Shown here one piece after another: positions 1 through 64,000 of a stretch of 64,000 nt of DNA. The stretch comes from Halosimplex litoreum (GTDB lineage: Archaea; Halobacteriota; Halobacteria; Halobacteriales; Haloarculaceae). The translations under genes and the position numbers were made by a program. The stretch spans positions 1,859,836 to 1,923,835 of the forward strand of contig NZ_CP065856.1 of the NCBI RefSeq assembly GCF_016065055.1, written 5' to 3'. Positions within the stretch are counted from its first letter, which is position 1. Each line of letters opens with the position of its first letter. The notes below the pieces were generated by a model. The model was given only the letters and a program-made list of their open reading frames with translations. It ran no database searches and was not told where the DNA came from.

Positions 1-1
1 G

Positions 2-1165
2 TCACTCCCGTGCCGCGCGGTCGCGCAGCCGGTCGATCCGGCTGTCGAGCGGGGGCTCCATCCGACGTAGCGCGATGAGGCGACCCCACTCCATCGGCGC
101 GTCGTTGAGGTCGGCGAACCGCTCGACGGTCGCCACGACGGCCTCGCAGCTCGTTCGGGCCGCCGCGTAGTCGTCGGCGCGGTAGACGAGTCGCCGTCCG
201 GCCCACAGCCCGACGAGGCCGCCGAGGAGAGCGACCAGTGCGACTATCCCGTTCCCGACACCGGGAACCTCGGTGACCCCGAGCAGCGGGCCGAGCACGG
301 CCAGGACGGTCCCGACGGCGACCGCGAGCCTGACTTCGAGGTGCTTGGCGCGCGCCCGCCCGGCCTGGAGGGCGAGATAGGCGCGAAGCGACTCGTCGTC
401 GAGCTCCGCGAGCAGGTAGTCGCTGACGAACAGGTGGCGCCGGCCGGGGAGCCCGCGGGCGAACGCGAACGCTCGCTTCGCGTCGGCGAGTTCGAGGATC
501 CGAACCGCCCGGGGGTCGAACCCGGCGTCCACACAGAGCCGGTCGAGCCGGGCGCGCTCGGCGGCGGTCGGCTCGCGGGTCGACTGGAGCAGGCGGACCA
601 GCCACGGGGACCCGGCCCAGGCGGACCCGAGCAGGACGGCGATCGCGGCGGCGAAGCCGGCGCCCGACGCGAGGCCCTCGCCGGCGAGCCCGACGCCGAG
701 GACGACGACGACGAACAGCGCCGCGAGTCCGACCGCGTAGCGAACGAGCCGCGCCGCGACGGTCGTCGCCGACACGTCCGCCTCGCGGAGGTCACGAACG
801 ACGGGGAACGCGCCGAAGTAGCCGGCACCGACGGCGACCGCGGGCGCGGTCAGTCCGACGACGACCGTGACGGCGCCGCCGACGACCGACTCGCCGGCCG
901 GGAGCGCCCCGAGCGCGGCGTCGACGGCGTCGAGCCACCCCGCGGCGATCATCGCGAAGAGAGCGACCACGTAGACGACCGGGAGCCCGACGCGGAACGC
1001 GCGGCGGATACGCCCGAGCGCCGCGGTCGCGTCGGCCGCGTCGCGGAACCGGCGGCTGTACAGGAAGTAACCGAGCGCGGTGACCAGCGAGACGCTCGCC
1101 AGCGTCCCGACGGACGCGAGGAAGGCGGGCACGGGCGGCGATCCGACCGGTCCGGCCAAAACCAT
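2..1165 (-). CDS. M48-like membrane protein lacking the zinc motif
   Basis: A 387-residue membrane protein. The N-terminal 190 residues hold about five hydrophobic segments (roughly 13-35, 60-78, 95-120, 140-162, 168-190). The part from about 205 on follows the layout of M48 peptidases: the stretch [20 protein letters not shown] at about 246-265 matches the lead-in to the family's HEXXH helix. Where an active enzyme has HELAH, this protein reads [10 protein letters not shown] (about 266-275), so the zinc ligands and catalytic Glu are gone. Two more hydrophobic helices follow. I infer a catalytically dead M48 relative; a real protease activity is unlikely. It ends just inside the window and stands alone, divergent from hisG. 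Confidence 0.7.
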
Positions 1166-1379
1166 TGCGTGTCGTCACGTCCGGTCAGTCCGTCCGGCAG
1201 TTTCCCCGCCGAACACCGCACCCAGTCGAACCCGTACGCGAGCGCGTCGGTCACGCCGACTGTCGACGTGGGCGGCGGTGGTCCCCCGTTCGGATACAAA
1301 CGTACGGGCGGGCGCTCGCCACGGAGCCGTGACGCTCGGAGAGGGAAAGACAGTTGCCCGCGGCCCGTCCAGAGAGAGT

Positions 1380-2228
1380 ATGCGCATCGCCGTCCCCAAC
1401 AAGGGTCGCCTGCACGACCCGGCGATCGATCTCTTAGACCGGGCCGGCCTCCACGTCGTCGACGGGGCCGACCGGAAGCTCTACGCTCAGACCGTCGACC
1501 CCGACGTGACCGTCCTCTACGCCCGCGCCGCCGACATCCCCGAGTACGTCGCCGACGGCGCCGCCGACGTGGGTATCACGGGCCTCGACCAGGCCGAGGA
1601 GGCCGACACCGGCGCGCTCGTCGACCTGCTCGACTTGGAGTTCGGCTCGTGCCGACTGGTGCTGGCGGCGCCCGAGGACGGCGACATCGAGTCCGTCGAA
1701 GATCTGGACGGCGGCACCGTCGCCACGGAGTTCCCGAACGTCACCCGCGATTTCTTCGCCGAGCGCGATATCGAGGTGGACATCGCGGAGGTGTCGGGCG
1801 CGACGGAACTCACGCCGCACGTCGACATCGCCGACGCCATCGTCGATATCACCTCGACGGGCACCACGCTGCGGATGAACCGCCTCGCCGAGATCGCCGA
1901 CGTCCTGGACTCGTCCGTCCGCCTGTTCGCCCGCGAGGACGTGGCCGACGACGAGAAGGTCCAGCAGATCCGCATGGCGCTCGAATCCGTGCTCTCCGCC
2001 GAGGGCAAGCGCTACCTGATGATGAACGTCCCCGAGGGCCGTCTGGACGACGTGAAAGAGGTGCTGCCGGGGATGGGCGGCCCGACGGTGATGGACATCG
2101 CCGGCAAGGAGGACGTGGCCGTCCACGCCGTCGTCGACGAGCGCGCGGTGTTCGAGACTATCAACGCGCTCAAAGAGGTGGGCGCCAGCGACGTGCTCGT
2201 CACCGAGATCGAGCGGCTGGTGGAGTGA
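1380..2228 (+). CDS. hisG: ATP phosphoribosyltransferase, long form
   Basis: First enzyme of histidine synthesis, joining ATP and PRPP to form phosphoribosyl-ATP. The 282-residue protein starts [11 protein letters not shown], as in the family, and has the PRPP-binding stretch [16 protein letters not shown] at about 150-165. Residues from about 205 to the end form the C-terminal regulatory domain of the long (HisG_L) class, which binds histidine and does not need HisZ. The ATG at 1380 is chosen because upstream codons show no family similarity. The last 12 codons recur at 3043-3079 beyond the neighbouring toxin-antitoxin pair, which suggests that pair was inserted at the hisG 3' end. Confidence 0.95.
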
Positions 2229-2720
2229 TCAGTCGCCGTCGCTCTCCTCGCGGTCGATACGGTCGAGCGCTCGTCTCACGAGCGGGTCCGAGAGGTAGAG
2301 GGTGCTTTCGCGCTCGAGCGCTCGGATCTTCGTTCTCGCGTCCGCCGCGACGAGCCGTCCGTCGGCGTACGCGGCGAGGACGACCCCGAGCGACCCGTGG
2401 ACTTCGAGGTCGAGTTCGTTCGCCTGCTGGCGCGCGTCGAGATCGTCCGTCAGGAGTGTTCCGCCGCCACGCTCACAGAGCGCGAGCGCCGCCGTCTCGC
2501 CCGGATCGAGTTCCGGTCATCGGTCTTCCGCTACCTCGACCCGCTTCCGTTCGCAGTCGAGCGCCTCGAAGGCTGTCGGAACGCCACCGCGTCGCAGTTC
2601 CTCGAACACCGTCTCGGGCACCGTTACGACCGCGAACTGGTCTAGCAGGTCCAGAGCGTCGGCTTCCGAGAGGTGGATCAACGGTCCGGTGTCCGTCACG
2701 ACGCGACGGTCCCGACTCAC
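2229..2720 (-). pseudogene. PIN-domain toxin interrupted by an in-frame stop
   Basis: The reading frame from a GTG at 2720 (overlapping the antitoxin stop as GTGA) down to the TGA at 2229-2231 encodes a full PIN-domain protein of 163 codons. It has the first acidic position in VVTDTGPLIHL near residue 7 and the later PIN motifs LDPGETAALAL and LLTDDLDARQ, followed by a typical helical tail ending in ESDGD. Codon 68 (2517-2519) is TGA, placed between VEVAEDR and PELDPGE where relatives normally read through. Both halves are in the same frame, so this is a nonsense change (for example TGG or CGA to TGA), not a frameshift. VapC-like PIN proteins are RNases; the truncated product would lack the second half of the active site. 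A sequencing error is possible. Confidence 0.8.
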
Positions 2721-2977
2721 GCGGCGTCCTCGCCGAACGCCCACTCGATGTCCTCGTCGACCGCGTCCCGCGCCGCGTCCGCACGTTCGACGGGCGCCTC
2801 GCCCACTTCCGCGACGGCCTCCTCGCGAGGGAGTTCGCCGTCGAGATACCGGGCGACGACCACGTCCTCCCAGAGGTCGTCGAGTCCGCGCTCCAGCGCC
2901 TGCTCGATGACCGACGACTCGTCGGCGTCGCGGTGACGGGCGATTTCGCGAACCCGGTTCGAGATGTCCGTCCCCAT
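2717..2977 (-). CDS. Antitoxin-like partner of the PIN protein
   Basis: An 86-residue acidic protein beginning MGTDISNRVREIARHRDADE. It looks like the helical antitoxins found next to haloarchaeal PIN toxins: an N-terminal DNA-binding-like helix pair (about 1-35), then an amphipathic, acidic C-terminal half that would wrap the toxin. The ATG at 2977 is preferred over the GTG at 3013 because a TATA-like TTTAAG lies at 3004-3009, about 29 bases upstream, giving a leaderless transcript. Its stop overlaps the GTG of the toxin gene, the usual coupled arrangement. It is intact whereas the toxin is interrupted. Confidence 0.7.
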   Translation of the reverse strand: MGTDISNRVREIARHRDADESSVIEQALERGLDDLWEDVVVARYLDGELPREEAVAEVGEAPVERADAARDAVDEDIEWAFGEDAA

Positions 2978-3003
2978 CACTCCGAGATGGGTCGTCTCTA
3001 CAC

Positions 3004-3009
3004 TTAAAT
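3004..3009 (-). promoter_or_regulatory. TATA box of the antitoxin gene
   Basis: TTTAAG on the minus strand, about 29 bases ahead of the ATG at 2977, the standard spacing for a leaderless haloarchaeal transcript. Its placement decides the antitoxin start. Confidence 0.5.
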
Positions 3010-3040
3010 TCACGCTCGCGATTCGAGTCGCGACACGAAC

Positions 3041-3079
3041 GGCGTGCTCGTCACCGAGATCGAGCGCCTCGTCGAGTAG
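3041..3079 (+). repeat. Second copy of the hisG 3' end
   Basis: Bases 3043-3066 are identical to 2192-2215 of hisG. The next four codons differ only at third positions (CGG/CGC, CTG/CTC, GTG/GTC) before a stop (TAG here, TGA in hisG), so this piece reads [11 protein letters not shown]-stop in the same register as hisG. It is not attached to an upstream hisG body. Purely synonymous divergence means the copy was once part of a functional hisG, for example an allele from another strain. The antitoxin/PIN pair lies exactly between the two copies. Confidence 0.85.
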
Positions 3080-4513
3080 TCAGTCGGCGCGGAGCCCGCG
3101 GTCGAGGTAGTCCAACACTGCCGGCCAGGAGTCGGCGTTGGCGCGGGCGTCGGCGGCCGGAGCGCCACCGAACAGCTGTCCGGAGATCACCCGTCGACCG
3201 GCGGTCGGGAGGTAGGGCGCGGTGACACCGTGCCCGGCGCCGTCGTAGCTCCGGTGTTCGAACGCGTGGTCGAAGTCGGCCTCTCGCAGACGTTCGGCGC
3301 CGACGGCCAGCAGACGAACCGACGGCCACACCTGGTCGTCGGTGCCAGACAGCATGAGCACCGGAGCGGCGGCCTCCTCGACGGCGATGGTCGCCGCCTC
3401 GAGCTCCGACTCGGCCACCGAATCCAGTCGCTCGTCGGCCGCCGGACGGAAGCGGTAGTGGCCCTCGTCGCTCGTCCGGAACCCGCTGTCCCAGGTTAGA
3501 TGCGCGACCGGGTCGCCCCCGTGAGTCCACGGGACGTTCGGAGGGTCGGCGCTGCCACCCTCCCAGACGACGGCGCTCCCGACGTAGGAGACGACCGCGC
3601 CCACCCAGTCGAACCGAGCCCCGAGCAACAGCGCGAGTTCGCCGCCGCGCGATACCCCGAGGACGCCGACCGGCACGTCGCGGACGCCCTCGCGTGCGCG
3701 CAGCCAGGACTGCGCGCGCTCGAAGTACTCCAGCGGCACGCTGTCGTGGGTGTCCGGGATCGGCTCGCCCTCGCCGAAGTACTTGACCGACAGCGCCGCG
3801 TACCCCCGCGTCGCCAGCAACGCCGAGCGGCGCTGGATCGGATTCCCGCCCGACCCGTGGAGCGCCAACACGCCCGGGTGTGGCCCCTCGCCCGCCGGCT
3901 CGTAGCAGTATCCCACCAGTTCGTCGGTCTCGACGGCCTCGACCGTGATGTCCGGGTCGTACAACCGCAGGTCCACCTCCGTCTCGACGGTCCCGTCGGC
4001 GTCGGTCGCCCGGAGAGTCACCGCCTGTCGGGCGTCACCGCTGTAGTAGAACGGCTGGCTGCCCGCGCTGGGTCGCATCGACCAGAGCCACCCCATCGGG
4101 TCGGCCGACTCGTACGTTCCCGAGACCGGCGTCGCCTCGGCGAGGTCCACCACCCCGTCCTCGTCGGCCTCGAAGGTCGCCTCGCTGGTCCAGGTCTGCC
4201 CGCCGTAGCTCGGCGTCGACGCCGTCAGTGACACCTCCGCGCCGGGATCGGCGCCCGTGAGCCGTATCTCGGCCGGCCGGTCTTGCGGATGGGTGGCCGG
4301 CGCCTCGACGACGAGGTCGGTCGCGGCCGTCGCGGTCGGCCGTCCCGCCGTCTCTCCCGCACCCGCGGTCGCAGTCCGCTCGGCCGTCGGGTCGGGCCCG
4401 GGCTGGCCCGTCTCCGTCGCCGTGTCTCCGCTGCCACACCCCGGGACCAAGGCGGCCGACGCCGCCCCCACCGTCGCGAGAAAGCGGCGCCGGTCCAGTC
4501 TCTCGACCATCAC
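3080..4513 (-). CDS. Secreted lipoprotein hydrolase of the BAAT/acyl-CoA thioesterase type
   Basis: A 477-residue protein with a Tat signal (DRRRFLATVG at 7-16) and a lipobox ending in Cys26, followed by a Thr/Ala-rich linker; so it is probably exported folded and lipid-anchored outside the cell. Residues about 80-185 match the N-terminal beta-sandwich domain of bile-acid-CoA:amino-acid N-acyltransferase/acyl-CoA thioesterases, and the rest is an alpha/beta hydrolase: oxyanion stretch LALHGSGG, nucleophile Ser288 in GVSRGGE, an Asp in SGTDDQVWPS and His in GAGHGVTAP. The true substrate is unknown; an extracellular ester or thioester is plausible. The next gene on the same strand is a paralogue without the signal peptide. 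Confidence 0.8.
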   Translation of the reverse strand: MMVERLDRRRFLATVGAASAALVPGCGSGDTATETGQPGPDPTAERTATAGAGETAGRPTATAATDLVVEAPATHPQDRPAEIRLTGADPGAEVSLTASTPSYGGQTWTSEATFEADEDGVVDLAEATPVSGTYESADPMGWLWSMRPSAGSQPFYYSGDARQAVTLRATDADGTVETEVDLRLYDPDITVEAVETDELVGYCYEPAGEGPHPGVLALHGSGGNPIQRRSALLATRGYAALSVKYFGEGEPIPDTHDSVPLEYFERAQSWLRAREGVRDVPVGVLGVSRGGELALLLGARFDWVGAVVSYVGSAVVWEGGSADPPNVPWTHGGDPVAHLTWDSGFRTSDEGHYRFRPAADERLDSVAESELEAATIAVEEAAAPVLMLSGTDDQVWPSVRLLAVGAERLREADFDHAFEHRSYDGAGHGVTAPYLPTAGRRVISGQLFGGAPAADARANADSWPAVLDYLDRGLRAD

Positions 4514-4551
4514 CCGTGATTTCTATTCGACTGATAAGAACGTTCTGTCCT

Positions 4552-5802
4552 TCAGCCGTCGCTCGGTTCGATGGCGTCCAGGGTTTCCAGCACCGCCGGC
4601 CATGAGTCCGCGGCCGCGCGGGCGTTCGCCGCCGGTGTCCCGCCCAGCGCCATCCCGTCGGCGACCGCTGTCCCCGCGGTCGGTCGGTACGGCGGTGCGA
4701 TGCTGTGTCCCGCGCGCTCGTACGAGCGGTGGGCCGTGTCGACGTCGACCCCGGCCTCCTCGGAGCGTGCTTCCACGACGGTCGCCGCGAACTCGACGCT
4801 CGGCCACATCCGGTCGGCGCCGCCAGAGACGACCAGGAGCGCCGCGTCGATCCGTTCGACCGGGATCCGGGCGGCCTCGCGGCGGTCGCCCGGGGCGCGG
4901 TCGAGGGAGTTCGCGTAGACGTTCGCGAAGGCGACGTTACCGTCCTCGTCGGACCCCGGCGGGGCGCGGAAGGGGACGTGCGGGAGCGGGTCGCCGTCCG
5001 CCGTCCACGAGCTCGTCCGCTGCTCGCCGGACTCGTCGAGTCCCTGCCAGCGATGGGCCGCGGGCGCGCCGGCGACGACCGCTCCCGCCCAGTCGTACCG
5101 CGACGCCGTGACGAGCGCCGCTTCCGCGCCCTTGGAGTGGCCGTAGAGGCCGAGCGGCCCGTCCGCCACGTCCGCGCGCTCGCGCAGTCGGTCGGCCGCC
5201 GCGCCGAAGTACTCGACCGGTACCTCGATCAGCTGGTCGGGGAGCGGGGCGGGGTCGCCGAAGTAGTGGACGGCCAGCGCCGCGAACCCGTGGGCGGCCA
5301 GCAACGCCGCGCGACCGCGGGCCGGTTCGCCCTCCGAGCCGTGCAGGACGAGCACGCCCGGGTGCGGCCCCTCCCCGGCGGGGACGAACAGGTCGCCGAC
5401 CACGTCGTCGTCGACGGCGACGTGCTCGACGCCGGGATCCGTCGGTCGGCGGACGGTCGTCGTCTCGGCGACCTGTGCTCCGTCCACTCGCGTCTCGACC
5501 TCGACGGTCACGGGGTCGCGACCGGCGTGGGGCCATCCCGTTTCACCCTCTCCGTCGGGCGCCATCGACCACAGCCAGCCCATCGGCGCGACGCCGTCGT
5601 ACCCCTCGACGGGTTCGTGCTCGGCCGTATCGACGAGGCCCTCGCCGTCCGCCTCGAAGATCGTCCGCGACGAACATCCCTCGTCGTACCAGCCGTCGGT
5701 CTCGGCCAGGAGTTCGACCGTCGCGCCGGGCTCGACGCCGGTCACCCGGACGGGCGTCGCCTCGTCGTGTACCGCTTCGTCGGCCACCGCTATCGTCGGC
5801 AT
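4552..5802 (-). CDS. Cytoplasmic BAAT/acyl-CoA thioesterase-type hydrolase
   Basis: A 416-residue paralogue of the following gene, sharing the layout of an N-terminal Ig-like BAAT domain (about 1-110) and a C-terminal alpha/beta hydrolase. Landmarks are PMGWLWSM (73-80), LVLHGSEG (151-158), the nucleophile elbow GHSKGA with Ser223, the acid stretch SGGADRMWPS and the histidine in RAGHSIAPP. It has no signal peptide, so the pair covers one protein inside and one outside the cell. The family acts on acyl thioesters or transfers acyl groups; substrate unknown. A TATA-like GCATTTTGTC lies about 28 bases ahead of the ATG at 5802. Confidence 0.8.
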   Translation of the reverse strand: MPTIAVADEAVHDEATPVRVTGVEPGATVELLAETDGWYDEGCSSRTIFEADGEGLVDTAEHEPVEGYDGVAPMGWLWSMAPDGEGETGWPHAGRDPVTVEVETRVDGAQVAETTTVRRPTDPGVEHVAVDDDVVGDLFVPAGEGPHPGVLVLHGSEGEPARGRAALLAAHGFAALAVHYFGDPAPLPDQLIEVPVEYFGAAADRLRERADVADGPLGLYGHSKGAEAALVTASRYDWAGAVVAGAPAAHRWQGLDESGEQRTSSWTADGDPLPHVPFRAPPGSDEDGNVAFANVYANSLDRAPGDRREAARIPVERIDAALLVVSGGADRMWPSVEFAATVVEARSEEAGVDVDTAHRSYERAGHSIAPPYRPTAGTAVADGMALGGTPAANARAAADSWPAVLETLDAIEPSDG

Positions 5803-5891
5803 GACCCGTCGTTCACCCGTGCTGACAAAATGCTTTCGGGGCAGGTGAGAGGCGGTCGCACGACCGGCGAGGGGCGGCTCCGCGATCCCGT

Positions 5892-6323
5892 TCAGAAGAA
5901 GCCGAAGATGTTGTTCAGAGCGAAGCCCAGCACGGCCGCGAAGGCGAAGTGGAGGCCGGTGAGGACCGCGGCCGGGCGCCAGGAGATCCGGTAGGAGACG
6001 CTGATAGCGATGGCGTCGGCGACCAGCGTGGCGAGGAGGACGATCACGATCCCGAGGCTCGGGGAGACGAAGCCGATGCTCTCGATCCCGTAGCGACCCA
6101 GCAGGATGGAGACGGCGGCGGGGACCGGGCCGGCGTAGGCGGCCCGCTGGCTGGGCACGTCGCCGATGAAGAAGGTCGCGGCGAGATGGAGCGTCGCGGC
6201 GTAGAAGGCGGCGGTCAGCAGAAAAGTGATTACCAAAGCGAATATCCCGCCGCCCGTCACGTCGGTCTGGAGCGGCGCGAGCGCGGCCGGCGACGCGACC
6301 GAGAGCAGCGCTACGAGGTCCAT
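5892..6323 (-). CDS. Small polytopic membrane protein, function unknown
   Basis: A 143-residue hydrophobic protein with four likely membrane helices (about 28-52, 64-80, 85-106, 117-140), ending ALNNIFGFF. The segment between helices 1 and 2 (FIGDVPSQRAAYAGPVPAAV) and the sequence SYRISWRPA between helices 3 and 4 are the only polar stretches. I recognise the type as a conserved haloarchaeal membrane protein but no function. It lies between the hydrolase pair and tbp, all on the minus strand, with no obvious operon link. Confidence 0.7.
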   Translation of the reverse strand: MDLVALLSVASPAALAPLQTDVTGGGIFALVITFLLTAAFYAATLHLAATFFIGDVPSQRAAYAGPVPAAVSILLGRYGIESIGFVSPSLGIVIVLLATLVADAIAISVSYRISWRPAAVLTGLHFAFAAVLGFALNNIFGFF

Positions 6324-6436
6324 GGCGGCGATAGGCGGGGCGGCGGTTTGTAGCCTGCTATCGCGGACGACCGAGCGCCGCGAGCGCAGGTGATTCGGGC
6401 ACCGGGCGAGCGAGGCGGGCCACCGCGCGCTCGCGA

Positions 6437-6997
6437 CTACTCCAGCAGGCCCAGATCTTCCAGCCGGGAGACGATCTTGTCGACCGCTTCCTCGGCGTCC
6501 TCGGGCTGCTTGCCGCCGGTGATGACGAGCTTCCCCGAGCCGAACAGCAGCGCGACCACGTCGGGGTCGTCCAGCCGGTAGACGAGGCCGGGGAACTGCT
6601 CGGGCTCGTACTCGATGTTCTCCAGGCCCAGGCCGATGGCGATCGCGTTGAGATTCAGATTGCGACCGAGGTCGGCGGAGGTGACGATGTTCTGGACGAC
6701 GATCTCCGGGTCGTCGTCGACCTGGATGTTGAGATCGCGCAGCTTGTCGAAGACGATCCGCAGACTCTCGTGGACGTCGTCCGTGCTCTTGGCGCCGGTG
6801 CAGACGATCTTACCGGAACGGAAGATCAACGCTGCCGACTTGGGCTCCTGGGTGCGGTAGACGAGGCCGGGGAACTGCTCGGGGTCGTAGTCCGCCCCCT
6901 CCAAGTCCATCGCCACGCTCTGCAGGTCGAGCTCCTGCCCGATTCCAGTCGAGGCGACGACGTTTTCGATATTGATTGTCTCCTTGGGGTCAACCAT
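6437..6997 (-). CDS. tbp: TATA-box-binding protein
   Basis: General transcription factor that binds the TATA box and, with TFB, recruits archaeal RNA polymerase. The 186-residue protein shows the two-fold TBP repeat: IENVVASTGIGQELDLQSVA and PEQFPGLVYR in repeat one (about 8-95), VQNIVTSADLGRNLNLNAIA and a second PEQFPGLVYR in repeat two (about 100-182). Length and both stirrup regions are standard. The acidic tail ends LEDLGLLE. The upstream minus-strand region has good TATA candidates, so the gene has its own promoter and shares a 286-base divergent region with trmG10. Confidence 0.97.
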   Translation of the reverse strand: MVDPKETINIENVVASTGIGQELDLQSVAMDLEGADYDPEQFPGLVYRTQEPKSAALIFRSGKIVCTGAKSTDDVHESLRIVFDKLRDLNIQVDDDPEIVVQNIVTSADLGRNLNLNAIAIGLGLENIEYEPEQFPGLVYRLDDPDVVALLFGSGKLVITGGKQPEDAEEAVDKIVSRLEDLGLLE

Positions 6998-7022
6998 GTC
7001 TCGACTTAAACGTTGTATTTAA

Positions 7023-7032
7023 GGCTTATAAA
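7023..7032 (-). promoter_or_regulatory. TATA box of tbp
   Basis: TTTATAAGCC on the minus strand, about 30 bases upstream of the tbp ATG. A second AT-rich candidate, TTAAATAC, lies closer at 7014-7021. Presence of two AT boxes in front of tbp could allow self-regulation, but that is inference. Confidence 0.5.
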
Positions 7033-7109
7033 CTTTCATGGGACCGGATGACAGATCGCGAACAGAGACGAATCAGACCGGTGATGTAGCCACGGGGCGA
7101 ATCGCCCAT

Positions 7110-7121
7110 AAAAGCGCTTTT
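7110..7121. promoter_or_regulatory. Palindrome AAAAGCGCTTTT between tbp and trmG10
   Basis: A perfect 12-base palindrome overlapping the TATA-like CATAAAAG (7108-7114) in the divergent region. Just before it is a second palindrome, GGGCGAATCGCCC. Either may be a regulator site for the trmG10 promoter. No functional evidence beyond symmetry and position. Confidence 0.3.
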
Positions 7122-7283
7122 TAGTGGGGGTACACGTCAGTTTTATCAGTGGTCGGGGTCCTGGCGGTCGGCTGTCGCGGCGGGTGGCTGGCGGGTCGAT
7201 TCGCGGAGTTCGGTGGCGGTCGGGCGGGAGAGCGGCGCGGGCGCACCGGTGGGTTCTTGCCTGGCGGCGGGCGACTGTCGGGC

Positions 7284-8348
7284 GTGTACGTCCTCGAACT
7301 GGGCGGGCAGGACGACGATTTCGCGGCCTGCGAGGCGTCGAGCGCCGCCGCGGGGGTCGAGGTAGTCGGCGCCGGGCTGGCGACCGCGCGCGCGGTGACC
7401 GACCGCGTCCGCGATCTCGCCTACGTCCACCGCGCGAGCGAGGTGGTCGGCCACTGCGACCCCGACGTGGCCGGCGCGCGCGCGACGCTGGACGCCGCGA
7501 CCGTCGACCGCGAGGGAACGGTCGCCGTCCGCGCCGTCGACGTGCGCGCGACGACCGGCGTGGACACTCAGCGCGTCGAGCGCGAGCTGGGACAGGTGCT
7601 CGTCGACCGCGGTTTCTCCGTCGATCTCGACGACCCCGACCACGAGTTGCGCGCGCTGTTCGCTGGGCCGCCGGGCGCCGACAGCACCGCGGAGAACGCG
7701 GAGTCGGACGCGGCCGGACCGGGCGACTCGGACCCGGGCGTCCTCGACGACGGGGCGGGCCTCTGCGTCCTCGGCTGGCTCGACGTCGAGAGCGAGCGCG
7801 GCTTCGGCGACCGCCGTCCGACGGATCGGCCCTTCTTCCAGCCGGGGAGCATGGACCCGAAGCTGGCCCGCGCGCTGGTGAACATCGCCGGCGCGCGGGC
7901 GGGAGCGACCGTCGTCGACCCGATGTGCGGCACCGGCGGAGTGCTGTTGGAGGCCGGTCTCGTCGGCGCCCGGGCGGTCGGCTCGGACGCCCAGCGGAAG
8001 ATGGCCCGCGGGACGCGCGCGAACCTCCGAGATCGGTTCGGCGAGGACGGCGATTTCGAGGTCTGCCGCGGCGACGTGACGCGCCTGCCGTTCGTCGACG
8101 ACTTCGCGGACGCCGCCGTCTTCGACGTGCCCTACGGGCGCCAGTCGAAGATCGAGGGCGACTCGCTGGCCGATCTGGTGGGGAGCGCGCTCGCCGAAGC
8201 GCGCCGGGTCGCCGCCCGCGCGGTGGTCGTCGCCGACCGCTCGTGGGAAGCCGAGGCGAGAGACGCGGGCTGGACCGTCGAGGAGCACTTCGAGCGGCGG
8301 GTTCACCGGTCGCTGGTTCGGCACGTGCTGGTGTTAGATCGGGAGTGA
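7284..8348 (+). CDS. tRNA (guanine-10-N2) methyltransferase
   Basis: Methylates G10 of tRNA with S-adenosylmethionine (archaeal Trm-G10 family; product m2G or m2,2G). The 354-residue protein has an N-terminal THUMP-type region starting YVLELGGQDDDFA and a C-terminal Rossmann methylase with the SAM motif VVDPMCGTGG (about 210-219) and the catalytic DVPYGRQ at 281-287, the DPPY-like motif of amino-methylases. The GTG at 7284 is chosen because family proteins begin at this YVLELGG; the frame is open upstream to 7149, but those 45 residues show no family features. An unusual foldback element lies just downstream. Confidence 0.88.
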   Translation: MYVLELGGQDDDFAACEASSAAAGVEVVGAGLATARAVTDRVRDLAYVHRASEVVGHCDPDVAGARATLDAATVDREGTVAVRAVDVRATTGVDTQRVERELGQVLVDRGFSVDLDDPDHELRALFAGPPGADSTAENAESDAAGPGDSDPGVLDDGAGLCVLGWLDVESERGFGDRRPTDRPFFQPGSMDPKLARALVNIAGARAGATVVDPMCGTGGVLLEAGLVGARAVGSDAQRKMARGTRANLRDRFGEDGDFEVCRGDVTRLPFVDDFADAAVFDVPYGRQSKIEGDSLADLVGSALAEARRVAARAVVVADRSWEAEARDAGWTVEEHFERRVHRSLVRHVLVLDRE

Positions 8349-8392
8349 GGCAGTGGGACCGCTACTGCGACCCCTGCTGTCCCGCGAATACG

Positions 8393-8575
8393 AACAGCGT
8401 GAAAGCCCCGACCCTTTCATTCCCACCCCCAGAGACCGGCGATCAGCCGGCACGGGGGGAATGAAAGGGGCCGACTGCTCCGGGAAGACGGGTGACGCGA
8501 GCACCACAGTGACCGACGGGAACGAGGAGCGCAGCGAACCCCTCGACCGGAGCAGTCGGGGGCTTTCACGCTGTT
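8393..8575. repeat. Foldback element forming a three-way junction
   Basis: A 183-base element between trmG10 and thyA. Outer arms are a perfect 17-base inverted repeat: AACAGCGTGAAAGCCCC (8393-8409) and its complement at 8559-8575; weaker complementarity continues outward for some 40 bases. Inside are two separate hairpins: CCCTTTCATTCCC (8412-8424) with 8457-8469, capped by CCGGC-gatca-GCCGG; and a 13-base stem 8471-8483 with 8547-8559. The result is a stem closing two arms. It contains no recognisable gene. It could be a structured RNA, a non-autonomous mobile element, or a terminator complex. The 340 bases between the genes hold nothing else I can identify. Confidence 0.75.
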
Positions 8576-8689
8576 TCACGCGGTACTCCGGGCAGCGGTC
8601 GCGATACTGCAGTCGTATCTCCCCGTCGTACGGCACACTCCAGCGTCGACAGGTGGGTTTACAACGACCGCGCGCAGATACGCGTCACA

Positions 8690-9688
8690 ATGCAGCAGTA
8701 TCTCGATCTCGTCCGGGCGGCCGTCGCGGAGGGCACCTACAAGCCCAACCGGACGGGCGTGGACACGCTCTCGACGTTCGGCGCGCACTACGAGGTCGAC
8801 CTTCAGGAAGGGTTCCCTCTGCTCACCACGAAGGACCTGTCGGGCTATCGCTGGAACTCGCTCATCCACGAGCTCCTGTGGTACTTCTCCGGCGAGGAGC
8901 ACATCCGGAATCTCCGCGAGGAGACGAAGATCTGGGACGCCTGGGCCGACGAGGAAGGCCACCTCGACACCGCCTACGGCCGCTTCTGGCGCCGGTACCC
9001 GATCCCGGAGGAGGGCCTGGAGGGGGAGTCCTGGCCCGACGACGCCCATCGCTGGGTCAACGACGACGAGAACACCTTCGACCAGTTCCAGTACGTGCTG
9101 GACACGCTGCGGGAGAATCCGCAGTCGCGCCGCATCGTCGTCAACGCCTGGCACCCCGCCAACGCGACGACCAGCACCCTCCCGCCCTGTCACTACACCT
9201 TCGTCTTCAACGTCCAGGGCGACCGGCTGAACCTCCATCTCACTCAGCGCTCGGGCGATATCGCGCTGGGGATCCCGTTCAACGTCGCCGCCTACTCGCT
9301 GGTGACCCACATCGTGGCACAGCGGACGGGCTTCGAGGTCGGGAGCTTCTCCCATTCGGTCGTCGACGCTCACGCCTACTGCGGCGAGGGCGCTCGCGGC
9401 GAGTGGTACGAGGCAAACCGTGCGGAGTTGCGCGAACGGATGGCCGCCGTCGACGACCGCGAGGGGTACGACGGCGTGCGCGACTGGATCCTGACGGAAG
9501 CGCCCGCCGAGCCAGGAGTGGAGAACGCCGACCACGTCCCGAACCTGCTGGCGCAACTGACCCGCGAACCCCGCGAGCGCCCGACGATCGAGGTGGCCGA
9601 CGAGCCGATCGACGAGCTGACCTACGAGGACGTCGCGGTGCGCGACTACGACCCCGCGCCCGGCCTCGATTTCGCGGTCGCCGAGTGA
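8690..9688 (+). CDS. thyA: Thymidylate synthase
   Basis: Converts dUMP to dTMP with methylene-tetrahydrofolate as methyl donor and reductant, producing dihydrofolate. The 332-residue protein carries the active-site LPPCHYTFVF with nucleophile Cys167, the phosphate-binding Arg pair in PQSRRIVVNAWHP, and the folate-site sequence RSGDIALGIPFNVAAYSL. The C-terminal part (from about 220) has an insertion, GEGARGEWYEANRAELRERM and following, that makes it longer than the 264-residue E. coli enzyme, as in other haloarchaea. folA begins 13 bases after the stop, so the dihydrofolate made here is recycled by its neighbour. Confidence 0.96.
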   Translation: MQQYLDLVRAAVAEGTYKPNRTGVDTLSTFGAHYEVDLQEGFPLLTTKDLSGYRWNSLIHELLWYFSGEEHIRNLREETKIWDAWADEEGHLDTAYGRFWRRYPIPEEGLEGESWPDDAHRWVNDDENTFDQFQYVLDTLRENPQSRRIVVNAWHPANATTSTLPPCHYTFVFNVQGDRLNLHLTQRSGDIALGIPFNVAAYSLVTHIVAQRTGFEVGSFSHSVVDAHAYCGEGARGEWYEANRAELRERMAAVDDREGYDGVRDWILTEAPAEPGVENADHVPNLLAQLTREPRERPTIEVADEPIDELTYEDVAVRDYDPAPGLDFAVAE

Positions 9689-9701
9689 TGGAGGGGAACT
9701 G

Positions 9702-10229
9702 ATGACGGACGCCGGACGGGAGGCGGCCTCGTCGGTCGAGATCGCGCTCATCGCCGCCGTCGCGGAGAACCGCGTCATCGGGGCGGACGGCGAGATGCCG
9801 TGGCACTACCCCGCGGATCTGGCCCACTTCAAGGAGACGACGACGGGCCATCCGGTCGTCATGGGCCGGGTGACCTACGAGTCGATTTCGGCGCAGCTGG
9901 GTGGGCCGCTGCCCGGGCGGACCAATATCGTGCTGACGCGCTCGGGCGTGGACGCGCCCGAGGCGGTCGTGCAGGTCGGGAGCGTCGACGCCGCGGTCGA
10001 GGCCGCCGAAGCGGCCGCGGTGGAGACCGATGCGAGGACGGCGTTCGTCGCCGGCGGTGCGACCGTCTACGAGGCGTTTCTCGACCGGGCCGACCGGCTG
10101 GTGCTGACGGAGGTCCCGGGCGAGCCCGCGGGCGACACCCGGTTCCCGGAGTGGGACTCGGCGGCGTGGGTCGAAGTCGACCGCGAGCCCGAGGGCGAAC
10201 TGTCGTTCGTGACCTACGAGCGGCGGTGA
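9702..10229 (+). CDS. folA: Dihydrofolate reductase
   Basis: Reduces dihydrofolate to tetrahydrofolate with NADPH, closing the thymidylate cycle with the upstream thyA. The 175-residue protein shows the DHFR core: IALIAAVAENRVIGADGEMP with the Met20-loop region, WHYPADLAHFKETT including the catalytic acidic residue in the first helix, VVMGRVTYES and the NADPH-binding loop FVAGGATVYEAFL. A Shine-Dalgarno-like GGAGGGG sits 6 bases before the ATG at 9702, inside the thyA-folA gap, consistent with translation from a shared transcript. A slightly long N-terminal leader (about 10 residues) precedes the conserved core. Confidence 0.95.
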   Translation: MTDAGREAASSVEIALIAAVAENRVIGADGEMPWHYPADLAHFKETTTGHPVVMGRVTYESISAQLGGPLPGRTNIVLTRSGVDAPEAVVQVGSVDAAVEAAEAAAVETDARTAFVAGGATVYEAFLDRADRLVLTEVPGEPAGDTRFPEWDSAAWVEVDREPEGELSFVTYERR

Positions 10230-10368
10230 CGACCGTGGGACCCGTCGCGGTGAGCGCGGTTCGGTGACCCTCGTTCGCGGCGCCGCCGCGCGAACGGCTC
10301 GAGGGACCGTCGGTCCCTCGCTGCTCGCGCGGAGAGCCGGACTCGCCGTCGGATCCCCGAGCGGTCGG

Positions 10369-10375
10369 TATAAAC
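10369..10375 (+). promoter_or_regulatory. TATA box of msrB
   Basis: TATAAAC, centred about 27 bases before the msrB ATG at 10399, giving a leaderless transcript. It sets the start inside a longer open frame. Confidence 0.6.
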
Positions 10376-10398
10376 GCCTGGAGCGGCTATTCGGAGGT

Positions 10399-10815
10399 AT
10401 GTCAGAGCAGGAAGAAGGACTCCCGAGCAGCGACGAGGAGTGGCGCGAGCGGCTGACCGACGAGGAGTACAAGATCCTGCGCGAGCAGGGGACCGAACCG
10501 AAGTTCAGCGGCGAATACCTCGAGGTGGACGAGGAGGGGGAGTTCACCTGCGCCGGGTGCGGGACGGAGCTGTTCTCGACGGACCAGCAGTACGACGCCG
10601 GCCACGGCTGGCCGAGCTTCTTCGACGTCGTCGAGGACGGCAACGTCGAGACGAAACTGGACACCAGCCACGGGATGCGCCGGACCGAAGTCGTCTGTGC
10701 GACCTGCGGCGGCCACCTCGGCCACGTCTTCGACGACGGTCCGGACCCGACCGGCAAGCGCTACTGTATCAACTCGGCGGCGCTGGATTTCGAGGGCGAG
10801 GCGCGAACGGAGTGA
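10399..10815 (+). CDS. msrB: Peptide-methionine (R)-S-oxide reductase
   Basis: Repairs oxidised methionine (R-sulfoxide) in proteins. The 138-residue protein has the MsrB fold signatures: zinc-binding CAGC and CATC pairs, GHGWPSFFDV, the His-rich GGHLGHVFDDGP, and the catalytic Cys123 in RYCINSAAL. The start at 10399 follows a well-placed TATA box. The natural protein body ends near ALDFEG; the last residues (EARTE) and the stop codon itself lie in a hairpin cassette (CGAGGCGC at 10797-10804 paired with 10816-10823) whose loop carries the TGA. The tail may thus be acquired. Confidence 0.93.
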   Translation: MSEQEEGLPSSDEEWRERLTDEEYKILREQGTEPKFSGEYLEVDEEGEFTCAGCGTELFSTDQQYDAGHGWPSFFDVVEDGNVETKLDTSHGMRRTEVVCATCGGHLGHVFDDGPDPTGKRYCINSAALDFEGEARTE

Positions 10816-10883
10816 GCGCCTCGGAAAGCGAGCGGGGAGGTACGACCCGCGAGCAGCGAGACGTGAGCGCAGCGACCGTCTCG
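10797..10883. repeat. Two hairpin cassettes at the msrB 3' end
   Basis: Hairpin 1: CGAGGCGC, 11-base loop, GCGCCTCG (10797-10823), with the msrB stop in the loop. Hairpin 2: CGAGACG (10857-10863), 13-base loop TGAGCGCAGCGAC, CGTCTCG (10877-10883). Their loops resemble those of the in-frame modules in trm1 and the ilvD tail copy. Confidence 0.6.
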
Positions 10884-11047
10884 GAATCGCGAACGGCGAA
10901 CGAACCGAACCGCGAGCGGCGAGACCTGGCGACGGGGCCGATCCTCCGAAGCGGTGTCGGCGATCGTCGCGCGGTCCGCTCCAGTGGGTCCCCGGACCGA
11001 CCGAAGCGGGCGGAAGCCTTTTTGAACTGCTGAGCGCGTGAACAGGT

Positions 11048-11749
11048 GTGACTTCGGATCAGACCGAGGAGTCGTTCGCCGAGTTCCCGTGGCGGGCGGG
11101 GATGGCGCGGGCGCCCAGTGCCTTCCTCGCGGTCTTCGTGATGACGGCAGCGGTCGCCGCAGTCGACGGTCTCGGCTCCGGATCGCTCCAGCGGCGCTTC
11201 GCGCTGCTCGGTATCGCCGTCTTCAACGCACACAACATCCCCGCGACGACTGGTGCGGTGCCGCAGGCACTCGTCCCCGTCGCCGATCCGGTCGCCTCGA
11301 TCCCGGGTCTCGGTCGGCTCCTGCGCGGGCTGTTCACGTTCGGGACCGGCCACGCCGCGCCGGTCTCCCACGTCGGCGGGATCGTGAGCGGTCGGACGGC
11401 CGCGATCGGCCACCTCAGCCTGGTCACCCAGCAGAACCAGACCGGCGTACCGGTCGTCGTCTACTACCTGCTGGCGCCGGTGGCGCTGGTCGGTGCCGGC
11501 TACGAGTTCGCCGACAGCCACTGGGCGGAGACGACGACGGAGTCGTTCGCGGCAGTGGCGCGGTTCGGGCTCGCCATCGCCGCCGGCTATCTGGTCGTGT
11601 TGCTCGTCGGCTCGGTGCTGTTCACGGCGGTGCTCGTCGGCGGGGGCACGATCCTGGCCGACCGGTACCTGCTCGTCGTCTACGGGTTCGCCTACCCGAC
11701 GGTCTTCGCGACGCTGGGGGCGTGGGTGGTCTACCGGGACAGAACGTGA
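11048..11749 (+). CDS. Multi-pass membrane protein, function unknown
   Basis: A 233-residue hydrophobic protein starting at GTG with five or six predicted helices (about 24-42, 51-70, 136-155, 168-190, 190-208, 212-228). The middle (about 60-120) is a polar loop with HNIPATTGAVPQ and FGTGHAAPVSHVGG. I do not recognise a characterised family; this looks like a conserved haloarchaeal membrane protein. It faces the glutaredoxin-like gene, whose stop lies only 9 bases from its own. Confidence 0.65.
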   Translation: MTSDQTEESFAEFPWRAGMARAPSAFLAVFVMTAAVAAVDGLGSGSLQRRFALLGIAVFNAHNIPATTGAVPQALVPVADPVASIPGLGRLLRGLFTFGTGHAAPVSHVGGIVSGRTAAIGHLSLVTQQNQTGVPVVVYYLLAPVALVGAGYEFADSHWAETTTESFAAVARFGLAIAAGYLVVLLVGSVLFTAVLVGGGTILADRYLLVVYGFAYPTVFATLGAWVVYRDRT

Positions 11750-11758
11750 GCGACGCCC

Positions 11759-11998
11759 TCAGGCGAAACTGGCGTCGAGGTACTCGACGACCTTCGCCGA
11801 CTCGGCCATCGTGACGCCGCGGTCGTCGTCGACGAGGACGGGGACGCCGCGCTGGCCGGAGACGCGCTTGACCTCGTCGCGCTGGGAGTGGAGCGCGTCG
11901 ACCCAGACCGTCTCGTAGTCGAGGTCCAGTTCGTCCATCCGGTCGGCGACTTTCTCGCAGTACGGACACCCGTCGAGCTGGTAGAGCGTGAACGCCAT
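11759..11998 (-). CDS. Glutaredoxin/GST-N-like thioredoxin-fold protein
   Basis: A 79-residue thioredoxin-fold protein beginning MAFTLYQLDGCPYCEKV with the dithiol CPYC at 11-14, a cis-Pro in GVPVLVDDD and the helix AESAKVVEYLDASF. This is the glutaredoxin/GST N-terminal-domain layout; it would reduce disulfides using low-molecular thiols (gamma-glutamylcysteine in haloarchaea, from general knowledge). The ATG at 11998 begins at the family start; an upstream in-frame ATG at 12025 adds 9 residues of no interest. A paralogue lies at 43992-44261. Confidence 0.85.
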   Translation of the reverse strand: MAFTLYQLDGCPYCEKVADRMDELDLDYETVWVDALHSQRDEVKRVSGQRGVPVLVDDDRGVTMAESAKVVEYLDASFA

Positions 11999-12069
11999 GG
12001 CCGGCCGTTCGGAAGCGACCGGCAAGTGCGTTGCGGCCCGGAGCAGTCGGCGACGAACGCTTCGTCTGC

Positions 12070-13116
12070 CTACTCGTTCATCAGACCGTCTTCTTCGACG
12101 CGCATGACGGCCTCGCCGTCGGGGAGGTTCGGCGCGTCGACGAGCTTGACGATCCGCTTGTCGCCCTTGGACTTGCGGAGGTAGATGCGGAACGTGGAGG
12201 TGTGGCCGAGGATGTTCCCCCCGATGGGCTGGGTCGGGTCGCCGAAGAAGGAATCGGGGTTCGAGGCGACCTGATTGGTGACGACGACGGCGGTGTTGTG
12301 GAGGTCGCCGACGCGCATCAGGTCGTGGAGGTGTTTGTTGAGCTTCTGCTGGCGCTCGGCGAGTTCGCCCCGGCCGACGTACTCGGCGCGGAAGTGCGCG
12401 GTCAGCGAGTCGACACAGAGCAGGCGGATGGGGAACTCCTCGTCCTGGCTCTCGCTGGCGAGTTCCTGGGCCTGCTCGGCCAGGAGGATCTGGTGGTTGG
12501 AGTTGAACGCCTTCGCGACGTGGATGTTGTCGAGCATCGCCTCGACCAGATCGTCGAGCAGGGCCTCGTCGGTCGCGTCGGCGTCTTCGTCCTCCTCGAC
12601 GACGTCGTGGAGGACCATCGTGTCCTCGATGACCTCCTCGGAGAGGCCCTTGACCATCTGCTCGATGCGCTCGGGGCGGAACGTGTCCTCGCTGTCGATG
12701 AACATCGCCGACCCCTCCAGCCCGCCGTGCTCGCTGGGGAGCTGGACGGTGACGGAGATCTGGTGGGTCACCTGGGACTTGCCGGCGCCGAACTCGCCGT
12801 ACACCTCGGTGATCGACTGAGTCTCGATGCCGCCGCCGAGCAGGTCGTCGACCTCGTCGACGCTCCAGGTGAGCTTCCCGATCTGTTCCCGGCGTTCGAG
12901 CACCGTCGCGCCGGTCTCGAAGCCGCCGATGTCCGCGGCGTCGCGCGCGGCGTTGATGATGTCCGCCGCGCTGGACTCGCCGATGTCCGCCGTGTTCGAC
13001 AGTTCACCGGGTGAGGCGACGGCGATGCCCTGGTAGCCGTCGAACCCGTTGTCTTTGAGCTTCTCCGCCGTCGCCGGACCCACACCCGGCAGTTCTTCGA
13101 GGTCTTCTGTCGCCAT
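12070..13116 (-). CDS. radA: DNA repair and recombination protein RadA
   Basis: Archaeal recombinase (RecA/Rad51 homologue) that forms filaments on single-stranded DNA and catalyses strand exchange. The 348-residue protein has the helix-hairpin-helix N-terminal domain ([14 protein letters not shown] at 7-20), Walker [10 protein letters not shown] at 107-115, and the DNA-binding loop region with [16 protein letters not shown] and PIGGNILGH. The start at 13116 is preferred to the in-frame ATG at 13122 because the TATA box (13141-13146) is then 27 bases away. No intein is present. It has its own promoter. Confidence 0.97.
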
Positions 13117-13140
13117 GGACATCGCTTGCGCCGCCCGTCA

Positions 13141-13146
13141 TATAAA
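13141..13146 (-). promoter_or_regulatory. TATA box of radA
   Basis: TTTATA on the minus strand, 27 bases ahead of the ATG at 13116. It fits a leaderless transcript and helps decide the start. Confidence 0.6.
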
Positions 13147-13291
13147 CCCTCGTTAACACCGTAGTGAAAGTGAAAACGCGGGCGGGAATCGGGACTCGGT
13201 CGTACCAGTCCAAACGTTGATACGTGAACGGGCGTCGCGGGAAGGCGTTCGCCGGGGCCAGTCGGGCGAGAACGCACCGGGGTCCGTCGGG

Positions 13292-13750
13292 CTAGCCCCG
13301 GGCTCCGAGGAAGACGACGCCGAGGACGCCGAGGAAGTAGACGGCGGTGAGCCACGACTCGGGTACCGTGAGCACGCGGTGGCCCTGGTGGCCGACGACG
13401 ACGAGCGCCAGCGCGACGACGGCGAGGGCGGGACGGGCCAGCAGGCCGGCGACGAACGCACGGAGGTTCCAGACGACGCTCTCGGCGAATCGGCGCACCT
13501 TCTCGCCCAGTGGCCGGTTCCCGTCGGGATTGTCGGCGGGGTCGAGAGCCCCGAGCGCGTCGCGGTCGACGCGGACGACCTCGCCGGTGTTGACTCTGTA
13601 GCCGTCGGCGTCCCCGACGCGCAGGAGTGCGACCGTCTCATCACCGACGCCGACGACGCGGTAGACGCCCGGCGAGAGGGCGGCGGCGGCATCCGCGTCG
13701 GCTGCGGGCGGACGGACGTGGTCGTAGACGGCCGGGTCGCTCGGTGTCAC
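13292..13750 (-). CDS. Two-helix membrane protein, function unknown
   Basis: A 152-residue protein. The N-terminal 85 residues are soluble, with a small beta-rich core (LSPGVYRVVGVGDETVALLR, then GEVVRVDRD) typical of haloarchaeal conserved proteins; the C-terminal part has two hydrophobic helices (about 100-120 and 128-150) separated by GHRVLTVPESW. I recognise no characterised family. It lies between radA and the PspAB-like gene on the same strand, about 30 bases after the start of the latter. Confidence 0.65.
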   Translation of the reverse strand: MTPSDPAVYDHVRPPAADADAAAALSPGVYRVVGVGDETVALLRVGDADGYRVNTGEVVRVDRDALGALDPADNPDGNRPLGEKVRRFAESVVWNLRAFVAGLLARPALAVVALALVVVGHQGHRVLTVPESWLTAVYFLGVLGVVFLGARG

Positions 13751-13781
13751 AGGGGATCCGGTGCTCGCGCCCGGAAGAAAC

Positions 13782-14387
13782 TTACTCCCAGGGGTGGTTC
13801 CCGGGTCGGTCGGGCCAGAGCGGGTACCAGTACTCCTTGTCCGGTTCGACCGTCAGCTCGCCGTCGAGGACGCTCTGGAGCTTGATCTCCGTCTGGTTGT
13901 GTCGGTCGTGGTCGCCCTCCGGGGCGAAGGGGTAGTACTTGCCGCGACGGAACGAGTAGATCCAGTAGGCCAACCGGTCGTCCTTCCGGAAGGCGAAGAC
14001 GGCGGCGAGCAGCCGCGAGCCGTAGCCGCGTTCGATGAACTCGTCGGCGGCGAAGTGGATACTCGTCACCAGGTCCTCTGGGTCGTCGTCCTCCAGCACG
14101 ACCCACTCGTAGCCGTGGTCGTCCGTCGTGAACCGGGCCCCGGTTCCGGTCTCGACCTCGCCGGCTTCGAGGATGGCTTCGACGTTCTCGACGGCGTCCT
14201 CGAAATCGGTGCTGTCGACCTCGGCGAAACACAGCGCGGCCGCGTTCGCCGGCGCGAAGCCTAGATCGGCCTCCATCGTCATGTAGGCCGTGCTCATCCC
14301 GAAGAGATCCTCCGGGTCGGCGTCCCGGGTCGCGTCGGCCTCCGCTTTCATCCCCAGCGCGGACTTCAGGCCGTCCAGCAGTCCCAT
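13782..14387 (-). CDS. pspAB: PspA-associated protein PspAB
   Basis: A 201-residue soluble protein beginning MGLLDGLKSALGMKAEADA and containing DPEDLFGMSTAYMTMEADLG and YWYPLWP near the C-terminus. This matches the archaeal PspAB family, found next to HtpX proteases and thought to take part in the PspA membrane-stress response. The start is the ATG at 14387; the frame is open far upstream but those codons are antisense to the aldo/keto reductase. Two HtpX-type genes lie 1 kb away on the same strand, as the family context predicts, with an aldo/keto reductase in between. Confidence 0.85.
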   Translation of the reverse strand: MGLLDGLKSALGMKAEADATRDADPEDLFGMSTAYMTMEADLGFAPANAAALCFAEVDSTDFEDAVENVEAILEAGEVETGTGARFTTDDHGYEWVVLEDDDPEDLVTSIHFAADEFIERGYGSRLLAAVFAFRKDDRLAYWIYSFRRGKYYPFAPEGDHDRHNQTEIKLQSVLDGELTVEPDKEYWYPLWPDRPGNHPWE

Positions 14388-14470
14388 ATCCGTGTGTTCG
14401 GGCGAACGCGTAAAAGTCGCTTCCATCCGACGTGTACCCGCGGGCGGGGGTCGAGCGCGGCGGTCGGCGT

Positions 14471-15277
14471 TCAGTGGTCCCAGGGCGCGCCCGCGAAGTC
14501 GATCTCCCGATGCCCGCGGTCCAGCTCGGCGATCCGGTCCAGGTCCTCCTCGTCCAGATCCACGTCGTAGGCGCCCCAGTTGTCGCGGATGTGCTCGGCG
14601 CCCGTGGCCTTCGGGATGGCCGCGACGCCGTCCAGCGACAGGAACCACGCCAGGGTCACCTGCGGCACGCTCGCGTCGTGTTTCTCGGCGATGTCGGTCA
14701 GGACGGGGTCGTCCAGCACCTCGGTCCGCGCCAGCGGCGAGTACGCGACGACGTGGTGGTCGTGCTCGGCGGCGTACTCGCGAAGCTCGTCCTGCTGGAG
14801 ATAGGGATGCATCTCGACCTGGTTCGCGTAGATCGGCGCGTCGAGCACCTCGCGGGCCGCATCGAGATGCTCGGGTTCGAAGTTCGAGACGCCGACGTGT
14901 CGGATCGTGCCCTCGTCGTACAGTTGCTGGAACGCCGACAGCGTTCCCTCGGGGTCGTAGGCCTCGGTCGGCCAGTGGACGTACAGGAGATCGAGGTAGT
15001 CGACGCCGAGCCGCTCCAGGCTCTCCGCGGCCGTCGCCAGCACGTCGTCGTGGGCGAGGTTGGCCGTGTCGACCTTCGTGGCGAGGAAGACCTCCTCGCG
15101 GGGCACGTCGGCCTCGGCGATCCCGCGGCCGACGGCTTCCTCGTTGCCGTACGCCTGTGCGGTGTCGATGTTTCGGTAGCCCAGTTCCAGCGCCGTCCGC
15201 ACGCTCTCGGCGCACTCCTCGGAGTCGGTGTTCTGCCAGGTACCCAGTCCGAGTCGATGGAGATCGAGTTCGCTCAT
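14471..15277 (-). CDS. Aldo/keto reductase
   Basis: A 268-residue NAD(P)H-dependent reductase of aldehydes and ketones. The catalytic tetrad is visible: Asp in NIDTAQAYGNE with Tyr four residues later, Lys in FLATKVDT and His in LLYVHWP. The signature SNFEPEHLD and the cofactor-binding IPKATGAEHIRDN near the C-terminus complete the fold. MSELDLHRLGLGTWQN is the family start; the ATG at 15304 would add nine residues. A close paralogue of the same length is at 25681-26484. The real substrate cannot be read from the sequence. Confidence 0.9.
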   Translation of the reverse strand: MSELDLHRLGLGTWQNTDSEECAESVRTALELGYRNIDTAQAYGNEEAVGRGIAEADVPREEVFLATKVDTANLAHDDVLATAAESLERLGVDYLDLLYVHWPTEAYDPEGTLSAFQQLYDEGTIRHVGVSNFEPEHLDAAREVLDAPIYANQVEMHPYLQQDELREYAAEHDHHVVAYSPLARTEVLDDPVLTDIAEKHDASVPQVTLAWFLSLDGVAAIPKATGAEHIRDNWGAYDVDLDEEDLDRIAELDRGHREIDFAGAPWDH

Positions 15278-15375
15278 GGCGTCCCCGTGTTCGGTCGCGG
15301 GCACCTAACGGCTGGGGAAGCGGCCGGTCTCTCCCCGTGCGTGTCGTCGACGAGACACCTGACCGTCGCCGACGG

Positions 15376-16245
15376 CTACCGCTCCAGCTCGGCCGCCAGC
15401 TCCCGCAGCTTCCGGATCCGCTTGTGCGTCGGCGGATGGGTTCCGGGCAGTCCGAGCGACGGCGACGGCACGATGCAGAAGGCGTTGAACCCGGCCATCG
15501 AGCGCATGTCCTCCGCGGGCGGTTTCGACAGCCCGTGCAACTCCGCGAGCGCTTCGGCGAGCGCGACCGGCTTGCCCGTGATCGCCACGGCGCCCCGGTC
15601 GGCGGCGTACTCGCGATACCGGGAGAGGACGAGCGTGCCCGGCAGGCTCACGACCAGCAGCGGGAGGCTCAGTACCGCCAGGAACGCCGCGGCGCCGAAG
15701 TAGCCCAGAACGATGCCCCAGCCGTCCATCCCCTCCAGCGCCGTCGAGAGCATCGCCAGCGCGACCGTCGCCGGGAAGCCGGCCACGGTCAGCACCGACG
15801 AGTCGCCGTTCTTGACGTGGGCGAGTTCGTGGGCGACGACGGCCTCCAGCTGCTCGTCGTCGAGTTCCTTCAGCAGTCCGAGCGTCACGCAGACGACGGT
15901 TCGGTTCCCGGCCCCGGCCGACATCGCGTTGGGCTCGTCGCTGGGGATCACGGCGACGGGCGGCCGTGGCACGTCGGCCTGCCGGGAGAGGCGCTCGACG
16001 GTGTCGAACAGTTCGGGGTGGTCCGCGCGCTCGATGGCGATCGCGCTCGTCGCGAGGTAGGCCAGTCGGTCGGCTTCGAGCACGAGGACACCGAGAATAC
16101 CGAGAACGAGCCCGCAGACGATGAGTGCGCCGGCGGGCGGGAGGAACCAGACCACCGGCCCGACGAGGGCGGCGTAGCCGAGGAGCGCGAGCCCGAGGGC
16201 GAGGGCCATCCGCCGGGTCAGGCGGCTGTCGGTCTGCCAGTCCAT
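15376..16245 (-). CDS. htpX: M48 (HtpX-type) membrane metalloprotease
   Basis: A 289-residue membrane zinc protease. It has two N-terminal helices (about 13-30 and 32-56), the zinc motif HELAH at 139-143 in VVAHELAHVKNGD, two further helices (about 152-200) and the downstream EYAADRGAVAITG carrying the third zinc ligand Glu. HtpX enzymes remove misfolded membrane proteins. It lies immediately before a second htpX-like gene on the same strand and 1 kb from pspAB. Pairwise similarity to the neighbour is clear around both motifs, so this is a duplicated pair. Confidence 0.9.
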   Translation of the reverse strand: MDWQTDSRLTRRMALALGLALLGYAALVGPVVWFLPPAGALIVCGLVLGILGVLVLEADRLAYLATSAIAIERADHPELFDTVERLSRQADVPRPPVAVIPSDEPNAMSAGAGNRTVVCVTLGLLKELDDEQLEAVVAHELAHVKNGDSSVLTVAGFPATVALAMLSTALEGMDGWGIVLGYFGAAAFLAVLSLPLLVVSLPGTLVLSRYREYAADRGAVAITGKPVALAEALAELHGLSKPPAEDMRSMAGFNAFCIVPSPSLGLPGTHPPTHKRIRKLRELAAELER

Positions 16246-16306
16246 ACGGTGGAATCGTTCACGCTGAACGATGTGTCTTCGGCCGGGCGGCCGACGGAGT
16301 GGCCGC

Positions 16307-17188
16307 TCAGGCGGATTCCATCTCGCCGGCCAGCTCCTGGAGGCGCTCGACGCGGCGTTCGGTGGTCGGGTGCGTGCGGAAGAGGTTCGCGATGACGCCC
16401 TTCCCGATGGGGACGATGAAGAAGGCGTTCATCTCCGACTGCTCGCGGAGGTCCTCTTCGGGCACGCGGTCCATCCGGTTGTCGATGGTCATCAGCGCGC
16501 TCGCGAGCGCGGCGGGCTTGCCGGTGATGGCGGCCCCGCCGCGGTCGGCGGCGTACTCGCGGTACCGGGAGAGCGCGCGGATGAGCAGGAAGGAGACGAT
16601 CCAGACGACCAGCGAGGCGACGATAGCGACGATGATGCCGGCGCCCCCGCCCTGGCGGTCGCGGCCGCCGCCGCCGAACAGGAACCCCCACCGGAGGATG
16701 AACATCGCGATGGTCGCCAGGAACGACGCGATGGTCATCACCGCCACGTCGCGGTTCTTGACGTGGGCGAGTTCGTGGGCCATCACGCCCTCGAGTTCGT
16801 CCTGGTCGAGGGTCCCCATGAGCCCCGTGGTCACGGCGACGGTCGCGTTCTTCTGCGAGCGCCCGGTCGCGAAGGCGTTGGGCGTCCGCGTGTCGGCGAC
16901 CGCCACGGTCGGTTTCGGCAGGTCGGCCTGCTGGGAGAGCCGGCCGACCATCCGGTGCAGTTCGGGGTACTCCTCCTCGGAGACCTCCCGAGCGCCCATG
17001 CTCCGCAGCGCCAGTTTGTCGCTGAAGAAAAACTGTGCGATCAGGAAGACGCTCATGAAGCCGACGATGAGCACGAACGACTGGTTCGTCCACAGCAACA
17101 CCCCGAGGAAGGCGATGTACAGGGCGGCCAGGAGGAACATGGTGAAGAACATGCGCCCGCGGAGGCCCCAGTCCGTTTTCCACTCCAT
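16307..17188 (-). CDS. htpX: M48 (HtpX-type) membrane metalloprotease
   Basis: A 293-residue protease paralogous to the neighbouring gene. Helices at about 13-33 and 35-55, zinc motif HELAH at 138-142 within VMAHELAHVKNRD, a pair of later helices (about 150-205, with a Gly-rich GGGGRDRQGGG loop between them) and EYAADRGGAAITG with the third ligand. The ATG at 17188 (MEWKTDWGLR) matches HtpX starts better than the one 30 bases upstream. Role inferred from family: quality control of membrane proteins, probably with PspAB. Confidence 0.92.
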   Translation of the reverse strand: MEWKTDWGLRGRMFFTMFLLAALYIAFLGVLLWTNQSFVLIVGFMSVFLIAQFFFSDKLALRSMGAREVSEEEYPELHRMVGRLSQQADLPKPTVAVADTRTPNAFATGRSQKNATVAVTTGLMGTLDQDELEGVMAHELAHVKNRDVAVMTIASFLATIAMFILRWGFLFGGGGRDRQGGGAGIIVAIVASLVVWIVSFLLIRALSRYREYAADRGGAAITGKPAALASALMTIDNRMDRVPEEDLREQSEMNAFFIVPIGKGVIANLFRTHPTTERRVERLQELAGEMESA

Positions 17189-17247
17189 ACGGGAATTAGA
17201 GGGCGGACGCCATATCAATGGCTCGTGTCACTGTCCGACACTGGGGC

Positions 17248-17898
17248 TCACTCCGAAGCGGCGGGCAGCGCCAGCGTCCCCTGTCCGTCCGCGCTGACCG
17301 TCTTCGCGAGCGCGCCGCCCCGCGAGGCCTGGACTTCGAACGAGCAGTGCAGCCGCTGGGGCGCGGGGCTCCCGCCCGGGGCGAACAGGAGGTCGAACGT
17401 GATCGTCCCGTCGGAACCGAACTGTTCGCTCTCGACGACGAGCTCTCGTCGGCCGCCCCGTCGGTCGTATCGGAGGGAAAGCTCCGGCCACGGGGGCGGC
17501 TGCACTCGCATCTCGAAGCCGTGCCGCGCCGCGTACGCGGCCGGCGGCCCGACCCGGAATCGGAACCAGTCCGCCCGGTACTCCTCGTACTGTTCGCTCC
17601 CGTGCGAGCCCCGCACCGTCGAGTTGAGCCTGAGGCGGTACACCGAGTGAGACCGTTCGACGGCCCGATTTCGGGCGAGTTCGACGCTCGCGTACCCGAT
17701 CCCCTCGGCGTCGTCGTTCGGCGGATACTCCCAGCTTATCTCGCCGGTCTCGGTCGTCCGTCGGGCGTCTACCTGCTCTGGATCCGTTCCCGGGAGCCGC
17801 CCGGCGCAGCCGGCCAGGGCCGCCCCGGTCACGGTTCCGACCGTCGCAAGGAACGCTCTGCGGCTCTCGCTACCGCTCGATGGCGCGTTGGAGGGCAC
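17248..17898 (-). CDS. Tat-exported lipoprotein, function unknown
   Basis: A 216-residue protein with a twin-arginine signal (ESRRAFLATVGTVTGAALAG, about 11-30) and a lipobox LAGC, so probably lipid-anchored outside the cell. The mature part is beta-rich with WEYPPNDDAEGIGYASVELA and FRFRVGPPAAYAARHGF; no catalytic motif or repeat is visible. I recognise no family. It is divergent from hemC, 146 bases away. Confidence 0.7.
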   Translation of the reverse strand: MPSNAPSSGSESRRAFLATVGTVTGAALAGCAGRLPGTDPEQVDARRTTETGEISWEYPPNDDAEGIGYASVELARNRAVERSHSVYRLRLNSTVRGSHGSEQYEEYRADWFRFRVGPPAAYAARHGFEMRVQPPPWPELSLRYDRRGGRRELVVESEQFGSDGTITFDLLFAPGGSPAPQRLHCSFEVQASRGGALAKTVSADGQGTLALPAASE

Positions 17899-18044
17899 GG
17901 CGATCGATGTCGCCGCCGGACTGAAAAATCACCCGCTCGGTCCCCCTTCGGTGGCCGACGCGTCGGACGGGACGGAGCCGCGCCGAGCGCCGTCCGAGTC
18001 CGGAACTGGTGTGCTTTTCACGTCGGACGGCCGACTCCGTAGTA

Positions 18045-19241
18045 ATGAGTACGACGCTCCGGCTGGGGACTCGCGGGTCCGCGCTCGCGCTGCGGCAGGC
18101 CGCCACCATCAAGGAACGGCTGGAGAACCGACGCTTCGACGTGGAACTCGTCGAGGTCGAGACCACGGGCGACCAGATCACCGACGAGGCGATCCACGAA
18201 CTCGGGAAGACCGGCGCGTTCGTCCGCGCGCTCGACGAGGAGGTCCTCGACGGCGACTGCGACGCCGCCGTCCACTCGATGAAAGACATGCCCACCGAGA
18301 TGCCCGAAGACATGATCGTCGCGGGCGTCCCCGAGCGGGCCGCACCGCGGGACGTGCTGGTCACCCGGAACGGGGCCTCCCTCTCGGGGCTGCCCGAGGG
18401 CGCGACGGTCGGCACGTCCAGCCTCCGCCGCGGCGCGCAGTTGCTCGCCGAGCGCGACGACCTGGACGTGCAGCCGCTCCGCGGAAACGTCGACACCCGC
18501 GTCCAGAAGCTGCTCGCGCCGCCGCTGCTGGCAGAGCACGAACGGCGCGTCGTCGCCGAGGCCGACGAGGACGTCGAGGACATGGCCGAGTACAAACAGC
18601 TCGACGACGGCGAGGACGGCGACGAAGACGACGAGGACGACGACTCGGAGTACGACCGCACCGTCGAAGAGTGGTTCGAGGACCTGACCGAACTCCAGCG
18701 GCGGGCGCTCGAGCAGGACCCCGACGTCGAGTACGACGCGATCGTCCTCGCGGAGGCTGGCCTGGAGCGGGCGGGGCTGCTCCATCACGTCGAACACCAG
18801 CAGCTGGCCCCCGACCGGTTCGTCCCGGCACCCAGCCAGGGGACGCTCGCGGTGACCGCTCTCGACGGCGACCTCGCCGAGGACCTCCGGAGCGTGCTGG
18901 ACCACTCGCCGACGCGGGTCGAGGCGACCGTCGAGCGCACGGTGCTGGGCGAACTCGGCGGTGGCTGCGTCGCACCGGTGGGCATCTACGCCGTCCTCCA
19001 GGGGTCGGTCGTCCGCACCGCCGTTCGCGTGCTCGACCGCGAGGGCGAGGAAGAGGTCCGCGAGACGCGCGAACTGCCAGTCCAGCAGCACGCCCAGGCG
19101 GCTCGGGAGTTCGCGGCGGATCTCGCCGACGCCGGCGCCGACGACATCATCGAGCGGGCCCGCCGGGACGCCGGCGAGGAGAGCGGCGCAGCCAGCGCCT
19201 CGCCGGAGGCGCCCGACGACAGCACAGGTGACGAAGCGTGA
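18045..19241 (+). CDS. hemC: Hydroxymethylbilane synthase
   Basis: Polymerises four porphobilinogen units into hydroxymethylbilane in heme and siroheme synthesis. The 398-residue protein has LRLGTRGSALALRQA at the start, the catalytic Asp in GDCDAAVHSMKDMP, the substrate-binding Arg pairs in GTSSLRRGAQLL and RGNVDTRVQKL, and the dipyrromethane-cofactor Cys308 in LGGGCVAPVG. Between about 166 and 225 there is an extra acidic stretch (EDGDEDDEDDDSEYD and flanks) absent from bacterial enzymes of about 310 residues. Its stop overlaps the GTG of the next gene; the three genes form an operon. Confidence 0.95.
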   Translation: MSTTLRLGTRGSALALRQAATIKERLENRRFDVELVEVETTGDQITDEAIHELGKTGAFVRALDEEVLDGDCDAAVHSMKDMPTEMPEDMIVAGVPERAAPRDVLVTRNGASLSGLPEGATVGTSSLRRGAQLLAERDDLDVQPLRGNVDTRVQKLLAPPLLAEHERRVVAEADEDVEDMAEYKQLDDGEDGDEDDEDDDSEYDRTVEEWFEDLTELQRRALEQDPDVEYDAIVLAEAGLERAGLLHHVEHQQLAPDRFVPAPSQGTLAVTALDGDLAEDLRSVLDHSPTRVEATVERTVLGELGGGCVAPVGIYAVLQGSVVRTAVRVLDREGEEEVRETRELPVQQHAQAAREFAADLADAGADDIIERARRDAGEESGAASASPEAPDDSTGDEA

Positions 19242-20020
19242 CCGGGACCGTCTACCTCGTCGGCTCCGGTCCGGGCGATCCAGACCTGCTGACGGTCAAG
19301 GCCCGCCGTCTGCTGGACGAGGCCGACGTGGTGTTGCACGACAAGCTGCCCGGCCCCGAAATTCTGGGACTGATCCCCGAGGAGAAACGCGAAGACGTGG
19401 GCAAGCGGGCGGGCGGCGACCGGACACCGCAGTCGGTAACCAACGAGCGGCTGGTCGAACTCGCCGAGGCGGGCGAGACGGTCGTCCGGCTGAAGGGCGG
19501 CGACCCGTTCGTCTTCGGTCGCGGCGGTGAAGAAGCCGCGTATCTCGCCGACCACGGGATCGACTTCGAGGTCGTCCCGGCCGTCACCTCGGCCATCGCG
19601 GGCCCGGCGGTGGCAGGCATCCCCGTGACTCACCGTGACCACGCCTCCTCCGTCTCGTTCGTCACCGGACACGAGGACCCCACCAAAGAGGAGTCTGCGG
19701 TCGACTGGGAGGCGCTGGCGGCCACCGGCGGCACCATCGTCGTCCTGATGGGCGTCGGCAAGCTCCCCGACTACACCGCCGCCCTCCGCGAGGCCGGCAT
19801 GGACCCCGATACGCCCGTCGCCCTCGTGGAGCGGGCGACCTGGCCCGACCAACAGGTGGCGACCGGGACGCTGGACACCATCGTCGACGCCCGCGACGAG
19901 GTCGGCATCTCGCCGCCGGCGATCACCGTGATCGGCGACGTGGCCGGCGAGCGCGAGCGCCTCGCCGAGTTCCTCCACGGGTACGGTACCGACGCGGCCG
20001 ACGGGGAGGACGACGGATGA
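19238..20020 (+). CDS. Uroporphyrinogen-III C-methyltransferase
   Basis: SAM-dependent enzyme that methylates uroporphyrinogen III at C2 and C7 to precorrin-2, the branch point to siroheme, cobalamin and archaeal heme. The 260-residue protein has VYLVGSGPGDPDLLTVKA at the N-terminus, the SUMT motifs VVRLKGGDPFVFGRGGEE and VPAVTSAIAGPA, and ALVERATWPDQQ. It starts with GTG in a 4-base overlap with the hemC stop and is followed 16 bases later by hemD. Gene names used for this activity vary (cobA, cysG-A, sumT), so no symbol is given. Confidence 0.94.
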   Translation: MTGTVYLVGSGPGDPDLLTVKARRLLDEADVVLHDKLPGPEILGLIPEEKREDVGKRAGGDRTPQSVTNERLVELAEAGETVVRLKGGDPFVFGRGGEEAAYLADHGIDFEVVPAVTSAIAGPAVAGIPVTHRDHASSVSFVTGHEDPTKEESAVDWEALAATGGTIVVLMGVGKLPDYTAALREAGMDPDTPVALVERATWPDQQVATGTLDTIVDARDEVGISPPAITVIGDVAGERERLAEFLHGYGTDAADGEDDG

Positions 20021-20036
20021 GCGGGGTGGGTCGCCG

Positions 20037-20810
20037 ATGAGCGCCGCCGACCGCCCGCGAGTCGCCGTGTTCCGCCCGCCGGACGAGCGGCTCGACGCGG
20101 CCGTGGAACTGCTCGAATCGCTGGGCGCCGACGCCGTCGCCGACCCGATGCTGACGGTCGACCCGACCGGCGCCGTCCCTCGAAGCGACGCCGACTACGT
20201 CGTGTTCACCAGCAAGACCGGCGTCGAGCTGGTCGCGGGCGAGCGCGCCGACGGCGGGGGGCCGGACGAGCGCTGGGAACCCGGTGACGCGACGGTCTGC
20301 GCCATCGGCGAGTCGACCGCCGACGCGCTCCGGGCGCACGACTATCGAGTCGATCGGGTCCCGGCGGAGTTCTCCTCGTCGGGCCTGGTCGACGAACTCG
20401 GGGACGAGGTCGCGGGCGCCCGCGTCGAGGTCGCCCGCTCGGACCACGGCTCGGCGGTCCTGCTCACCGGGCTCGAAGCCGCCGGCGCGTACGTCCACGA
20501 AACGGTACTCTACCGGCTCGAACGGCCCGCCGACGCCGGCGACTCCGCGAAACTCGCGGCCGAGGGCCGGCTGGACGGCGCGGTGTTCACCTCCTCGCTG
20601 ACGGTCCGACACTTCCTCGCGGCGGCCGACGAGCGGGGCGTCCGCGAGGCGGCCGTCGCGGGCCTGAGCGATGCCGTCGTGGGCGTCATCGGCGAACCCA
20701 CCGCCGAGACGGCCGCCGACGCCGGCGTCGCCGTCGACGTGGTCCCCGAGGTCGCAGACTTCGACGCGCTGGCCGAGGCCGTCGTCGCGGCGGTCGACGA
20801 CCGGGCGTGA
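20037..20810 (+). CDS. hemD: Uroporphyrinogen-III synthase
   Basis: Cyclises hydroxymethylbilane with inversion of ring D to uroporphyrinogen III. The 257-residue protein has the loosely conserved two-domain HemD layout: VAVFRPPDERLDAAVELLES at the start, DYVVFTSKTGVELV in domain one, and GAVFTSSLTVRHFL plus VGVIGEPTAETAADAG in domain two. Its position right after hemC and the methyltransferase is the strongest support, since the sequence family is weakly conserved. It supplies the substrate for the upstream methyltransferase. Third gene of the operon. Confidence 0.92.
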   Translation: MSAADRPRVAVFRPPDERLDAAVELLESLGADAVADPMLTVDPTGAVPRSDADYVVFTSKTGVELVAGERADGGGPDERWEPGDATVCAIGESTADALRAHDYRVDRVPAEFSSSGLVDELGDEVAGARVEVARSDHGSAVLLTGLEAAGAYVHETVLYRLERPADAGDSAKLAAEGRLDGAVFTSSLTVRHFLAAADERGVREAAVAGLSDAVVGVIGEPTAETAADAGVAVDVVPEVADFDALAEAVVAAVDDRA

Positions 20811-20891
20811 GCGCCGGGACGACGCCGGTGGACGGTCTCGGCGAGCGTCGGCAACCGCGTGGCTTTTCGCGGTCGCCGGACAGGTGAGGAT

Positions 20892-22067
20892 ATGCGCGTG
20901 ACCGAGGGCGACGTGACGGTCGAGGTTCCCGAACAGGCCGACGCGGGCGTCGGCGAGAACGTCTTCTTCAACCCCGTTCAGGAACTCAATCGCGACCTGA
21001 CCGTCGCCGTCCTGCGCGCGCTTCGCGAGGACGAGCGAAGCGAGTCCTCGAACGGAGCGAGCGGCGACGGGGGAGCCGCGAGCCGCGAATCCGACCGCGA
21101 CGGCGACCGCACGCCGCGCTACCTCGACGCCAACGCCGCCTCGGGCATCCGCGGGGTGCGGGCCGCCGCCGAGGGCTACGAGGCCACCTGTTGCGACGTG
21201 GACCCCGACGCCGTCGAACTCGCCCGCGAGAACCTGGCGGGCAACGATCTGGAGGGCAGGGTCGTCCACCGCGACGCCAACGCGCTCATGCACGAGGAGA
21301 CGTTCGACGTGGTCGACGTCGACCCGTTCGGCACGCCGATCCCCTTCGCCGACGCGGCCTTCCGGGGGGCGAGCCGGCTGGTCTGTATCACCGCGACCGA
21401 TACCGCGCCGCTGTGTGGCGCCCACTTCGAGAGCGGCGTCCGCCACTACTCGACGGTCCCGCGAAACACCGAGTACCACGCCGAGATGGGGCTTCGAGTG
21501 CTGATCTCTGCGCTCGTCAGAACGGCGGCCCGCTACGACCTGGCCGCCGAGCCCGTCTTCAGTCACGCCACCAAGCACTACGCCCGAACCTACCTCCGGC
21601 TGGAATCAGGCGCGCGAGCAGCCAACGCGCTCGTCGACGAACTGGGGTACGTCGACCACTGCGAGCACTGTCTGTTCCGCGAGGCGACACCGGGACTGAT
21701 CGCGGATCCCCTCGACTGGTGTCCCGAATGTGGCGAAGCGATCCAGACCGCGGGTCCGATCTGGCTTGGGCGGACCTGCGACCCCGAGTTCACCGAGGCG
21801 GTCCGCGACGCCGTCGACGACGGGATGGGCACCGCCGAGCGGGCCCGCGATCTGTGCGAGACGGTCGCCGGGGAACTCGACGAGCCGACCCACTACGACC
21901 AACACCGGCTGTGCAAGCGCTGGGGCGTCGGGGCCGTCGCGATGGACGAGTTTATCGAGCGGCTGCGGGCGGCCGGCTACTCGGCCTCGCGGACTCACTA
22001 CGGTGGAACGACGTTCAAGACCGACGCCGACGTGACCGAGATCCGCGCCGTGGCCGTCGAGGACTGA
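20892..22067 (+). CDS. trm1: tRNA (guanine-26-N2)-dimethyltransferase
   Basis: Makes m2,2G26 in tRNA with SAM. The 391-residue protein has [15 protein letters not shown], the SAM site [17 protein letters not shown], the catalytic [35 protein letters not shown] and a C-terminal zinc-binding set ([14 protein letters not shown]). The ATG at 20892 is the family start, with a TATA-like GCTTTTCG about 28 bases upstream. Residues about 46-75 hold a low-complexity acidic insert absent from the family core; most of it is encoded by a 58-base two-hairpin module that recurs in an ABC transporter gene. Confidence 0.95.
21026..21083. repeat. In-frame two-hairpin module inside trm1
   Basis: 58 bases: CGAGGAC, loop GAGCGAAGCGA, GTCCTCG; then six bases; then a second stem GCGGC/GCCGC within a 27-base block. 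The same 58-base layout and 24 of the 27 bases of the second block recur at 46737-46794 inside an unrelated gene. It encodes [19 protein letters not shown]. Confidence 0.8.
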
Positions 22068-22095
22068 CGGTCGCTCGGATTCCGGGACGGGGCGC

Positions 22096-22491
22096 TCACA
22101 GCGCCCGAACGCGTCGGGCGAGCCCGTGTAGCAGGTGATAGAACGGTCGCAGGAAGTAGTTGCACATACCGACGAGGCCGACGAGGCCGCCAAGCGCCTG
22201 CACCTCGCCGGCGGTCGCGCCGAGGTAGAAGCCGGCGACGGCGGCCGCGAGGAACGGTCCGAGCCAGATGTCCATCAGGACGACGCGCGGGTCGAGAGCG
22301 GGTGCGTCCGTGGCCGCGACCACGTCGACCCGCTCGGAGACGAGATAGAGGGCGACGCCGACGAGGACGAGCGCGCCCACGAGCGCGAGCGAGCCGGTGA
22401 CGCCGGCCGTCCCGGCGGCGACCAGACACAGCCCCCCGGCGAGCAGGACGACCGTCCCGCGCATCACCACCTCGTCGAGTCCCCGATCCAT
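22096..22491 (-). CDS. Small membrane protein, function unknown
   Basis: A 131-residue protein with four hydrophobic segments (about 10-29, 31-48, 72-90, 92-112) and the C-terminal MCNYFLRPFYHLLHGLARRV, a basic tail likely on the cytoplasmic side. The ATG at 22491 (MDRGLDEVVMRG) is used; a later ATG at 22464 would also leave all helices intact. I recognise no family. It converges on trm1, with 28 bases between the stops. Confidence 0.6.
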   Translation of the reverse strand: MDRGLDEVVMRGTVVLLAGGLCLVAAGTAGVTGSLALVGALVLVGVALYLVSERVDVVAATDAPALDPRVVLMDIWLGPFLAAAVAGFYLGATAGEVQALGGLVGLVGMCNYFLRPFYHLLHGLARRVRAL

Positions 22492-22659
22492 ACACCTACG
22501 GCGCGGCGGGCGCGCCTTGGTCCTTTCGTCACGCGATCTGACCGGTGGATCGAGGCGTGACCCGCCGCCCACCGGACCGAGACGTGGTCTCCGCCGTCGG
22601 ACCGGGACGCGACCGCCGGAGCCAGCGGCTATTAGTGAGCGAGGGACACAGACGAGAGC

Positions 22660-23523
22660 GTGCAACCGGAGTCGGTCGGCGAGCGGGCGCGAGCCGGCGG
22701 GCGGGAAGCCGTCGCCGTCGGGAGGGGGGTCGTCGCGCTCGTTCGCGAGCGGGAGGTGACCTTCCTTGCGGCGGGGATCGCCTACTACGCGTTCGTGTCG
22801 CTACTGCCGGCGCTACTGTTGATACTGGTCGTGGCGTCGACGCTGGGCGGCCCGGAGCTGGCCGCCGAGGTCGTGGCGGCGACCGGGAACGCCCTCTCGC
22901 CGGTGGGCCAGGACCTCGTCCGGTCGACGCTGGTCGACGCCGCCGGCGCGACGCCGGCGACGCTCGCTGGCGTCGCCCTGCTGGCGTGGAGTACGCTGAA
23001 GGTGTTCCGCGGACTCGATATCGCGTTCTCGCGGATCTACGGGACGGAGCCGGCGGAGTCGCTCGTGGGGAAAGTACGCGACGCGGCGGTCGCGCTCGTG
23101 GCGGTCGGGCTCGGGCTGGCTGCGCTCGTGGGCGTCGGGGTCGCGGTCAGCTACGCCGGCGTCGCGCTGGCGGGACTGCTCGGGACCGTCGCGCTCGTCG
23201 TCGTGCTGAGCGTCGTCTTCTTCCCGCTGTTCGTGATCTTCCCCGACGCGGAGGCCGGACTCGCCGAGGCGCTGCCGGGCACCGTCTTCGCCGCGGTCGG
23301 GTGGACGCTGCTGGGAACGGGGTTCCGGCTCTACGCGGGGATGGCCGGCCAGTTCGACGTGTACGGGGTGTTCGGCGCCGTCCTGTTGCTGGTGACGTGG
23401 TACTACGTGGGCGCGACGGTCCTGCTGGTCGGGGCGGCGCTGAACGCGGTGCTGGCCGAGCGAGGGGCCCGTACCACCAACACCAAGAGGGACCCAGACG
23501 ACAGTGGAGGTACGCGCCCATGA
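22660..23523 (+). CDS. YihY/BrkB-family membrane protein
   Basis: A 287-residue polytopic protein of the YihY (formerly 'ribonuclease BN') family, now regarded as membrane proteins of unknown, possibly transport-related role. Key stretches are FLAAGIAYYAFVSLLPALLL near residue 35, LLAWSTLKVFRGLDIAFSRI, and the C-terminal YGVFGAVLLLVTWYYVGATV. Six helices are likely. It begins at GTG with a TATA-like GGCTATTAGTG 28 bases upstream, and its stop overlaps the ATG of the next gene, so the two are co-translated. Confidence 0.87.
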   Translation: MQPESVGERARAGGREAVAVGRGVVALVREREVTFLAAGIAYYAFVSLLPALLLILVVASTLGGPELAAEVVAATGNALSPVGQDLVRSTLVDAAGATPATLAGVALLAWSTLKVFRGLDIAFSRIYGTEPAESLVGKVRDAAVALVAVGLGLAALVGVGVAVSYAGVALAGLLGTVALVVVLSVVFFPLFVIFPDAEAGLAEALPGTVFAAVGWTLLGTGFRLYAGMAGQFDVYGVFGAVLLLVTWYYVGATVLLVGAALNAVLAERGARTTNTKRDPDDSGGTRP

Positions 23524-23957
23524 CCGCCGACACTGGTGCCGACGACGACGCCGCCGCGGGCGACGAGCGCACGGCCTCCCCGAGCCCGGGGTCGGAAGCG
23601 GCGGGCGTCGACGCCGACGTCGACGAGCTACGCGAGGAACTAGATGCACTGCGGACACGCATCGACGAGAAGACGGTCCATCGCGACGATATCCGCCAGG
23701 AGCTTCGGCGATACGTCCGCAAGCGCCAGCGCCGCGGCCACGCGACCGGGTGGGGGCCCTACGTCGTCCTCCTCTACGGCACCGCGATGACCATCGGCGC
23801 TTTCTACTACCTGAACAACTGGGCCGCCGTCGCCGCCATGCTCGTCGTCTGGACGTCGACGCTCGGCCTCTACGTCTTCATGGTCGTCCTCGGCTCCTTC
23901 CTCGCCGCCGGCCGCAAGGCCGCCGGCCTGGCCGATCTCGCCCGGAAGTTCCGGTAG
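23520..23957 (+). CDS. Membrane protein with N-terminal coiled coil, partner of YihY
   Basis: A 145-residue protein starting in a 4-base ATGA overlap with the YihY gene. Residues about 1-35 are acidic and disordered, 35-75 form a charged coiled coil (DELREELDALRTRIDEKT), and two hydrophobic helices follow (about 80-100 and 104-126: YVVLLYGTAMTIGAFYYL and AMLVVWTSTLGLYVFMVV). No characterised family recognised. Tight coupling suggests it works with the YihY-type protein. Confidence 0.75.
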   Translation: MTADTGADDDAAAGDERTASPSPGSEAAGVDADVDELREELDALRTRIDEKTVHRDDIRQELRRYVRKRQRRGHATGWGPYVVLLYGTAMTIGAFYYLNNWAAVAAMLVVWTSTLGLYVFMVVLGSFLAAGRKAAGLADLARKFR

Positions 23958-24027
23958 CGGCTCGGGATCTCCGACACTCCGGACGCCCCCGCAGTCGCCC
24001 GACGGCGCGCTTCCGGGCTTCGTAACA

Positions 24028-24034
24028 CATAAAG
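24028..24034 (+). promoter_or_regulatory. TATA box of the PHP-type gene
   Basis: CATAAAG, about 26 bases before the ATG at 24057; leaderless arrangement. Confidence 0.5.
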
Positions 24035-24056
24035 TCCGGCTTGCGTAGTTCGTGGC

Positions 24057-24854
24057 ATGGCTCAGGGTGGTGCATCGACCGACGGCGAGTCCCGCGTCGA
24101 CCTCCACGTCAAGATTCTCGACGAGGGGGTCGTCCGCCGGGCCAAGGCCGTCGGCCTCGACGCCATCGTCTACGCGCCCCACTTCACCCACCTCTCGACG
24201 GTCCGCGAGCGCGCCGCTCGCTTCTCCGACGACGACCTCCTGGTGGTGCCCGGCCGGGAGTACTTCACCGGCAAGTGGTCCGCCCGCAAGCACGTCCTCG
24301 CCGTCGACCCCGACGAGCCGGTCCCCGACTTCCTCACCTTCGCGGACACCATGGCCGAGATCGCCGACCACCACGCCGGCATCTTGGTCCCACACCCCGA
24401 GTTCCTCACGCTCAGCATGACCGAGGCGGACATCGAGGCCTACGCCGACGACGTCGACGCCGTCGAGGTGTACAACCCGAAACACTGGCCGTGGGACGAC
24501 CGCCGCGCCCGCGAGATCGCCCGCGAGTCGGGGCTCCCCACCTATCTCTCCTCGTACGCCCACCTCACGACCACCATCGGCGAGGCCTGGGTCGAGTTCG
24601 ACCGCTCCATCCGCTCGGCGGCCGACCTCGTCGACGCGCTCCGGTCGGGCGCCCGCCGCCGGATGTACCACCGCGACGGCCTCGGCCACCAGTTCAAACG
24701 CCGCCTCGAGTTCGCCCACCTGGGCTGGGAGAACTCCCACGACAAGTTCAAACGCGTCGTCCTCCCCGGCGACGAGCCCACCCACCCCGCCGGCGACTAC
24801 CCCGATCGGTTCGCCGACATGAACGCCTACGGGACCGACGGCGGGCTCCTGTAG
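24057..24854 (+). CDS. PHP-domain metal-dependent phosphoesterase-like protein
   Basis: A 265-residue protein of the PHP superfamily. The opening VDLHVKILDEG (14-24) keeps the first His of the PHP motif, although the usual HxH reads HVK. Later metal-ligand regions are seen in YAPHFTHLST, PGREYFTGKWSARKHVLAVD, ILVPHPEFLT and AVEVYNPKH. The C-terminal part (about 165-250) follows the PHP-associated region with SSYAHLTTTIGEAWVEFD. Substrate unknown; the family includes nucleotide and histidinol phosphatases. The altered first motif suggests changed metal binding. Confidence 0.75.
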   Translation: MAQGGASTDGESRVDLHVKILDEGVVRRAKAVGLDAIVYAPHFTHLSTVRERAARFSDDDLLVVPGREYFTGKWSARKHVLAVDPDEPVPDFLTFADTMAEIADHHAGILVPHPEFLTLSMTEADIEAYADDVDAVEVYNPKHWPWDDRRAREIARESGLPTYLSSYAHLTTTIGEAWVEFDRSIRSAADLVDALRSGARRRMYHRDGLGHQFKRRLEFAHLGWENSHDKFKRVVLPGDEPTHPAGDYPDRFADMNAYGTDGGLL

Positions 24855-24911
24855 CGGTCCGTCGGGAGTCCCCTCCCAGCGCCGTCCCGCTCTTACAGCA
24901 CTATCCCGCTC

Positions 24912-25574
24912 CTACAGCGCCGCCAGCGCCTCGGCGAGTTGCTCGGCGAGCAGCAGGCGGGTGACAGCGGCGAACGTCAGGGTGACGGCGGCCGCCGCGA
25001 CCGCGACCCCGCGCCAGTCGTGGACCCACTGGCGGTCGGTCTGTTCGCGGGCCACGAAGACCACGTAGTCGGCGATCGCGACGGCGGAGGCGACCGCGAG
25101 CGCCCACAGCAGCGCCTCCGTCGCCGTGACGGCCGGCACGAGCATCGCAACCATCGCCAGGAACTGCAGGTTCGTGACGACCTTCCCCGGCAGGCGGGCT
25201 TTCACCTTCTCGGTCTCGAAGGCGAGCAAGGGGACCAGCGGCACCAGCGCCACGACGAAGGCGTCCCGCGCGAAGAAGAAGGCCAGGTACGCGGGGTCGA
25301 GCCCCGTCGCCGGGTAGAGGGCGACGACGAGGACCAGGGCGGTGAGTTTGTCCAGCGCCGGGTCCATGAGCGCACCGAGTTCCGTCGTCTGGTCGAGCCG
25401 GCGAGCGACCCAGCCGTCGACGCCGTCCGAGAGGACGACCAGCGCGAACAGGACGTAGCGGACCGGCGAATCGAGCGCGAGGACGATCCCCGCGACCAGC
25501 GGGAGCCGCGACAGGGAGATCAGGTTGGGGACGGTCCACACCTCGCCCGCCCGCGCCCGCCAGTCGATGTCCAT
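24912..25574 (-). CDS. CDP-alcohol phosphatidyltransferase
   Basis: A 220-residue membrane enzyme that joins an alcohol to a CDP-activated archaeal lipid. The family signature DG-x2-AR-x8-G-x3-D-x3-D is complete within DGWVARRLDQTTELGALMDP and the following ALDK. Helices at about 25-40, 65-85, 90-115, 130-150 and 185-205. N-terminal VWTVPNLISLSRLPLV is as in PgsA-type members. Which headgroup (glycerol phosphate, serine, inositol) is used cannot be told. The last few codons with the stop are repeated once just downstream (24885-24899 versus 24904-24918). Confidence 0.88.
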   Translation of the reverse strand: MDIDWRARAGEVWTVPNLISLSRLPLVAGIVLALDSPVRYVLFALVVLSDGVDGWVARRLDQTTELGALMDPALDKLTALVLVVALYPATGLDPAYLAFFFARDAFVVALVPLVPLLAFETEKVKARLPGKVVTNLQFLAMVAMLVPAVTATEALLWALAVASAVAIADYVVFVAREQTDRQWVHDWRGVAVAAAAVTLTFAAVTRLLLAEQLAEALAAL

Positions 25575-25680
25575 CGTGCTGGATTGGCCGGTCGGCGCCC
25601 ATGTGTCCACCGATCCGTCGCGGCCTCGGACGCTGCCGCGACCGGTACCCCGAAGACGACCGAGTCCGACGGAGGGAACG

Positions 25681-26484
25681 ATGCCGACCGACGCGCTCCC
25701 ACGGATCGGGCTGGGCACCTACTCCGACGACGACCGCGAGCAGTGGCGTGACAACGTCGTGACCGCCCTCGAGGAGGGGTATCGCCACGTCGACACCGCA
25801 CAGGACTACGACAACGAGCCCTACGTCGGTCAGGGGGTCGCCGACGCGGCCGTCGACCGCGAGGACGTCTTCCTCGCGACGAAACTCGCCCCCGGGAACC
25901 TCGCCTACGAGGACGTGCTCGAGACGGCCGCGGCGAGTCGCGACCGCCTCGGTATCGACGCCGTCGACCTGCTGTACGTCCACTGGCCGGCCGACAGCTA
26001 CGCCCCCGACGAGACGCTGCGAGCGCTCGACGAACTGGTCGACGAAGGGGTCGTCCGCCACGTCGGCCTGTCGAACTTCACGCCGGCCCTGCTCGACGAG
26101 GCCCGCACCCACCTCGACGCGCCTATCGCGGCCCATCAGGTGGAGTGTCATCCGCTGCTCCAGCAGGACGAACTCCGTGCGTACGCCCGCGAACACGACC
26201 ACTGGCTGGTCGCCTACTCCCCGCTCGCCCAGGGCGGGGTGTTCGACGTGCCCGCGGTCCGCGAGGTGGCCGAGAAACACGCCGTCTCGCCCGCGACGGT
26301 GTCGCTCGCCTGGCTCCTCGCGAAGGACAACGTCGCCGTCGTCCCCAAGGCCAGCGGCCGCGAGCACATGCGCCAGAATATCGCCGCTCGCGACCTCGAA
26401 CTGGACGAAGCGGACCTCGCCCGCATCGACGACATCGAGCGCGAGCATCGCGTCATCGACCCCGCGTTCGGGCCCTGGAACTGA
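25681..26484 (+). CDS. Aldo/keto reductase
   Basis: A 267-residue NAD(P)H-dependent oxidoreductase and clear paralogue of the gene at 14471-15277. Catalytic residues are Asp and Tyr in HVDTAQDYDNE, Lys in FLATKLAP and His in LLYVHWP; the cofactor motif is VPKASGREHMRQNI. The ATG at 25681 gives the family start PRIGLGTYSDDD. It is divergent from the phosphatidyltransferase gene with about 106 bases between starts. Substrate not deducible; the sugar-isomerase neighbour may hint at sugar aldehydes, but that is weak. Confidence 0.9.
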   Translation: MPTDALPRIGLGTYSDDDREQWRDNVVTALEEGYRHVDTAQDYDNEPYVGQGVADAAVDREDVFLATKLAPGNLAYEDVLETAAASRDRLGIDAVDLLYVHWPADSYAPDETLRALDELVDEGVVRHVGLSNFTPALLDEARTHLDAPIAAHQVECHPLLQQDELRAYAREHDHWLVAYSPLAQGGVFDVPAVREVAEKHAVSPATVSLAWLLAKDNVAVVPKASGREHMRQNIAARDLELDEADLARIDDIEREHRVIDPAFGPWN

Positions 26485-26521
26485 CGGCACTGGGCGCGCC
26501 CCGCCGACCCCACGGCGCCGC

Positions 26522-27250
26522 TCAGACCAGGTCGTTCGTCCGCGAGCCCGCTCGGTCGAGCGATTCGAGCGAGTCCGCGCCCTCGTACTCGTAGATCAGC
26601 CACTCGCTATCGTTGGCCGCGACGGCGTCGGCGACCCCGTCCAGGTCCAGATCGCCCTCACCGACGGGGACCGATTCGCCCGCGCTGGCGTCGTAATCCT
26701 TGAGATGGACCAGCCGCGAGCGGTCGCCGAGGTCGCGCAGCCGTTCGACCACGTCGTCGCCGGCCGCCAGCGCCAGGCCGAGGTCGAGTTCGATGCCGAA
26801 CTCCGTCTCGTCGACGAATCGGTCGAAGCCGGTCTCTTCGCCGAGGTCGGTGTACTCGTGGTCGTGGTTGTGGTAGTGCAGGGTCATCCCGCGCTCGGCG
26901 AGATCGTCGGCCAGTTTCGCGAGACGGGCGGCCGCGGCTTCGACGGCCTCGACGGACTCGAAGTGCTCGGCGTCGAGCCACGGGACGACGACGTGTTCGA
27001 CGCCGAGGTCGTCGTAGTAGGCGACGGTCGCCTCGAAGTCGTCTTCGAGCTCGTCGATCCCGACGTGGGCGCCGGCCACGTCGAGGCCGGTCTCCTCGAG
27101 CGTCGCGAGCACCGCGTCGGTGTCGGCCTCGGTGACGCGGTAGGCGAACTCCACGCCGTCGAAGCCGGCGTCGGCGACGAGTTCGAGCACTTCGGTGAAC
27201 GGGCGGTCGACGTTCCGGAGCGTGTACAGCTGGACGGCCGAGCGTGTCAT
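26522..27250 (-). CDS. Sugar phosphate isomerase/epimerase (AP-endonuclease-2-like TIM barrel)
   Basis: A 242-residue xylose-isomerase-like TIM barrel. It opens with SAVQLYTLRNVDRPFTEVLE and has the barrel's metal-site stretches AGFDGVEFAYR, LHYHNHDHEY with two His, FGIELDLGLAL and VHLKDYDA, ending with WLIYEYEGADS. Such proteins isomerise or epimerise keto-sugars or inositol derivatives with a divalent metal. The ATG at 27250 matches the family start; the open frame upstream is antisense to the region before the ferritin-like gene. It converges on the aldo/keto reductase. Confidence 0.85.
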   Translation of the reverse strand: MTRSAVQLYTLRNVDRPFTEVLELVADAGFDGVEFAYRVTEADTDAVLATLEETGLDVAGAHVGIDELEDDFEATVAYYDDLGVEHVVVPWLDAEHFESVEAVEAAAARLAKLADDLAERGMTLHYHNHDHEYTDLGEETGFDRFVDETEFGIELDLGLALAAGDDVVERLRDLGDRSRLVHLKDYDASAGESVPVGEGDLDLDGVADAVAANDSEWLIYEYEGADSLESLDRAGSRTNDLV

Positions 27251-27469
27251 CGCTACGGACCAGTCGTCCCACGCCGAAAGCCGTTGGCCTCCCGGAACGA
27301 CTCGCTGGCGCCCGCCTCGACCCGATTCGCCGTCGACGGCCGACCGGACTCGCCCTCGTCGTCGCCGTACGGTCGCGGGCCGTCGAGGAGGCGCTCCCGG
27401 TCTCGACGCGACCGAGCCACCTCGTCCCACACCACCCCTATCACGCTGGCGACCGTAGCCTCGATCGTT

Positions 27470-27925
27470 ATGACATCCGACCGCGTTATCGACCTGCTGA
27501 AGCAGGCGTACAGCGACGAGATCGAGACCGTGATGAACTACCAGACGAACGCGATCGTCCTCGACGGGATCCACGCCGAGGAGGTCAAGGCGAGCCTCCA
27601 GGCGGACATCCAGGAGGAACTGACCCACGCCGGGGAGATCGGCCAGCGGCTCAAGCAGCTGGAAGCTCGACCGCCGGGCTCGATGGAGTTCGAGGCCCGC
27701 CAGGAGAGCCTCCAGCCGCCCGAGGACTCGACGGACGTGCTCGCCGTCATCGAGGGCGTCCTCGACGCCGAGTCCGACGCCATCGACACCTACCGCGACC
27801 TCATCGACGCCGCCGAGGAGGCCGACGACCCGCTCACCGAGGACCTGGCCGTGACGCTGCTCGCCGACGAGGAGGCCCACCGCACCGAGTTCCGCGGCTT
27901 CCGCAAGGAGTACGCCGACGACTAG
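27470..27925 (+). CDS. Ferritin-like four-helix protein
   Basis: A 151-residue helical protein of the ferritin-like superfamily. Metal ligands of the di-iron type are in place: Glu in AYSDEIETVMNYQ (helix A), Glu and His in QEELTHAGEIGQRL (helix B), Glu in DAESDAIDTYRDL (helix C) and Glu-His in LLADEEAHRTEF (helix D). Length and spacing resemble bacterioferritin/rubrerythrin-type domains without a rubredoxin tail. Likely iron or peroxide handling; the exact subfamily is not certain. Confidence 0.82.
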   Translation: MTSDRVIDLLKQAYSDEIETVMNYQTNAIVLDGIHAEEVKASLQADIQEELTHAGEIGQRLKQLEARPPGSMEFEARQESLQPPEDSTDVLAVIEGVLDAESDAIDTYRDLIDAAEEADDPLTEDLAVTLLADEEAHRTEFRGFRKEYADD

Positions 27926-27996
27926 CGAACCGGAGTCGCGCCGGTTGGCACCTCACGCGGGGCAAACGCCTTGCCGCTGGCGGGCCACCGGCGGAC

Positions 27997-29232
27997 GTGT
28001 CCCGAGACGCCGACGGGCTGGCGCCGCCGTCGCGGTGTCGCCCGACCGACGAGTTGCCTCCCCTTCTCGAATTCCGCGACGGCTCCCCCGTCGAGAGTCC
28101 CGCCGACTGGCGCGACCGTCGCGAGGAGCTCCGCCGGTCGCTCCGCCACTACGTCTACGGCTACGCGCCCGAGCCTCCGGAGATCGAGACGACGACCGAA
28201 CGCACCGCCGGCGTCTGCGACGGCGCGGCGACGCTCGTCGAGACCGAGATCGCCTTCGCCGACCTCCCGACGGACGCGCCGTCGATCACCCTCGCCGTCT
28301 TCCTGCCGAGCGAGGCGGTCGCCGAGGGCGACGCCGGCGGTTCGGTCCCGGTCCTGCTGGGGCTGAACTGGCGGGGCAACCACGCCGCCGTCGACGACCC
28401 GGCGGTGACGATCACCGACACCGCTCGCGAGTACGGTGGTCGCGGCGACGGCGCCGCCGACCGTGGCGCTGCCGCCGACTACTGGTGCGTCGAGCACGTG
28501 CTCGGGCGGGGCTACGGCTTCGCCACCTACCACCTCGCCGACGTCGACCCCGACAGCGGCGACCCCGCCGACGGCGTCCGCCCGTACTACGACGACGAGC
28601 TGCCAGGCCCGCCGGGCACCGAATGGGGCGTCCTCGCCGCGTGGGCCTGGGGCCTCCAGCGCTGCGTCGACGCGCTCCGCCCGATGGAGGCGGTCCGCGC
28701 CGAGGCGATCGCCGTCCTCGGCCACTCCCGTTGCGGCAAGGCCGCGCTGCTGGCCGGCGCGACCGACGAGCGGATCGGCCTCGTCGCGCCCCACCAGTCG
28801 GGCACCGGCGGGATGGCGCTCGACCGCGACAACGACCAGGAGGGGATCGGCGACATCACCGGCACGTTTCCACAGTGGTTCGCCGACACCTACGCCGCCT
28901 TCGACGGCCAGGTCGACCGCCTGCCCGTCGACAGTCACTCGCTCGCCGCGCTCGTCGCGCCCCGGCCCCTGATCGACACCGCCGGCGCCCGCGACCACTG
29001 GACCAACCCCGGCCGCGCACTGGACGCCGTCCGCGCCGCCGAACCCGTCTGGGAGCTGCTCGGCGCCGAGGGCATCGGCGACGACCTCCCGCTGTACGAG
29101 GACGACGAGATCTCCGGGGAAACCGTCGGACCGCTGTGTCACTACCGGCGCGAGACCGGTCACACCCTGAACCAGGGATATCTCGACGCCGTCCTCGACT
29201 TCGCCGACGTACACTTCGACGGGACCGGATAG
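27997..29232 (+). CDS. CE15-like (glucuronoyl esterase-type) alpha/beta hydrolase
   Basis: A 411-residue hydrolase. The nucleophile elbow GHSRCGKAALLAG (Ser within GHSRCGK) matches the GCSRxGK motif of CE15 glucuronoyl esterases, followed by APHQSGTGGMALDR, which corresponds to the family's second loop, and a C-terminal His in ETGHTLNQGY. The N-terminal part includes RRSLRHYVYGYAPEPPE, typical of this group. CE15 enzymes cut ester links between lignin and glucuronoxylan. There is no signal peptide, so an intracellular role or another ester is likely. The GTG at 27997 is a best guess among several in-frame starts. Confidence 0.75.
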   Translation: MSRDADGLAPPSRCRPTDELPPLLEFRDGSPVESPADWRDRREELRRSLRHYVYGYAPEPPEIETTTERTAGVCDGAATLVETEIAFADLPTDAPSITLAVFLPSEAVAEGDAGGSVPVLLGLNWRGNHAAVDDPAVTITDTAREYGGRGDGAADRGAAADYWCVEHVLGRGYGFATYHLADVDPDSGDPADGVRPYYDDELPGPPGTEWGVLAAWAWGLQRCVDALRPMEAVRAEAIAVLGHSRCGKAALLAGATDERIGLVAPHQSGTGGMALDRDNDQEGIGDITGTFPQWFADTYAAFDGQVDRLPVDSHSLAALVAPRPLIDTAGARDHWTNPGRALDAVRAAEPVWELLGAEGIGDDLPLYEDDEISGETVGPLCHYRRETGHTLNQGYLDAVLDFADVHFDGTG

Positions 29233-29295
29233 GACCGCGACCGGGCGGGGCGCCACGGGGCTTATGCCGGTCGGCCGCCTCGTTAGATCCGACCG

Positions 29296-29472
29296 ATGGG
29301 CATCTTCAACAGGCTCGGCCGGGAGGTCGAGGAGTTCAAGCAGAGCGCGAAGCGGGCGGCCGAGGAGGGGGGCGACTACCGGTGTGAGTCCTGCGACGCG
29401 CGCTTCTCGACGGGATTCGAGGAGTGTCCGGACTGCGGCGCCGAGGCGGTCGTCGCGGCGGACGACAAGTAG
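29296..29472 (+). CDS. Small zinc-ribbon protein
   Basis: A 58-residue protein: amphipathic N-terminus MGIFNRLGREVEEFKQSAKR, then a four-Cys zinc ribbon YRCESCDARF...EECPDCGAE. Such tiny zinc-finger proteins are abundant in haloarchaea and mostly of unknown role. A TATA-like GCTTATGCC lies about 31 bases before the ATG. Its stop is 4 bases from the end of the convergent prenyltransferase gene. Confidence 0.75.
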   Translation: MGIFNRLGREVEEFKQSAKRAAEEGGDYRCESCDARFSTGFEECPDCGAEAVVAADDK

Positions 29473-29475
29473 GAA

Positions 29476-30318
29476 CTACCGCTCCCGAACGACGACGAAC
29501 TCTGCGAGGTCGCTGAGGTAGTCCATCGCCTTCGAGTCCTCGGCGTCGACCGAGGCGAGCGCGTCGAGCGCGACCTGGGACTGCTCGTGGGCGCGGTCGT
29601 TGGCCTCCTCGGGCGACAGGTCCGCGACCTGCACGAGCGACGGGCGCTCCATGGCCGCGTCGTGGCCGGTGGGCTTGCCCAGGTCCTCCGAGTCGGCGGT
29701 CGCGTCGAGTACGTCGTCGCGCATCTGGAAGGCGACGCCGACCCGCTCGGCGTACTTGCCGAAGTTCTCGACGGTGTAGGCGTCGGCCTCGGCGGCGATG
29801 GCGCCGAGTTCCGCTGCGGCGCGAAAGAGCGCGCCGGTCTTCCGGCGGGCGAGTTGCATGTACTCCGCTTCGCTGGTCGGCTGGGCGACCAGCTCGGTCG
29901 CCTCGCCCTCGCCGAGTTCGACCATCGACTCCGAGACGGCCTGCATCGCGCGTTCGTTCGAGGAGAACAGGGCGAACGCCTCGCCGAGCAGGCCGTCGCT
30001 GGCGATGATGGCCGGGCCGTGGCCGAACTCCGCCCACGCCGAGGGGGTGCCCCGCCGAAGCTCCGAGCGGTCGATGATGTCGTCGACGACCAGCGAGGCG
30101 CTGTGGACGAGTTCGATGCCGACCGCGAACTCGACGGCGGTGTCGACGTCGCCGCCCAGCGCCTCGCAGACCAGCACCGTCACCGTCGGTCGGACCCGCT
30201 TGCCACCCGAGAGCACGACGTGGCGCACCTCCTCGCCGAGTTCGTCGGGTTCGACGGCGTCGAGCGTGGCCTCCAGGCGCTCCTCGACGCGTCCCCGACG
30301 AGACTCCAGGTACTCCAT
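29476..30318 (-). CDS. Polyprenyl diphosphate synthase (geranylgeranyl-PP type)
   Basis: A 280-residue trans-isoprenyl diphosphate synthase. The first Asp-rich motif DDIID is in SASLVVDDIIDRSELRRG and the second, DDVLD, in AFQMRDDVLDAT; GGKRVRP holds the IPP-binding residues. It condenses IPP with allylic diphosphates to make the C20 (possibly C25) chains of archaeal ether lipids; five residues before the first motif are VHSAS, small residues that do not block C20 chain growth. The ATG at 30318 is the family start; the longer frame upstream is not supported. Confidence 0.9.
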   Translation of the reverse strand: MEYLESRRGRVEERLEATLDAVEPDELGEEVRHVVLSGGKRVRPTVTVLVCEALGGDVDTAVEFAVGIELVHSASLVVDDIIDRSELRRGTPSAWAEFGHGPAIIASDGLLGEAFALFSSNERAMQAVSESMVELGEGEATELVAQPTSEAEYMQLARRKTGALFRAAAELGAIAAEADAYTVENFGKYAERVGVAFQMRDDVLDATADSEDLGKPTGHDAAMERPSLVQVADLSPEEANDRAHEQSQVALDALASVDAEDSKAMDYLSDLAEFVVVRER

Positions 30319-30403
30319 CGCCCCACGCTTAGGAACAGCCCCGCAAGTAGCTGACGAAACCGCCGCTGTGCGCTCGGCGGAGTGTCCCGGGCCCCACAGC
30401 GGG

Positions 30404-31810
30404 CTACGACCTGGCGGCCGGCTCGCCCTGCGCGTCTGCCGCCCGAGGTTCGGCCGCTCGGTCCTCGGAGGCCCGCGCGGTGAGCGCGACGAGCGGGGCC
30501 GCGGCGAGTGCCCCCGCGACGGCGCCGGCACCCATGATGACAAGTATGAGCCCGAACGGGGTCGACGCGAAGGGGACGTAGACGGCACCCGCCACGAACC
30601 AGCCGGTCAGCGCCACGGCGGCGCCGAACAGGACGGGGCGGAGCCGGTCGCCGACGCGATACACTGCGAGCGCGCGCCCGACGAGCAGGCCGGTGGCGAG
30701 CGGGAGGTGAGAGACCGCCAGCTCGACCACCCGCTCGAAGACGACGCCTCCACCCATGAGCGCCGCCTGCGCGATGGAGGCCCCGCCGACGGCGACCAGC
30801 GAGGCCAGCCCCAGGGCGGCCGCGCCGCGGACGGACCGGAGCAGCCGCGGCGCGGCCAGCGCGCCCCCGCCGACGACGAGGTACGCGGCCGCGAGACCGA
30901 CCAGCCAGCGTCCGTTGGGCACCACGGTGACCGCCGCGACCGCGAGCCCGCCGAGTGCGGCGACCTGCCGCGGTGACACGCCGCTCCCGGACGACAGCAG
31001 GGCGTCGACGCCGACGACGACGACGAACAGCACACCGCCGAAGACGAACATCGTCGGCACGACGAAGCTCCCGAGGTTGCCGAGCCAGATCGGCGCGGTC
31101 GACAGCGTCGTCGCGCCGGTAACACGCCAGTCGGCCGTCCCCGGGTCGCCGTAGACGACGTAGAGGTCCTCGGAGAACACCGGGCCGAACTCCTCGTCGA
31201 GCGACCCGCGCAGCGTCAGGCGCCCGCCGTCGACGGCCGCCGTCACGTCGCCGGACGAGTAGCCCTCGTCGACGGCTCCGGCCGGGTCGTTCAGGACCGT
31301 CGCGTTCGGCGGCCCGACCAGCGTGAACTCGTCGACGTCGAGGGTCCATCCGCCCTGGACTCCGTCGGAGTGGAAGTAATCCACGACGAGCGTCCCCAGC
31401 CGGCGGGCGCCCGCGTCGGGGTCGGTGAACCGGACGGTGACCGACCGCTCCTCGACCGAGACGGACTCGACGGTCAGCGACCCGGCCTCGTAGACGTGGG
31501 GCAGTCCCCACCCCTCGTCGACGGTCGCGCGAGCCACCGACTCGGCCGCGTCGGGCTCGGCGAGGGTGTCGGCGTCCCCGCCGGCGAGCCGGTTGGTCGC
31601 CGTCCACGTCGCCGAGCCGTTTTCGTGGACCCGGACCGTCGCCGTGCTGTTGACCACGGTCACGTCGTAGCCGTAGTCGTCGGCGACCTGTTCGAAGCTC
31701 GACCCACAGGCCCGACACACCGGGTCGGGCTGGGGGCTGGCCGCCGCTCCCGCGGCGGTCAGAACTGCGAGGGCGACCAGGAGAGCCGCGACGAGCGCAC
31801 GTCCAGTCAC
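30404..31810 (-). CDS. Exported and membrane-anchored protein, function unknown
   Basis: A 468-residue protein starting at GTG with a Sec signal peptide (ALVAALLVALAVLTAAGAAA, 5-24). Residues about 25-245 are an extracytoplasmic beta-rich domain with an early CRAC pair (VCRACGSS, possibly a disulfide) and repeated acidic strands; the C-terminal part (about 250-445) contains seven or eight hydrophobic helices. It resembles haloarchaeal membrane proteins with an N-terminal Ig-like ectodomain. No catalytic motif visible and no known family recognised. Confidence 0.7.
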   Translation of the reverse strand: MTGRALVAALLVALAVLTAAGAAASPQPDPVCRACGSSFEQVADDYGYDVTVVNSTATVRVHENGSATWTATNRLAGGDADTLAEPDAAESVARATVDEGWGLPHVYEAGSLTVESVSVEERSVTVRFTDPDAGARRLGTLVVDYFHSDGVQGGWTLDVDEFTLVGPPNATVLNDPAGAVDEGYSSGDVTAAVDGGRLTLRGSLDEEFGPVFSEDLYVVYGDPGTADWRVTGATTLSTAPIWLGNLGSFVVPTMFVFGGVLFVVVVGVDALLSSGSGVSPRQVAALGGLAVAAVTVVPNGRWLVGLAAAYLVVGGGALAAPRLLRSVRGAAALGLASLVAVGGASIAQAALMGGGVVFERVVELAVSHLPLATGLLVGRALAVYRVGDRLRPVLFGAAVALTGWFVAGAVYVPFASTPFGLILVIMGAGAVAGALAAAPLVALTARASEDRAAEPRAADAQGEPAARS

Positions 31811-31959
31811 GGATCTGAATGGTTAACCGACCGTCATATGTCTTCTGTCGCCCGTGGCAGGCCGGGCGGTCGCGAGTCGGCCGCCGTCGTCGCGTCGAAC
31901 GAGCGCCGCGGACCGCCGCGCTCGGTAGTCTCAAGACCCCCGGCGCCCGAGAGGCGGGT

Positions 31960-32787
31960 ATGAACGGTGAGGCGGTTCGGGTGCTCACGTACAACGTTCG
32001 CCGCGACACGGCGCGCGACGGGGAGTTCGACTGGGCGGGCCGGGGTGACGCCGTCGCGGGCACGGTCCGCTTTCACCGCCCCGACGTCGTCGGGCTGCAG
32101 GAACCGCTCGCCCACCAGTATTCGGACCTGCGGGCGGCGCTCCCCGAGTTCGAGTGGGTCGGGGCCTCGCGCGAGGCGGGAGACGGCGAGGGGGAGTTCT
32201 GCCCGGTCGGCTACCGGTCCGAGCGCTTCGAGCGACTCGACTCGGGGACGTTCTGGCTCTCGGCGACGCCCGACGAGCCGGGGAGCGTCGGCTGGGACGC
32301 CGCCTACCCCCGGATCGCCACGTGGGCCCGACTGCGCGACCGCGACGGCGGGACGCTACTGTACTGCAACACCCACCTCGACCACGAGGGTGCCCGCGCC
32401 CGCGTCGAGGGCGCGCGGGTGCTCCGCGAGCGGGTGAGCCGGCTCCGCGAGGACGACGAACCGGTCGTCGTCGGTGGGGACTTCAACTGTGTGGCCGGCG
32501 ACGAACCGTATCGAGCGATCGCCGACGATAGCGGCGACGCCCCCGAAGCCGAACGCGGTGGAGGAGGCGGGTTCCGACTGGTCGACGCTCGGGAGTCGAG
32601 CCCGTACCCGCCACACGGTCCCGACACGACCCGAACCGACTTCGAGTCGCTGCGACCGAACCTGCAGATCGACCACGTCTTCGTCGACGGGGCGGCCGTC
32701 GAGGGGTACGGCGTCGCCGCCGACGTGGTCGGCGACGGCTGGTTCCCCTCCGACCACCTCCCGGTCGTCGTCGACCTGACGCTGTGA
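31960..32787 (+). CDS. Endonuclease/exonuclease/phosphatase (EEP) family protein
   Basis: A 275-residue metal-dependent phosphodiesterase or phosphatase. All EEP motifs are present: LTYNVRRDTARDG, the metal Glu in VVGLQEP, the His of YCNTHLDHEG, VGGDFNC, and the terminal SDHLPVVVDL. The size and the sequence PEFEWVGASREAGDGEGEFC suggest the branch close to sphingomyelinase/phosphatase-like EEPs, not the DNA-repair exonucleases, but substrate is uncertain. The ATG at 31960 gives a leaderless start. Confidence 0.88.
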   Translation: MNGEAVRVLTYNVRRDTARDGEFDWAGRGDAVAGTVRFHRPDVVGLQEPLAHQYSDLRAALPEFEWVGASREAGDGEGEFCPVGYRSERFERLDSGTFWLSATPDEPGSVGWDAAYPRIATWARLRDRDGGTLLYCNTHLDHEGARARVEGARVLRERVSRLREDDEPVVVGGDFNCVAGDEPYRAIADDSGDAPEAERGGGGGFRLVDARESSPYPPHGPDTTRTDFESLRPNLQIDHVFVDGAAVEGYGVAADVVGDGWFPSDHLPVVVDLTL

Positions 32788-32856
32788 GCGAGGGGTGAGC
32801 GGCCGCGCCGAGGCGCCCGGCGCCCTTTTGCCGTTCGAGGCCCTACTTTCGGGGAT

Positions 32857-33207
32857 ATGCTACTGGTACGCGGGCACGCGGGCGGGACGGCGCTGACGGG
32901 GACGATCTACGAGCGCGGCGAGCGGTCGCCGACCTTCGAGGGCGCGCCCGACGAGGGCGCGCCCTACGTCTGGATCTGCGACGAGTTCTACGAAGTCGAA
33001 TCGGGCGGACAGCTCCAGCGGATCGACGGACGGGAGCGGCGAGTGGCCTTCGAGGCGCCGACGACCCGCGGGTTCGACACCCGCGAGGCGGCGCTGGAGG
33101 CGGCCGAAGAACACGTCCGCACGCAGTTCGCCCGGCTCGGGCTGGCGGAGACGGACGTGGAGATCGAGATAATCGAGAACCCCGACAGAGAGGAGCCGGA
33201 GCCGTAG
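32857..33207 (+). CDS. Conserved haloarchaeal protein, function unknown
   Basis: A 116-residue acidic soluble protein. It begins MLLVRGHAGGTALTGTIYER and shows APYVWICDEFYEVESGG and a C-terminal helix DTREAALEAAEEHVRTQFAR. I know the type as conserved in haloarchaea without an assigned function. A TATA-like CTTTTGCC lies about 30 bases before the ATG. It ends 11 bases before the convergent ABC permease. Confidence 0.65.
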   Translation: MLLVRGHAGGTALTGTIYERGERSPTFEGAPDEGAPYVWICDEFYEVESGGQLQRIDGRERRVAFEAPTTRGFDTREAALEAAEEHVRTQFARLGLAETDVEIEIIENPDREEPEP

Positions 33208-33218
33208 GAACTGCCGTT

Positions 33219-34202
33219 TTACTGCACGTCCGACGACGAGGCGCGGTTGAGCAGGTAGACGGCGATCCCGCCCAGTGCGACGTCGAGCGCGAGCAGGACG
33301 ACGACCGCGGGGACGAGCGTGTCCCAGATCCCGCCGAAGCGGGTGACTTCGACGACGGTCATCACGTCCTGATCGAGCATCAGCGCACGAGCGGCGTCGA
33401 CGCCGTAGGTGATGGGGTTGAACGTCGCGACGGTCTGGATCCAGTCGGGCATGGCCGACAGCGGGAGAAAGGCCGTCGAGACGAACAGCAGCGGGAACTG
33501 CAGGAGGTTCGCGCCGATGATCGTCGACTCCTGGTCTCTCGTGACGACGGCGAAGATGTTCGAGAGCGCGACGAACCACAGCGAGAAGAGGATCCCGATC
33601 AGGATGATGCCGACAGCACCGGGCAAGCCGGTGGCGACGTCGGCGCCGAGGACGGTCCCCAGCACGAGGATGATGGCGATCTGGACGACGATGCGGAGGA
33701 TCTCGGCGGCGGTCTTGCCGAGGAACATGGCCGAGCGACTCATCGGCATCACGAGCGTCTTCTCGAACAGTCCCTCCTCCATGTCGTTGACGAGGCCGAT
33801 GCCCGACCCCGCGGCGGCCGCCAGCGACACCTGCATGGCGATGGCCGGCAGCAGGAAGGTCTCGTAGGTGATGCCGCCGGCGGCGCCGCCGCTGATGGCG
33901 CCCGTCGCGATCTGGCCGAACACCTGCGTGAACAGGACGAGGAAGATGATCGGCTGGACGAGCGAGCCGACGACGACGAACGGGTTGCGGATCGCTTTGA
34001 GGTTCCAGCGGACGAAGTTCACCCAGAAGTCGCCCAAAAAGGAGTTGCCCGACAGCCGCTCGTCCGTCCGGCGGGCGGTGCCGCCGTCGGAGCGAAGCTC
34101 TGGGGAGGGCTGGCTCGCTTCACTGGCCGGACCGCCGTCGGTGCGGGCGCCGTCGGCGTCGTCTCCGGCGGATCCGTCGGCGGTCCGGTCGGAGTCGCTC
34201 AT
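33219..34202 (-). CDS. ABC-2 type exporter permease (DrrB-like)
   Basis: A 327-residue membrane subunit with six helices (about 77-95, 115-138, 162-185, 195-212, 222-240, 290-315) and the ABC-2 signature region VGIILIGILFSLWFVALSN. Its ATG overlaps the stop of the ATPase gene (ATGA), so the two subunits form one exporter of the daunorubicin-resistance type; cargo unknown. The N-terminal 55 residues are a disordered acidic tail, and 17 codons of it lie between two copies of the 10-base repeat CCGCCGTCGG, the mark of a local insertion or duplication. Confidence 0.9.
   Translation of the reverse strand: MSDSDRTADGSAGDDADGARTDGGPASEASQPSPELRSDGGTARRTDERLSGNSFLGDFWVNFVRWNLKAIRNPFVVVGSLVQPIIFLVLFTQVFGQIATGAISGGAAGGITYETFLLPAIAMQVSLAAAAGSGIGLVNDMEEGLFEKTLVMPMSRSAMFLGKTAAEILRIVVQIAIILVLGTVLGADVATGLPGAVGIILIGILFSLWFVALSNIFAVVTRDQESTIIGANLLQFPLLFVSTAFLPLSAMPDWIQTVATFNPITYGVDAARALMLDQDVMTVVEVTRFGGIWDTLVPAVVVLLALDVALGGIAVYLLNRASSSDVQ
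34081..34141. repeat. In-frame 51-base insert bounded by 10-base direct repeats
   Basis: CCGCCGTCGG occurs at 34081-34090 and 34132-34141, exactly 51 bases apart. The DNA between contains a small inverted repeat (GAAGC/GCTTC in the minus-strand reading). It encodes the disordered stretch SEASQPSPELRSDGG in the ABC permease. Confidence 0.6.
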
Positions 34203-35260
34203 TCGGCGGTCACCTCCGGGCCGGTCACGTCGGCGGGGTCGGCCGACTGGGCCTCCGAGTCGAGTTCCTCGCCGGTGATCGCCAGGAACACGTCGTCGAG
34301 CGTCGGCGCGCGGATGTTGAAGCCGGTCACCGTGATCCCGGCGTCCCGGAGCGTGACGAGCAGGTCGGTCCCGTGCTGGCGGGCCCGTTCGGCCGTGACG
34401 CTGATGCCATCGTCGGTGAGCGCCACGTCGGCGTCGGCGTCGAACACGTCGCCGGTGCGTGCGATCTCGGCGGCACGCTCGCGGGCCTCGTCCCCGTCGG
34501 GGATCTCCACGTCGAGGATCTCGCCGCCGACGCGGCGTTTCAGCTCCATCGGCGACCCCGTGGCGACGATCTCGCCGTCGAGGATGACGGAGATGCGGTC
34601 GCAGAGCTGGTCGGCCTCTTCGAGGTACTGCGTCGTGAGAAACAGGGTCGTCCCGCGCTCGTTGATGCGCTCGAAGTACTCCCAGAGGCGGTTTCGGGCT
34701 TTGGGGTCCAGCCCCGTCGTCGGCTCGTCGAGAAAGACGAGCGGGGGACTGTGGACGAGCGCGGTCGCGGCGTCCAGTCGTTTCTTCATCCCGCCGGAGA
34801 ACTCGCTCGCGCGCTTGTCGGCCACGTCGGCGAGATCCACCAGATCGAGCAGTTCGTCGATGCGGGCGGCCCGTTCGCTCTTGGGGACGCCGTAGGCCCG
34901 CGCGGCGAAGCGGATGTTCTCGCGGGCGGTCATCTCCTCGTCGACGCTGGTCTCCTGGGCCATGTAGCCGATCGTCTCGCGGACGCGACGAGCGTCGTCG
35001 CGCACGTCGTAGCCGTTGACGGTGATGGAGCCCCCGGTCGGCGAGAGCAGCGTCGCGAAGGTCTTGATCGTCGTCGTCTTCCCGGCGCCGTTGGGGCCGA
35101 GGAAGCCGAAGAACTCGCCTTTCGGGACCGACAGATCGATCCCCTTGACGGCCTCCGTCCCGTCGGCGTAGGTCAGTTCCACGCCGCTGGCCTCGATGGC
35201 GTCCCCGCGACCGTCCCCGGCCGGGTCACCGCCGTCCGTTCGTGGCGTCCGTTCTCTCAC
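34199..35260 (-). CDS. ABC-2 type exporter ATPase (DrrA-like)
   Basis: A 353-residue nucleotide-binding subunit. Walker A GPNGAGKTTTIKT, signature FSGGMKKRLDAA, Walker B PPLVFLDEPTTGLD and the C-terminal extension of the DrrA class (about 245-330, VTGFNIRAPTLDDVFLAITG) are all present. It drives export together with the overlapping permease gene. It starts at GTG, 38 bases after the stop of an HTH regulator on the same strand; a 7-base hairpin with a 4-base loop (35274-35291) lies in this gap and may terminate or modulate read-through. Confidence 0.92.
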   Translation of the reverse strand: MRERTPRTDGGDPAGDGRGDAIEASGVELTYADGTEAVKGIDLSVPKGEFFGFLGPNGAGKTTTIKTFATLLSPTGGSITVNGYDVRDDARRVRETIGYMAQETSVDEEMTARENIRFAARAYGVPKSERAARIDELLDLVDLADVADKRASEFSGGMKKRLDAATALVHSPPLVFLDEPTTGLDPKARNRLWEYFERINERGTTLFLTTQYLEEADQLCDRISVILDGEIVATGSPMELKRRVGGEILDVEIPDGDEARERAAEIARTGDVFDADADVALTDDGISVTAERARQHGTDLLVTLRDAGITVTGFNIRAPTLDDVFLAITGEELDSEAQSADPADVTGPEVTAE

Positions 35261-35273
35261 GCGAGTGGGTTAC

Positions 35274-35291
35274 GGCTACGCGCCCGTAGCC
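35274..35291 (-). terminator. Hairpin between the HTH regulator and the ABC genes
   Basis: GGCTACG-cgcc-CGTAGCC, a perfect 7-base stem with a 4-base loop placed directly after the regulator stop. There is no long T-tract, so it may be an attenuator or RNA-stability element and not a full terminator. Confidence 0.4.
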
Positions 35292-35297
35292 CTGGCC

Positions 35298-36020
35298 CTA
35301 ATCGATTCGGGGTTTTATATTGGTGTCGGCGCGGCGGAACTGCGCGACGAGGTGGGACTGGGCGCGACGCAGTCGCTCGGAGCAGGAGGCTGGGGCGACG
35401 CCGAGTTCGTCGGCCACGTCGGCGGTCGAAGCGGTGCGGGGTACGTCGAAGTAGCCCATCTCGTGGGCGAGGACGAGCGCCTCACGCTGTGGCTGGGTCA
35501 TCCCTGGCGGACGCGAAGCGTCGCCGTCGACGGCGCCGAAGGGGCCGGGCTCCTCGGCGTCGCTCGCGCCGGTGTCGTCGTCGACTTCGACGAGTCGGTC
35601 GAGGCCGAAGGTGTAGTCGTTGGCGCGACAGAACTCGCGGAAGGCGTCGAACTCCTCGCGGTCGGCGAACCAGCGTCGCTCGGTCCAGCCGTCGGGCGTG
35701 ACCGTCACGCGGTCGGGGACCGACCTGTTGTCGGCGAGCGCCTCCAACCCTTCCGGCGGCCCGCCGGTGGGGCGACACTGGTAGCGGCGCGTGTCGCCGT
35801 CGGCGACGACCAGCGAGTGGTCGGTCACCGAGTCGGCCTCCGCGAACGCGGCCTCGACCGCCTCGCGGTCGGCGCCCACGGTCCGCACGACGAACTCCGG
35901 CGGCCCCGACGGCGCGGCCTGGACCGACTCGAACTCGACGGTCGCCGCCGGAACGCCGGCCGCCACGTCGACGAGCGCCAGGTCCGCGCCCGTCAGGCGA
36001 AACTCCGCGATCAGTCCCAT
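35298..36020 (-). CDS. Bat-type helix-turn-helix regulator (HTH-10 domain)
   Basis: A 240-residue transcription regulator of the haloarchaeal bacterio-opsin-activator class. The N-terminal 150 residues form the GAF-like/HTH-associated sensor region (MGLIAEFRLTGADLALVDVA at the start); the C-terminal HTH-10 domain is seen in REALVLAHEMGYFDVPR and DVADELGVAPASCSERLRRA. It precedes the DrrAB-type ABC genes on the same strand and probably controls them. Ligand unknown. Confidence 0.85.
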   Translation of the reverse strand: MGLIAEFRLTGADLALVDVAAGVPAATVEFESVQAAPSGPPEFVVRTVGADREAVEAAFAEADSVTDHSLVVADGDTRRYQCRPTGGPPEGLEALADNRSVPDRVTVTPDGWTERRWFADREEFDAFREFCRANDYTFGLDRLVEVDDDTGASDAEEPGPFGAVDGDASRPPGMTQPQREALVLAHEMGYFDVPRTASTADVADELGVAPASCSERLRRAQSHLVAQFRRADTNIKPRID

Positions 36021-36100
36021 GGGACTCCGGAGGGCGTCGAGCCTGTTAACCGCTCGGTCGTCCCGGTGCCGGGACGGCCTGAGTGGGACACCGAGTGCCG

Positions 36101-36499
36101 TCAGTCGCGACCGTTCGCGTCCGCCCGTCGCTCGTCGAGCGCGAGGAGGACGTAGATCAAGCCGGTCAGCCGGGTCGCGGGATACACCCACGATTTCCAG
36201 TCGCACCGGTCGGCGTCGGCGTACACCAGCGTCGCCCCCCGGTCGACGTAGCCGTGCGGGGACGCCAGCGCGAGGAGCCCGACGACGCCGAGTCCCTTCT
36301 TCAGCGCGGGGTAGTGCGCTTCGCCCCGCGACGCCAGGAACAGGAGCGCGACGCCCTCGGCCCGGACGGCGAACGGGACCCACCACCGGCGTTCACACTC
36401 CTCGGGGTTCTCGAGGGCGACGCGCTCGGCGGCGGTGACGAGCGCGTCCGGCCGGAGCAGTTCGACGACACCGATAGCCGCGAAGAGCGTGCGGATCAT
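36101..36499 (-). CDS. Small membrane protein, function unknown
   Basis: A 132-residue protein starting MIRTLFAAIGVVELLRPDAL, with three or four hydrophobic segments (about 3-20, 47-58, 70-82, 105-121) and a charged C-terminus. It holds the pairs ECERRWWVPF and RCDWKSWVYPATRL. I recognise no characterised family. Three 15-base tandem repeats lie just upstream of its start. Confidence 0.6.
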   Translation of the reverse strand: MIRTLFAAIGVVELLRPDALVTAAERVALENPEECERRWWVPFAVRAEGVALLFLASRGEAHYPALKKGLGVVGLLALASPHGYVDRGATLVYADADRCDWKSWVYPATRLTGLIYVLLALDERRADANGRD

Positions 36500-36543
36500 G
36501 ACCGTCTCGAACCAGGGGCGCAGCCGTCATGAGCGCGCTACGT

Positions 36544-36585
36544 GCTGGTGCAGGGTAGGCTGGTGCAGGGCATGCTGGTGCAGGG
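36544..36585. repeat. Three 15-base tandem repeats
   Basis: GCTGGTGCAGGG occurs at 36544-36555, 36559-36570 and 36574-36585 with three variable bases between copies. It lies between the start of the 132-residue membrane protein and the end of the Fe-S oxidoreductase. No associated gene or structure. Confidence 0.8.
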
Positions 36586-36623
36586 CAGTCGTGACCGCGA
36601 GCGCGGGTGCGAACGGGCGTCGC

Positions 36624-38789
36624 TCAGTCGTCGGCCGGCGACTCGGCGGTCCCGCTCTCACCGGCGGCCACACCGCCGCCCTCCCGGACCTCGATCGCCT
36701 CGACCAGCAGCTCGGCCACGTCGACGACCTCGATCTCGTCCTCGAAGCCGCCGGTCTTGCGGCCGTCCTCGAACATCGTGGTACACATCGGGCAAGCGAC
36801 GACGAACTTCTCGACGGCGGGACCGACGGCCGTGTCCTCCAGCGCTTCGCGCAGCCGCTCCTCGCTGGGTTTGGGGTCCTCGTCGAACTCCATCCAAAGG
36901 CCGCCGCCGCCGCCGCCGCAGCAGAACGAGTCGCTCCGGTTGCGCGGCATCTCAGCCAGTTCGCAGCCGGTGGCGCGAACGAGGTCGCGAGGTGCCTCGT
37001 ACTCGCCGCTGTAGCGGCCGAGGTGACAGGGGTCGTGGTAGGTGACCGTGTAGTCGAGTTCGTCGCCGCGGAGGCCGAGCCGCCCCTCGTTCACGAGGTC
37101 CTCGACGACCTGCGTCCAGTGGAAGACGGGCGCGCCGTCCCAGTTCTCTTCGGGCACCTCCATCATCGGGTCGTCGGCGAATTCCCGAAAGTCGACCTCG
37201 GGGTACTCGTGCTCGAAGGTGTTCATCGCGTGGGGGTCGGTACAGACGATCTTCTCGAACTCGCAGTCGTCGAACGTGTCGACGAGGGTCGCGGCCTGCT
37301 CGACGAAGAGGAACTCCTCGCCGACGCGGCGCACGTCGTTGCCGTCGTACACCTCGTCGTCGTAGCAGATGCCGTAGTCCACGTCGGCCCGCTCGAAGAT
37401 CCGGGCGAGCGAGCGGGCGACCGTCCCGTTGCGGTCGTCGAAGCTCGGGTAGTCGCCGACGTACCAGAGGTACTCGACGGACTCCTCGCGGGCGTCCGTC
37501 GGCTCGGTGTCGAGGTCGTCGGCCCAGTCCGCGCGATCCCGCTGGGGCTCGCCGAAGGTGTTGCCCTGCTGCATCACGTTCTGGAAGACGTCCTGGACGT
37601 TCCCGTCGAGGTCGCCCTGGTCGACGAGCTGGCGGTTCATCCGGGTGAACGAATCGAGGTGTTCGATCTCGACGGGACAGGCGTCCATGCAGGCCATACA
37701 GGCCATGCAGGACTCCATCGTCGCGGCGTCGACGACGGAGGTGCCGCCGTCGGCGACGATGTCCACCGCCTCGCCGTCGGCGTCGCGGCTCTCGCGATAG
37801 CTCTTCAGATCGAGGATCACGTCGCGCGGGTCGAGCGGGCGCCCGGCGGCCTTGGCGGGGCAGGCCGACGAGCAGCGGCCGCAGTTGGTGCAGGCGTCCT
37901 GGTCGAGCAGCTCCTTCCAGGTGAAATCGTCGATGGACTCGGCGTTCGTGGCGTCCAGGTCGGCGGGGACGCCGGGCAGGCGCCGACCGGCGTCCTCGTC
38001 GCGAGCGACGACGTTGGCGGCCGAGGCGAGCATGTGGAACGGTTTCCCGAGCGGGAGCGCGGCGATAAAGGCCAGCGCCAGGATCGAGTGACTCCACCAG
38101 ACGAGCGGGTAGGCCGCCTCGGCCGTCGCGGGGGTCACACCGACGCCGTCGAGAGCGAGCGCGACCGCCCAGCCGACGAAGCTCACCGTCTCGAACGCCG
38201 GGAAGTCCTGCCCGAGGATGCGGACGCCCTCGGTGAGATAGCCGCCGACCCCCAAGAGAAAGAGGGCCCAGATAAAGAGGTCGTCCTCGGCGGAGGTGTG
38301 GCGGCCCCACAGGCGCTCGTCGCGGGCGGCGTACCGACGATAGAGGAAGACGCCGAGCCCGACGACGAACAGCAGGCCCATCGCGTCGACGACGAACGAG
38401 TAGGAGAGGTAGAAGTCCCCGACGAAGAAGGACTCGCCGGTGAGCGGGCCGTAGAGGTCCATGTCGATGCCGAGGATGGTGGTCGCGATGAGGAGGGTGA
38501 GAAAGCCCCAGAGGACGAACGCGTGGGCGAGCCCCGCGACCACGTCGCCGTCGCGCAGCGTTCGGTTCGAGAGGATGGTCCCCGCCGCGGAGACGACTCG
38601 CCGAGGGAGGTCGTCGAGCCCGTTGAGGGGGTCCTCGCGGCCCTCGGCGTAGCGGGCGACCCGGCGGTACGACCCCAGCAGGAAGACGGCGATGGCGACG
38701 GCGGCCAGATAGTAGAACGCCGCCTTCCCGACGGGGCCGATCCCCCAGAACGTCGGGCGGGTCGGCGCGTCGGCCTGGAGCAAGAGCAT
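36624..38789 (-). CDS. Membrane Fe-S oxidoreductase (HdrD/GlpC-like with cytochrome-b-type helices)
   Basis: A 721-residue fusion. Residues about 15-275 hold six or seven membrane helices of the nitrate-reductase-gamma/cytochrome-b type with several His (LAHAFVLWGF, YPLVWWSHS). Then come two [4Fe-4S] ferredoxin motifs, CTNCGRCSSACP and CMACMACMDACP, and a C-terminal Cys-rich region with YHDPCHLGRYSG, DSFCCGGGGGG and ACPMC. This layout is that of FadF-like ETF:menaquinone oxidoreductases and related heterodisulfide-reductase-type proteins, which pass electrons from a soluble carrier to membrane quinone. The partner is not encoded nearby. The Gly6 run after CCG is distinctive of haloarchaeal members. 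Confidence 0.88.
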   Translation of the reverse strand: MLLLQADAPTRPTFWGIGPVGKAAFYYLAAVAIAVFLLGSYRRVARYAEGREDPLNGLDDLPRRVVSAAGTILSNRTLRDGDVVAGLAHAFVLWGFLTLLIATTILGIDMDLYGPLTGESFFVGDFYLSYSFVVDAMGLLFVVGLGVFLYRRYAARDERLWGRHTSAEDDLFIWALFLLGVGGYLTEGVRILGQDFPAFETVSFVGWAVALALDGVGVTPATAEAAYPLVWWSHSILALAFIAALPLGKPFHMLASAANVVARDEDAGRRLPGVPADLDATNAESIDDFTWKELLDQDACTNCGRCSSACPAKAAGRPLDPRDVILDLKSYRESRDADGEAVDIVADGGTSVVDAATMESCMACMACMDACPVEIEHLDSFTRMNRQLVDQGDLDGNVQDVFQNVMQQGNTFGEPQRDRADWADDLDTEPTDAREESVEYLWYVGDYPSFDDRNGTVARSLARIFERADVDYGICYDDEVYDGNDVRRVGEEFLFVEQAATLVDTFDDCEFEKIVCTDPHAMNTFEHEYPEVDFREFADDPMMEVPEENWDGAPVFHWTQVVEDLVNEGRLGLRGDELDYTVTYHDPCHLGRYSGEYEAPRDLVRATGCELAEMPRNRSDSFCCGGGGGGLWMEFDEDPKPSEERLREALEDTAVGPAVEKFVVACPMCTTMFEDGRKTGGFEDEIEVVDVAELLVEAIEVREGGGVAAGESGTAESPADD

Positions 38790-38955
38790 ACTAGAACCCG
38801 GTCGGTTGCGCCCTTAACGCTTGTCACGATCTCACACGACCACGGCCGATGACCGTCGTCGCGTTTGTCGGTTTCGACGGCCGCGGTCGGGGCCGGGCGA
38901 GCGACGGTCGTCCCGGTCGGCCGCGGCCCGCCTCGACCGCCTCCAGGTGTCAACA

Positions 38956-38964
38956 ATTATTTAG
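38956..38964 (+). promoter_or_regulatory. TATA box of cmi4
   Basis: ATTATTTAG about 30-35 bases before the ATG at 38994, in the 204-base divergent region. That region shows nothing else. Confidence 0.5.
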
Positions 38965-38993
38965 GTGAGCGTCCCCGAATTGCGGTTCGGGCA

Positions 38994-39593
38994 ATGGACG
39001 AAAAGACAGCAGAACTGCGGGACATCTTCATGGACGTTTCCGACGAGGAGACGGTCACGGAGACCCAGGAGGAGCCGCGGGGCTCCATCGCGGACCAGCC
39101 GGACGAGGCGACGATCCGCGAGCGCCTGCGGGGGGTCGTCGAGGCGCTCGCCGACCGCTACGACTTCGACTCGACGTTCGAGACGGAGACGTACGTCGAG
39201 TTGGTCCAGGGGTTCTACGACGAGGGGTCCGACGAGGCGATCGCCGAGGAACTCGGCGTGTCGCCCGACGAAGTGTTCCGCGCACGCATGGATCTGCACC
39301 TGTTCCGGGGGGACGACACCGCGGCACCGTTCGACGTCGGCGAGTTGCGCCGCCGTCGCGACGCCGACGACGCCGCGCTGGCCGACGAGTTCGACGTCGA
39401 CGAGTCGACGCTGGCCCACTACCGCCGCGTCGTCGACGCCCAGGTCGCCGCCCGGGCGGCGAACTACCGCTACCGAACCGAGTTCGACGAGATATGCACC
39501 GACGCCGCCATCTCGGGGTCGCTCACCGAGTCCGTCACCGACGACGGCCTCGACGAGGCCGCCGAGGACATCGAGACCGACGTCTCGTTCTGA
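38994..39593 (+). CDS. cmi4: Conditioned medium-induced protein 4
   Basis: A 199-residue acidic protein beginning MDEKTAELRDIFMDVSDEET, which I recognise as the haloarchaeal Cmi4 family, first noted as induced by conditioned medium in Haloferax. It has two helix-turn-helix-like regions: DEAIAEELGVSPDEVFRARM (about 80-100) and DDAALADEFDVDESTLAHYR (about 122-142), so DNA binding is likely though unproven. The C-terminal tail is acidic (EDIETDVSF). It has its own promoter. Confidence 0.8.
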   Translation: MDEKTAELRDIFMDVSDEETVTETQEEPRGSIADQPDEATIRERLRGVVEALADRYDFDSTFETETYVELVQGFYDEGSDEAIAEELGVSPDEVFRARMDLHLFRGDDTAAPFDVGELRRRRDADDAALADEFDVDESTLAHYRRVVDAQVAARAANYRYRTEFDEICTDAAISGSLTESVTDDGLDEAAEDIETDVSF

Positions 39594-39766
39594 GCGGCGG
39601 CTTCGACGATTTTTCGACCGTGTGACATCCGTCCGGGTTCGACTCGCGCCAGTCAGTTTCGCGTGGGGAATCGACAACTGACCCTGAAAACGGATTCCCG
39701 GTGCGACTCGGCCGGACAGGAGAACAACTTAGAATCCACACCTCGTCGTTCGACCCGTCGAACGGA

Positions 39767-40387
39767 ATGACGACTATCGTCGCAGTCCGACACGGTGAGA
39801 CGACGTGGAACCGGAAGCGACGAGTGCAGGGCTGGGCGCCTGCCCCACTCACCGACCGCGGTCGAGCGCAAGCCGACCGACTCGGCGTAGCGCTGGCGAA
39901 AGGATACGATATCGACCGTGTTCTGTCGTCGGACCTGTCTCGGACGGAGGAGACGGTGGCGGTCCTGCGCGACCACGTCGACGCGCCCGTCACGTACGAA
40001 TCGGCGTGGCGCGAACGTGACGTTGGCGTCCATCAGGGCGTATCGGTCGAAGAGATGTCCGAGCGGTTCCCCGAGTACGACCTCGCAGAGAGCGGCCCGG
40101 GCGCGGCGCGCAGGCGGCCGGAGAGCGGTGAGAGTCTCGCGGATGTCCGCGAGCGCGTCATCGAACGATGGGAGAAGGCACTGGAGGAGTGCGAACCGAT
40201 CGAAACTGTCCTCGTCGTGACCCACGGTGGCCCCATTCGCCTGCTTCTCGGACACCTGAAGGACCTCGATATCGTCGAAACAATTCTGGAGCAGTCACAG
40301 GGCAACTGTTCGATCAACGAGTTCGAGTTCGACCACGAGACGGGTGCGGTGCGGATCGTTCGCGAGAACGACACCGGCCACTGCTGA
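39767..40387 (+). CDS. Histidine phosphatase family protein
   Basis: A 206-residue phosphatase of the phosphoglycerate-mutase-like superfamily. The catalytic RHG is in VAVRHGETTWNRKRRVQGW (7-25), further active-site residues in SSDLSRTEETV and ERDVGVHQG, and the second catalytic His in VVTHGGPIRLLL. Substrate unknown (cobalamin or sugar phosphates are typical of relatives). DNA in this gene is somewhat less GC-rich than the neighbours, which might mean transfer. A strong terminator-like structure follows. Confidence 0.88.
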   Translation: MTTIVAVRHGETTWNRKRRVQGWAPAPLTDRGRAQADRLGVALAKGYDIDRVLSSDLSRTEETVAVLRDHVDAPVTYESAWRERDVGVHQGVSVEEMSERFPEYDLAESGPGAARRRPESGESLADVRERVIERWEKALEECEPIETVLVVTHGGPIRLLLGHLKDLDIVETILEQSQGNCSINEFEFDHETGAVRIVRENDTGHC

Positions 40388-40415
40388 ATCGGCCGCAGTC
40401 GCCGACATTTGGCAT

Positions 40416-40482
40416 CCGCGCGCCTGCAGCGCGCGGTTCACGCGAGCGGCGGAGCCGCTCGCGCTTTTTCACCCATGTTTTT
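40416..40482 (+). terminator. Hairpin pair and double T-tract after the phosphatase
   Basis: Hairpin 1: CCGCGCGC-ctgca-GCGCGCGG (40416-40436). Hairpin 2: CGCGAGCGGC-gga-GCCGCTCGCG (40441-40463), followed by C and TTTTT (40465-40469). A second TTTTT follows eight bases later (40478-40482). Similar double T-tracts occur at 61919-61936 and 62141-62159. Confidence 0.65.
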
Positions 40483-40484
40483 GA

Positions 40485-40530
40485 CGGAGGGGTGCCCGCA
40501 GCGAGCAAAGCGAGCGAGGACACCCCTCCG
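40485..40530. repeat. 10-base inverted repeat before the Cas4-like gene
   Basis: CGGAGGGGTG (40485-40494) pairs with CACCCCTCCG (40521-40530). The loop carries the GCAGCGAG/GCGAGCGAG-type sequence seen in other hairpin cassettes of this window. Confidence 0.6.
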
Positions 40531-40582
40531 CGAAAAGGATGGCTGCGAGAACTTAAGACCGAAAGCGCGGCCATCGCCGACC

Positions 40583-41236
40583 ATGCACACGTTCCGCGAC
40601 GTGGCGACGGCGGCGTACTGCCCGCGGAAGCTCTACTACCGTCACCGCGACCCCTCGGCCGACGAGGACGTTCCCCAGGAGGTCCACGCCCGCCGGGATC
40701 TCGCCTTTCGCTACCCCGAACTGCTGGAGTCGGACCCCGAGGTCCAGGCCGCCCCCATCGAGGTGACGCCGACGCAGTACCGCTCGCGGCTCGGCCGCCT
40801 GCGCGCGAGCCTCGACGCCTGGGACGACCTGGTCGACCCCGCCGACCGCGAGGTGCTGCTGGAGGGTCGAGAGTGTCGCGGGATCGCCCACAAGGTGCTG
40901 GCGGGTCCACCGCGGCCGTCGCTGGTGTTCGCGGGAGCGCCACCCGAACAGGGGGTCTGGGAACCCCAAACCGTCCGACTCGTCGCTGCCGCCAAAGCGT
41001 TGGCCTGGGAACGCGAGACCACGGTCGAGCACGCCTTCGCCGAGTACCCCGCCTACGGCGTCGTCCGCGAGGTGCCGCTCACGACCCGCCGGAAGGCGAC
41101 CTACCGCTCGGCCGTCCGCACCGCCGACGCCATCGACGGCCCGCCCTCCCGGACCGCCAACCGCGAGAAGTGCGCGCCCTGCGACTACCAGGGCCAGTGC
41201 GGTGTGACGACGCGGTCACTGAAATCGATGCTGTGA
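40583..41236 (+). CDS. Solitary Cas4-like PD-(D/E)XK nuclease
   Basis: A 217-residue protein with the four-Cys iron-sulfur layout of Cas4/Dna2-type nucleases: one Cys near the start in AAYCPRKLYYR and three at the end in REKCAPCDYQGQC. The nuclease core is less obvious: a possible Asp in VHARRDLAFRY and acidic or Lys positions around RKATYRSAVRTADAI. There is no CRISPR array or cas gene in the window, so it is a stand-alone member, perhaps in DNA repair. A TATA-like CTTAAG at 40552-40557 is 28 bases upstream of the ATG. Confidence 0.72.
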   Translation: MHTFRDVATAAYCPRKLYYRHRDPSADEDVPQEVHARRDLAFRYPELLESDPEVQAAPIEVTPTQYRSRLGRLRASLDAWDDLVDPADREVLLEGRECRGIAHKVLAGPPRPSLVFAGAPPEQGVWEPQTVRLVAAAKALAWERETTVEHAFAEYPAYGVVREVPLTTRRKATYRSAVRTADAIDGPPSRTANREKCAPCDYQGQCGVTTRSLKSML

Positions 41237-41293
41237 GCGACTGTGCGGTCGCCGTCCCCCGCGATCGTTTGCGCTGGTGAGCGTGCCAGAGCG

Positions 41294-41320
41294 GTTCGAC
41301 CCCCCCGTTTCGGGTCGAAC
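41294..41320. terminator. Hairpin between convergent genes
   Basis: GTTCGACCC (41294-41302) pairs with GGGTCGAAC (41312-41320) around a 9-base loop. It lies between the stops of the Cas4-like and Sua5 genes and overlaps the Sua5 stop, so it could end transcripts from both sides. Confidence 0.45.
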
Positions 41321-41913
41321 TACGCGGCGTCGTGTTCGGCGAGCCACGCCTCGATCTCGTCGGCCATCGCGCCGCGGCGGTGGATCTCCCCGGATTCGAC
41401 GTCGACGACGGTGCTCTCCATCCCGTCGGTGCGCCCGCCGTCGACGACAGCGCTCACCTGCTCGCGGATTTCGTCGCTCAGCTCGGAGACCTCGCGGACG
41501 CTGCCGGTTCCCGAGAGATTGGCGCTCGTCGCGGTGACGGGCACGTCGGCCGCCTCGAACAGTTCGAGCGCGAGGTCGTGGTCGGGGACCCGGACGCCCA
41601 CCTTCTCGCGACCGGCGGTCAGCACGTCGGGGACCATCTCGCGCCGCTGGACCACGACCGTGACGGGGCCGGGCAGGAACGCCCGCATGAACCGCAGTTC
41701 CCGCTCGGTCGGGTCGACGTACTCGGTGGCCCGCTCGACGCTCGGGACGCCCAGCGAGACCGGTTTGTCGCGGTCGCGCCCTTTCGCCTCGAACACCCGC
41801 TCGACCGCGTCGGCGTCGACGGCGTTGGCGCCCATCCCGTAGACGGTTTCGGTGGGGTAGACCGCGAGGTCGCCGCCCGCGATGGCCTGCGCGGCTCGTT
41901 CCACGTCACTCAT
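41320..41913 (-). CDS. L-threonylcarbamoyladenylate synthase (Sua5/YrdC family)
   Basis: A 197-residue enzyme making threonylcarbamoyl-AMP from threonine, bicarbonate and ATP, for the t6A37 modification of tRNA. The YrdC fold is seen in LAVYPTETVYGMGANAVD, RDKPVSLGVPS, RELRFMRAFLPGPVTVV, GVRVPDHDLALEL and VTATSANLSGTGSV. It lacks the extra C-terminal Sua5 domain, so it is the short YrdC type. MSDVERAAQAIAGGD at 41913 is preferred to the ATG 27 bases upstream. Confidence 0.92.
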   Translation of the reverse strand: MSDVERAAQAIAGGDLAVYPTETVYGMGANAVDADAVERVFEAKGRDRDKPVSLGVPSVERATEYVDPTERELRFMRAFLPGPVTVVVQRREMVPDVLTAGREKVGVRVPDHDLALELFEAADVPVTATSANLSGTGSVREVSELSDEIREQVSAVVDGGRTDGMESTVVDVESGEIHRRGAMADEIEAWLAEHDAA

Positions 41914-42053
41914 TGTCGATGGTCGGTCGGTCGTCGGCAAAAGCGTGACGCGATTCGATGAGTAGCGACTGATTCGACTGTACTCGACGGCGGACGATGG
42001 ACGCCATCGGCACGCTCGCTGAGAGTCGAGTTGACCGCAGGTGACAGCAGGCG

Positions 42054-42174
42054 CTGAAAGCCCTCACCGCGCTCGCGGTCGCTGAGACGGGATATCCGCG
42101 CTCTCCGCACTACCCGCGCGGATAGTGGCCCGCTCAGGCGACCACGTAAACGCGAGCGCGCCTCGCCCTTTCAG
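42054..42174. repeat. Foldback element with nested stems
   Basis: A 121-base element in the 462-base gap between the Sua5 gene and the VOC gene. Ends CTGAAAG (42054-42060) and CTTTCAG (42168-42174) pair; inside them CGCGCTCGCG (42068-42077) pairs with 42151-42160; GGTCGCTGAG (42077-42086) pairs with 42133-42143 with one bulge; and TATCCGCGC (42093-42101) pairs with 42116-42124. The terminal TGAAAG/CTTTCA motif matches the element at 8393-8575. No gene lies in the rest of the gap; 42175-42375 shows nothing else I can name. Confidence 0.75.
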
Positions 42175-42375
42175 TCCACCAGGCACCACGACCGCCCCGC
42201 ACAGCACCGCAGACGGCCACGATCCTCCCCAACCGATTCCCTCGCTCGCGGTGCTCGCTCAGTCATCCCTCGCACGACTATTTCGAGCGGCTCTCACACG
42301 GTTCGAGCACGCTCGACAGCGCGCGCCGGGCTGAACGAGTCAGACCCGCGAAAACGGAGTCCGTCGAATAGCGTT

Positions 42376-43365
42376 TCAGTCGTCGGCTTCGGCCTGTTCG
42401 GCGCGGGGGACGGTCACGTCGGTGAGGTTGCTCTCGATCTCTTCGCGGCGGTCCTCGAACTTCCCGGGGAGGACGAGCCGGCCGCCCAGGTCGTCGAGCG
42501 GTTCGTCGCTGTCGTAGCCGGGCTCGCTCGTGGCGAGTTCGAAGAGGACGCCGCCGTGCTCACGGAAGTACACCGAGCGGAACCAGTGGCGGTCGATCTG
42601 CTGGGTGGGGCTGAGCCCGCGCGAGCGGACGGCCGAACGCATCCCCTCCTGATCCTCGTCGGTGGGCGTCTGGAAGGCGACGTGATGCACCGTGCCGTGG
42701 CCCTGGCGACCGCCCTGGATGGTCGGGAGCACGTCGACGTACTGCCCCACCTCGCCGGTCGCCTCGAAGCGGGTGCGCTCGTCGCCGGGCGTGTCGCCCT
42801 CGGCCTCCTCGGTACCGACGCGTTCGAGGCCCATCGTCTCCAGCAGCTCCTCGGTGGGCTGGGGGTCGGCGAGCCACAGCGTCACCGAGTGGAAGCCCCG
42901 AATCGCGTGTTCGGCGGGGACGAACTCCGTCCAGGGGACGGTGGGGTCGTCGTCGGGAATCTCGACTTCGACGAGTTCGACGGGGAGGCCGTCGGGGTCC
43001 TCGAAGGGGAGGACGGTCTCGCCGAAGCGGTCGACGCGGTCGTCGTAGTCGACGCCGTGGTCGTCGAAGCGGTCCTCCCAGTAGTCGAGGCTGCCCTCGG
43101 GGACGCGGAAGGCGGTGCGGGAGACCTGCCCGGAGCCGACTTTCCCCTGGGTCATCCCCTCCCAGGGGAAGAAGGTCATGCTCGTCCCGGGGGTCCCCTC
43201 CGCGTCGGCGAAAAAGAAGTGGTAGGTGCCGGGGTCGTCCTGGTTGATCGAGCGCTTGACCAGGCGCAGGCCCAGGGTCTCGACCCAGAAGTCCATGTTC
43301 TGCTGGGGGTCGCCCGCGATACAGGTGACGTGGTGGATGCCCGGTGTCGGGTTCGGATCTGCCAT
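42376..43365 (-). CDS. VOC-family ring-cleaving dioxygenase
   Basis: A 329-residue protein with two vicinal-oxygen-chelate modules. Module one opens with GIHHVTCIAGDPQQNMDFWV (residues 9-28), module two with GFHSVTLWLADP, and metal-ligand positions are the His in GIHHVT, His in GTVHHVAFQTP and Glu in GGVLFELATSEPG. This is the layout of extradiol-type ring-cleaving dioxygenases (PcpA/LinE-like and the YkcA family). Aromatic or quinone breakdown is likely, substrate unknown. The ATG at 43365 is the family start. It is followed upstream by a redoxin and a glutaredoxin-like gene, a plausible detoxification group. Confidence 0.85.
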   Translation of the reverse strand: MADPNPTPGIHHVTCIAGDPQQNMDFWVETLGLRLVKRSINQDDPGTYHFFFADAEGTPGTSMTFFPWEGMTQGKVGSGQVSRTAFRVPEGSLDYWEDRFDDHGVDYDDRVDRFGETVLPFEDPDGLPVELVEVEIPDDDPTVPWTEFVPAEHAIRGFHSVTLWLADPQPTEELLETMGLERVGTEEAEGDTPGDERTRFEATGEVGQYVDVLPTIQGGRQGHGTVHHVAFQTPTDEDQEGMRSAVRSRGLSPTQQIDRHWFRSVYFREHGGVLFELATSEPGYDSDEPLDDLGGRLVLPGKFEDRREEIESNLTDVTVPRAEQAEADD

Positions 43366-43475
43366 TGGTGCTCCTACGCGCTCGCGGTACTTCAAAAGGC
43401 GCTGACATCGATGTCACCGGGTCTCGTCGGTGTCCGTGGCGGCGTGCCAGCGGCCGAAGACCGCCGAATCGGGCG

Positions 43476-43991
43476 CTACAGCTCGTCCATCGCCGCTTCG
43501 ACGTCGTCGTAGTCGGGGAAGTCGGGCCACTCGTCGGCGACCCAGGCGTACTGGACGACCCGTTCGCCGTCGAGGACGAAGACGGCAGGGCGCGGTTCCT
43601 CGACGCCGGCCATCCCGTCGAGGTCGTTGACGATGTCGAACCGTTCGGCGACCCCGTTGCTCGGGTCGGAGTACAGCCGCGCGTCGACGCCGCGGTCCTC
43701 GATCAGGTCGGCGTGTTCGTACGGCGAGGAGATCGACAGCCCGACGACCTGGCAGTCGTCGCGGTCGAGCCAGCCGCGGTCGCGGACCTCGTTCCAGACG
43801 TAGGTGGCGGGAAAGGCGCCGTCCATCGAGTGAAAGAGGAGGACGACCGGCGCCTCGTCGGTCAGCGTCGAGAGGGCGACGTCCTCCCAGAACTCGGGGC
43901 CGACGAGCGGGCGCTCGAAGTCGGGGACGCGGTCGCCGACCTCGGGGTGGTCGGTCTCGGGGAGGTCGACGACCTCGAAGGGCAGGTCCAT
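43476..43991 (-). CDS. Peroxiredoxin-like redoxin without the peroxidatic Cys
   Basis: A 171-residue thioredoxin-fold protein of the AhpC/TSA-redoxin family: VGDRVPDFERPLVG, then APVVLLFHSMDGAFPATYVW where active peroxiredoxins have a Cys-containing P-x3-T-x2-C motif, followed by VVGLSISSPYEHADL and PRPAVFVLDGERVV. The usual Cys position is replaced (SMDGAF); the only Cys is in DRDDCQVVGL, probably not equivalent. Its ATG immediately follows the stop of the glutaredoxin-like gene, so the two are co-translated and may act together. Confidence 0.8.
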   Translation of the reverse strand: MDLPFEVVDLPETDHPEVGDRVPDFERPLVGPEFWEDVALSTLTDEAPVVLLFHSMDGAFPATYVWNEVRDRGWLDRDDCQVVGLSISSPYEHADLIEDRGVDARLYSDPSNGVAERFDIVNDLDGMAGVEEPRPAVFVLDGERVVQYAWVADEWPDFPDYDDVEAAMDEL

Positions 43992-44261
43992 TCAGGCGCC
44001 TCCCTTCGAGCGCTCGCCGTAGGTGGCCTCGAGGTACTCGACGATATTGGCGCTCTCGGACATCGTGACGCCGGTCGACTCGTCGACGATGGCCGGCACG
44101 GAGCGCTTGCCGGTCAATCGCTGGACGGCGTCGCGGTCGCTGTGCATGGGTTCGACGAACCGCGAGCGGTAGTCGAGGTCGTACGCCTCCAGGGTGCGGA
44201 CGACCCGCTCGCAGAACGGGCAGGCCTGCAGCCGGTAGAGCGTGATGGCTGGGTCGCTCAT
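43992..44261 (-). CDS. Glutaredoxin/GST-N-like thioredoxin-fold protein
   Basis: An 89-residue protein with the dithiol CPFC at 14-17 in LYRLQACPFCERVVRTL, the cis-Pro in SVPAIVDE and the helix MSESANIVEYLEATYGE. It is a paralogue of the 79-residue protein at 11759-11998. Its stop TGA abuts the ATG of the redoxin gene, which suggests it supplies reducing power to that protein or shares its target. Confidence 0.87.
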   Translation of the reverse strand: MSDPAITLYRLQACPFCERVVRTLEAYDLDYRSRFVEPMHSDRDAVQRLTGKRSVPAIVDESTGVTMSESANIVEYLEATYGERSKGGA

Positions 44262-44337
44262 CTGGCCGGAAGTAGGGCCAACAGTCGGGTAAGCGCTTCG
44301 CCCCCGGCAGTCGCGACGACGTCGGCCCGGACCGTCC

Positions 44338-46221
44338 TCAGGTCCCGACGGCGCCCACCTGCACCTTCCAGAGGTCGGCGTACTTCCCGTCCAGGTCGAG
44401 CAGTTCGTCGTGGGTGCCCTGTTCGACGATCGCGCCGTCGTCCACGACGACGATGCGGTCGGCGTCTCGCACCGTCGACAGGCGGTGGGCGACGACGAAG
44501 GTGGTGCGGTCTTCGGTCACCGCGTCGAGCGAGCGCTGGATCAGTACCTCGGTCCGGTTGTCGACGTGGCTGGTCGCCTCGTCGAAGATGAACATCGGCG
44601 GGTCCGCCAACAGCACACGAGCGAGGGCGATGCGCTGGCGCTGGCCGCCCGAGAGCATGACGCCGCGCTCGCCGACCTCGGCGTCGTAGCCTTGCTCCAG
44701 GCTCGCGATGAACTCGTGGGCGCCGGCCTCGCGGGCGGCGGCCTCGACCGCGTCGTCGGTAGCGTCGTCGACACTGTAGGCGATGTTCTCGCGGATCGTC
44801 CCGGTGAACAGGAACGGGTCCTGGGCGACGTAGCCGATCGAGGTTCGGAGGCTCTCGCGGGTGATGTCGCGGGCGTCGGTGCCGTCGACGCGGACGCTCC
44901 CCTCGTCGGGGTCGTAGTACGCCTGAAGGAGCTTTAGCAGGGTGGACTTGCCGGCGCCGGTCTCGCCGACGAGGCCGACGGTCTCGCCCGATTCCACGGC
45001 CAGGTCGATGTCGTGGAGGACGCGCTCGTCGGTTCCGGGATAGGCGAAGGACGCGTCGTCGTACTCGACGCGGCCGTCGGGGTCGTTGAGTTCCGTGCGT
45101 CCGTCCTCGCGGGGCGGTTCGATGCGCTGGACGCCGAGGATCCGTTTCGCGGAGGCTGTGGCGCCCTTGTAGAGGCCGGTCACCCAGGCGAGGAAGCGAA
45201 CCGGGAGGACGAGCTGCTGGGTGTAGTACATGAACGGGACGAGCTCGCCGGCGGTGATGGTGCCGGGCAGGAACCAGAATCGGCTGTCGATGGCCCACTC
45301 GGTGCCGACGAACAGCGTCGCGACGAAGGCGACGCCGGCGATCATCCGGAGGGCGGGCTGGTGGCCGACGCCGACCATGTGGGCGCGCCAGCTCGCCGTT
45401 CGATGGGTAGCCGACCGGTCGGTGACCCGCTCGGTCTCGTAGCGCTCGCCGCCGAACGCCTTGACGGTCTGGATACCGCTGATGTTCGTCTCCAGCAGGG
45501 CGTTCAGGATCCCGGTCTCTTCGCGCACGTCGTCGTTGCGCGCTTCGTGGCGCGCGCCGAACCAGACGTTGGCGGCCAGCAACAGGGGCGCGACGGCGAC
45601 GGAGACGAGCGCGAGCTGCCAGTTCAACAGCGCCATGTAGACGACGGAGCTGGCGAACATCGCGGCGGCGACGACCCCGAGGTTCGGGCCGACTTCGAGG
45701 AACTGCTCCAGGGAGTTCACGTCGTTGTTGAGGACGCTCATCACCTCGCCGGTCTGCTGGGTGTCGAAGAATCCCATGTCCAGGCGCTGGACCCGGTCGA
45801 AGGCGTCGACCCTGATACGGTGGAGGGTGCGCTGGGCGAACAGGAAAAACGAGTACTCGGCGACGATCCCGAAGGTCATGTCGACGAGCTTCAGGCCGAC
45901 CAGCAGCGCGGCGGTGAACCAGAGCATCCCGGTCGGCTCGGCCGGGATCCATCCCGCCGGCACGAGCGGCAGGTCGTAGCCCTCTCCGTTGAACATCGCG
46001 TCGAAGGCGAGCCCGACGACGAACATGTCGAGGTTCGAGAGGAACTGTGCGATCACCGACGAGACGGTGCCGGCGCCGACCCACCGCAGGTTCCCGCGGC
46101 CGCCGTCGCGCAACAGCGAGAGGAGCGGCCGGCGCACGTCGTCGGCCGCCGCCGCGATGGCTCCGCGGCCGCTCTCGCTTCCGCCCTCGTCGCTCGCGGG
46201 TCGTTCCTCGCTATCGCTCAT
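44338..46221 (-). CDS. ABC exporter half-transporter (fused membrane and ATPase domains)
   Basis: A 627-residue type-IV ABC exporter: six membrane helices in residues about 60-345, then a nucleotide-binding domain with Walker A GETGAGKSTLLKLL, signature LSGGQRQRIALARVLL and Walker B MFIFDEATSHVD. Its ATG overlaps the stop of a homologous gene, so they probably form a heterodimer. The first 40 residues are a disordered acidic tail (SEERPASDEGGSESGRGA). Multidrug or lipid export is the usual role; the neighbouring TetR and MATE genes favour drug efflux. Confidence 0.9.
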   Translation of the reverse strand: MSDSEERPASDEGGSESGRGAIAAAADDVRRPLLSLLRDGGRGNLRWVGAGTVSSVIAQFLSNLDMFVVGLAFDAMFNGEGYDLPLVPAGWIPAEPTGMLWFTAALLVGLKLVDMTFGIVAEYSFFLFAQRTLHRIRVDAFDRVQRLDMGFFDTQQTGEVMSVLNNDVNSLEQFLEVGPNLGVVAAAMFASSVVYMALLNWQLALVSVAVAPLLLAANVWFGARHEARNDDVREETGILNALLETNISGIQTVKAFGGERYETERVTDRSATHRTASWRAHMVGVGHQPALRMIAGVAFVATLFVGTEWAIDSRFWFLPGTITAGELVPFMYYTQQLVLPVRFLAWVTGLYKGATASAKRILGVQRIEPPREDGRTELNDPDGRVEYDDASFAYPGTDERVLHDIDLAVESGETVGLVGETGAGKSTLLKLLQAYYDPDEGSVRVDGTDARDITRESLRTSIGYVAQDPFLFTGTIRENIAYSVDDATDDAVEAAAREAGAHEFIASLEQGYDAEVGERGVMLSGGQRQRIALARVLLADPPMFIFDEATSHVDNRTEVLIQRSLDAVTEDRTTFVVAHRLSTVRDADRIVVVDDGAIVEQGTHDELLDLDGKYADLWKVQVGAVGT

Positions 46222-48212
46222 CGCGACGCCTCCCCGTCGATCGCGGATTCGATGCGCTCGGAGGGCCGGTCCTCCGCACGCGCCCGCTGCAGGAACGTCT
46301 CCGAGACGGCGTCGGTGTCGCCCACCTGCACTCTCCAGAGGTCGGCGTACAGGCCGTCGCGCTCGACGAGTTCCTCGTGACTTCCCTGCTCGACGACCCG
46401 GCCGTCGTCGACGACGACGATGGTGTCCGCGTTGCGCACGGTCGACAACCGGTGGGCGATGGCGAGCGTCGTCCGCTCGCCCGCCAGCGCGTCGATGCTC
46501 TCCTGGATCTGGCGCTCGGTCTCGTTGTCGACGTGGCTGGTCGCCTCGTCGAGGACGAGGATCTCCGGCTCCCGGAGCAGGGCACGGGCGATGGCGATCC
46601 GCTGGCGCTGGCCCCCCGAGAGGCTCTCGCCGCGCTCGCCGACCTGCGTGTCGTAGCCGTCGTCCAGATCGGTGACGAAGTCGTGAGCGCCCGCGAGCTT
46701 CGCGGCGTGTTCGACGTCCGCGTCACTGGCGTCGTCGCTCGCGGCTCCACTGTCGCCGCTCGCGCGTTCCGAGGGCTCCCGCTGGTCGCCCTCGCGGACC
46801 CCGTACCCGATGTTCTCGCGGATCGTCCCGTAGAACAGGAACGGGTCCTGGGAGACGTAGCCGAGGTGCTCGCGCAGGCTCCGCGGGGACACGTCGGTCA
46901 CGTCCTGGCCGTCGACGGTGACCCTGCCCGCGTCGGCCTCGTAGAAGCGAAAGAGCAGTTTCGTGATCGTCGACTTGCCGGCGCCGGTCGGGCCGACGAT
47001 ACCGACGAGCGAACCCGGCTCGGCCGTAAAGCTCACGTCCGAGAGCTGCTGTTCGTCGCTGCTCTCGTAGCCGAAGTCGACGCGGTCGTACTCGATGCGG
47101 CCCCCGGTGACGCGGAGGTCGTCGCCGGTCTCGTTCGCCTGCCGGTCGGTCTCGAGGACGGCGACGATGCGTTTGCTGGAGGCCAGCGCGTTCTCGTAGC
47201 TGTCGAGCACGTCGAGCATGAGCTGGCGGATCGGGCCGTAGAACGATTTGCTGTACAGCAGGAAGGTGAGCAAGGTCCCGGCGGTCAGCGAGTGACCCAG
47301 AAACGGGGGGGCACCCTCGAGGTTGATGTAGGCGCCGATCGCGAACAGGCCGACGAAGGAGTACGACGACACCGACCAGCTGCTGTAGTTGAAGAGGAGT
47401 CGCAGGCGGACGACCGACCAGTTGCGGTCGCGGTACTCGCGGGACGCCGATGCGACGGCCGCCCGCTCGCGGTCCTCGCGGGCGAAGCTCTTGACCGTCG
47501 CGATGCCGTCGATGCTGTCCTCCAGGCGCGCGTTGATCCGGCCGACGCTCTCGCGCACGTCCTCGTAGACGGGTTCGACCCGGGTCGTGTACCAGCGGCC
47601 CAGCAGCCCGAGCCCGACCGGGAGGACGAGCAACAGCGCCGCCAGGCGGACGTGCAACAGCGCCATGAACGCGAAGGCGACGGCGATCTGGGTGACGAAG
47701 CGCAGCCCCTGGACGGCGTTGTTGCCGAAGCCGTCGAGGTTGCTCACGTCGTTGTTGAGGACGCTCATCACGTCGCCGGTCTGGTGGCGGTCGAAGAAGT
47801 CCATCTCGCGACCCACCAGCGCGTCGAAGGTGTCGACGCGGATATCGTGCAGCGTGCGCAGGCGGGCGGTGCCGGCGACCCGCCCGGAGAGCCAGGTCAG
47901 CGCGCCGTCCAGCGCGAAGGCGCCGGCGAGCAGGCCGATAGTGAAGGTGACCTGCCCTTCGGTCGTCGTCGGGATCCAGCCGTCGGGGACGAGCGGGAGA
48001 CTGTAGGGCGTGCTCGACAGGAGGATTGCGTCCAGCGCCACCCCGACGACCAGCGCCGGGACGCGCTGGGGGATCTGCGCCAGCGCCGTCCCGACGATGG
48101 CGACGAGATAGCGGGCGCCGTAGGGCCTGGCGTAGCGCCGGACCAGGTGGACCAGCGGGTTCCCGACGTGGTCGGGTACCTCGTACTCGGCGGACTCTGA
48201 CGATTCGCTCAC
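46218..48212 (-). CDS. ABC exporter half-transporter (fused membrane and ATPase domains)
   Basis: A 664-residue partner of the next gene, starting at GTG. Six helices within about 30-330; Walker A GPTGAGKSTITKLL, signature LSGGQRQRIAIARALL, Walker B ILVLDEATSHVD. Both active-site sets look complete, so the heterodimer may have two working ATP sites. Between the Q-loop (LGYVSQDPFLFYGTIRENIG) and the signature there is an acidic insert, REPSERASGDSGAASDDASD, encoded by a 58-base two-hairpin module shared with trm1. Confidence 0.9.
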   Translation of the reverse strand: MSESSESAEYEVPDHVGNPLVHLVRRYARPYGARYLVAIVGTALAQIPQRVPALVVGVALDAILLSSTPYSLPLVPDGWIPTTTEGQVTFTIGLLAGAFALDGALTWLSGRVAGTARLRTLHDIRVDTFDALVGREMDFFDRHQTGDVMSVLNNDVSNLDGFGNNAVQGLRFVTQIAVAFAFMALLHVRLAALLLVLPVGLGLLGRWYTTRVEPVYEDVRESVGRINARLEDSIDGIATVKSFAREDRERAAVASASREYRDRNWSVVRLRLLFNYSSWSVSSYSFVGLFAIGAYINLEGAPPFLGHSLTAGTLLTFLLYSKSFYGPIRQLMLDVLDSYENALASSKRIVAVLETDRQANETGDDLRVTGGRIEYDRVDFGYESSDEQQLSDVSFTAEPGSLVGIVGPTGAGKSTITKLLFRFYEADAGRVTVDGQDVTDVSPRSLREHLGYVSQDPFLFYGTIRENIGYGVREGDQREPSERASGDSGAASDDASDADVEHAAKLAGAHDFVTDLDDGYDTQVGERGESLSGGQRQRIAIARALLREPEILVLDEATSHVDNETERQIQESIDALAGERTTLAIAHRLSTVRNADTIVVVDDGRVVEQGSHEELVERDGLYADLWRVQVGDTDAVSETFLQRARAEDRPSERIESAIDGEASR
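46737..46794. repeat. In-frame two-hairpin module inside the ABC exporter gene
   Basis: Read on the minus strand: CGAGGGC, 11-base loop, GCCCTCG, then GAACGC and the block GCGAGCGGCGAC...GGAGCCGCGAGC, 58 bases in all. The last 27 bases differ from the trm1 copy (21026-21083) at only three positions, and the total length and stem layout are the same. Confidence 0.8.
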
Positions 48213-48387
48213 TGTGGATCACCTCGGGGGGCGGCGGTGCGGAACCGCGGCGTCCGCTGATCTGTCGCCGCCGGATGGAAAGCGCTGGCGGTGGTGTGGG
48301 TGGCCGTGGCACGGAAGTGCCCCGGAGCCTGAAACGACCGGCGGTCCCGTCGGGAACGGGTCGCGACCGCCGTCGTCGACTGGTCGC

Positions 48388-49092
48388 TCACTCGTGGTCC
48401 TCCCGGACGAGGTAGTCGTCGACGATCGCCTCGAGCCCGGCGAGGACCAGGTCCCAGTCGCCCTCGTCGCCGAAGATGGCCCGCCAGTCGTTCGCGCTCC
48501 GCATCGCCGCGACGTAGGCGGCGGCGAACACCTCGGGGTCCACCTCGCGGAACCGTCCCGAGTCGATCCCCTCCTCGACGGCCTCGACGACGTACTCCCG
48601 GAGAAAGGAGTGATTGTACGCGACCACGTCGCGCAGGTCCTCGTCGTAGGGCGCCCGCGACTGCAGTCCGAGCACCATCCGGTTGAACTGGACGGGCTCG
48701 TCGACGCCCTCGCCGCGGAGCAGGTACCGCGCCAGCCCGACCAGTCGCTCGCGGGGGTCGTCGTCGTCGACGGCGGACTCGACCTGTGCGGTCGTGACGT
48801 CGAGTCCCCGCTCGAACATCGACCGCACGAGGTCGGCCTTCGTCTCGAAGTAGTAGTGAACGAGCGACTGACTCACGCCCGCCGCGTCGGCGACCGCCTG
48901 GGTGGTGAACTCGTCGAACCCGTGCTCGACCAGCACGTCGATCGCCGCCCACCGGATCTCGTCCTCGGTCGAGGGGCCGTCACCGCCGTCCGCCGCCGTC
49001 TCAGCCGGCTCGTCGTCTGGCTGGTCCCCCTCACTGTCGCCCGGCGGATCGCCCTCCGTCGTCGCGCTCGCGTCCGCGGCGTCGTCGGTCAC
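48388..49092 (-). CDS. TetR-family regulator of the ABC exporter
   Basis: A 234-residue repressor. After a disordered acidic N-terminus comes the TetR HTH: AAIDVLVEHGFDEFTTQAVADAAGVSQSLVHYYFETKADLV, here split by region at about 50-90, followed by an all-helical ligand domain. The GTG at 49092 is chosen because an upstream palindrome and TATA box leave no room for an earlier start. A perfect 20-base palindrome (49097-49116) lies between TATA and start, so it very likely represses itself. It precedes the ABC pair on the same strand and probably controls it. Confidence 0.88.
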   Translation of the reverse strand: MTDDAADASATTEGDPPGDSEGDQPDDEPAETAADGGDGPSTEDEIRWAAIDVLVEHGFDEFTTQAVADAAGVSQSLVHYYFETKADLVRSMFERGLDVTTAQVESAVDDDDPRERLVGLARYLLRGEGVDEPVQFNRMVLGLQSRAPYDEDLRDVVAYNHSFLREYVVEAVEEGIDSGRFREVDPEVFAAAYVAAMRSANDWRAIFGDEGDWDLVLAGLEAIVDDYLVREDHE

Positions 49093-49096
49093 GCTC

Positions 49097-49116
49097 TTGA
49101 TTGAGTACTCAATCAA
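49097..49116. promoter_or_regulatory. Operator palindrome of the first TetR gene
   Basis: TTGATTGAGTACTCAATCAA, a perfect 20-base palindrome placed between the TATA-like TTTATTT (49117-49123) and the GTG at 49092. Binding here would block transcription initiation, as expected for TetR autorepression. Confidence 0.75.
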
Positions 49117-49123
49117 ATAAATG
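49117..49123 (-). promoter_or_regulatory. TATA box of the first TetR gene
   Basis: TTTATTT on the minus strand about 28 bases ahead of the GTG start, directly touching the operator palindrome. Confidence 0.55.
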
Positions 49124-49197
49124 AGTGGCGGTCGCGGAAGCGTCGGCCTGGATCGAGCGAGTGGCGGCGAGAGGGAGATGCCACCGGCGAACCGGAT

Positions 49198-50733
49198 TCA
49201 GTCCGCGGGCGCCGCCACCGACTCCTCCTCCTCGACGACGGTGTCGGTCCAGGTGCCTCGGAGGAACCAGGCGCCGACGATGAGCGCCGAGCCGACGTGC
49301 ATGACGGCGATGGCCCACCAGGCGCCGGTGGTGCCCATGTCGAAGTTCGTCACCAGGAACCACGCGGGGACGACCTGCAGGCCCCAGACGGAGGTCACCG
49401 ACATGATCATCGCGGCGCGGGTGTTGCCGGCGCCGTTGAAACAGCCCTTGACGACGTGGAAGGTGCCCATGAACGCGAAGGTAGGCGCGACGATGAACAT
49501 GTAGGTCTCCCCGATGTCGACGATCCGGGCGGCCTCCTCGCCGGCGATGAACACCCCGACGATGTCCCGCGCCCAGTAGACTCCGACGGCGCTGACGACG
49601 ACGTAGGCGGCGACGAGCATCCCGACGGCGAGATAGACGGCCTTTCGGGCGCGGTCGGCCCGCCTGGCGCCGAGGTTCTGGCCGACCGCGGTCTCGACGC
49701 CCATCCCGAGTCCGACCGCCGGGAGGAAGACGAACGAGGTCAGGCGGGCGGTGATGCCGAAGGCGGCGACGGCCGTCGAGCCGATGACCGCGACGATGGC
49801 CGTCATCGCGGTGTACGACAGCGCGCCCGAGCTCTGCTCGATGCTGGCGGGGTAGCCGATCTCGATTATCTTCCGGACCGTCGCCCGCTCCAGCCGCAGG
49901 TCGGCGAGCGACAGCGAGAGACCGAGCCGGCCCGAAAAGAGGAGCGCGACGCCCGGAACCGTCGCGAGCGCCCGCGAGAGGATGGTCGCCATCGCCGCGC
50001 CTCGAACGCCGTGACCGGTGAACCCGGTGGCGGCCAGCAGATCCGCTTCGAGGCCGCGCATCCCGACGATGCCGAACAGGGGGTTGTCGACGAACCCGAA
50101 GATGAAAATCGGGTCGAGGACGACGTTGACGGCGACGCTGACGGCCATGAGGTACATCGGGGTGCGGGTGTCGCCCCACCCGCGCAGCAGCGACTGGAAG
50201 ACGAAGAAGCCGAACATGAACCAGACGCCGAGGAAGATCACTCGCATGTACTCCAGGGAGTAGGTGAACACCTGCGTCCCGGGGTCGGCGCCGATGAGCC
50301 GGAGGAACGCGGGGGCGAGCAGGTAGCCGATCGCCCCGAGCGCGAGCGAGAACAGGGTGACGAACGCCAGCGTCTGGCCGGCGACCTCGTTGACCCGTTC
50401 GAGGTTGCCGGCGCCCTTGTGCTGGGCGACGAGGACGCTCCCGGCCAGGGTGAGCCCGCCGCCCAGCGAGATGAGCACGAACACGGGCGGCCAGGAGAAA
50501 GAGAGCGCACTGACGGCGTCGCCACCGAGTCGCCCGACCCAGAAGGTGTCGACGAGGTTGTAGACGACCTGCAGCAGCTGCGTGAAGACGATCGGCGCCG
50601 AGAGGGCGACGAGCGGACGGAGGAGCGACCCCTCGGTGAGGTCGTAGTCGCTCCCACGCCCGGGGTCGTCCGGCGGACCGTCTTCCGAGAGATCCGTCGT
50701 GTCGGCCGACGGCTCGTCCGCTCGGTCCGTCAC
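49198..50733 (-). CDS. MATE-family multidrug efflux protein
   Basis: A 511-residue antiporter with twelve helices in two homologous halves. Landmarks: LRPLVALSAPIVFTQLLQVV and VDTFWVGRLGGDAVSALSFS in half one, PASIEQSSGALSYTAMTAIV and VGLGMGVETAVGQNLGARRA in half two. MATE pumps expel cationic drugs using Na+ or H+ gradients. It starts at GTG, 5 bases after the stop of a TetR gene, so the regulator and pump form one transcript. Codons 1-25 encode a disordered acidic tail. Confidence 0.93.
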   Translation of the reverse strand: MTDRADEPSADTTDLSEDGPPDDPGRGSDYDLTEGSLLRPLVALSAPIVFTQLLQVVYNLVDTFWVGRLGGDAVSALSFSWPPVFVLISLGGGLTLAGSVLVAQHKGAGNLERVNEVAGQTLAFVTLFSLALGAIGYLLAPAFLRLIGADPGTQVFTYSLEYMRVIFLGVWFMFGFFVFQSLLRGWGDTRTPMYLMAVSVAVNVVLDPIFIFGFVDNPLFGIVGMRGLEADLLAATGFTGHGVRGAAMATILSRALATVPGVALLFSGRLGLSLSLADLRLERATVRKIIEIGYPASIEQSSGALSYTAMTAIVAVIGSTAVAAFGITARLTSFVFLPAVGLGMGVETAVGQNLGARRADRARKAVYLAVGMLVAAYVVVSAVGVYWARDIVGVFIAGEEAARIVDIGETYMFIVAPTFAFMGTFHVVKGCFNGAGNTRAAMIMSVTSVWGLQVVPAWFLVTNFDMGTTGAWWAIAVMHVGSALIVGAWFLRGTWTDTVVEEEESVAAPAD

Positions 50734-50737
50734 GCGG

Positions 50738-51385
50738 TCACGCCCCTCCGTCGTCGGCGCCGTCGGACGATCGGCTGCTCGCGGGTCGGTCCTCGCTCGC
50801 CATCAGCAGGTCGCCGATCAGGTACCGTTCGATCCCGGCGAAGGCCTCGTCGGTGGGGGCGGCGTCACCGAGGATCACGTCGTGGGACTGCGCGCCCTCG
50901 ATGGCCGAGCGAAACAGCGCGGCGTAGCGCTCGGGGTCCACCTCGCGGAACTCCCCCGACTCGACCCCTTCGCGGACGATGTCGGCGATCACGCCGCGGA
51001 TGAGCCGGTCGTTCTCGACGAGCTGGTCCTGCAAGTCCGGTTCGAAGGGGGCCTGGGCGCGCATCCCCAGCAGCGCGGTGTGGAAGTCGCGGGTCGCCGC
51101 GTCGTCGCCCAGGCCGACCACGACGATCTCGGCCATCCGGTGGAGTCGTTCGCGGGGGTCGTCCGGACCGCCGCCCTCCACCTCGTCGATGAACTCGTCG
51201 AGCAGGTGCGAGAGAAAGGCGACCATGAGATCCGCCTTCGAGTCGTAGTGGTAGTGGATGAGCGACTTGCTCTTTTCGAACTCGTCGGCGATGGCCTGGA
51301 CCGTCAGGTCGGCGTATCCGTGCTTCGCGAGCGCGCGGAAGGTGGCGTCCATGATCGCCGCGCGCGTCGAATCGTCCCCCGACAT
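50738..51385 (-). CDS. TetR-family regulator of the MATE pump
   Basis: A 215-residue repressor with the HTH in MDATFRALAKHGYADLTVQA through EKSKSLIHYHYDSKADLMVA (about 12-55) and a helical ligand domain. It shares FREVDPE and the general design with the TetR of the ABC island, suggesting duplication. The ATG at 51385 lies 27 bases from a TATA box; an inverted repeat GACTG-n6-CAGTC sits between them. The MATE gene follows by 5 bases, so drug binding should induce both. Confidence 0.9.
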   Translation of the reverse strand: MSGDDSTRAAIMDATFRALAKHGYADLTVQAIADEFEKSKSLIHYHYDSKADLMVAFLSHLLDEFIDEVEGGGPDDPRERLHRMAEIVVVGLGDDAATRDFHTALLGMRAQAPFEPDLQDQLVENDRLIRGVIADIVREGVESGEFREVDPERYAALFRSAIEGAQSHDVILGDAAPTDEAFAGIERYLIGDLLMASEDRPASSRSSDGADDGGA

Positions 51386-51389
51386 ATCT

Positions 51390-51405
51390 GACTGAATGGC
51401 CAGTC
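51390..51405. promoter_or_regulatory. Operator of the second TetR gene
   Basis: GACTGAATGGCCAGTC: arms GACTG and CAGTC around six bases, located between the TATA box and the ATG at 51385. Probable autorepression site controlling TetR plus MATE. Confidence 0.6.
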
Positions 51406-51407
51406 GA

Positions 51408-51416
51408 TATATAAAT
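51408..51416 (-). promoter_or_regulatory. TATA box of the TetR-MATE operon
   Basis: Minus-strand ATTTATATA about 27 bases before the ATG at 51385. Confidence 0.6.
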
Positions 51417-51493
51417 CACTGCCGATCAAACCCTGAGAATCGGAGGACAACGCTCAAGGGAGCGTGTGGGAGAGTACGACGGGAGCGACGACG

Positions 51494-53563
51494 ATGGACG
51501 GATCGAACGCGGCGGGATCGGACGCGAACGGGGCCGAAACCGGCGACAGGGCGGGGTCGGTCCGGGGCGTCGCCGGGCGGCTGGTCCCGGGGCCGGTCCG
51601 GCGCAGCTACGCGCTGAAGTTCGCAGTCGCGATGGCGGTCGTAATCTTGTTGGTCACGGCCGTCGGGGTCGGGAGCTACGTCCAGATCCGGGGGATCATC
51701 GACGACGACGCGGAGAACACGCTCCGGTCGACGGCGACGGTGCAGGCCGACTCGGTCGGCGAGTGGCTGGCAGGCATGCGGGCGCAGGTCCGGGGATTCT
51801 CGGGGTCGAACGTCTACGCCACCGAGAACCCGGAGCGGATCGGCGAGACGCTCGAGGCCTCGCAGGTACAGGCCAGCGCGGACGTGGCGGGGATCCACTA
51901 CGTCGGCGCCGACGGGACGATCCTCGCCAGCACGGTCGCCGACCTCGAGGGGAGCGCGGTCGACGCCAGGCGACCGGACTGGGCGGGGCCGATCGCGGTG
52001 GCGCGGAACGCGTCGGGCGACGAGTTCCGCGTCGGCGTCTCGAACCGAGCCTACGAGTCCAACGGTCGCCTGCTGATGGCCTTCGCCGGGCGGGTCCGCG
52101 TCGGGGAGGGTGTGCTCGTCGTCGTCGGCGACGTGCGCGCCGACTTCGAGCAGCTCCACCGGACCCGCTCGATCGTCCGGACGCAGCTGCTGAACCCCGA
52201 GGGGCAGAACGTGTTCGCCTCCCGGCAGACTGCGCCGAGCCCGCTGGCGGAGACGGCGGCGTTCGAGCGGGCGGTCGCGGGGGAGCCGGCGAGCCGCGAG
52301 CGGGCCTCGGACGTGCTCGCGTTCGCGCCGGTCCCGGACACTCCGTGGGTCGTCGTGACCGAGGCGCCCAAATCGCAGCTCTACCAGGCCAGCGAGACCG
52401 TCGGGCGGAACGTGGTCGTCCTCGTCGCCGCCTCGATCACGACGCTCGCGGTCGTCGGGTTCGTCCTCGGCCGCGGGACCGTCGTCCCGCTGCTCCGGTT
52501 GCGTCGACGCGCGGAGGCCATGGCGGACGGCGACCTCGACGTGGACCTCTCGACGACCCGCGAGGACGAGATCGGGCGGCTGTTCGTCGCGTTCGACGAC
52601 ATGCGCGAGGCGCTGCGGAGCCAGATCCGGGAAGCGGAGACAGCGCGCGAGCGCGCAGAGCGCTCGCGCGCGGAACTCGAACGGCAGAACGAGCGCCTCG
52701 ACCAGTTCGCCAGTACCGTCTCTCACGACCTTCGCAACCCGCTGAACGTCGCCAGCGGACACCTCCAGCTGATCGATCGGAAAGTCGACGACGTGGGCGA
52801 GGACGCTGCCGAAGCGCTGGACGCACACGTCGAGAAGATCGACTCCGCTCACCTGCGGATGGAGGAGATAATCAGCGACGTGCTGGCGCTGGCCCGACAG
52901 GGCCAGGACATCGAGGAGACCCAGTCGGTCGACCTGGCGACCGTCGCTCGCGACGCCTGGGCGACCGTCGACAGCGGGTCGGCGACGCTGACGGTGCCCG
53001 AGTCCCGCACTATCGCGGCGGACCCCGACCGCCTCCGACAGGCCTTCGAGAACCTCTTCCGGAACAGCGTGGAACACGGTTCCACGAGCAGTCGGCCAGG
53101 GGCCGACGACGCCGTCGAGCACGGCTCGACGAGCCCTCGGTCGCAAGCTCCCGAGGACACTGTGGAACACGGTTCCACGAGCAGTCGGCCAGGGGCCGAC
53201 GACGCCGTCGAGCACGGCTCGACGAGCCCTCGGTCGCAAGCTCCCGAGGACACCGTGGAACACGGTTCCTCCGGCGACGACGCGGACGGCGACGCCCTGA
53301 CGGTCACGGTCGAACTCACCGACACCGGCTTCGCCGTCGCCGACGACGGCACCGGCATCCCACCCGAAACCGTCGACGATGTCTTCGAATACGGGCACAC
53401 GACCGACGAGGACGGCACCGGCTTCGGCCTCGCCATCGTCGACACCGTCGTCGAAGCGCACGGCTGGACCGTCACCGTCGACCGCGACTACGACGAGGGC
53501 GCCCGCTTCGTCGTCTCCGACGCGTTCGACGACGACGTCGACACCGACGACCGCGAACCCTGA
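51494..53563 (+). CDS. Membrane sensor histidine kinase with duplicated N-box region
   Basis: A 689-residue kinase: helix one about 40-62, extracytoplasmic dCACHE-like sensor to about 312, helix two, HAMP (about 333-385), a coiled coil, HisKA with SHDLRNPLNVASGH, and HATPase with N-box ENLFRNSVEHG, ADDGTGIPPET and DGTGFGLAIV. Ligand unknown; no receiver gene adjacent. From residue 526 the VEHGS motif of the N-box is repeated five times by two 31-codon tandem copies that are 92 of 93 bases identical. The ATG at 51494 is preferred over the GTG at 51464. Confidence 0.88.
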   Translation: MDGSNAAGSDANGAETGDRAGSVRGVAGRLVPGPVRRSYALKFAVAMAVVILLVTAVGVGSYVQIRGIIDDDAENTLRSTATVQADSVGEWLAGMRAQVRGFSGSNVYATENPERIGETLEASQVQASADVAGIHYVGADGTILASTVADLEGSAVDARRPDWAGPIAVARNASGDEFRVGVSNRAYESNGRLLMAFAGRVRVGEGVLVVVGDVRADFEQLHRTRSIVRTQLLNPEGQNVFASRQTAPSPLAETAAFERAVAGEPASRERASDVLAFAPVPDTPWVVVTEAPKSQLYQASETVGRNVVVLVAASITTLAVVGFVLGRGTVVPLLRLRRRAEAMADGDLDVDLSTTREDEIGRLFVAFDDMREALRSQIREAETARERAERSRAELERQNERLDQFASTVSHDLRNPLNVASGHLQLIDRKVDDVGEDAAEALDAHVEKIDSAHLRMEEIISDVLALARQGQDIEETQSVDLATVARDAWATVDSGSATLTVPESRTIAADPDRLRQAFENLFRNSVEHGSTSSRPGADDAVEHGSTSPRSQAPEDTVEHGSTSSRPGADDAVEHGSTSPRSQAPEDTVEHGSSGDDADGDALTVTVELTDTGFAVADDGTGIPPETVDDVFEYGHTTDEDGTGFGLAIVDTVVEAHGWTVTVDRDYDEGARFVVSDAFDDDVDTDDREP
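52643..52671. repeat. 12-base perfect inverted repeat inside the kinase gene
   Basis: GCGCGCGAGCGC, loop GCAGA, GCGCTCGCGCGC. It encodes part of the coiled coil RERAERSRAE, so a strong hairpin would form in the mRNA between HAMP and HisKA. Confidence 0.7.
53069..53275. repeat. 93-base tandem repeat in the kinase N-box
   Basis: Two full units (53069-53161 and 53162-53254) and a partial third. Each unit holds four small palindromes such as TGGAAC-acg-GTTCCA and GTCGGCC-agg-GGCCGAC, and codes VEHGSTSSRPGADDA then VEHGSTSPRSQAPEDT. Only the last base of the unit differs between copies. Confidence 0.9.
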
Positions 53564-53707
53564 TCTGTCGCCGACAGCACTGTCCCTGATACTCGAGTCG
53601 TGCCCTGGAAAACGCCAACTCCAGCACTGTTATCGGTTCGAGCCGTTAGAATCTTTACTGATAACTACGACACTACCGTTTTAGGCGTCACCCCGAAACT
53701 GTCGGAT

Positions 53708-55648
53708 ATGCGAAGACGACGATTCCTGTCGGGCGTCGGCGCCGGGTCGCTCGCGGGGGTGGCGGGCTGCGGTGGGATTCTGGGGTCCGGCGAGGAGTCG
53801 ACTGCGGTGGGGCCGCCGCGGCTGTCGGTCGACGGGCGATGGCTCACCGACCCGGCGGGGAACCGCATCGTCCTGCGGGGCGTGAACGTTCCGGGGCCGG
53901 TGTGGGGGAGCGAGCGGGCCGACGCCCGCGGGAAGGGGTACCGGGAGACGCTGGAACTCGCGACCGACGCCGGAGCGGGCTGGCACAGCCGCGTTCTCCG
54001 GGTCCCCGCGACGCCCCAGACCCTCGACAGCGTGGGCGTCGAGCGGTTCGCACGCGAGTATCTCGACGAGATCGTCGCGCTGGCGGCCGAGCGGGGCGTC
54101 TACCTGTTGATCGACTACCACGCGACCGAGCGCTACGACACGGACGCCATCGACGACCGACTGCGGCGCTTCTGGCGGACGGTCGCGCCGCGCTACGCCG
54201 AGGAGAGTCACGTGCTCTACGAACTGTTCAACGAACCGACCGAGCCGGCGACGGGGGGGATCGAGGCCTGGCGGACCTGGAAAGAACACGCCGAACCGTG
54301 GGTGGCGTTCGTCCGCGAGCGGGCGCCGGAGACCCCCGTCGTCGTCGGCTCCCCGCGGTGGTCGTCGCTGACGGCGTACGCCGCCGAAGAGCCCTTGGCC
54401 GACGACGCCGTCGTCTATTCCGCGCACGTCTACCCTTCCTGGGAACCGGAGACCTGGGAGGCGACGTTCGGCGACCCGGCGCTGTCGGTCCCGGTGTTCG
54501 TCACCGAGTGGGGGTACGTCGACGACGCGAACGTCGACTCGCATTTCGCCGCCACGACGTCGTCGTGGGGCCGACCCTTCCGGGCGTGGCTCACGAGTCA
54601 CGACAACGTCGGCTGGTGCGCCCGCGCGTTCGACTCCCGGTGGGTCCCGCCGATGTTCGACGCCGAGTGGACCCTCCGCGGCGGCGACCGATACATGGGG
54701 GAACTCGTCAAGCGGTGGCTGGCGGCCGAGCGCGAGCGCCACTGGCCGCCGGCGGGCGCGGACGCGCCGACCGCGACGGTAGTACCGACCGACCGCCCAC
54801 CGGGACCGCCCGAGAGCCTGGGGCTCTCGTCGATCGGGGAGACGACGGCGACGCTCGTGTGGGTGGCGCCAGCGAGCCCGAACGGCAGCGACGTGGTGCA
54901 GTACCGCATCGCGCTCGACGACGAGCCGCGAATCGTTCGGGGGTCTCGCCAGTCGTACGAGCTGACGGGGCTCAGCCCGGGCGAGCGCTACACAGTGAGC
55001 GCCACCGCGGTCGACGGGGCCGGTCGGGAGTCACGCCCTGCGACCGTCCAGTTCACGACGGTCACCCCCGCCGAAGCGACGGCGACGATCCCCGCCGCCG
55101 GCGACGCGCCGACCGTCGATCGGTCGGTAGAAGACGCCTGGGCCGACACGCCGCCCCACCCGATCGACGCGCGGGTCTGGGCGGAGACGGCGTCGGACGT
55201 GACCGGCGAGTGGCGAGCGCTGTGGAACGGGCGCGCGCTGTACGTCCTCGTCACGGTGACCGACGAGGCGGTGCTGGACCACGACGCGGTCGAACTGTAC
55301 CTCGACCTGGCACACGACGGCGGCGAGGAGTACGACGGCGCGAACGACCTCCAGCTCGTCGTCGAGGCGGGCTCCGGCCGGGTGACGCCGGGAGCCAACT
55401 CGGCCACCGCTGACCCCGTCGACGCGGCGGTGACCGAGACGGGCGACGGCTGGCGGACCGAGATCGCGGTGCCCTGGGAACCCTACGGCGTCGTGCCCTT
55501 CGCCGGCGACCGCCTCGGTATGGACGTCCACGTCGTCGACGACGCCGAAGGGGGCGTCAGGCGCGACGCGAAGGTCGCCTGGCACGACGACTCCGACGCC
55601 GTCTGGGAGACCCCCTCTGCGATGGCCACCGTCGCGCTCGGCGACTGA
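53708..55648 (+). CDS. Tat-exported GH5 glycosidase lipoprotein with FN3 and CBM9-like domains
   Basis: A 646-residue secreted enzyme. Tat signal [20 protein letters not shown] (2-21) with lipobox Cys. The GH5 (cellulase-type) barrel spans about 35-360: acid/base Glu176 in [10 protein letters not shown] and nucleophile Glu267 in VFVTEWGY, with [10 protein letters not shown] typical of the family. An FN3 domain (about 370-455) and a CBM9-like sugar-binding domain (about 465-640, [14 protein letters not shown] to [13 protein letters not shown]) follow. It should degrade a beta-glucan or mannan at the cell surface. It follows the sensor kinase by 144 bases on the same strand; an AT-rich promoter region precedes it. 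Confidence 0.88.
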
Positions 55649-55716
55649 GCGCGGCCGGCGCGCCGCCGGTCCGCGACCGCGCCGTCTGGCGACCACTTCC
55701 GCTCCGGTCCCGACAG

Positions 55717-55723
55717 TCTTTAG
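55717..55723 (+). promoter_or_regulatory. TATA box of hjc
   Basis: TCTTTAG about 28 bases before the ATG at 55749. It favours that start over the in-frame ATG at 55737. Confidence 0.5.
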
Positions 55724-55748
55724 CCGGCCGTCGGCAATGGTCGGGCAG

Positions 55749-56270
55749 ATGGCGAACTCGAACGCGAAGGGCGACCGCCGCGAGCGCGAACTCGTCAACG
55801 AACTCGACGCGGCGGGGTTCGCGGTCATGCGCGCGCCCGCCAGCGGGAGCGCCACCGAGCGCGAGCTCCCCGACGTGCTGGCCGGCGACGGCGAGGACTT
55901 CTACGCCGTCGAGGCCAAATCCTCCGCCGGCGACCCCATCTACCTCGACGGCGAGGAGGTCGAGGCGCTGCTCTTTTTCTCGCGGAACTTCGGCGCCAAA
56001 CCCCGCATCGGCGTCCGCTTCGACCGCGAGGACTGGTACTTCTTCCACCCCGGTGACGAGGCCGTCCACGTCACCGACGGCGGCAACTACCGCGTCAAGA
56101 AGGAGACCGCGCTGGCCCACGGCGTCGACTTCGACGAACTCGTCGGCCACTCCGAGAAGGTCACCCTGGAGGAAGTCGCCGACGACGGTCCCGACCAGGG
56201 TACCCTCGACGTCCTCTCGGCGTTCGAACGCGGCGACCTCTCGAAAGAAGAGGCCGCGGAGATGCTGTAA
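55749..56270 (+). CDS. hjc: Holliday junction resolvase
   Basis: Cuts four-way DNA junctions made by recombination (RadA at 12070-13116 is the partner activity). The 173-residue protein has the archaeal Hjc signatures: [38 protein letters not shown] with the catalytic Asp, and [14 protein letters not shown] with the Glu-x-Lys pair of the PD-(D/E)XK fold. A C-terminal extension of about 45 residues ([20 protein letters not shown] onward) is common in haloarchaea. Start choice by TATA spacing. Confidence 0.95.
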
Positions 56271-56277
56271 TTCGGGT

Positions 56278-56481
56278 TCACCCCTGAACGGTGGCGCGGG
56301 CGCGGTCGAGAAGATACACGAGCCCACCGACCCAACCGACGAACTGAAACACGTTGGCCAGTGCGAGGCCAGCGCCGCCGCCGAGCACGAACAGTCCGAC
56401 GAGGACGACGATCACCACCTCCGGTTCCACGACCGGGGAACTCCGACCAATCCATGACAGACTGTCGGACAGCTGACTCAT
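56278..56481 (-). CDS. Small membrane protein, function unknown
   Basis: A 67-residue protein, MSQLSDSLSWIGRSSPVVEP, with one or two hydrophobic helices (VVIVVLVGLFVLGGGAGLAL and FQFVGWVGGLVYLL). It ends 8 bases from hjc on the opposite strand. No family recognised; short but with a clean membrane pattern. Confidence 0.5.
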   Translation of the reverse strand: MSQLSDSLSWIGRSSPVVEPEVVIVVLVGLFVLGGGAGLALANVFQFVGWVGGLVYLLDRARATVQG

Positions 56482-56592
56482 AGTGGTGGCGATGGTGCTA
56501 CGGGAGGCGTCGTGGGCGGGTGCGGAGTCGAAGCGGACGCCGGGGCCGTCGGTCGCTGCCCTGCAGCCGGACTCCTGCGGAAATATTCGATT

Positions 56593-57255
56593 TCAGGCCG
56601 TGACGCGCTCGCGCAGCCGCCGGTCGACGACCGCCGCGTCGTCGACCCGCTCCAGCCGCGACAGGGGGAACGAGTACCGGCGCGGCGACTCCCGGCGGGC
56701 GAGGTCGCCCAGATACACCGCCTCGACGACGAGGTCGTCGGTGGGGTACCCCTCGTTGGTGGCGTAGTCGGCGACGGTCTCGCCGACGCCCTCGATGACG
56801 ACCCCGTCGGCGCGGGCGGGCGTGACGCGGGCGACGACGAGGCGGTCGTCGGTCTCGCGGTCGCTGACGACGTCGCCGGGTTCGAGTCGGCAGGCGGGAC
56901 AGAGGTCGGGCGGCCCCACGCGTTCGGGGACGAACGTTTCGATCCCGCAGGCGTCGCAGACGGCCGCGCGTTTGCCCGGTGCGGGTACGCGTCGGACGGT
57001 GATCTCGATGCCGACGCGACGGAGGTGTTTGCAGTGCTCGCCGCGGATCTGGTAGTCGGGGCAGGTACAGGTGCCCGCGGGGAGGTCGACGACGTAGGTC
57101 GCGCCGCTCTGGCTGTCGACGGCGTAGCGGCCGCCGCCCAGCGGGCGGACGGCCATGCGCTCGGTCCAGGCGCGGGCGGCCCGCTCGTCGAGCCGCCGAA
57201 CGTCCGGTGCGAGTGCGGTCTTCCTGACCTGGGGAGGGGTACGTGATTCGGACAT
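56593..57255 (-). CDS. SWIM zinc-finger protein
   Basis: A 220-residue protein. The SWIM motif C-x-C-n-C-x-H is in TCTCPDYQIRGEHCKHLRRV (about 63-82), after YAVDSQSGATYVVDLPAG. A second zinc-binding unit, CDACGIETFV with LCPACR, follows at about 99-123. The C-terminal half is beta-rich without known motifs. SWIM domains bind DNA or proteins and are linked to recombination in other organisms. The ATG at 57255 is chosen over an upstream one at 57318. Confidence 0.82.
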   Translation of the reverse strand: MSESRTPPQVRKTALAPDVRRLDERAARAWTERMAVRPLGGGRYAVDSQSGATYVVDLPAGTCTCPDYQIRGEHCKHLRRVGIEITVRRVPAPGKRAAVCDACGIETFVPERVGPPDLCPACRLEPGDVVSDRETDDRLVVARVTPARADGVVIEGVGETVADYATNEGYPTDDLVVEAVYLGDLARRESPRRYSFPLSRLERVDDAAVVDRRLRERVTA

Positions 57256-57403
57256 AGGCGTTCGGACGCTGGTGTTTCTCGCGACTGCGTCCACTCGAAA
57301 CGTAGGTTCCGAACGCACCTAAGTCCGTCGCGGGTATGGGCGTGTGAACCCGGCGGGTCGACGACGCCGACGCGTTGGCGGCCGGTCGGGGGTCGGTGAA
57401 CGC

Positions 57404-57417
57404 GCGCTTCGAAGCGC
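57404..57417. promoter_or_regulatory. Palindrome overlapping the promoter of the 82-residue membrane gene
   Basis: GCGCTTCGAAGCGC, a perfect 14-base palindrome whose end overlaps a TATA-like GCGCTTTTGC about 27 bases before the ATG at 57447. Likely regulator site, but no regulator identified. Confidence 0.4.
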
Positions 57418-57446
57418 TTTTGCCCGGGCCGGGGAAAGCCACGGCC

Positions 57447-57695
57447 ATGGAAATCGACCGGAAGTTCGCCGTCGAACTCGGGATCTCGGCGGCCTCGGTC
57501 GTCTTGTTCGTCGGTGCGGCCTACGTCGTCAGCTCCAACTACGCCGACCCCGGCAACGCCACCGGGAACGGCTCGGCCGCGCCCGTGCTCCAGCCCGACG
57601 GCGGGCTCGTCATGGTCGGTGTCGTCGGCCTGTTCGTCCTCATCATGGCCGTCGCCGGACTGATCCTGTACCGGGCGAACTTCGACGAGGAGTAG
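57447..57695 (+). CDS. Two-helix membrane protein, function unknown
   Basis: An 82-residue protein with helix one at about 13-32 (ISAASVVLFVGAAYVVSSNY) and helix two at about 54-75 (LVMVGVVGLFVLIMAVAGLI), a Gly/Asn-rich loop between and an acidic tail. I know similar conserved haloarchaeal proteins without assigned role. It converges on priL, 24 bases between stops. Confidence 0.65.
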   Translation: MEIDRKFAVELGISAASVVLFVGAAYVVSSNYADPGNATGNGSAAPVLQPDGGLVMVGVVGLFVLIMAVAGLILYRANFDEE

Positions 57696-57719
57696 CCGCC
57701 ACCACCGCTCGGGCACCGG

Positions 57720-58934
57720 TCAGGCTTCGGCGTCTTCGGCGTCCGCAGCGTCTCCGTCTCCGTCTTCGGCCGCTCCGTGCTCGGCGTCTTCGCTCTCTCC
57801 GTCCCCGTCGTCACCGTCCTCGTGCGCTTCCCGCCAGTCGGTCAGGTCGTCCTCCTCGGCCTCGTCGAGCTGATACTCGTAGTAGTTCAGCGGGTGGGAC
57901 TCGTTGATCTCCTCCGTACAGATCTCGTCCTTGCCGATACAGTCGCCGTAGGACTGCATCGTCGCGCAGGCGGGCGGGGAGTAGTCCGTCGGGCTGGTCG
58001 CGCCGCGGATGTGGTCGACCTGGTAGCGAGTGGCCTCCTCGCCGAAGCCCGGGTTGACCTCGAAGATGTCGACGATCTCGTCGGTCGTCATGCCGATGCT
58101 GGTCAGGAAGGAAGCGATGGCGAACCGCGAGTGATGTTCGAGGTGCTCGCCCTGCTGAACCTTGTCGAGGAGGTGTTTCATACAAGGTGGGAACAGCTCG
58201 GGGACGACGGTGTCGATGTCGCGGGTGAGATCCAGCTCGGAGAGCCGCTGGCGGAGTTCCTCGGCTTGCTCGGTGAGTTCGTCGGCGATGGCGTCGGGCA
58301 CCGAGAGGGGGAGGCCGTCGTCGACACGGTGGCGGACGGCCTGGCGTAGGAGCGCGACCAGTTCCTCGCCGTCGATCAGGACCTCGCCGTCGGACAGGGG
58401 TCGGTTGACCAGCCGCCACTCGTCGCCTCGCTGGTCGGCGGCGAGGTCGAGGTACGTGCCCACCTCGACGCGGAACTCCCGGGAGGCGCCGTCACTGACG
58501 ACGGCCGAGCCGTCGCCGACGGTCCCGTCGGCCGCCCGGATCGCCCCGGAGAGGTCGAACTCCGCGAGCAACTCGGAGAGCGTGAGCCGGGGCGTGCTGG
58601 CGGATTTGAACTCCGTGGTGTCGGCGAAGTCGGCGGTGAAGCGCTCGCGGGCGGCAGTGGCTTCGGCCTGGGCGTACTTGCGCGTCAGCACGTGCTCGTC
58701 GACGAGCGAGACGAGCACGCGCGCGACCGGGTAGGAGAGCAGTTCGATCCGGTCGACGTCGTGGCCGTCGCCGACCGTGCCGTCCTCCAACGCCCAGACC
58801 ACGCGCTCGACCCCCCGTTCGACGACGGCGGCGTCGTCGGCGACGACGGCCGCCAGGTCGACGCCGGCCTCGCCGACGGCCTGTCGCGACTCCCCCCGCC
58901 AGGGGTACCGGGCGTGGATGGGCTCGATTCGCAT
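57720..58934 (-). CDS. priL: DNA primase large subunit
   Basis: Non-catalytic partner of PriS in the archaeal replicative primase. The 404-residue protein opens MRIEPIHARYPWRGESRQAV and has the four Cys of the Fe-S domain spread over ELFPPCMKHLL, SPPACATMQSYGDC and KDEICTEE, with SIGMTTDEIVDIF between. The C-terminal 45 residues are an acidic tail of Asp, Glu and Ala, longer than in most relatives. priS is not in the window. Confidence 0.93.
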   Translation of the reverse strand: MRIEPIHARYPWRGESRQAVGEAGVDLAAVVADDAAVVERGVERVVWALEDGTVGDGHDVDRIELLSYPVARVLVSLVDEHVLTRKYAQAEATAARERFTADFADTTEFKSASTPRLTLSELLAEFDLSGAIRAADGTVGDGSAVVSDGASREFRVEVGTYLDLAADQRGDEWRLVNRPLSDGEVLIDGEELVALLRQAVRHRVDDGLPLSVPDAIADELTEQAEELRQRLSELDLTRDIDTVVPELFPPCMKHLLDKVQQGEHLEHHSRFAIASFLTSIGMTTDEIVDIFEVNPGFGEEATRYQVDHIRGATSPTDYSPPACATMQSYGDCIGKDEICTEEINESHPLNYYEYQLDEAEEDDLTDWREAHEDGDDGDGESEDAEHGAAEDGDGDAADAEDAEA

Positions 58935-59029
58935 CGACCGCTCGTTGTTCCTACCGTCGAATAAAGCCGACGGTCAGCGGACCGGCGTCGCCACTGGCCG
59001 GCGCCAGCACCCGAGGAGACGATCGGTGG

Positions 59030-59182
59030 CTACCGCTCGCGAACCCGCCCCGCGCGCATCTCGACGTATCGCTTCGGCCAGGTCCGAACGTGACCCTGTA
59101 CCCGCGCCAGCGCGCGCGCCAGCGTCGTCCTCGCGGTCCGTCCCGTGCGTGACTCTCTCGACGGTCGATCCCTGAGACTCAT
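59030..59182 (-). CDS. Possible 50-residue basic protein
   Basis: A short frame, MSLRDRPSRESRTGRTARTT to the TAG at 59030, rich in Arg and so unusual for a haloarchaeon. Support comes from a TATA-like CTTTTATGA at 59209-59217, about 30 bases upstream on the minus strand, with no other gene it could serve. No family recognised. The rest of the 364-base gap 58935-59298 shows nothing I can identify. Confidence 0.35.
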   Translation of the reverse strand: MSLRDRPSRESRTGRTARTTLARALARVQGHVRTWPKRYVEMRAGRVRER

Positions 59183-59208
59183 CACACGATCGTGGTACTG
59201 CGTGTCTA

Positions 59209-59217
59209 TCATAAAAG
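59209..59217 (-). promoter_or_regulatory. TATA box before the 50-residue frame
   Basis: CTTTTATGA on the minus strand about 30 bases upstream of the ATG at 59182. Confidence 0.4.
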
Positions 59218-59298
59218 TTGGTGTCTTAGTCCGACGACGGCGCCGCTCGCGTCGCTGTCGGCGGTGTCGACCGTCGAGAAAACGAGCGAGCCGCGCGC

Positions 59299-59910
59299 TC
59301 AGTCCCGGTGGAGCGCGCGCAGTTCCTCGGCGACGGCCTCGCTGTCGTCGGCGTCGCCCTGGACGGCGCGCTTGTAGCGCTGGTACTCGCTGCGGGTGAC
59401 GTGGATCTCCTCGGTCTCGCCCTGGCGGGTGACTTCCAGGCGGACGGTCCCCTGAGGGTTGTTGCGGAGCTTGAACGAGGCGACGGCCGAGAGGACGAAC
59501 CACAGCGCGACGCTCCCGCCGACGAAATAGAGCATCGCGGTCGGGAAGGCCATCGAGTCGCTGGCCTCGACCCACCGCTGGGGGTAGACCCGCCAGTACA
59601 TGACGACGCCCGCCACGGTGACGGCGGCGCCGGCGAGCGCGCCGAATCGCTCGCGGCGGCTGGCCGGCAGGACGGCGACGACGCCGACGAACATCGCCGG
59701 GATCCCCAGCCCGGCGAGGACGCCCGCGACGCGACGGGCGTCGGTCGTGCTCGTCGCGTCGAAGACGGCGGCCAGGTCCGTCGTCAACACGAGGATCGCG
59801 CTCACGACGGCCAGCGCACCGACGACGAACAGACCGCCGCCCGCCGACACGCGCCGCGGGTCGCGCCCGGTCCACTCCCCGCGGTCGTACGCCTCCGAGA
59901 GACTGGGCAT
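59299..59910 (-). CDS. Membrane protein, function unknown
   Basis: A 203-residue protein with four hydrophobic helices (about 26-43, 60-80, 88-105, 122-142) and a soluble C-terminus whose beta/helix pattern (VRLEVTRQGETEEIHVTRSE, then YQRYKRAVQGDADD) suggests a small cytoplasmic domain. I recognise a conserved haloarchaeal type but no function. Divergent from ilvD, about 209 bases apart. Confidence 0.65.
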   Translation of the reverse strand: MPSLSEAYDRGEWTGRDPRRVSAGGGLFVVGALAVVSAILVLTTDLAAVFDATSTTDARRVAGVLAGLGIPAMFVGVVAVLPASRRERFGALAGAAVTVAGVVMYWRVYPQRWVEASDSMAFPTAMLYFVGGSVALWFVLSAVASFKLRNNPQGTVRLEVTRQGETEEIHVTRSEYQRYKRAVQGDADDSEAVAEELRALHRD

Positions 59911-60119
59911 GACCGACCGTTGTCGCCCGTCCTACAAAACTACCCGTCAGACGCACGCACGACGCCGCCCGCGGTGGAGCGCGACACCGACCCGCGGCTC
60001 TCGCTTCCCGGACGGTCGGCGAGGCCGCTTGCGCTCGACCCGGCCGGGTCCGAACGTGGAGTGGGAGGGGCCACCACGCGGTAGAAAACGGTTTAGGGCG
60101 CTGGCGACGATGCGGAGGT

Positions 60120-61868
60120 ATGAGCCAGCAGGAACCGGGATCACCCGAGGGCGCGAGCGGAGTGGCCGACGACAAGCCCGACGACCTCCCGAGTAGCGAG
60201 GTCACGAAGGGTGCCGAGCACGCGCCCCACCGCGCGATGTTCCGCGCGATGGGCTATGACGACGAGGATCTGTCTTCACCGATGGTCGGCGTCGCCAACC
60301 CGGCCGCCGACATCACACCGTGTAACGTCCACCTCGACGACCTCGCCGACGAGGCCTACGAGGGCGTCGACGACAGCGGCGGCATGCCGATCGAGTTCGG
60401 CACGATCACCATCTCCGACGCCATCTCCATGGGCACGGAGGGGATGAAGGCCTCGCTCATCTCCCGAGAGGTCATCGCCGACTCCGTGGAACTGGTGAGC
60501 TTCGGCGAGCGCATGGACGGGCTCGTCGTCATCGGCGGCTGCGACAAGAACATGCCCGGGATGATGATGGCCGCTATCCGCACGGACCTGCCGAGCGTCT
60601 TCCTCTACGGCGGGTCGATCATGCCCGGCGAGCACGACGGCCGCGAGATCACCATCCAGAACGTCTTCGAGGGCGTCGGCGCCGTCGCCGACGGCGACAT
60701 GACCGAGGACGAACTCTACGAGATGGAACGGCAAGCTTGCCCCGGCGCCGGGTCCTGCGGCGGGATGTTCACCGCCAACACCATGGCGTCGATCTCCGAG
60801 GCGATCGGCTTCGCCCCCCTGGGCAGCGCGAGCCCGCCGGCGGAGGACGAGAGCCGCTACGAGGAAGCCCGCCGAGCCGGCGAACTCGCGACCGAGGTCG
60901 TCGAGGCCCGGCGCACCCCGTCCGACTTCCTCACGCGCGAATCGTTCGAGAACGCGATCGCTCTGCAGGTCGCGGTGGGCGGTTCCACGAACGCCGTCCT
61001 GCATCTGCTCGCGATGGCCGCCGAGGCCGGCGTCGACCTCGACATCGAGGACTTCAACGAGATCAGCAAGCGAACGCCGAAGATCGCCGACCTGCAGCCC
61101 GGCGGCGAGAAAGTGATGAACGACCTCCACGAGGTCGGCGGCGTCCCGGTCGTCCTGAACGCGCTGTACGAGGCGGATCTCCTGCACGGCGACGCGCTGA
61201 CCGTGACCGGCGAGACGATGGGCGAGGCGCTGGAAGCCTACGACCCGCCCGCCATCGAGGACGTCGAGGCCGACTACCTCTACACGGTCGACGAGCCCAA
61301 AAACGAGCAGGGCGCCATCCGCATCCTGACGGGCAACCTCGCGCCCGAGGGCGCGGTCATCAAGATCTCCGGCGAGGAGTACCGCCGCCACGAGGGGCCG
61401 GTCCGGATCTTCGACGAGGAGAGCGAGGCGATGAAGTACGTTCAGGAAGGGGAGGTCGACTCGGGCGACGTGATCGGCATCCGCAACGAGGGGCCGCGCG
61501 GCGGTCCGGGCATGCGCGAGATGCTCGGCGTCACGAGCGCCGTGGCCGGCCAGGGTCACGCCGACGACGTGGCGCTCTTTACCGACGGGCGCTTCTCCGG
61601 GGCGACCCGCGGGTTCTCCATCGGTCACGTCGCTCCGGAAGCGTTCGTCGGCGGTCCGATCGCCGCGCTGGAGGACGGCGACACCATCACCATCGACGTC
61701 GACGAGCTCGAACTCTCCGTCGACCTCGGCGACGAGGAGATCGAGGCGCGCCTCGAAGACTACGAGCCCGAACCGAACTACGAGTCGGGCGTGCTCGCCA
61801 AGTACCACCGCGACTTCGGCTCGGCCGCCAACGGTGCGGTCACCAACCCCGGCGCCAAGTGGGACTAG
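60120..61868 (+). CDS. ilvD: Dihydroxy-acid dehydratase
   Basis: Dehydrates dihydroxy acids to 2-keto acids in isoleucine and valine synthesis. The 582-residue protein has the Fe-S Cys in VIGGCDKNMPGM and CPGAGSCGGMFTANTM, AVGGSTNAVLHLLAMA, RNEGPRGGPGMREML and GRFSGATRGFSIGHVAPEA, all family signatures, and a complete C-terminus VLAKYHRDFGSAANGAVTNP plus GAKWD. A ribosome-binding-like GGAGGT ends two bases before the ATG. The last 20 or so codons are repeated downstream (61963-62082) with a 57-base insertion. Confidence 0.96.
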   Translation: MSQQEPGSPEGASGVADDKPDDLPSSEVTKGAEHAPHRAMFRAMGYDDEDLSSPMVGVANPAADITPCNVHLDDLADEAYEGVDDSGGMPIEFGTITISDAISMGTEGMKASLISREVIADSVELVSFGERMDGLVVIGGCDKNMPGMMMAAIRTDLPSVFLYGGSIMPGEHDGREITIQNVFEGVGAVADGDMTEDELYEMERQACPGAGSCGGMFTANTMASISEAIGFAPLGSASPPAEDESRYEEARRAGELATEVVEARRTPSDFLTRESFENAIALQVAVGGSTNAVLHLLAMAAEAGVDLDIEDFNEISKRTPKIADLQPGGEKVMNDLHEVGGVPVVLNALYEADLLHGDALTVTGETMGEALEAYDPPAIEDVEADYLYTVDEPKNEQGAIRILTGNLAPEGAVIKISGEEYRRHEGPVRIFDEESEAMKYVQEGEVDSGDVIGIRNEGPRGGPGMREMLGVTSAVAGQGHADDVALFTDGRFSGATRGFSIGHVAPEAFVGGPIAALEDGDTITIDVDELELSVDLGDEEIEARLEDYEPEPNYESGVLAKYHRDFGSAANGAVTNPGAKWD

Positions 61869-61918
61869 TCGCCGCCGAGCGAAGCGGTTCCTCGGCCGCG
61901 AGCGGAGTGAGCGGGCGC

Positions 61919-61936
61919 TTTTTCCCCACGTTTCTG
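61919..61936 (+). terminator. Double T-tract after ilvD
   Basis: TTTTT (61919-61923), CCCCACG, TTTCTG, preceded by GC-rich hairpins such as CCGAG-n10-CTCGG just after the ilvD stop. Same layout as at 40465-40482 and 62141-62159. Confidence 0.5.
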
Positions 61937-61962
61937 TCGACGGATACCACGTGGGAATCTTT

Positions 61963-62082
61963 CACCGCGACTTCGGCTCGGCCGCCAACGGCGTCTCCGT
62001 GAGCGAAGCGAACGGAGGCTCGGAAGGCGAGCCACGCGAGCCTTCCGGCGCGGTCACCAACCCCGGCGCCAAGTGGGAGTAG
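61963..62082 (+). repeat. Duplicated 3' tail of ilvD with an internal hairpin module
   Basis: 61963-61991 is identical to 61806-61834 of ilvD, and 62050-62082 matches 61836-61868 apart from one base (final codon GAG for GAC). The copy therefore reads HRDFGSAANG, then an insert, then AVTNPGAKWE and a stop. The 58-base insert (61992-62049) replaces one base and consists of two hairpins: CTCCGT/ACGGAG with loop GAGCGAAGCGA, and CGGAAGGC/GCCTTCCG. The frame is open from 61834, but there is no convincing start or promoter. Confidence 0.9.
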
Positions 62083-62140
62083 GACGACTGTCCGGGGGCC
62101 CGCGGCCACCGGCTCTCCGGGCCGAGCTGAGCGAGCCCCG

Positions 62141-62159
62141 TTTTTTGCCCCGTCTTTTT
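62141..62159 (+). terminator. Double T-tract after the ilvD tail copy
   Basis: TTTTTT (62141-62146), eight bases, TTTTT (62155-62159), followed by GCGTCGAGGGTATCCGCAGC. The unit 'ilvD tail plus double T-tract' is thus present twice in a row. The following stretch 62160-62510 has an AT-rich patch (62330-62345, TATATTTATC) but no gene I can support. Confidence 0.5.
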
Positions 62160-62510
62160 GCGTCGAGGGTATCCGCAGCGAGTGGGAACGACCGGCGGGA
62201 GTGGCCAGTCTTCGCCCCATCTCTTTCGACCAGTGGGACCAGCCGAGATCGCCCGACGCTTCGATCCCCCACCGCCGTGTCGACCCCAGATGTACCCGAC
62301 CGGTTTCACCCGTCCGAGATATCAAGCCGAAACTATATTTATCAGTGATAGTACGGACATCATTGTACGGCCATCTGATGGGTCGTGCGAGCCGACGATT
62401 AATTTCACCGATGATAGCTGGCGACACAAGGCATATGCGACAGGGGGCCCTAGCAAGGGTATTGGCGGTCACGTATCGGGTCGACCGGCGTCGTCAATCA
62501 AGTACGACAC

Positions 62511-62828
62511 ATGAGAGACGAAAAGCGGGGGGACGGAAATGATAGTGACGACACAGATAGCAACGAGTCCGAGGCCGTCGCGTTCGACCACTACGACTGG
62601 GACGGAGAGGATTCGCCCAGCATCGCGGTCGCGGAGGCCGTCGCAGCAGTCACGAACCGGAGCGTGACGGCACTTCCGCCGGTACAGGAGGTGGTCGACG
62701 CGGACGCGCTGGACATGCTCGTCCGCTCGGGCGACCCGCTGGCGGTCAGGGTCACCATCGACTACGCGGGGACCGACGTGACGATCACGGGCGACGGTCG
62801 GATACGGGTCAGACCCGACTCGGAGTGA
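62511..62828 (+). CDS. HalOD1 output-domain protein
   Basis: A 105-residue protein made almost entirely of a HalOD1 domain, the haloarchaeal output module found alone or after sensor domains: SPSIAVAEAVAAVTNRSVTA, LPPVQEVVDADALDMLV and VRVTIDYAGTDVTITGDGRI. Its biochemical role is unknown; signalling is inferred from its company in other proteins. The first 25 residues are disordered and acidic. It stands alone downstream of the ilvD repeats. Confidence 0.82.
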   Translation: MRDEKRGDGNDSDDTDSNESEAVAFDHYDWDGEDSPSIAVAEAVAAVTNRSVTALPPVQEVVDADALDMLVRSGDPLAVRVTIDYAGTDVTITGDGRIRVRPDSE

Positions 62829-62829
62829 G

Positions 62830-63012
62830 TTACTCCCGACAGGCTTCGAGCAACTGCCTGGCGTGGCGTACGTGGAAGTTCTTCTCCTCGGTGTCGTCGG
62901 TGTCGAGCGCGCGCTTGAGGTGGACGTCTATCCGTTCGACCGAGTCCGGGTCGAGCGTCCCCAGTGGTGGCCCCTCCGTCGCCCCCGAGGTGCCGTGCGT
63001 GTCTCCCGTCAT
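62830..63012 (-). CDS. Small soluble protein, function unknown
   Basis: A 60-residue protein: disordered start (MTGDTHGTSGATEGPPLGTL), then a helical hairpin-like part PDSVERIDVHLKRALDTDDT and EKNFHVRHARQLLEACRE. Normal acidic haloarchaeal composition; a TATA-like CCTATAAGCC (63046-63055) lies upstream on the minus strand. No family recognised. It converges on the HalOD1 gene with 1 base between stops. Confidence 0.55.
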   Translation of the reverse strand: MTGDTHGTSGATEGPPLGTLDPDSVERIDVHLKRALDTDDTEEKNFHVRHARQLLEACRE

Positions 63013-63120
63013 TGGTCCGTGCTATCCGGTAGCTCACGGAGCCTCGGCTTATAGGTTCCGGTATTGACACGTGTGGCGGGACCAGTTCGGCGACGACGAG
63101 TGCTCGAAGGTGACCGGCCC

Positions 63121-63972
63121 TCAGAGGCGGTCGGCGACGGCAGGGGCGGCGCTGACGGCGCTGACCGGCCGTTCGATGGTGTCGGTACCGAAGATTGCGG
63201 TCGTTCCGGCGCGTTCGAGTTTCGTCCGGGCGTCGGCGGCGAGCATCGGGTGGACGCAGGTGACGAACACGCGGGCGGCGCCGCGGTCGGTGAGGACGGC
63301 GATGGATTCGCTCATGGTCGACCCCGTGGCGACGATGTCGTCGACCAGCACCACGTCGCGGTCGGCGACCGCTGCGTCGCTCGGTTCGATCGCGACCTCG
63401 CCGGTGTCGTAGTCCCGTTCCTTCTCGAAGTAGTCGGTCGCGCCGCGGCCGTAGGCGTCGCGAGTCGTCGCCGCCAGGTCGATGGCCCCCTCGTCGGGCG
63501 AGAGAAAGAGCGGGTCGGCCAGCCCGTCGGGCAGCGGGTCGGCCAGGCGGCCGGCGGCGTCGACGGGCTCGGTGGGGACGGTGAAGAAGTCACAGACCGC
63601 GGTCTCGTGGGGGTTGACCGTGAGGACGCGGTCGGTCCCCGTCGAGATAGCGCGGGCGACGGCGCGGGCAGAGACGGGTTCGCCCTCGGAGAACGCCCGG
63701 TCCTGACGGGCGTAGCCCATGTAGGGGACGACGGTGGTCACCTCGCTCGCGCCGGCCTCGCGGACGGCGTCCTGGAGCTGGAGCAGTTCGACGTGGGCGT
63801 CGCCCGAGACGGTCGACCCGACGACGACGGCCTCCTCGGCCGCGAACTCGGCGAGCGTGGCCTGGAGTTCACCGTCGGGGAAGCGGTCGTACTCGACGGC
63901 GGCCAGGTCCCGACCCGTCGCGTCGGCCAGTGCAGCCGCAAACCCCTGTGACGTGGACCCGCTGACGATCAT
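63121..63972 (-). CDS. prs: Ribose-phosphate diphosphokinase (PRPP synthetase)
   Basis: Makes PRPP from ribose 5-phosphate and ATP; PRPP feeds purine, pyrimidine and histidine synthesis (hisG at the start of the window). The 283-residue protein starts MIVSGSTSQGFAAAL and has FPDGELQATL, VVPYMGYARQDRAFSEGEPV (ATP and ribose site), NPHETAVCDFF and the PRPP loop VVLVDDIVATGSTMSE. It is the short archaeal form. The ATG at 63972 is preferred to the one 21 bases upstream. Confidence 0.94.
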   Translation of the reverse strand: MIVSGSTSQGFAAALADATGRDLAAVEYDRFPDGELQATLAEFAAEEAVVVGSTVSGDAHVELLQLQDAVREAGASEVTTVVPYMGYARQDRAFSEGEPVSARAVARAISTGTDRVLTVNPHETAVCDFFTVPTEPVDAAGRLADPLPDGLADPLFLSPDEGAIDLAATTRDAYGRGATDYFEKERDYDTGEVAIEPSDAAVADRDVVLVDDIVATGSTMSESIAVLTDRGAARVFVTCVHPMLAADARTKLERAGTTAIFGTDTIERPVSAVSAAPAVADRL

Positions 63973-64000
63973 GTGCGGGCCCGACGCGTTCACCGGTAAA

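Follow-up and report, generated by a model that had tools for sequence, protein, structure and literature searches.

An intergenic segment upstream of thyA in Halosimplex litoreum folds into a perfect outer stem that encloses two hairpins, and the question is what such an ordered structure is and how it came to be there. The segment occupies positions 8393–8575 of the window, the whole 64,000-nucleotide stretch of DNA that was analysed. The original prediction offered three readings: a structured non-coding RNA, a non-autonomous mobile element, or a regulatory leader for thyA.

Structure of the foldback

The host spacer of 341 bp lies between a UPF0020/RMKL-like methyltransferase gene (7149–8348) and thyA (8690–9688), which is followed by a DHFR gene; as predicted, no real gene was found within 8393–8575. 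The proposed helices are located where expected, and the outer stem is perfect over all 17 bases. Thirteen pairs had been assigned to each hairpin, which holds for hairpin 1, whereas hairpin 2 has 12 pairs and then continues inward via inner stems and internal loops with conserved sequence. The junction leaves four bases unpaired in total, in line with the few that had been anticipated. The folding energy of 8393–8575 is −124.7 kcal/mol, compared with −74.3 ± 4.5 kcal/mol for dinucleotide shuffles (z = −11.1), and none of the 200 shuffled sequences was as good, which bears out the impression of order far beyond chance. The weak outward complementarity seen earlier also proved to be real: inverted ACCGC boxes, about 6 and 24–30 bp beyond the outer stem, are common to copies of the element. 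The features of the window copy and its surroundings, all on the + strand, are as follows.

8393–8409, +: outer stem, 5′ half, AACAGCGTGAAAGCCCC; the conserved terminus of the family (helix 1, with pairs nearly all kept in 30 full-length copies)
8559–8575, +: outer stem, 3′ half, GGGGCTTTCACGCTGTT; pairs with 8393–8409 (17/17)
8410–8411, +: junction and site of the missing left arm (arm A, a unit of ~105 bp in full-length copies), located by comparison with full-length copies
8412–8469, +: central arm (hairpin 1); CCCTTTCATTCCC at 8412–8424 pairs with GGGAATGAAAGGG at 8457–8469 (13/13), with a loop between
8463–8567, +: right arm unit (arm B); match to covariance model R1 at G000:C1:1868298–1868402, 116.8 bits
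8472–8483 and 8547–8558, +: stem of arm B (hairpin 2); CGACTGCTCCGG pairs with CCGGAGCAGTCG (12/12)
8350–8392, +: left sub-terminal flank, an eroded inverted ACCGC-box region that probably belongs to the element; outer boundary inexact, flank signal also in other copies
8576–8625, +: right sub-terminal flank, the inverted counterpart with GCGGT boxes; outer boundary inexact
8658–8664, +: TATA-like TTTACAA, ~26–32 bp ahead of the thyA start; beyond the downstream side of the element, listed as context and not as part of it

Comparison of thyA loci

The location of the element directly upstream of thyA had led to its reading as a regulatory leader of this gene. The TATA-like box at 8658–8664, which is likely thyA's own promoter, lies downstream of the element, and a T-rich counterpart of the box was found in the relatives G001, G004 and G005, all without the element. 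Among the seven Halosimplex relatives studied (G001–G007), none has the element directly before thyA. The same methyltransferase neighbor precedes thyA in G001, G002, G003 and G005, and in G004, G006 and G007 the gene is located behind other genes. In addition, approximately 20 copies of the element stand next to unrelated genes. The downstream TATA-like box and the element-free relatives thus lead us to reject the leader reading, which is extremely improbable.

The spacer between the methyltransferase gene and thyA in the window is ~266 bp longer than its equivalents in G002 and G003. The G003 spacer contains the word GGAACCGCAGAC, which is similar to the element flank, and therefore loss rather than recent gain is possible at the thyA site of G003. 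In the window, no clear target duplication was seen at the thyA site; the flanks are eroded and do not fix the exact insertion boundary. The G003 genome also contains a second, divergent thyA-like gene with 69% DNA identity (L181, G003:C1:2262058–2262754).

A family of cloverleaf repeats in haloarchaea

A blastn search with a 203-bp stretch yielded 43 matches at about 20 places of the 4.16-Mb Halosimplex genome that contains the window (G000), and the same query had matches in 15 of 20 relatives. The search for copies suggested with the original prediction thus revealed about 20 copies dispersed between the genes of this genome, with many more in relatives, and the element is not a singular occurrence.

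The full-length copy is a cloverleaf of ~270 bp (about 260–274 bp), in which the conserved 17-bp outer stem encloses arm A, a central arm and arm B in this order. Arms A and B are each a ~105-bp hairpin unit of the form GAAAGGGGC-arm-GGGGCTTTC. They are mirror images of each other, arm A being the inverse of arm B, so that the full-length element is nearly its own reverse complement; arms found together as a pair are inverted in 104 of 104 cases. The window copy is a reduced form that has lost arm A, which leaves a three-way junction instead of a cloverleaf, and it could itself be an ancient relic in decay. Different pieces are missing from other copies, such as L025 with a length of 120 bp. 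In several copies (L017, L021, L023, L118 and L120), a second, imperfect outer terminus is present ~63 bp beyond the first one, which suggests an older, larger inverted end.

The element is free of genes. The arm model has 33 matches in the own genome, and the terminus AACAGCGTGAAAGCC forms about 19 inverted pairs there. All of these pairs are 120–440 bp apart and therefore too narrow for a transposase gene; no autonomous copy with the same ends around a gene was found in this genome. The copies are intergenic, and 15 of the 20 in the own genome are located between genes of the same direction. No excess of copies was observed there at convergent gene ends, and a terminator at such ends was rejected.

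The arm covariance model found matches in 124 of 145 haloarchaeal genomes, representing 51 of 59 genera. A genome often contains more than 25 arm copies, and some have at least 27 arm matches, while the copy number among related genomes ranges from 0 to more than 30. When haloarchaea and other members of the phylum were scanned together, the arm model matched 17 of 19 haloarchaea and none of ~101 genomes from outside this group. Copies are also present on plasmids, including megaplasmids, of Natrinema, Halobaculum, Haloarcula, Halorussus and other genera, where there is almost never an annotated feature beneath them; a plasmid search with one divergent copy as the query gave no match. A halovirus or phage origin was rejected, as no match was found in phages, nor in viral contigs in an exact-pattern scan. 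The whole window contains no match to an Rfam covariance model at the gathering score, and a relaxed threshold gave chance-level matches only; membership in an Rfam structured RNA family is thus rejected. No description was found in the literature searched, and this repeat of most haloarchaeal genera is apparently undescribed.

Compensatory evolution of the arms

In the alignment of 30 full-length copies, 95.8% of the cells of the cloverleaf are standard pairs, and the central-arm stem (helix 5) is 97.6% paired. Two-sided changes, a count that includes inherited changes and hence events that are not independent, number 346, compared with 116.7 ± 8.3 in shuffled alignments and 26–46 with the partners slid. 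A single long hairpin, in which arm A pairs with arm B, is only 75.4% paired and has fewer two-sided changes than its own shuffles; each arm therefore pairs with itself. Class-wide, 31 arms, nearly all of them from other genera, are 95.9% paired, with 173 two-sided changes against 47 in shuffles, in an alignment fitted to the covariance model, which favors structure; the MAFFT alignments A1 and A2 are model-free. Covariation, proposed earlier as a check on the fold, is thus abundant both among the full-length copies and across the class. Two of the conditions that would have refuted the prediction, a lack of further copies and a lack of compensatory changes, are therefore clearly contradicted.

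The stems themselves are highly variable. The 140 distinct arms have 93 different 12-base stem sequences, 94 of the arms being perfectly paired over all 12 positions, and only 57 mismatches occur in 1680 stem cells. For 22 arm stems that differ from each other in at least 4 of 12 positions, 95.1% of the pairs are Watson-Crick, compared with 45% after shuffling. Conservation is higher in the internal loops, where GCAAGCAC and GCGCAGCGA hardly vary, than in the stems. Among the pairs of the variable stem, the eighth is T-A in 135 of the 140 arms. The tips are C[GNA]G triloops in 55 of 80 cases; C[GNA]G or GNA triloops form very stable DNA mini-hairpins.

The scarcity of intermediates in the stems could have a neutral origin, if the copies were relics in which replication template switching between the hairpin halves repeatedly corrects one half from the other and keeps the stems paired. 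Slippage products directly beside some copies (tandem repeats of 15-bp and 24-bp units) would be in agreement with such a process. However, switching does not account for internal loops that vary less than the stems, and the same fold is kept in 51 genera; we regard this origin as very improbable.

In the arm's own orientation, G-T mismatches are more frequent than A-C mismatches (22 to 8, p = 0.016), and one inner arm pair is T-G in 15 of 31 arms but C-A in none. Both observations suggest that the arm is recognised in the form of one specific single strand, which may be RNA or single-stranded DNA alike. An RNA function is the main rival to the reading that we prefer. The repeats could be structured non-coding RNAs or elements of untranslated regions, such as a stabiliser, a processing site or a two-way terminator, and their mirror arms would work whichever strand is transcribed. 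Such a function would be consistent with the strong covariation of the full-length copies and the class-wide arms, with the preference for G-T over A-C, with the conserved arm pair that admits T-G but not C-A, and with the intergenic placement, largely between same-direction genes. However, the arms are on opposite strands, so that any transcript has one arm in the wrong sense, and no significant bias towards the sense strand was seen for lone arms (16 sense and 9 antisense, p = 0.23). The copies have no constant promoter or flank, no enrichment at convergent gene ends and no Rfam match, and their GNA tips are typical of DNA mini-hairpins and not of RNA tetraloops. Altogether, an RNA function seems possible but unlikely.

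Shared sites, inversion and arm replacement

According to the flanking genes, many element sites are common to several species, which means that either movement is slow or the copies are retained by the host. The arms at shared sites are mostly no more alike than those of unrelated copies; the identity between arms of non-orthologous copies has a median of 0.67 and a 95th percentile of 0.81. Clearly same arms (0.93–0.99 identity) occur in swapped positions in five of five locus pairs (L013/L030, L165/L033, L010/L029, L022/L143 and L024/L074), hence the whole element was inverted in place between species. The pair L018/L045, with arms 0.85–0.89 identical, is unswapped. Arms are also replaced and lost: the outer stem alone is left at one orthologous site (L132), and one half at others (L118, L062, L107 and L133). 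In L048 (1501–1770), arm A is inverted within its own stem and carries the arm-B strand, and the stem is still paired.

Since sites common to many species may reflect retention by the host, the repeats could be chromosomal DNA sites maintained for nucleoid, topoisomerase or recombination binding (a role put forward for bacterial BIMEs), and not selfish repeats. The class-wide retention and the conserved loops, together with one conserved T-A pair amid variable stems, would fit such a role. It is harder to reconcile with copy numbers from 0 to more than 30 among related genomes, with the empty thyA site in relatives and with the copies on megaplasmids, and no candidate protein was found. We consider a host-maintained site quite unlikely.

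Comparison with known mobile and palindromic repeats

In the search for a mobilising enzyme, the arm model gave no match at 11 tnpB/tnpA loci of the own genome (ten tnpB and one Y1 transposase, the single Y1 of this genome), and blastn of the elements against these loci showed only a short nested hairpin module to be shared. As no arm is near the ten tnpB loci, an IS605/TnpB right end was rejected. A survey of Y1 transposases found only the IS200-type subclass in Archaea (PMC6006769).

The palindrome-associated transposable elements (PATEs), which occur in Haloquadratum and other haloarchaea, have no inverted repeats at their ends, and palindromes near these ends are shared with IS605-type transposons (PMC3119063). 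Similarly to the cloverleaf family, they are haloarchaeal, transposase-free and palindromic, with many heterogeneous copies; core deletions leave terminal-only remnants, and their palindromes are hit by small inserts (PMC3119063). In contrast to PATEs, the cloverleaf family has 17-bp perfect inverted termini and, except for the nested hairpin module, no link to IS605. It thus differs in both defining features of PATEs, the lack of inverted ends and the palindromes shared with IS605, and was not assigned to them.

SMRs have terminal inverted repeats unrelated to transposons, produce no target duplication and are too short to code, and their mobilisation was called ‘enigmatic’ (PMC3119063). The cloverleaf family has inverted termini and no gene, with eroded flanks and an inexact insertion boundary. 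However, identities of >95% are common among the SMR copies of one type (PMC3119063), whereas the arms studied here, with their median identity of 0.67 between non-orthologous copies, covary and are part of a fixed cloverleaf; by homogeneity, they are not SMRs. The layout resembles that of the REP/BIME repeats with RAYT transposases, intergenic mosaics in which inverted palindromic units alternate in orientation (PMC2817692, PMC6006769): the copies are intergenic and their paired arms are always inverted. The arm units are ~105 bp with internal loops, compared with 20–40 bp for REPs (PMC2817692, PMC6006769), and no RAYT was identified for them, the single Y1 transposase being at a locus devoid of arms. 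The repeats resemble MITEs in being short, gene-free and dispersed, with inverted ends, but no parent transposon with the same ends was found in the own genome, so that MITE status by shared ends was rejected; no clear target duplication was seen at the thyA site. No named family accommodates the repeats fully, and they are best classed as a new family of interspersed palindromes from haloarchaea.

We lean towards the view that the family is a transposase-free, modular foldback repeat of haloarchaea, PATE/SMR/BIME-like, that is recognised as a folded single strand. The strand could be single-stranded DNA exposed at replication or in an extruded cruciform, and less likely RNA. Recognition would involve the conserved internal-loop and tip sequences and a protein acting in trans; this protein, or recombination across the inverted repeats, may then account for the spread, the flipping and the exchange of arms. 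Owing to the mirror symmetry, each strand has one arm in the correct orientation, which would make the element orientation-neutral. Of the three readings proposed initially, a non-autonomous mobile element with old terminal repeats comes nearest: the dispersed copies and the thyA site empty in relatives agree with it, but no mobilising enzyme was found. With dozens of natural structural replicates, the family could help to find the protein or process by which folded single strands are read in archaea, and could serve as a model for the spread of transposase-free palindromic repeats.

Nested hairpin modules and adjoining tandem repeats

Longer arms contain double-hairpin inserts of ~47–62 bp (L010, L019, L028, L045, L116, L137 and L153). 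The insertion sites are few and recurrent: after GACG, after AAG, in the GCG^CAG internal loop, after GCGAG, and at the tip. In L116 and L137, the module holds a further double hairpin inside. A double-hairpin module akin to the arm inserts adjoins a tnpB gene (L210:1880–1950, G000 near C1:924469) and sits within a longer hairpin (GCCTCGGGGTC / GACCCCGAGGC), much as an SMR-A inserted in an IS605-type end would.

Fungal mitochondrial DNA also contains mobile double-hairpin elements, which insert where structured sequences are unpaired and also into each other. They are much smaller than the repeat family described here, and we know of no cloverleaf host element for them. The SMR-A repeats of Haloquadratum, ~110-bp units with inverted ends and no known transposase, prefer palindromes as insertion sites, namely those of PATEs and of IS605-type transposons (PMC3119063). 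The nested modules behave in a similar way. We tentatively speculate, regarding it as doubtful, that the genomes of most haloarchaea may contain recursively branching folds, with hairpins inserted at set positions of other hairpins and with whole cloverleaves that flip and swap arms in place, kept by an enzyme that reads folded single-stranded DNA. The family provides a test case for why hairpin modules recur at identical arm positions.

Tandem repeats abut the outer stem in L022 (1726–1859, about nine copies of a 15-bp unit), in L012 (1367–1482, about eight copies of a 15-bp unit) and in the right flank of L011 (about four copies of a 24-bp unit), as if the foldback provoked slippage.
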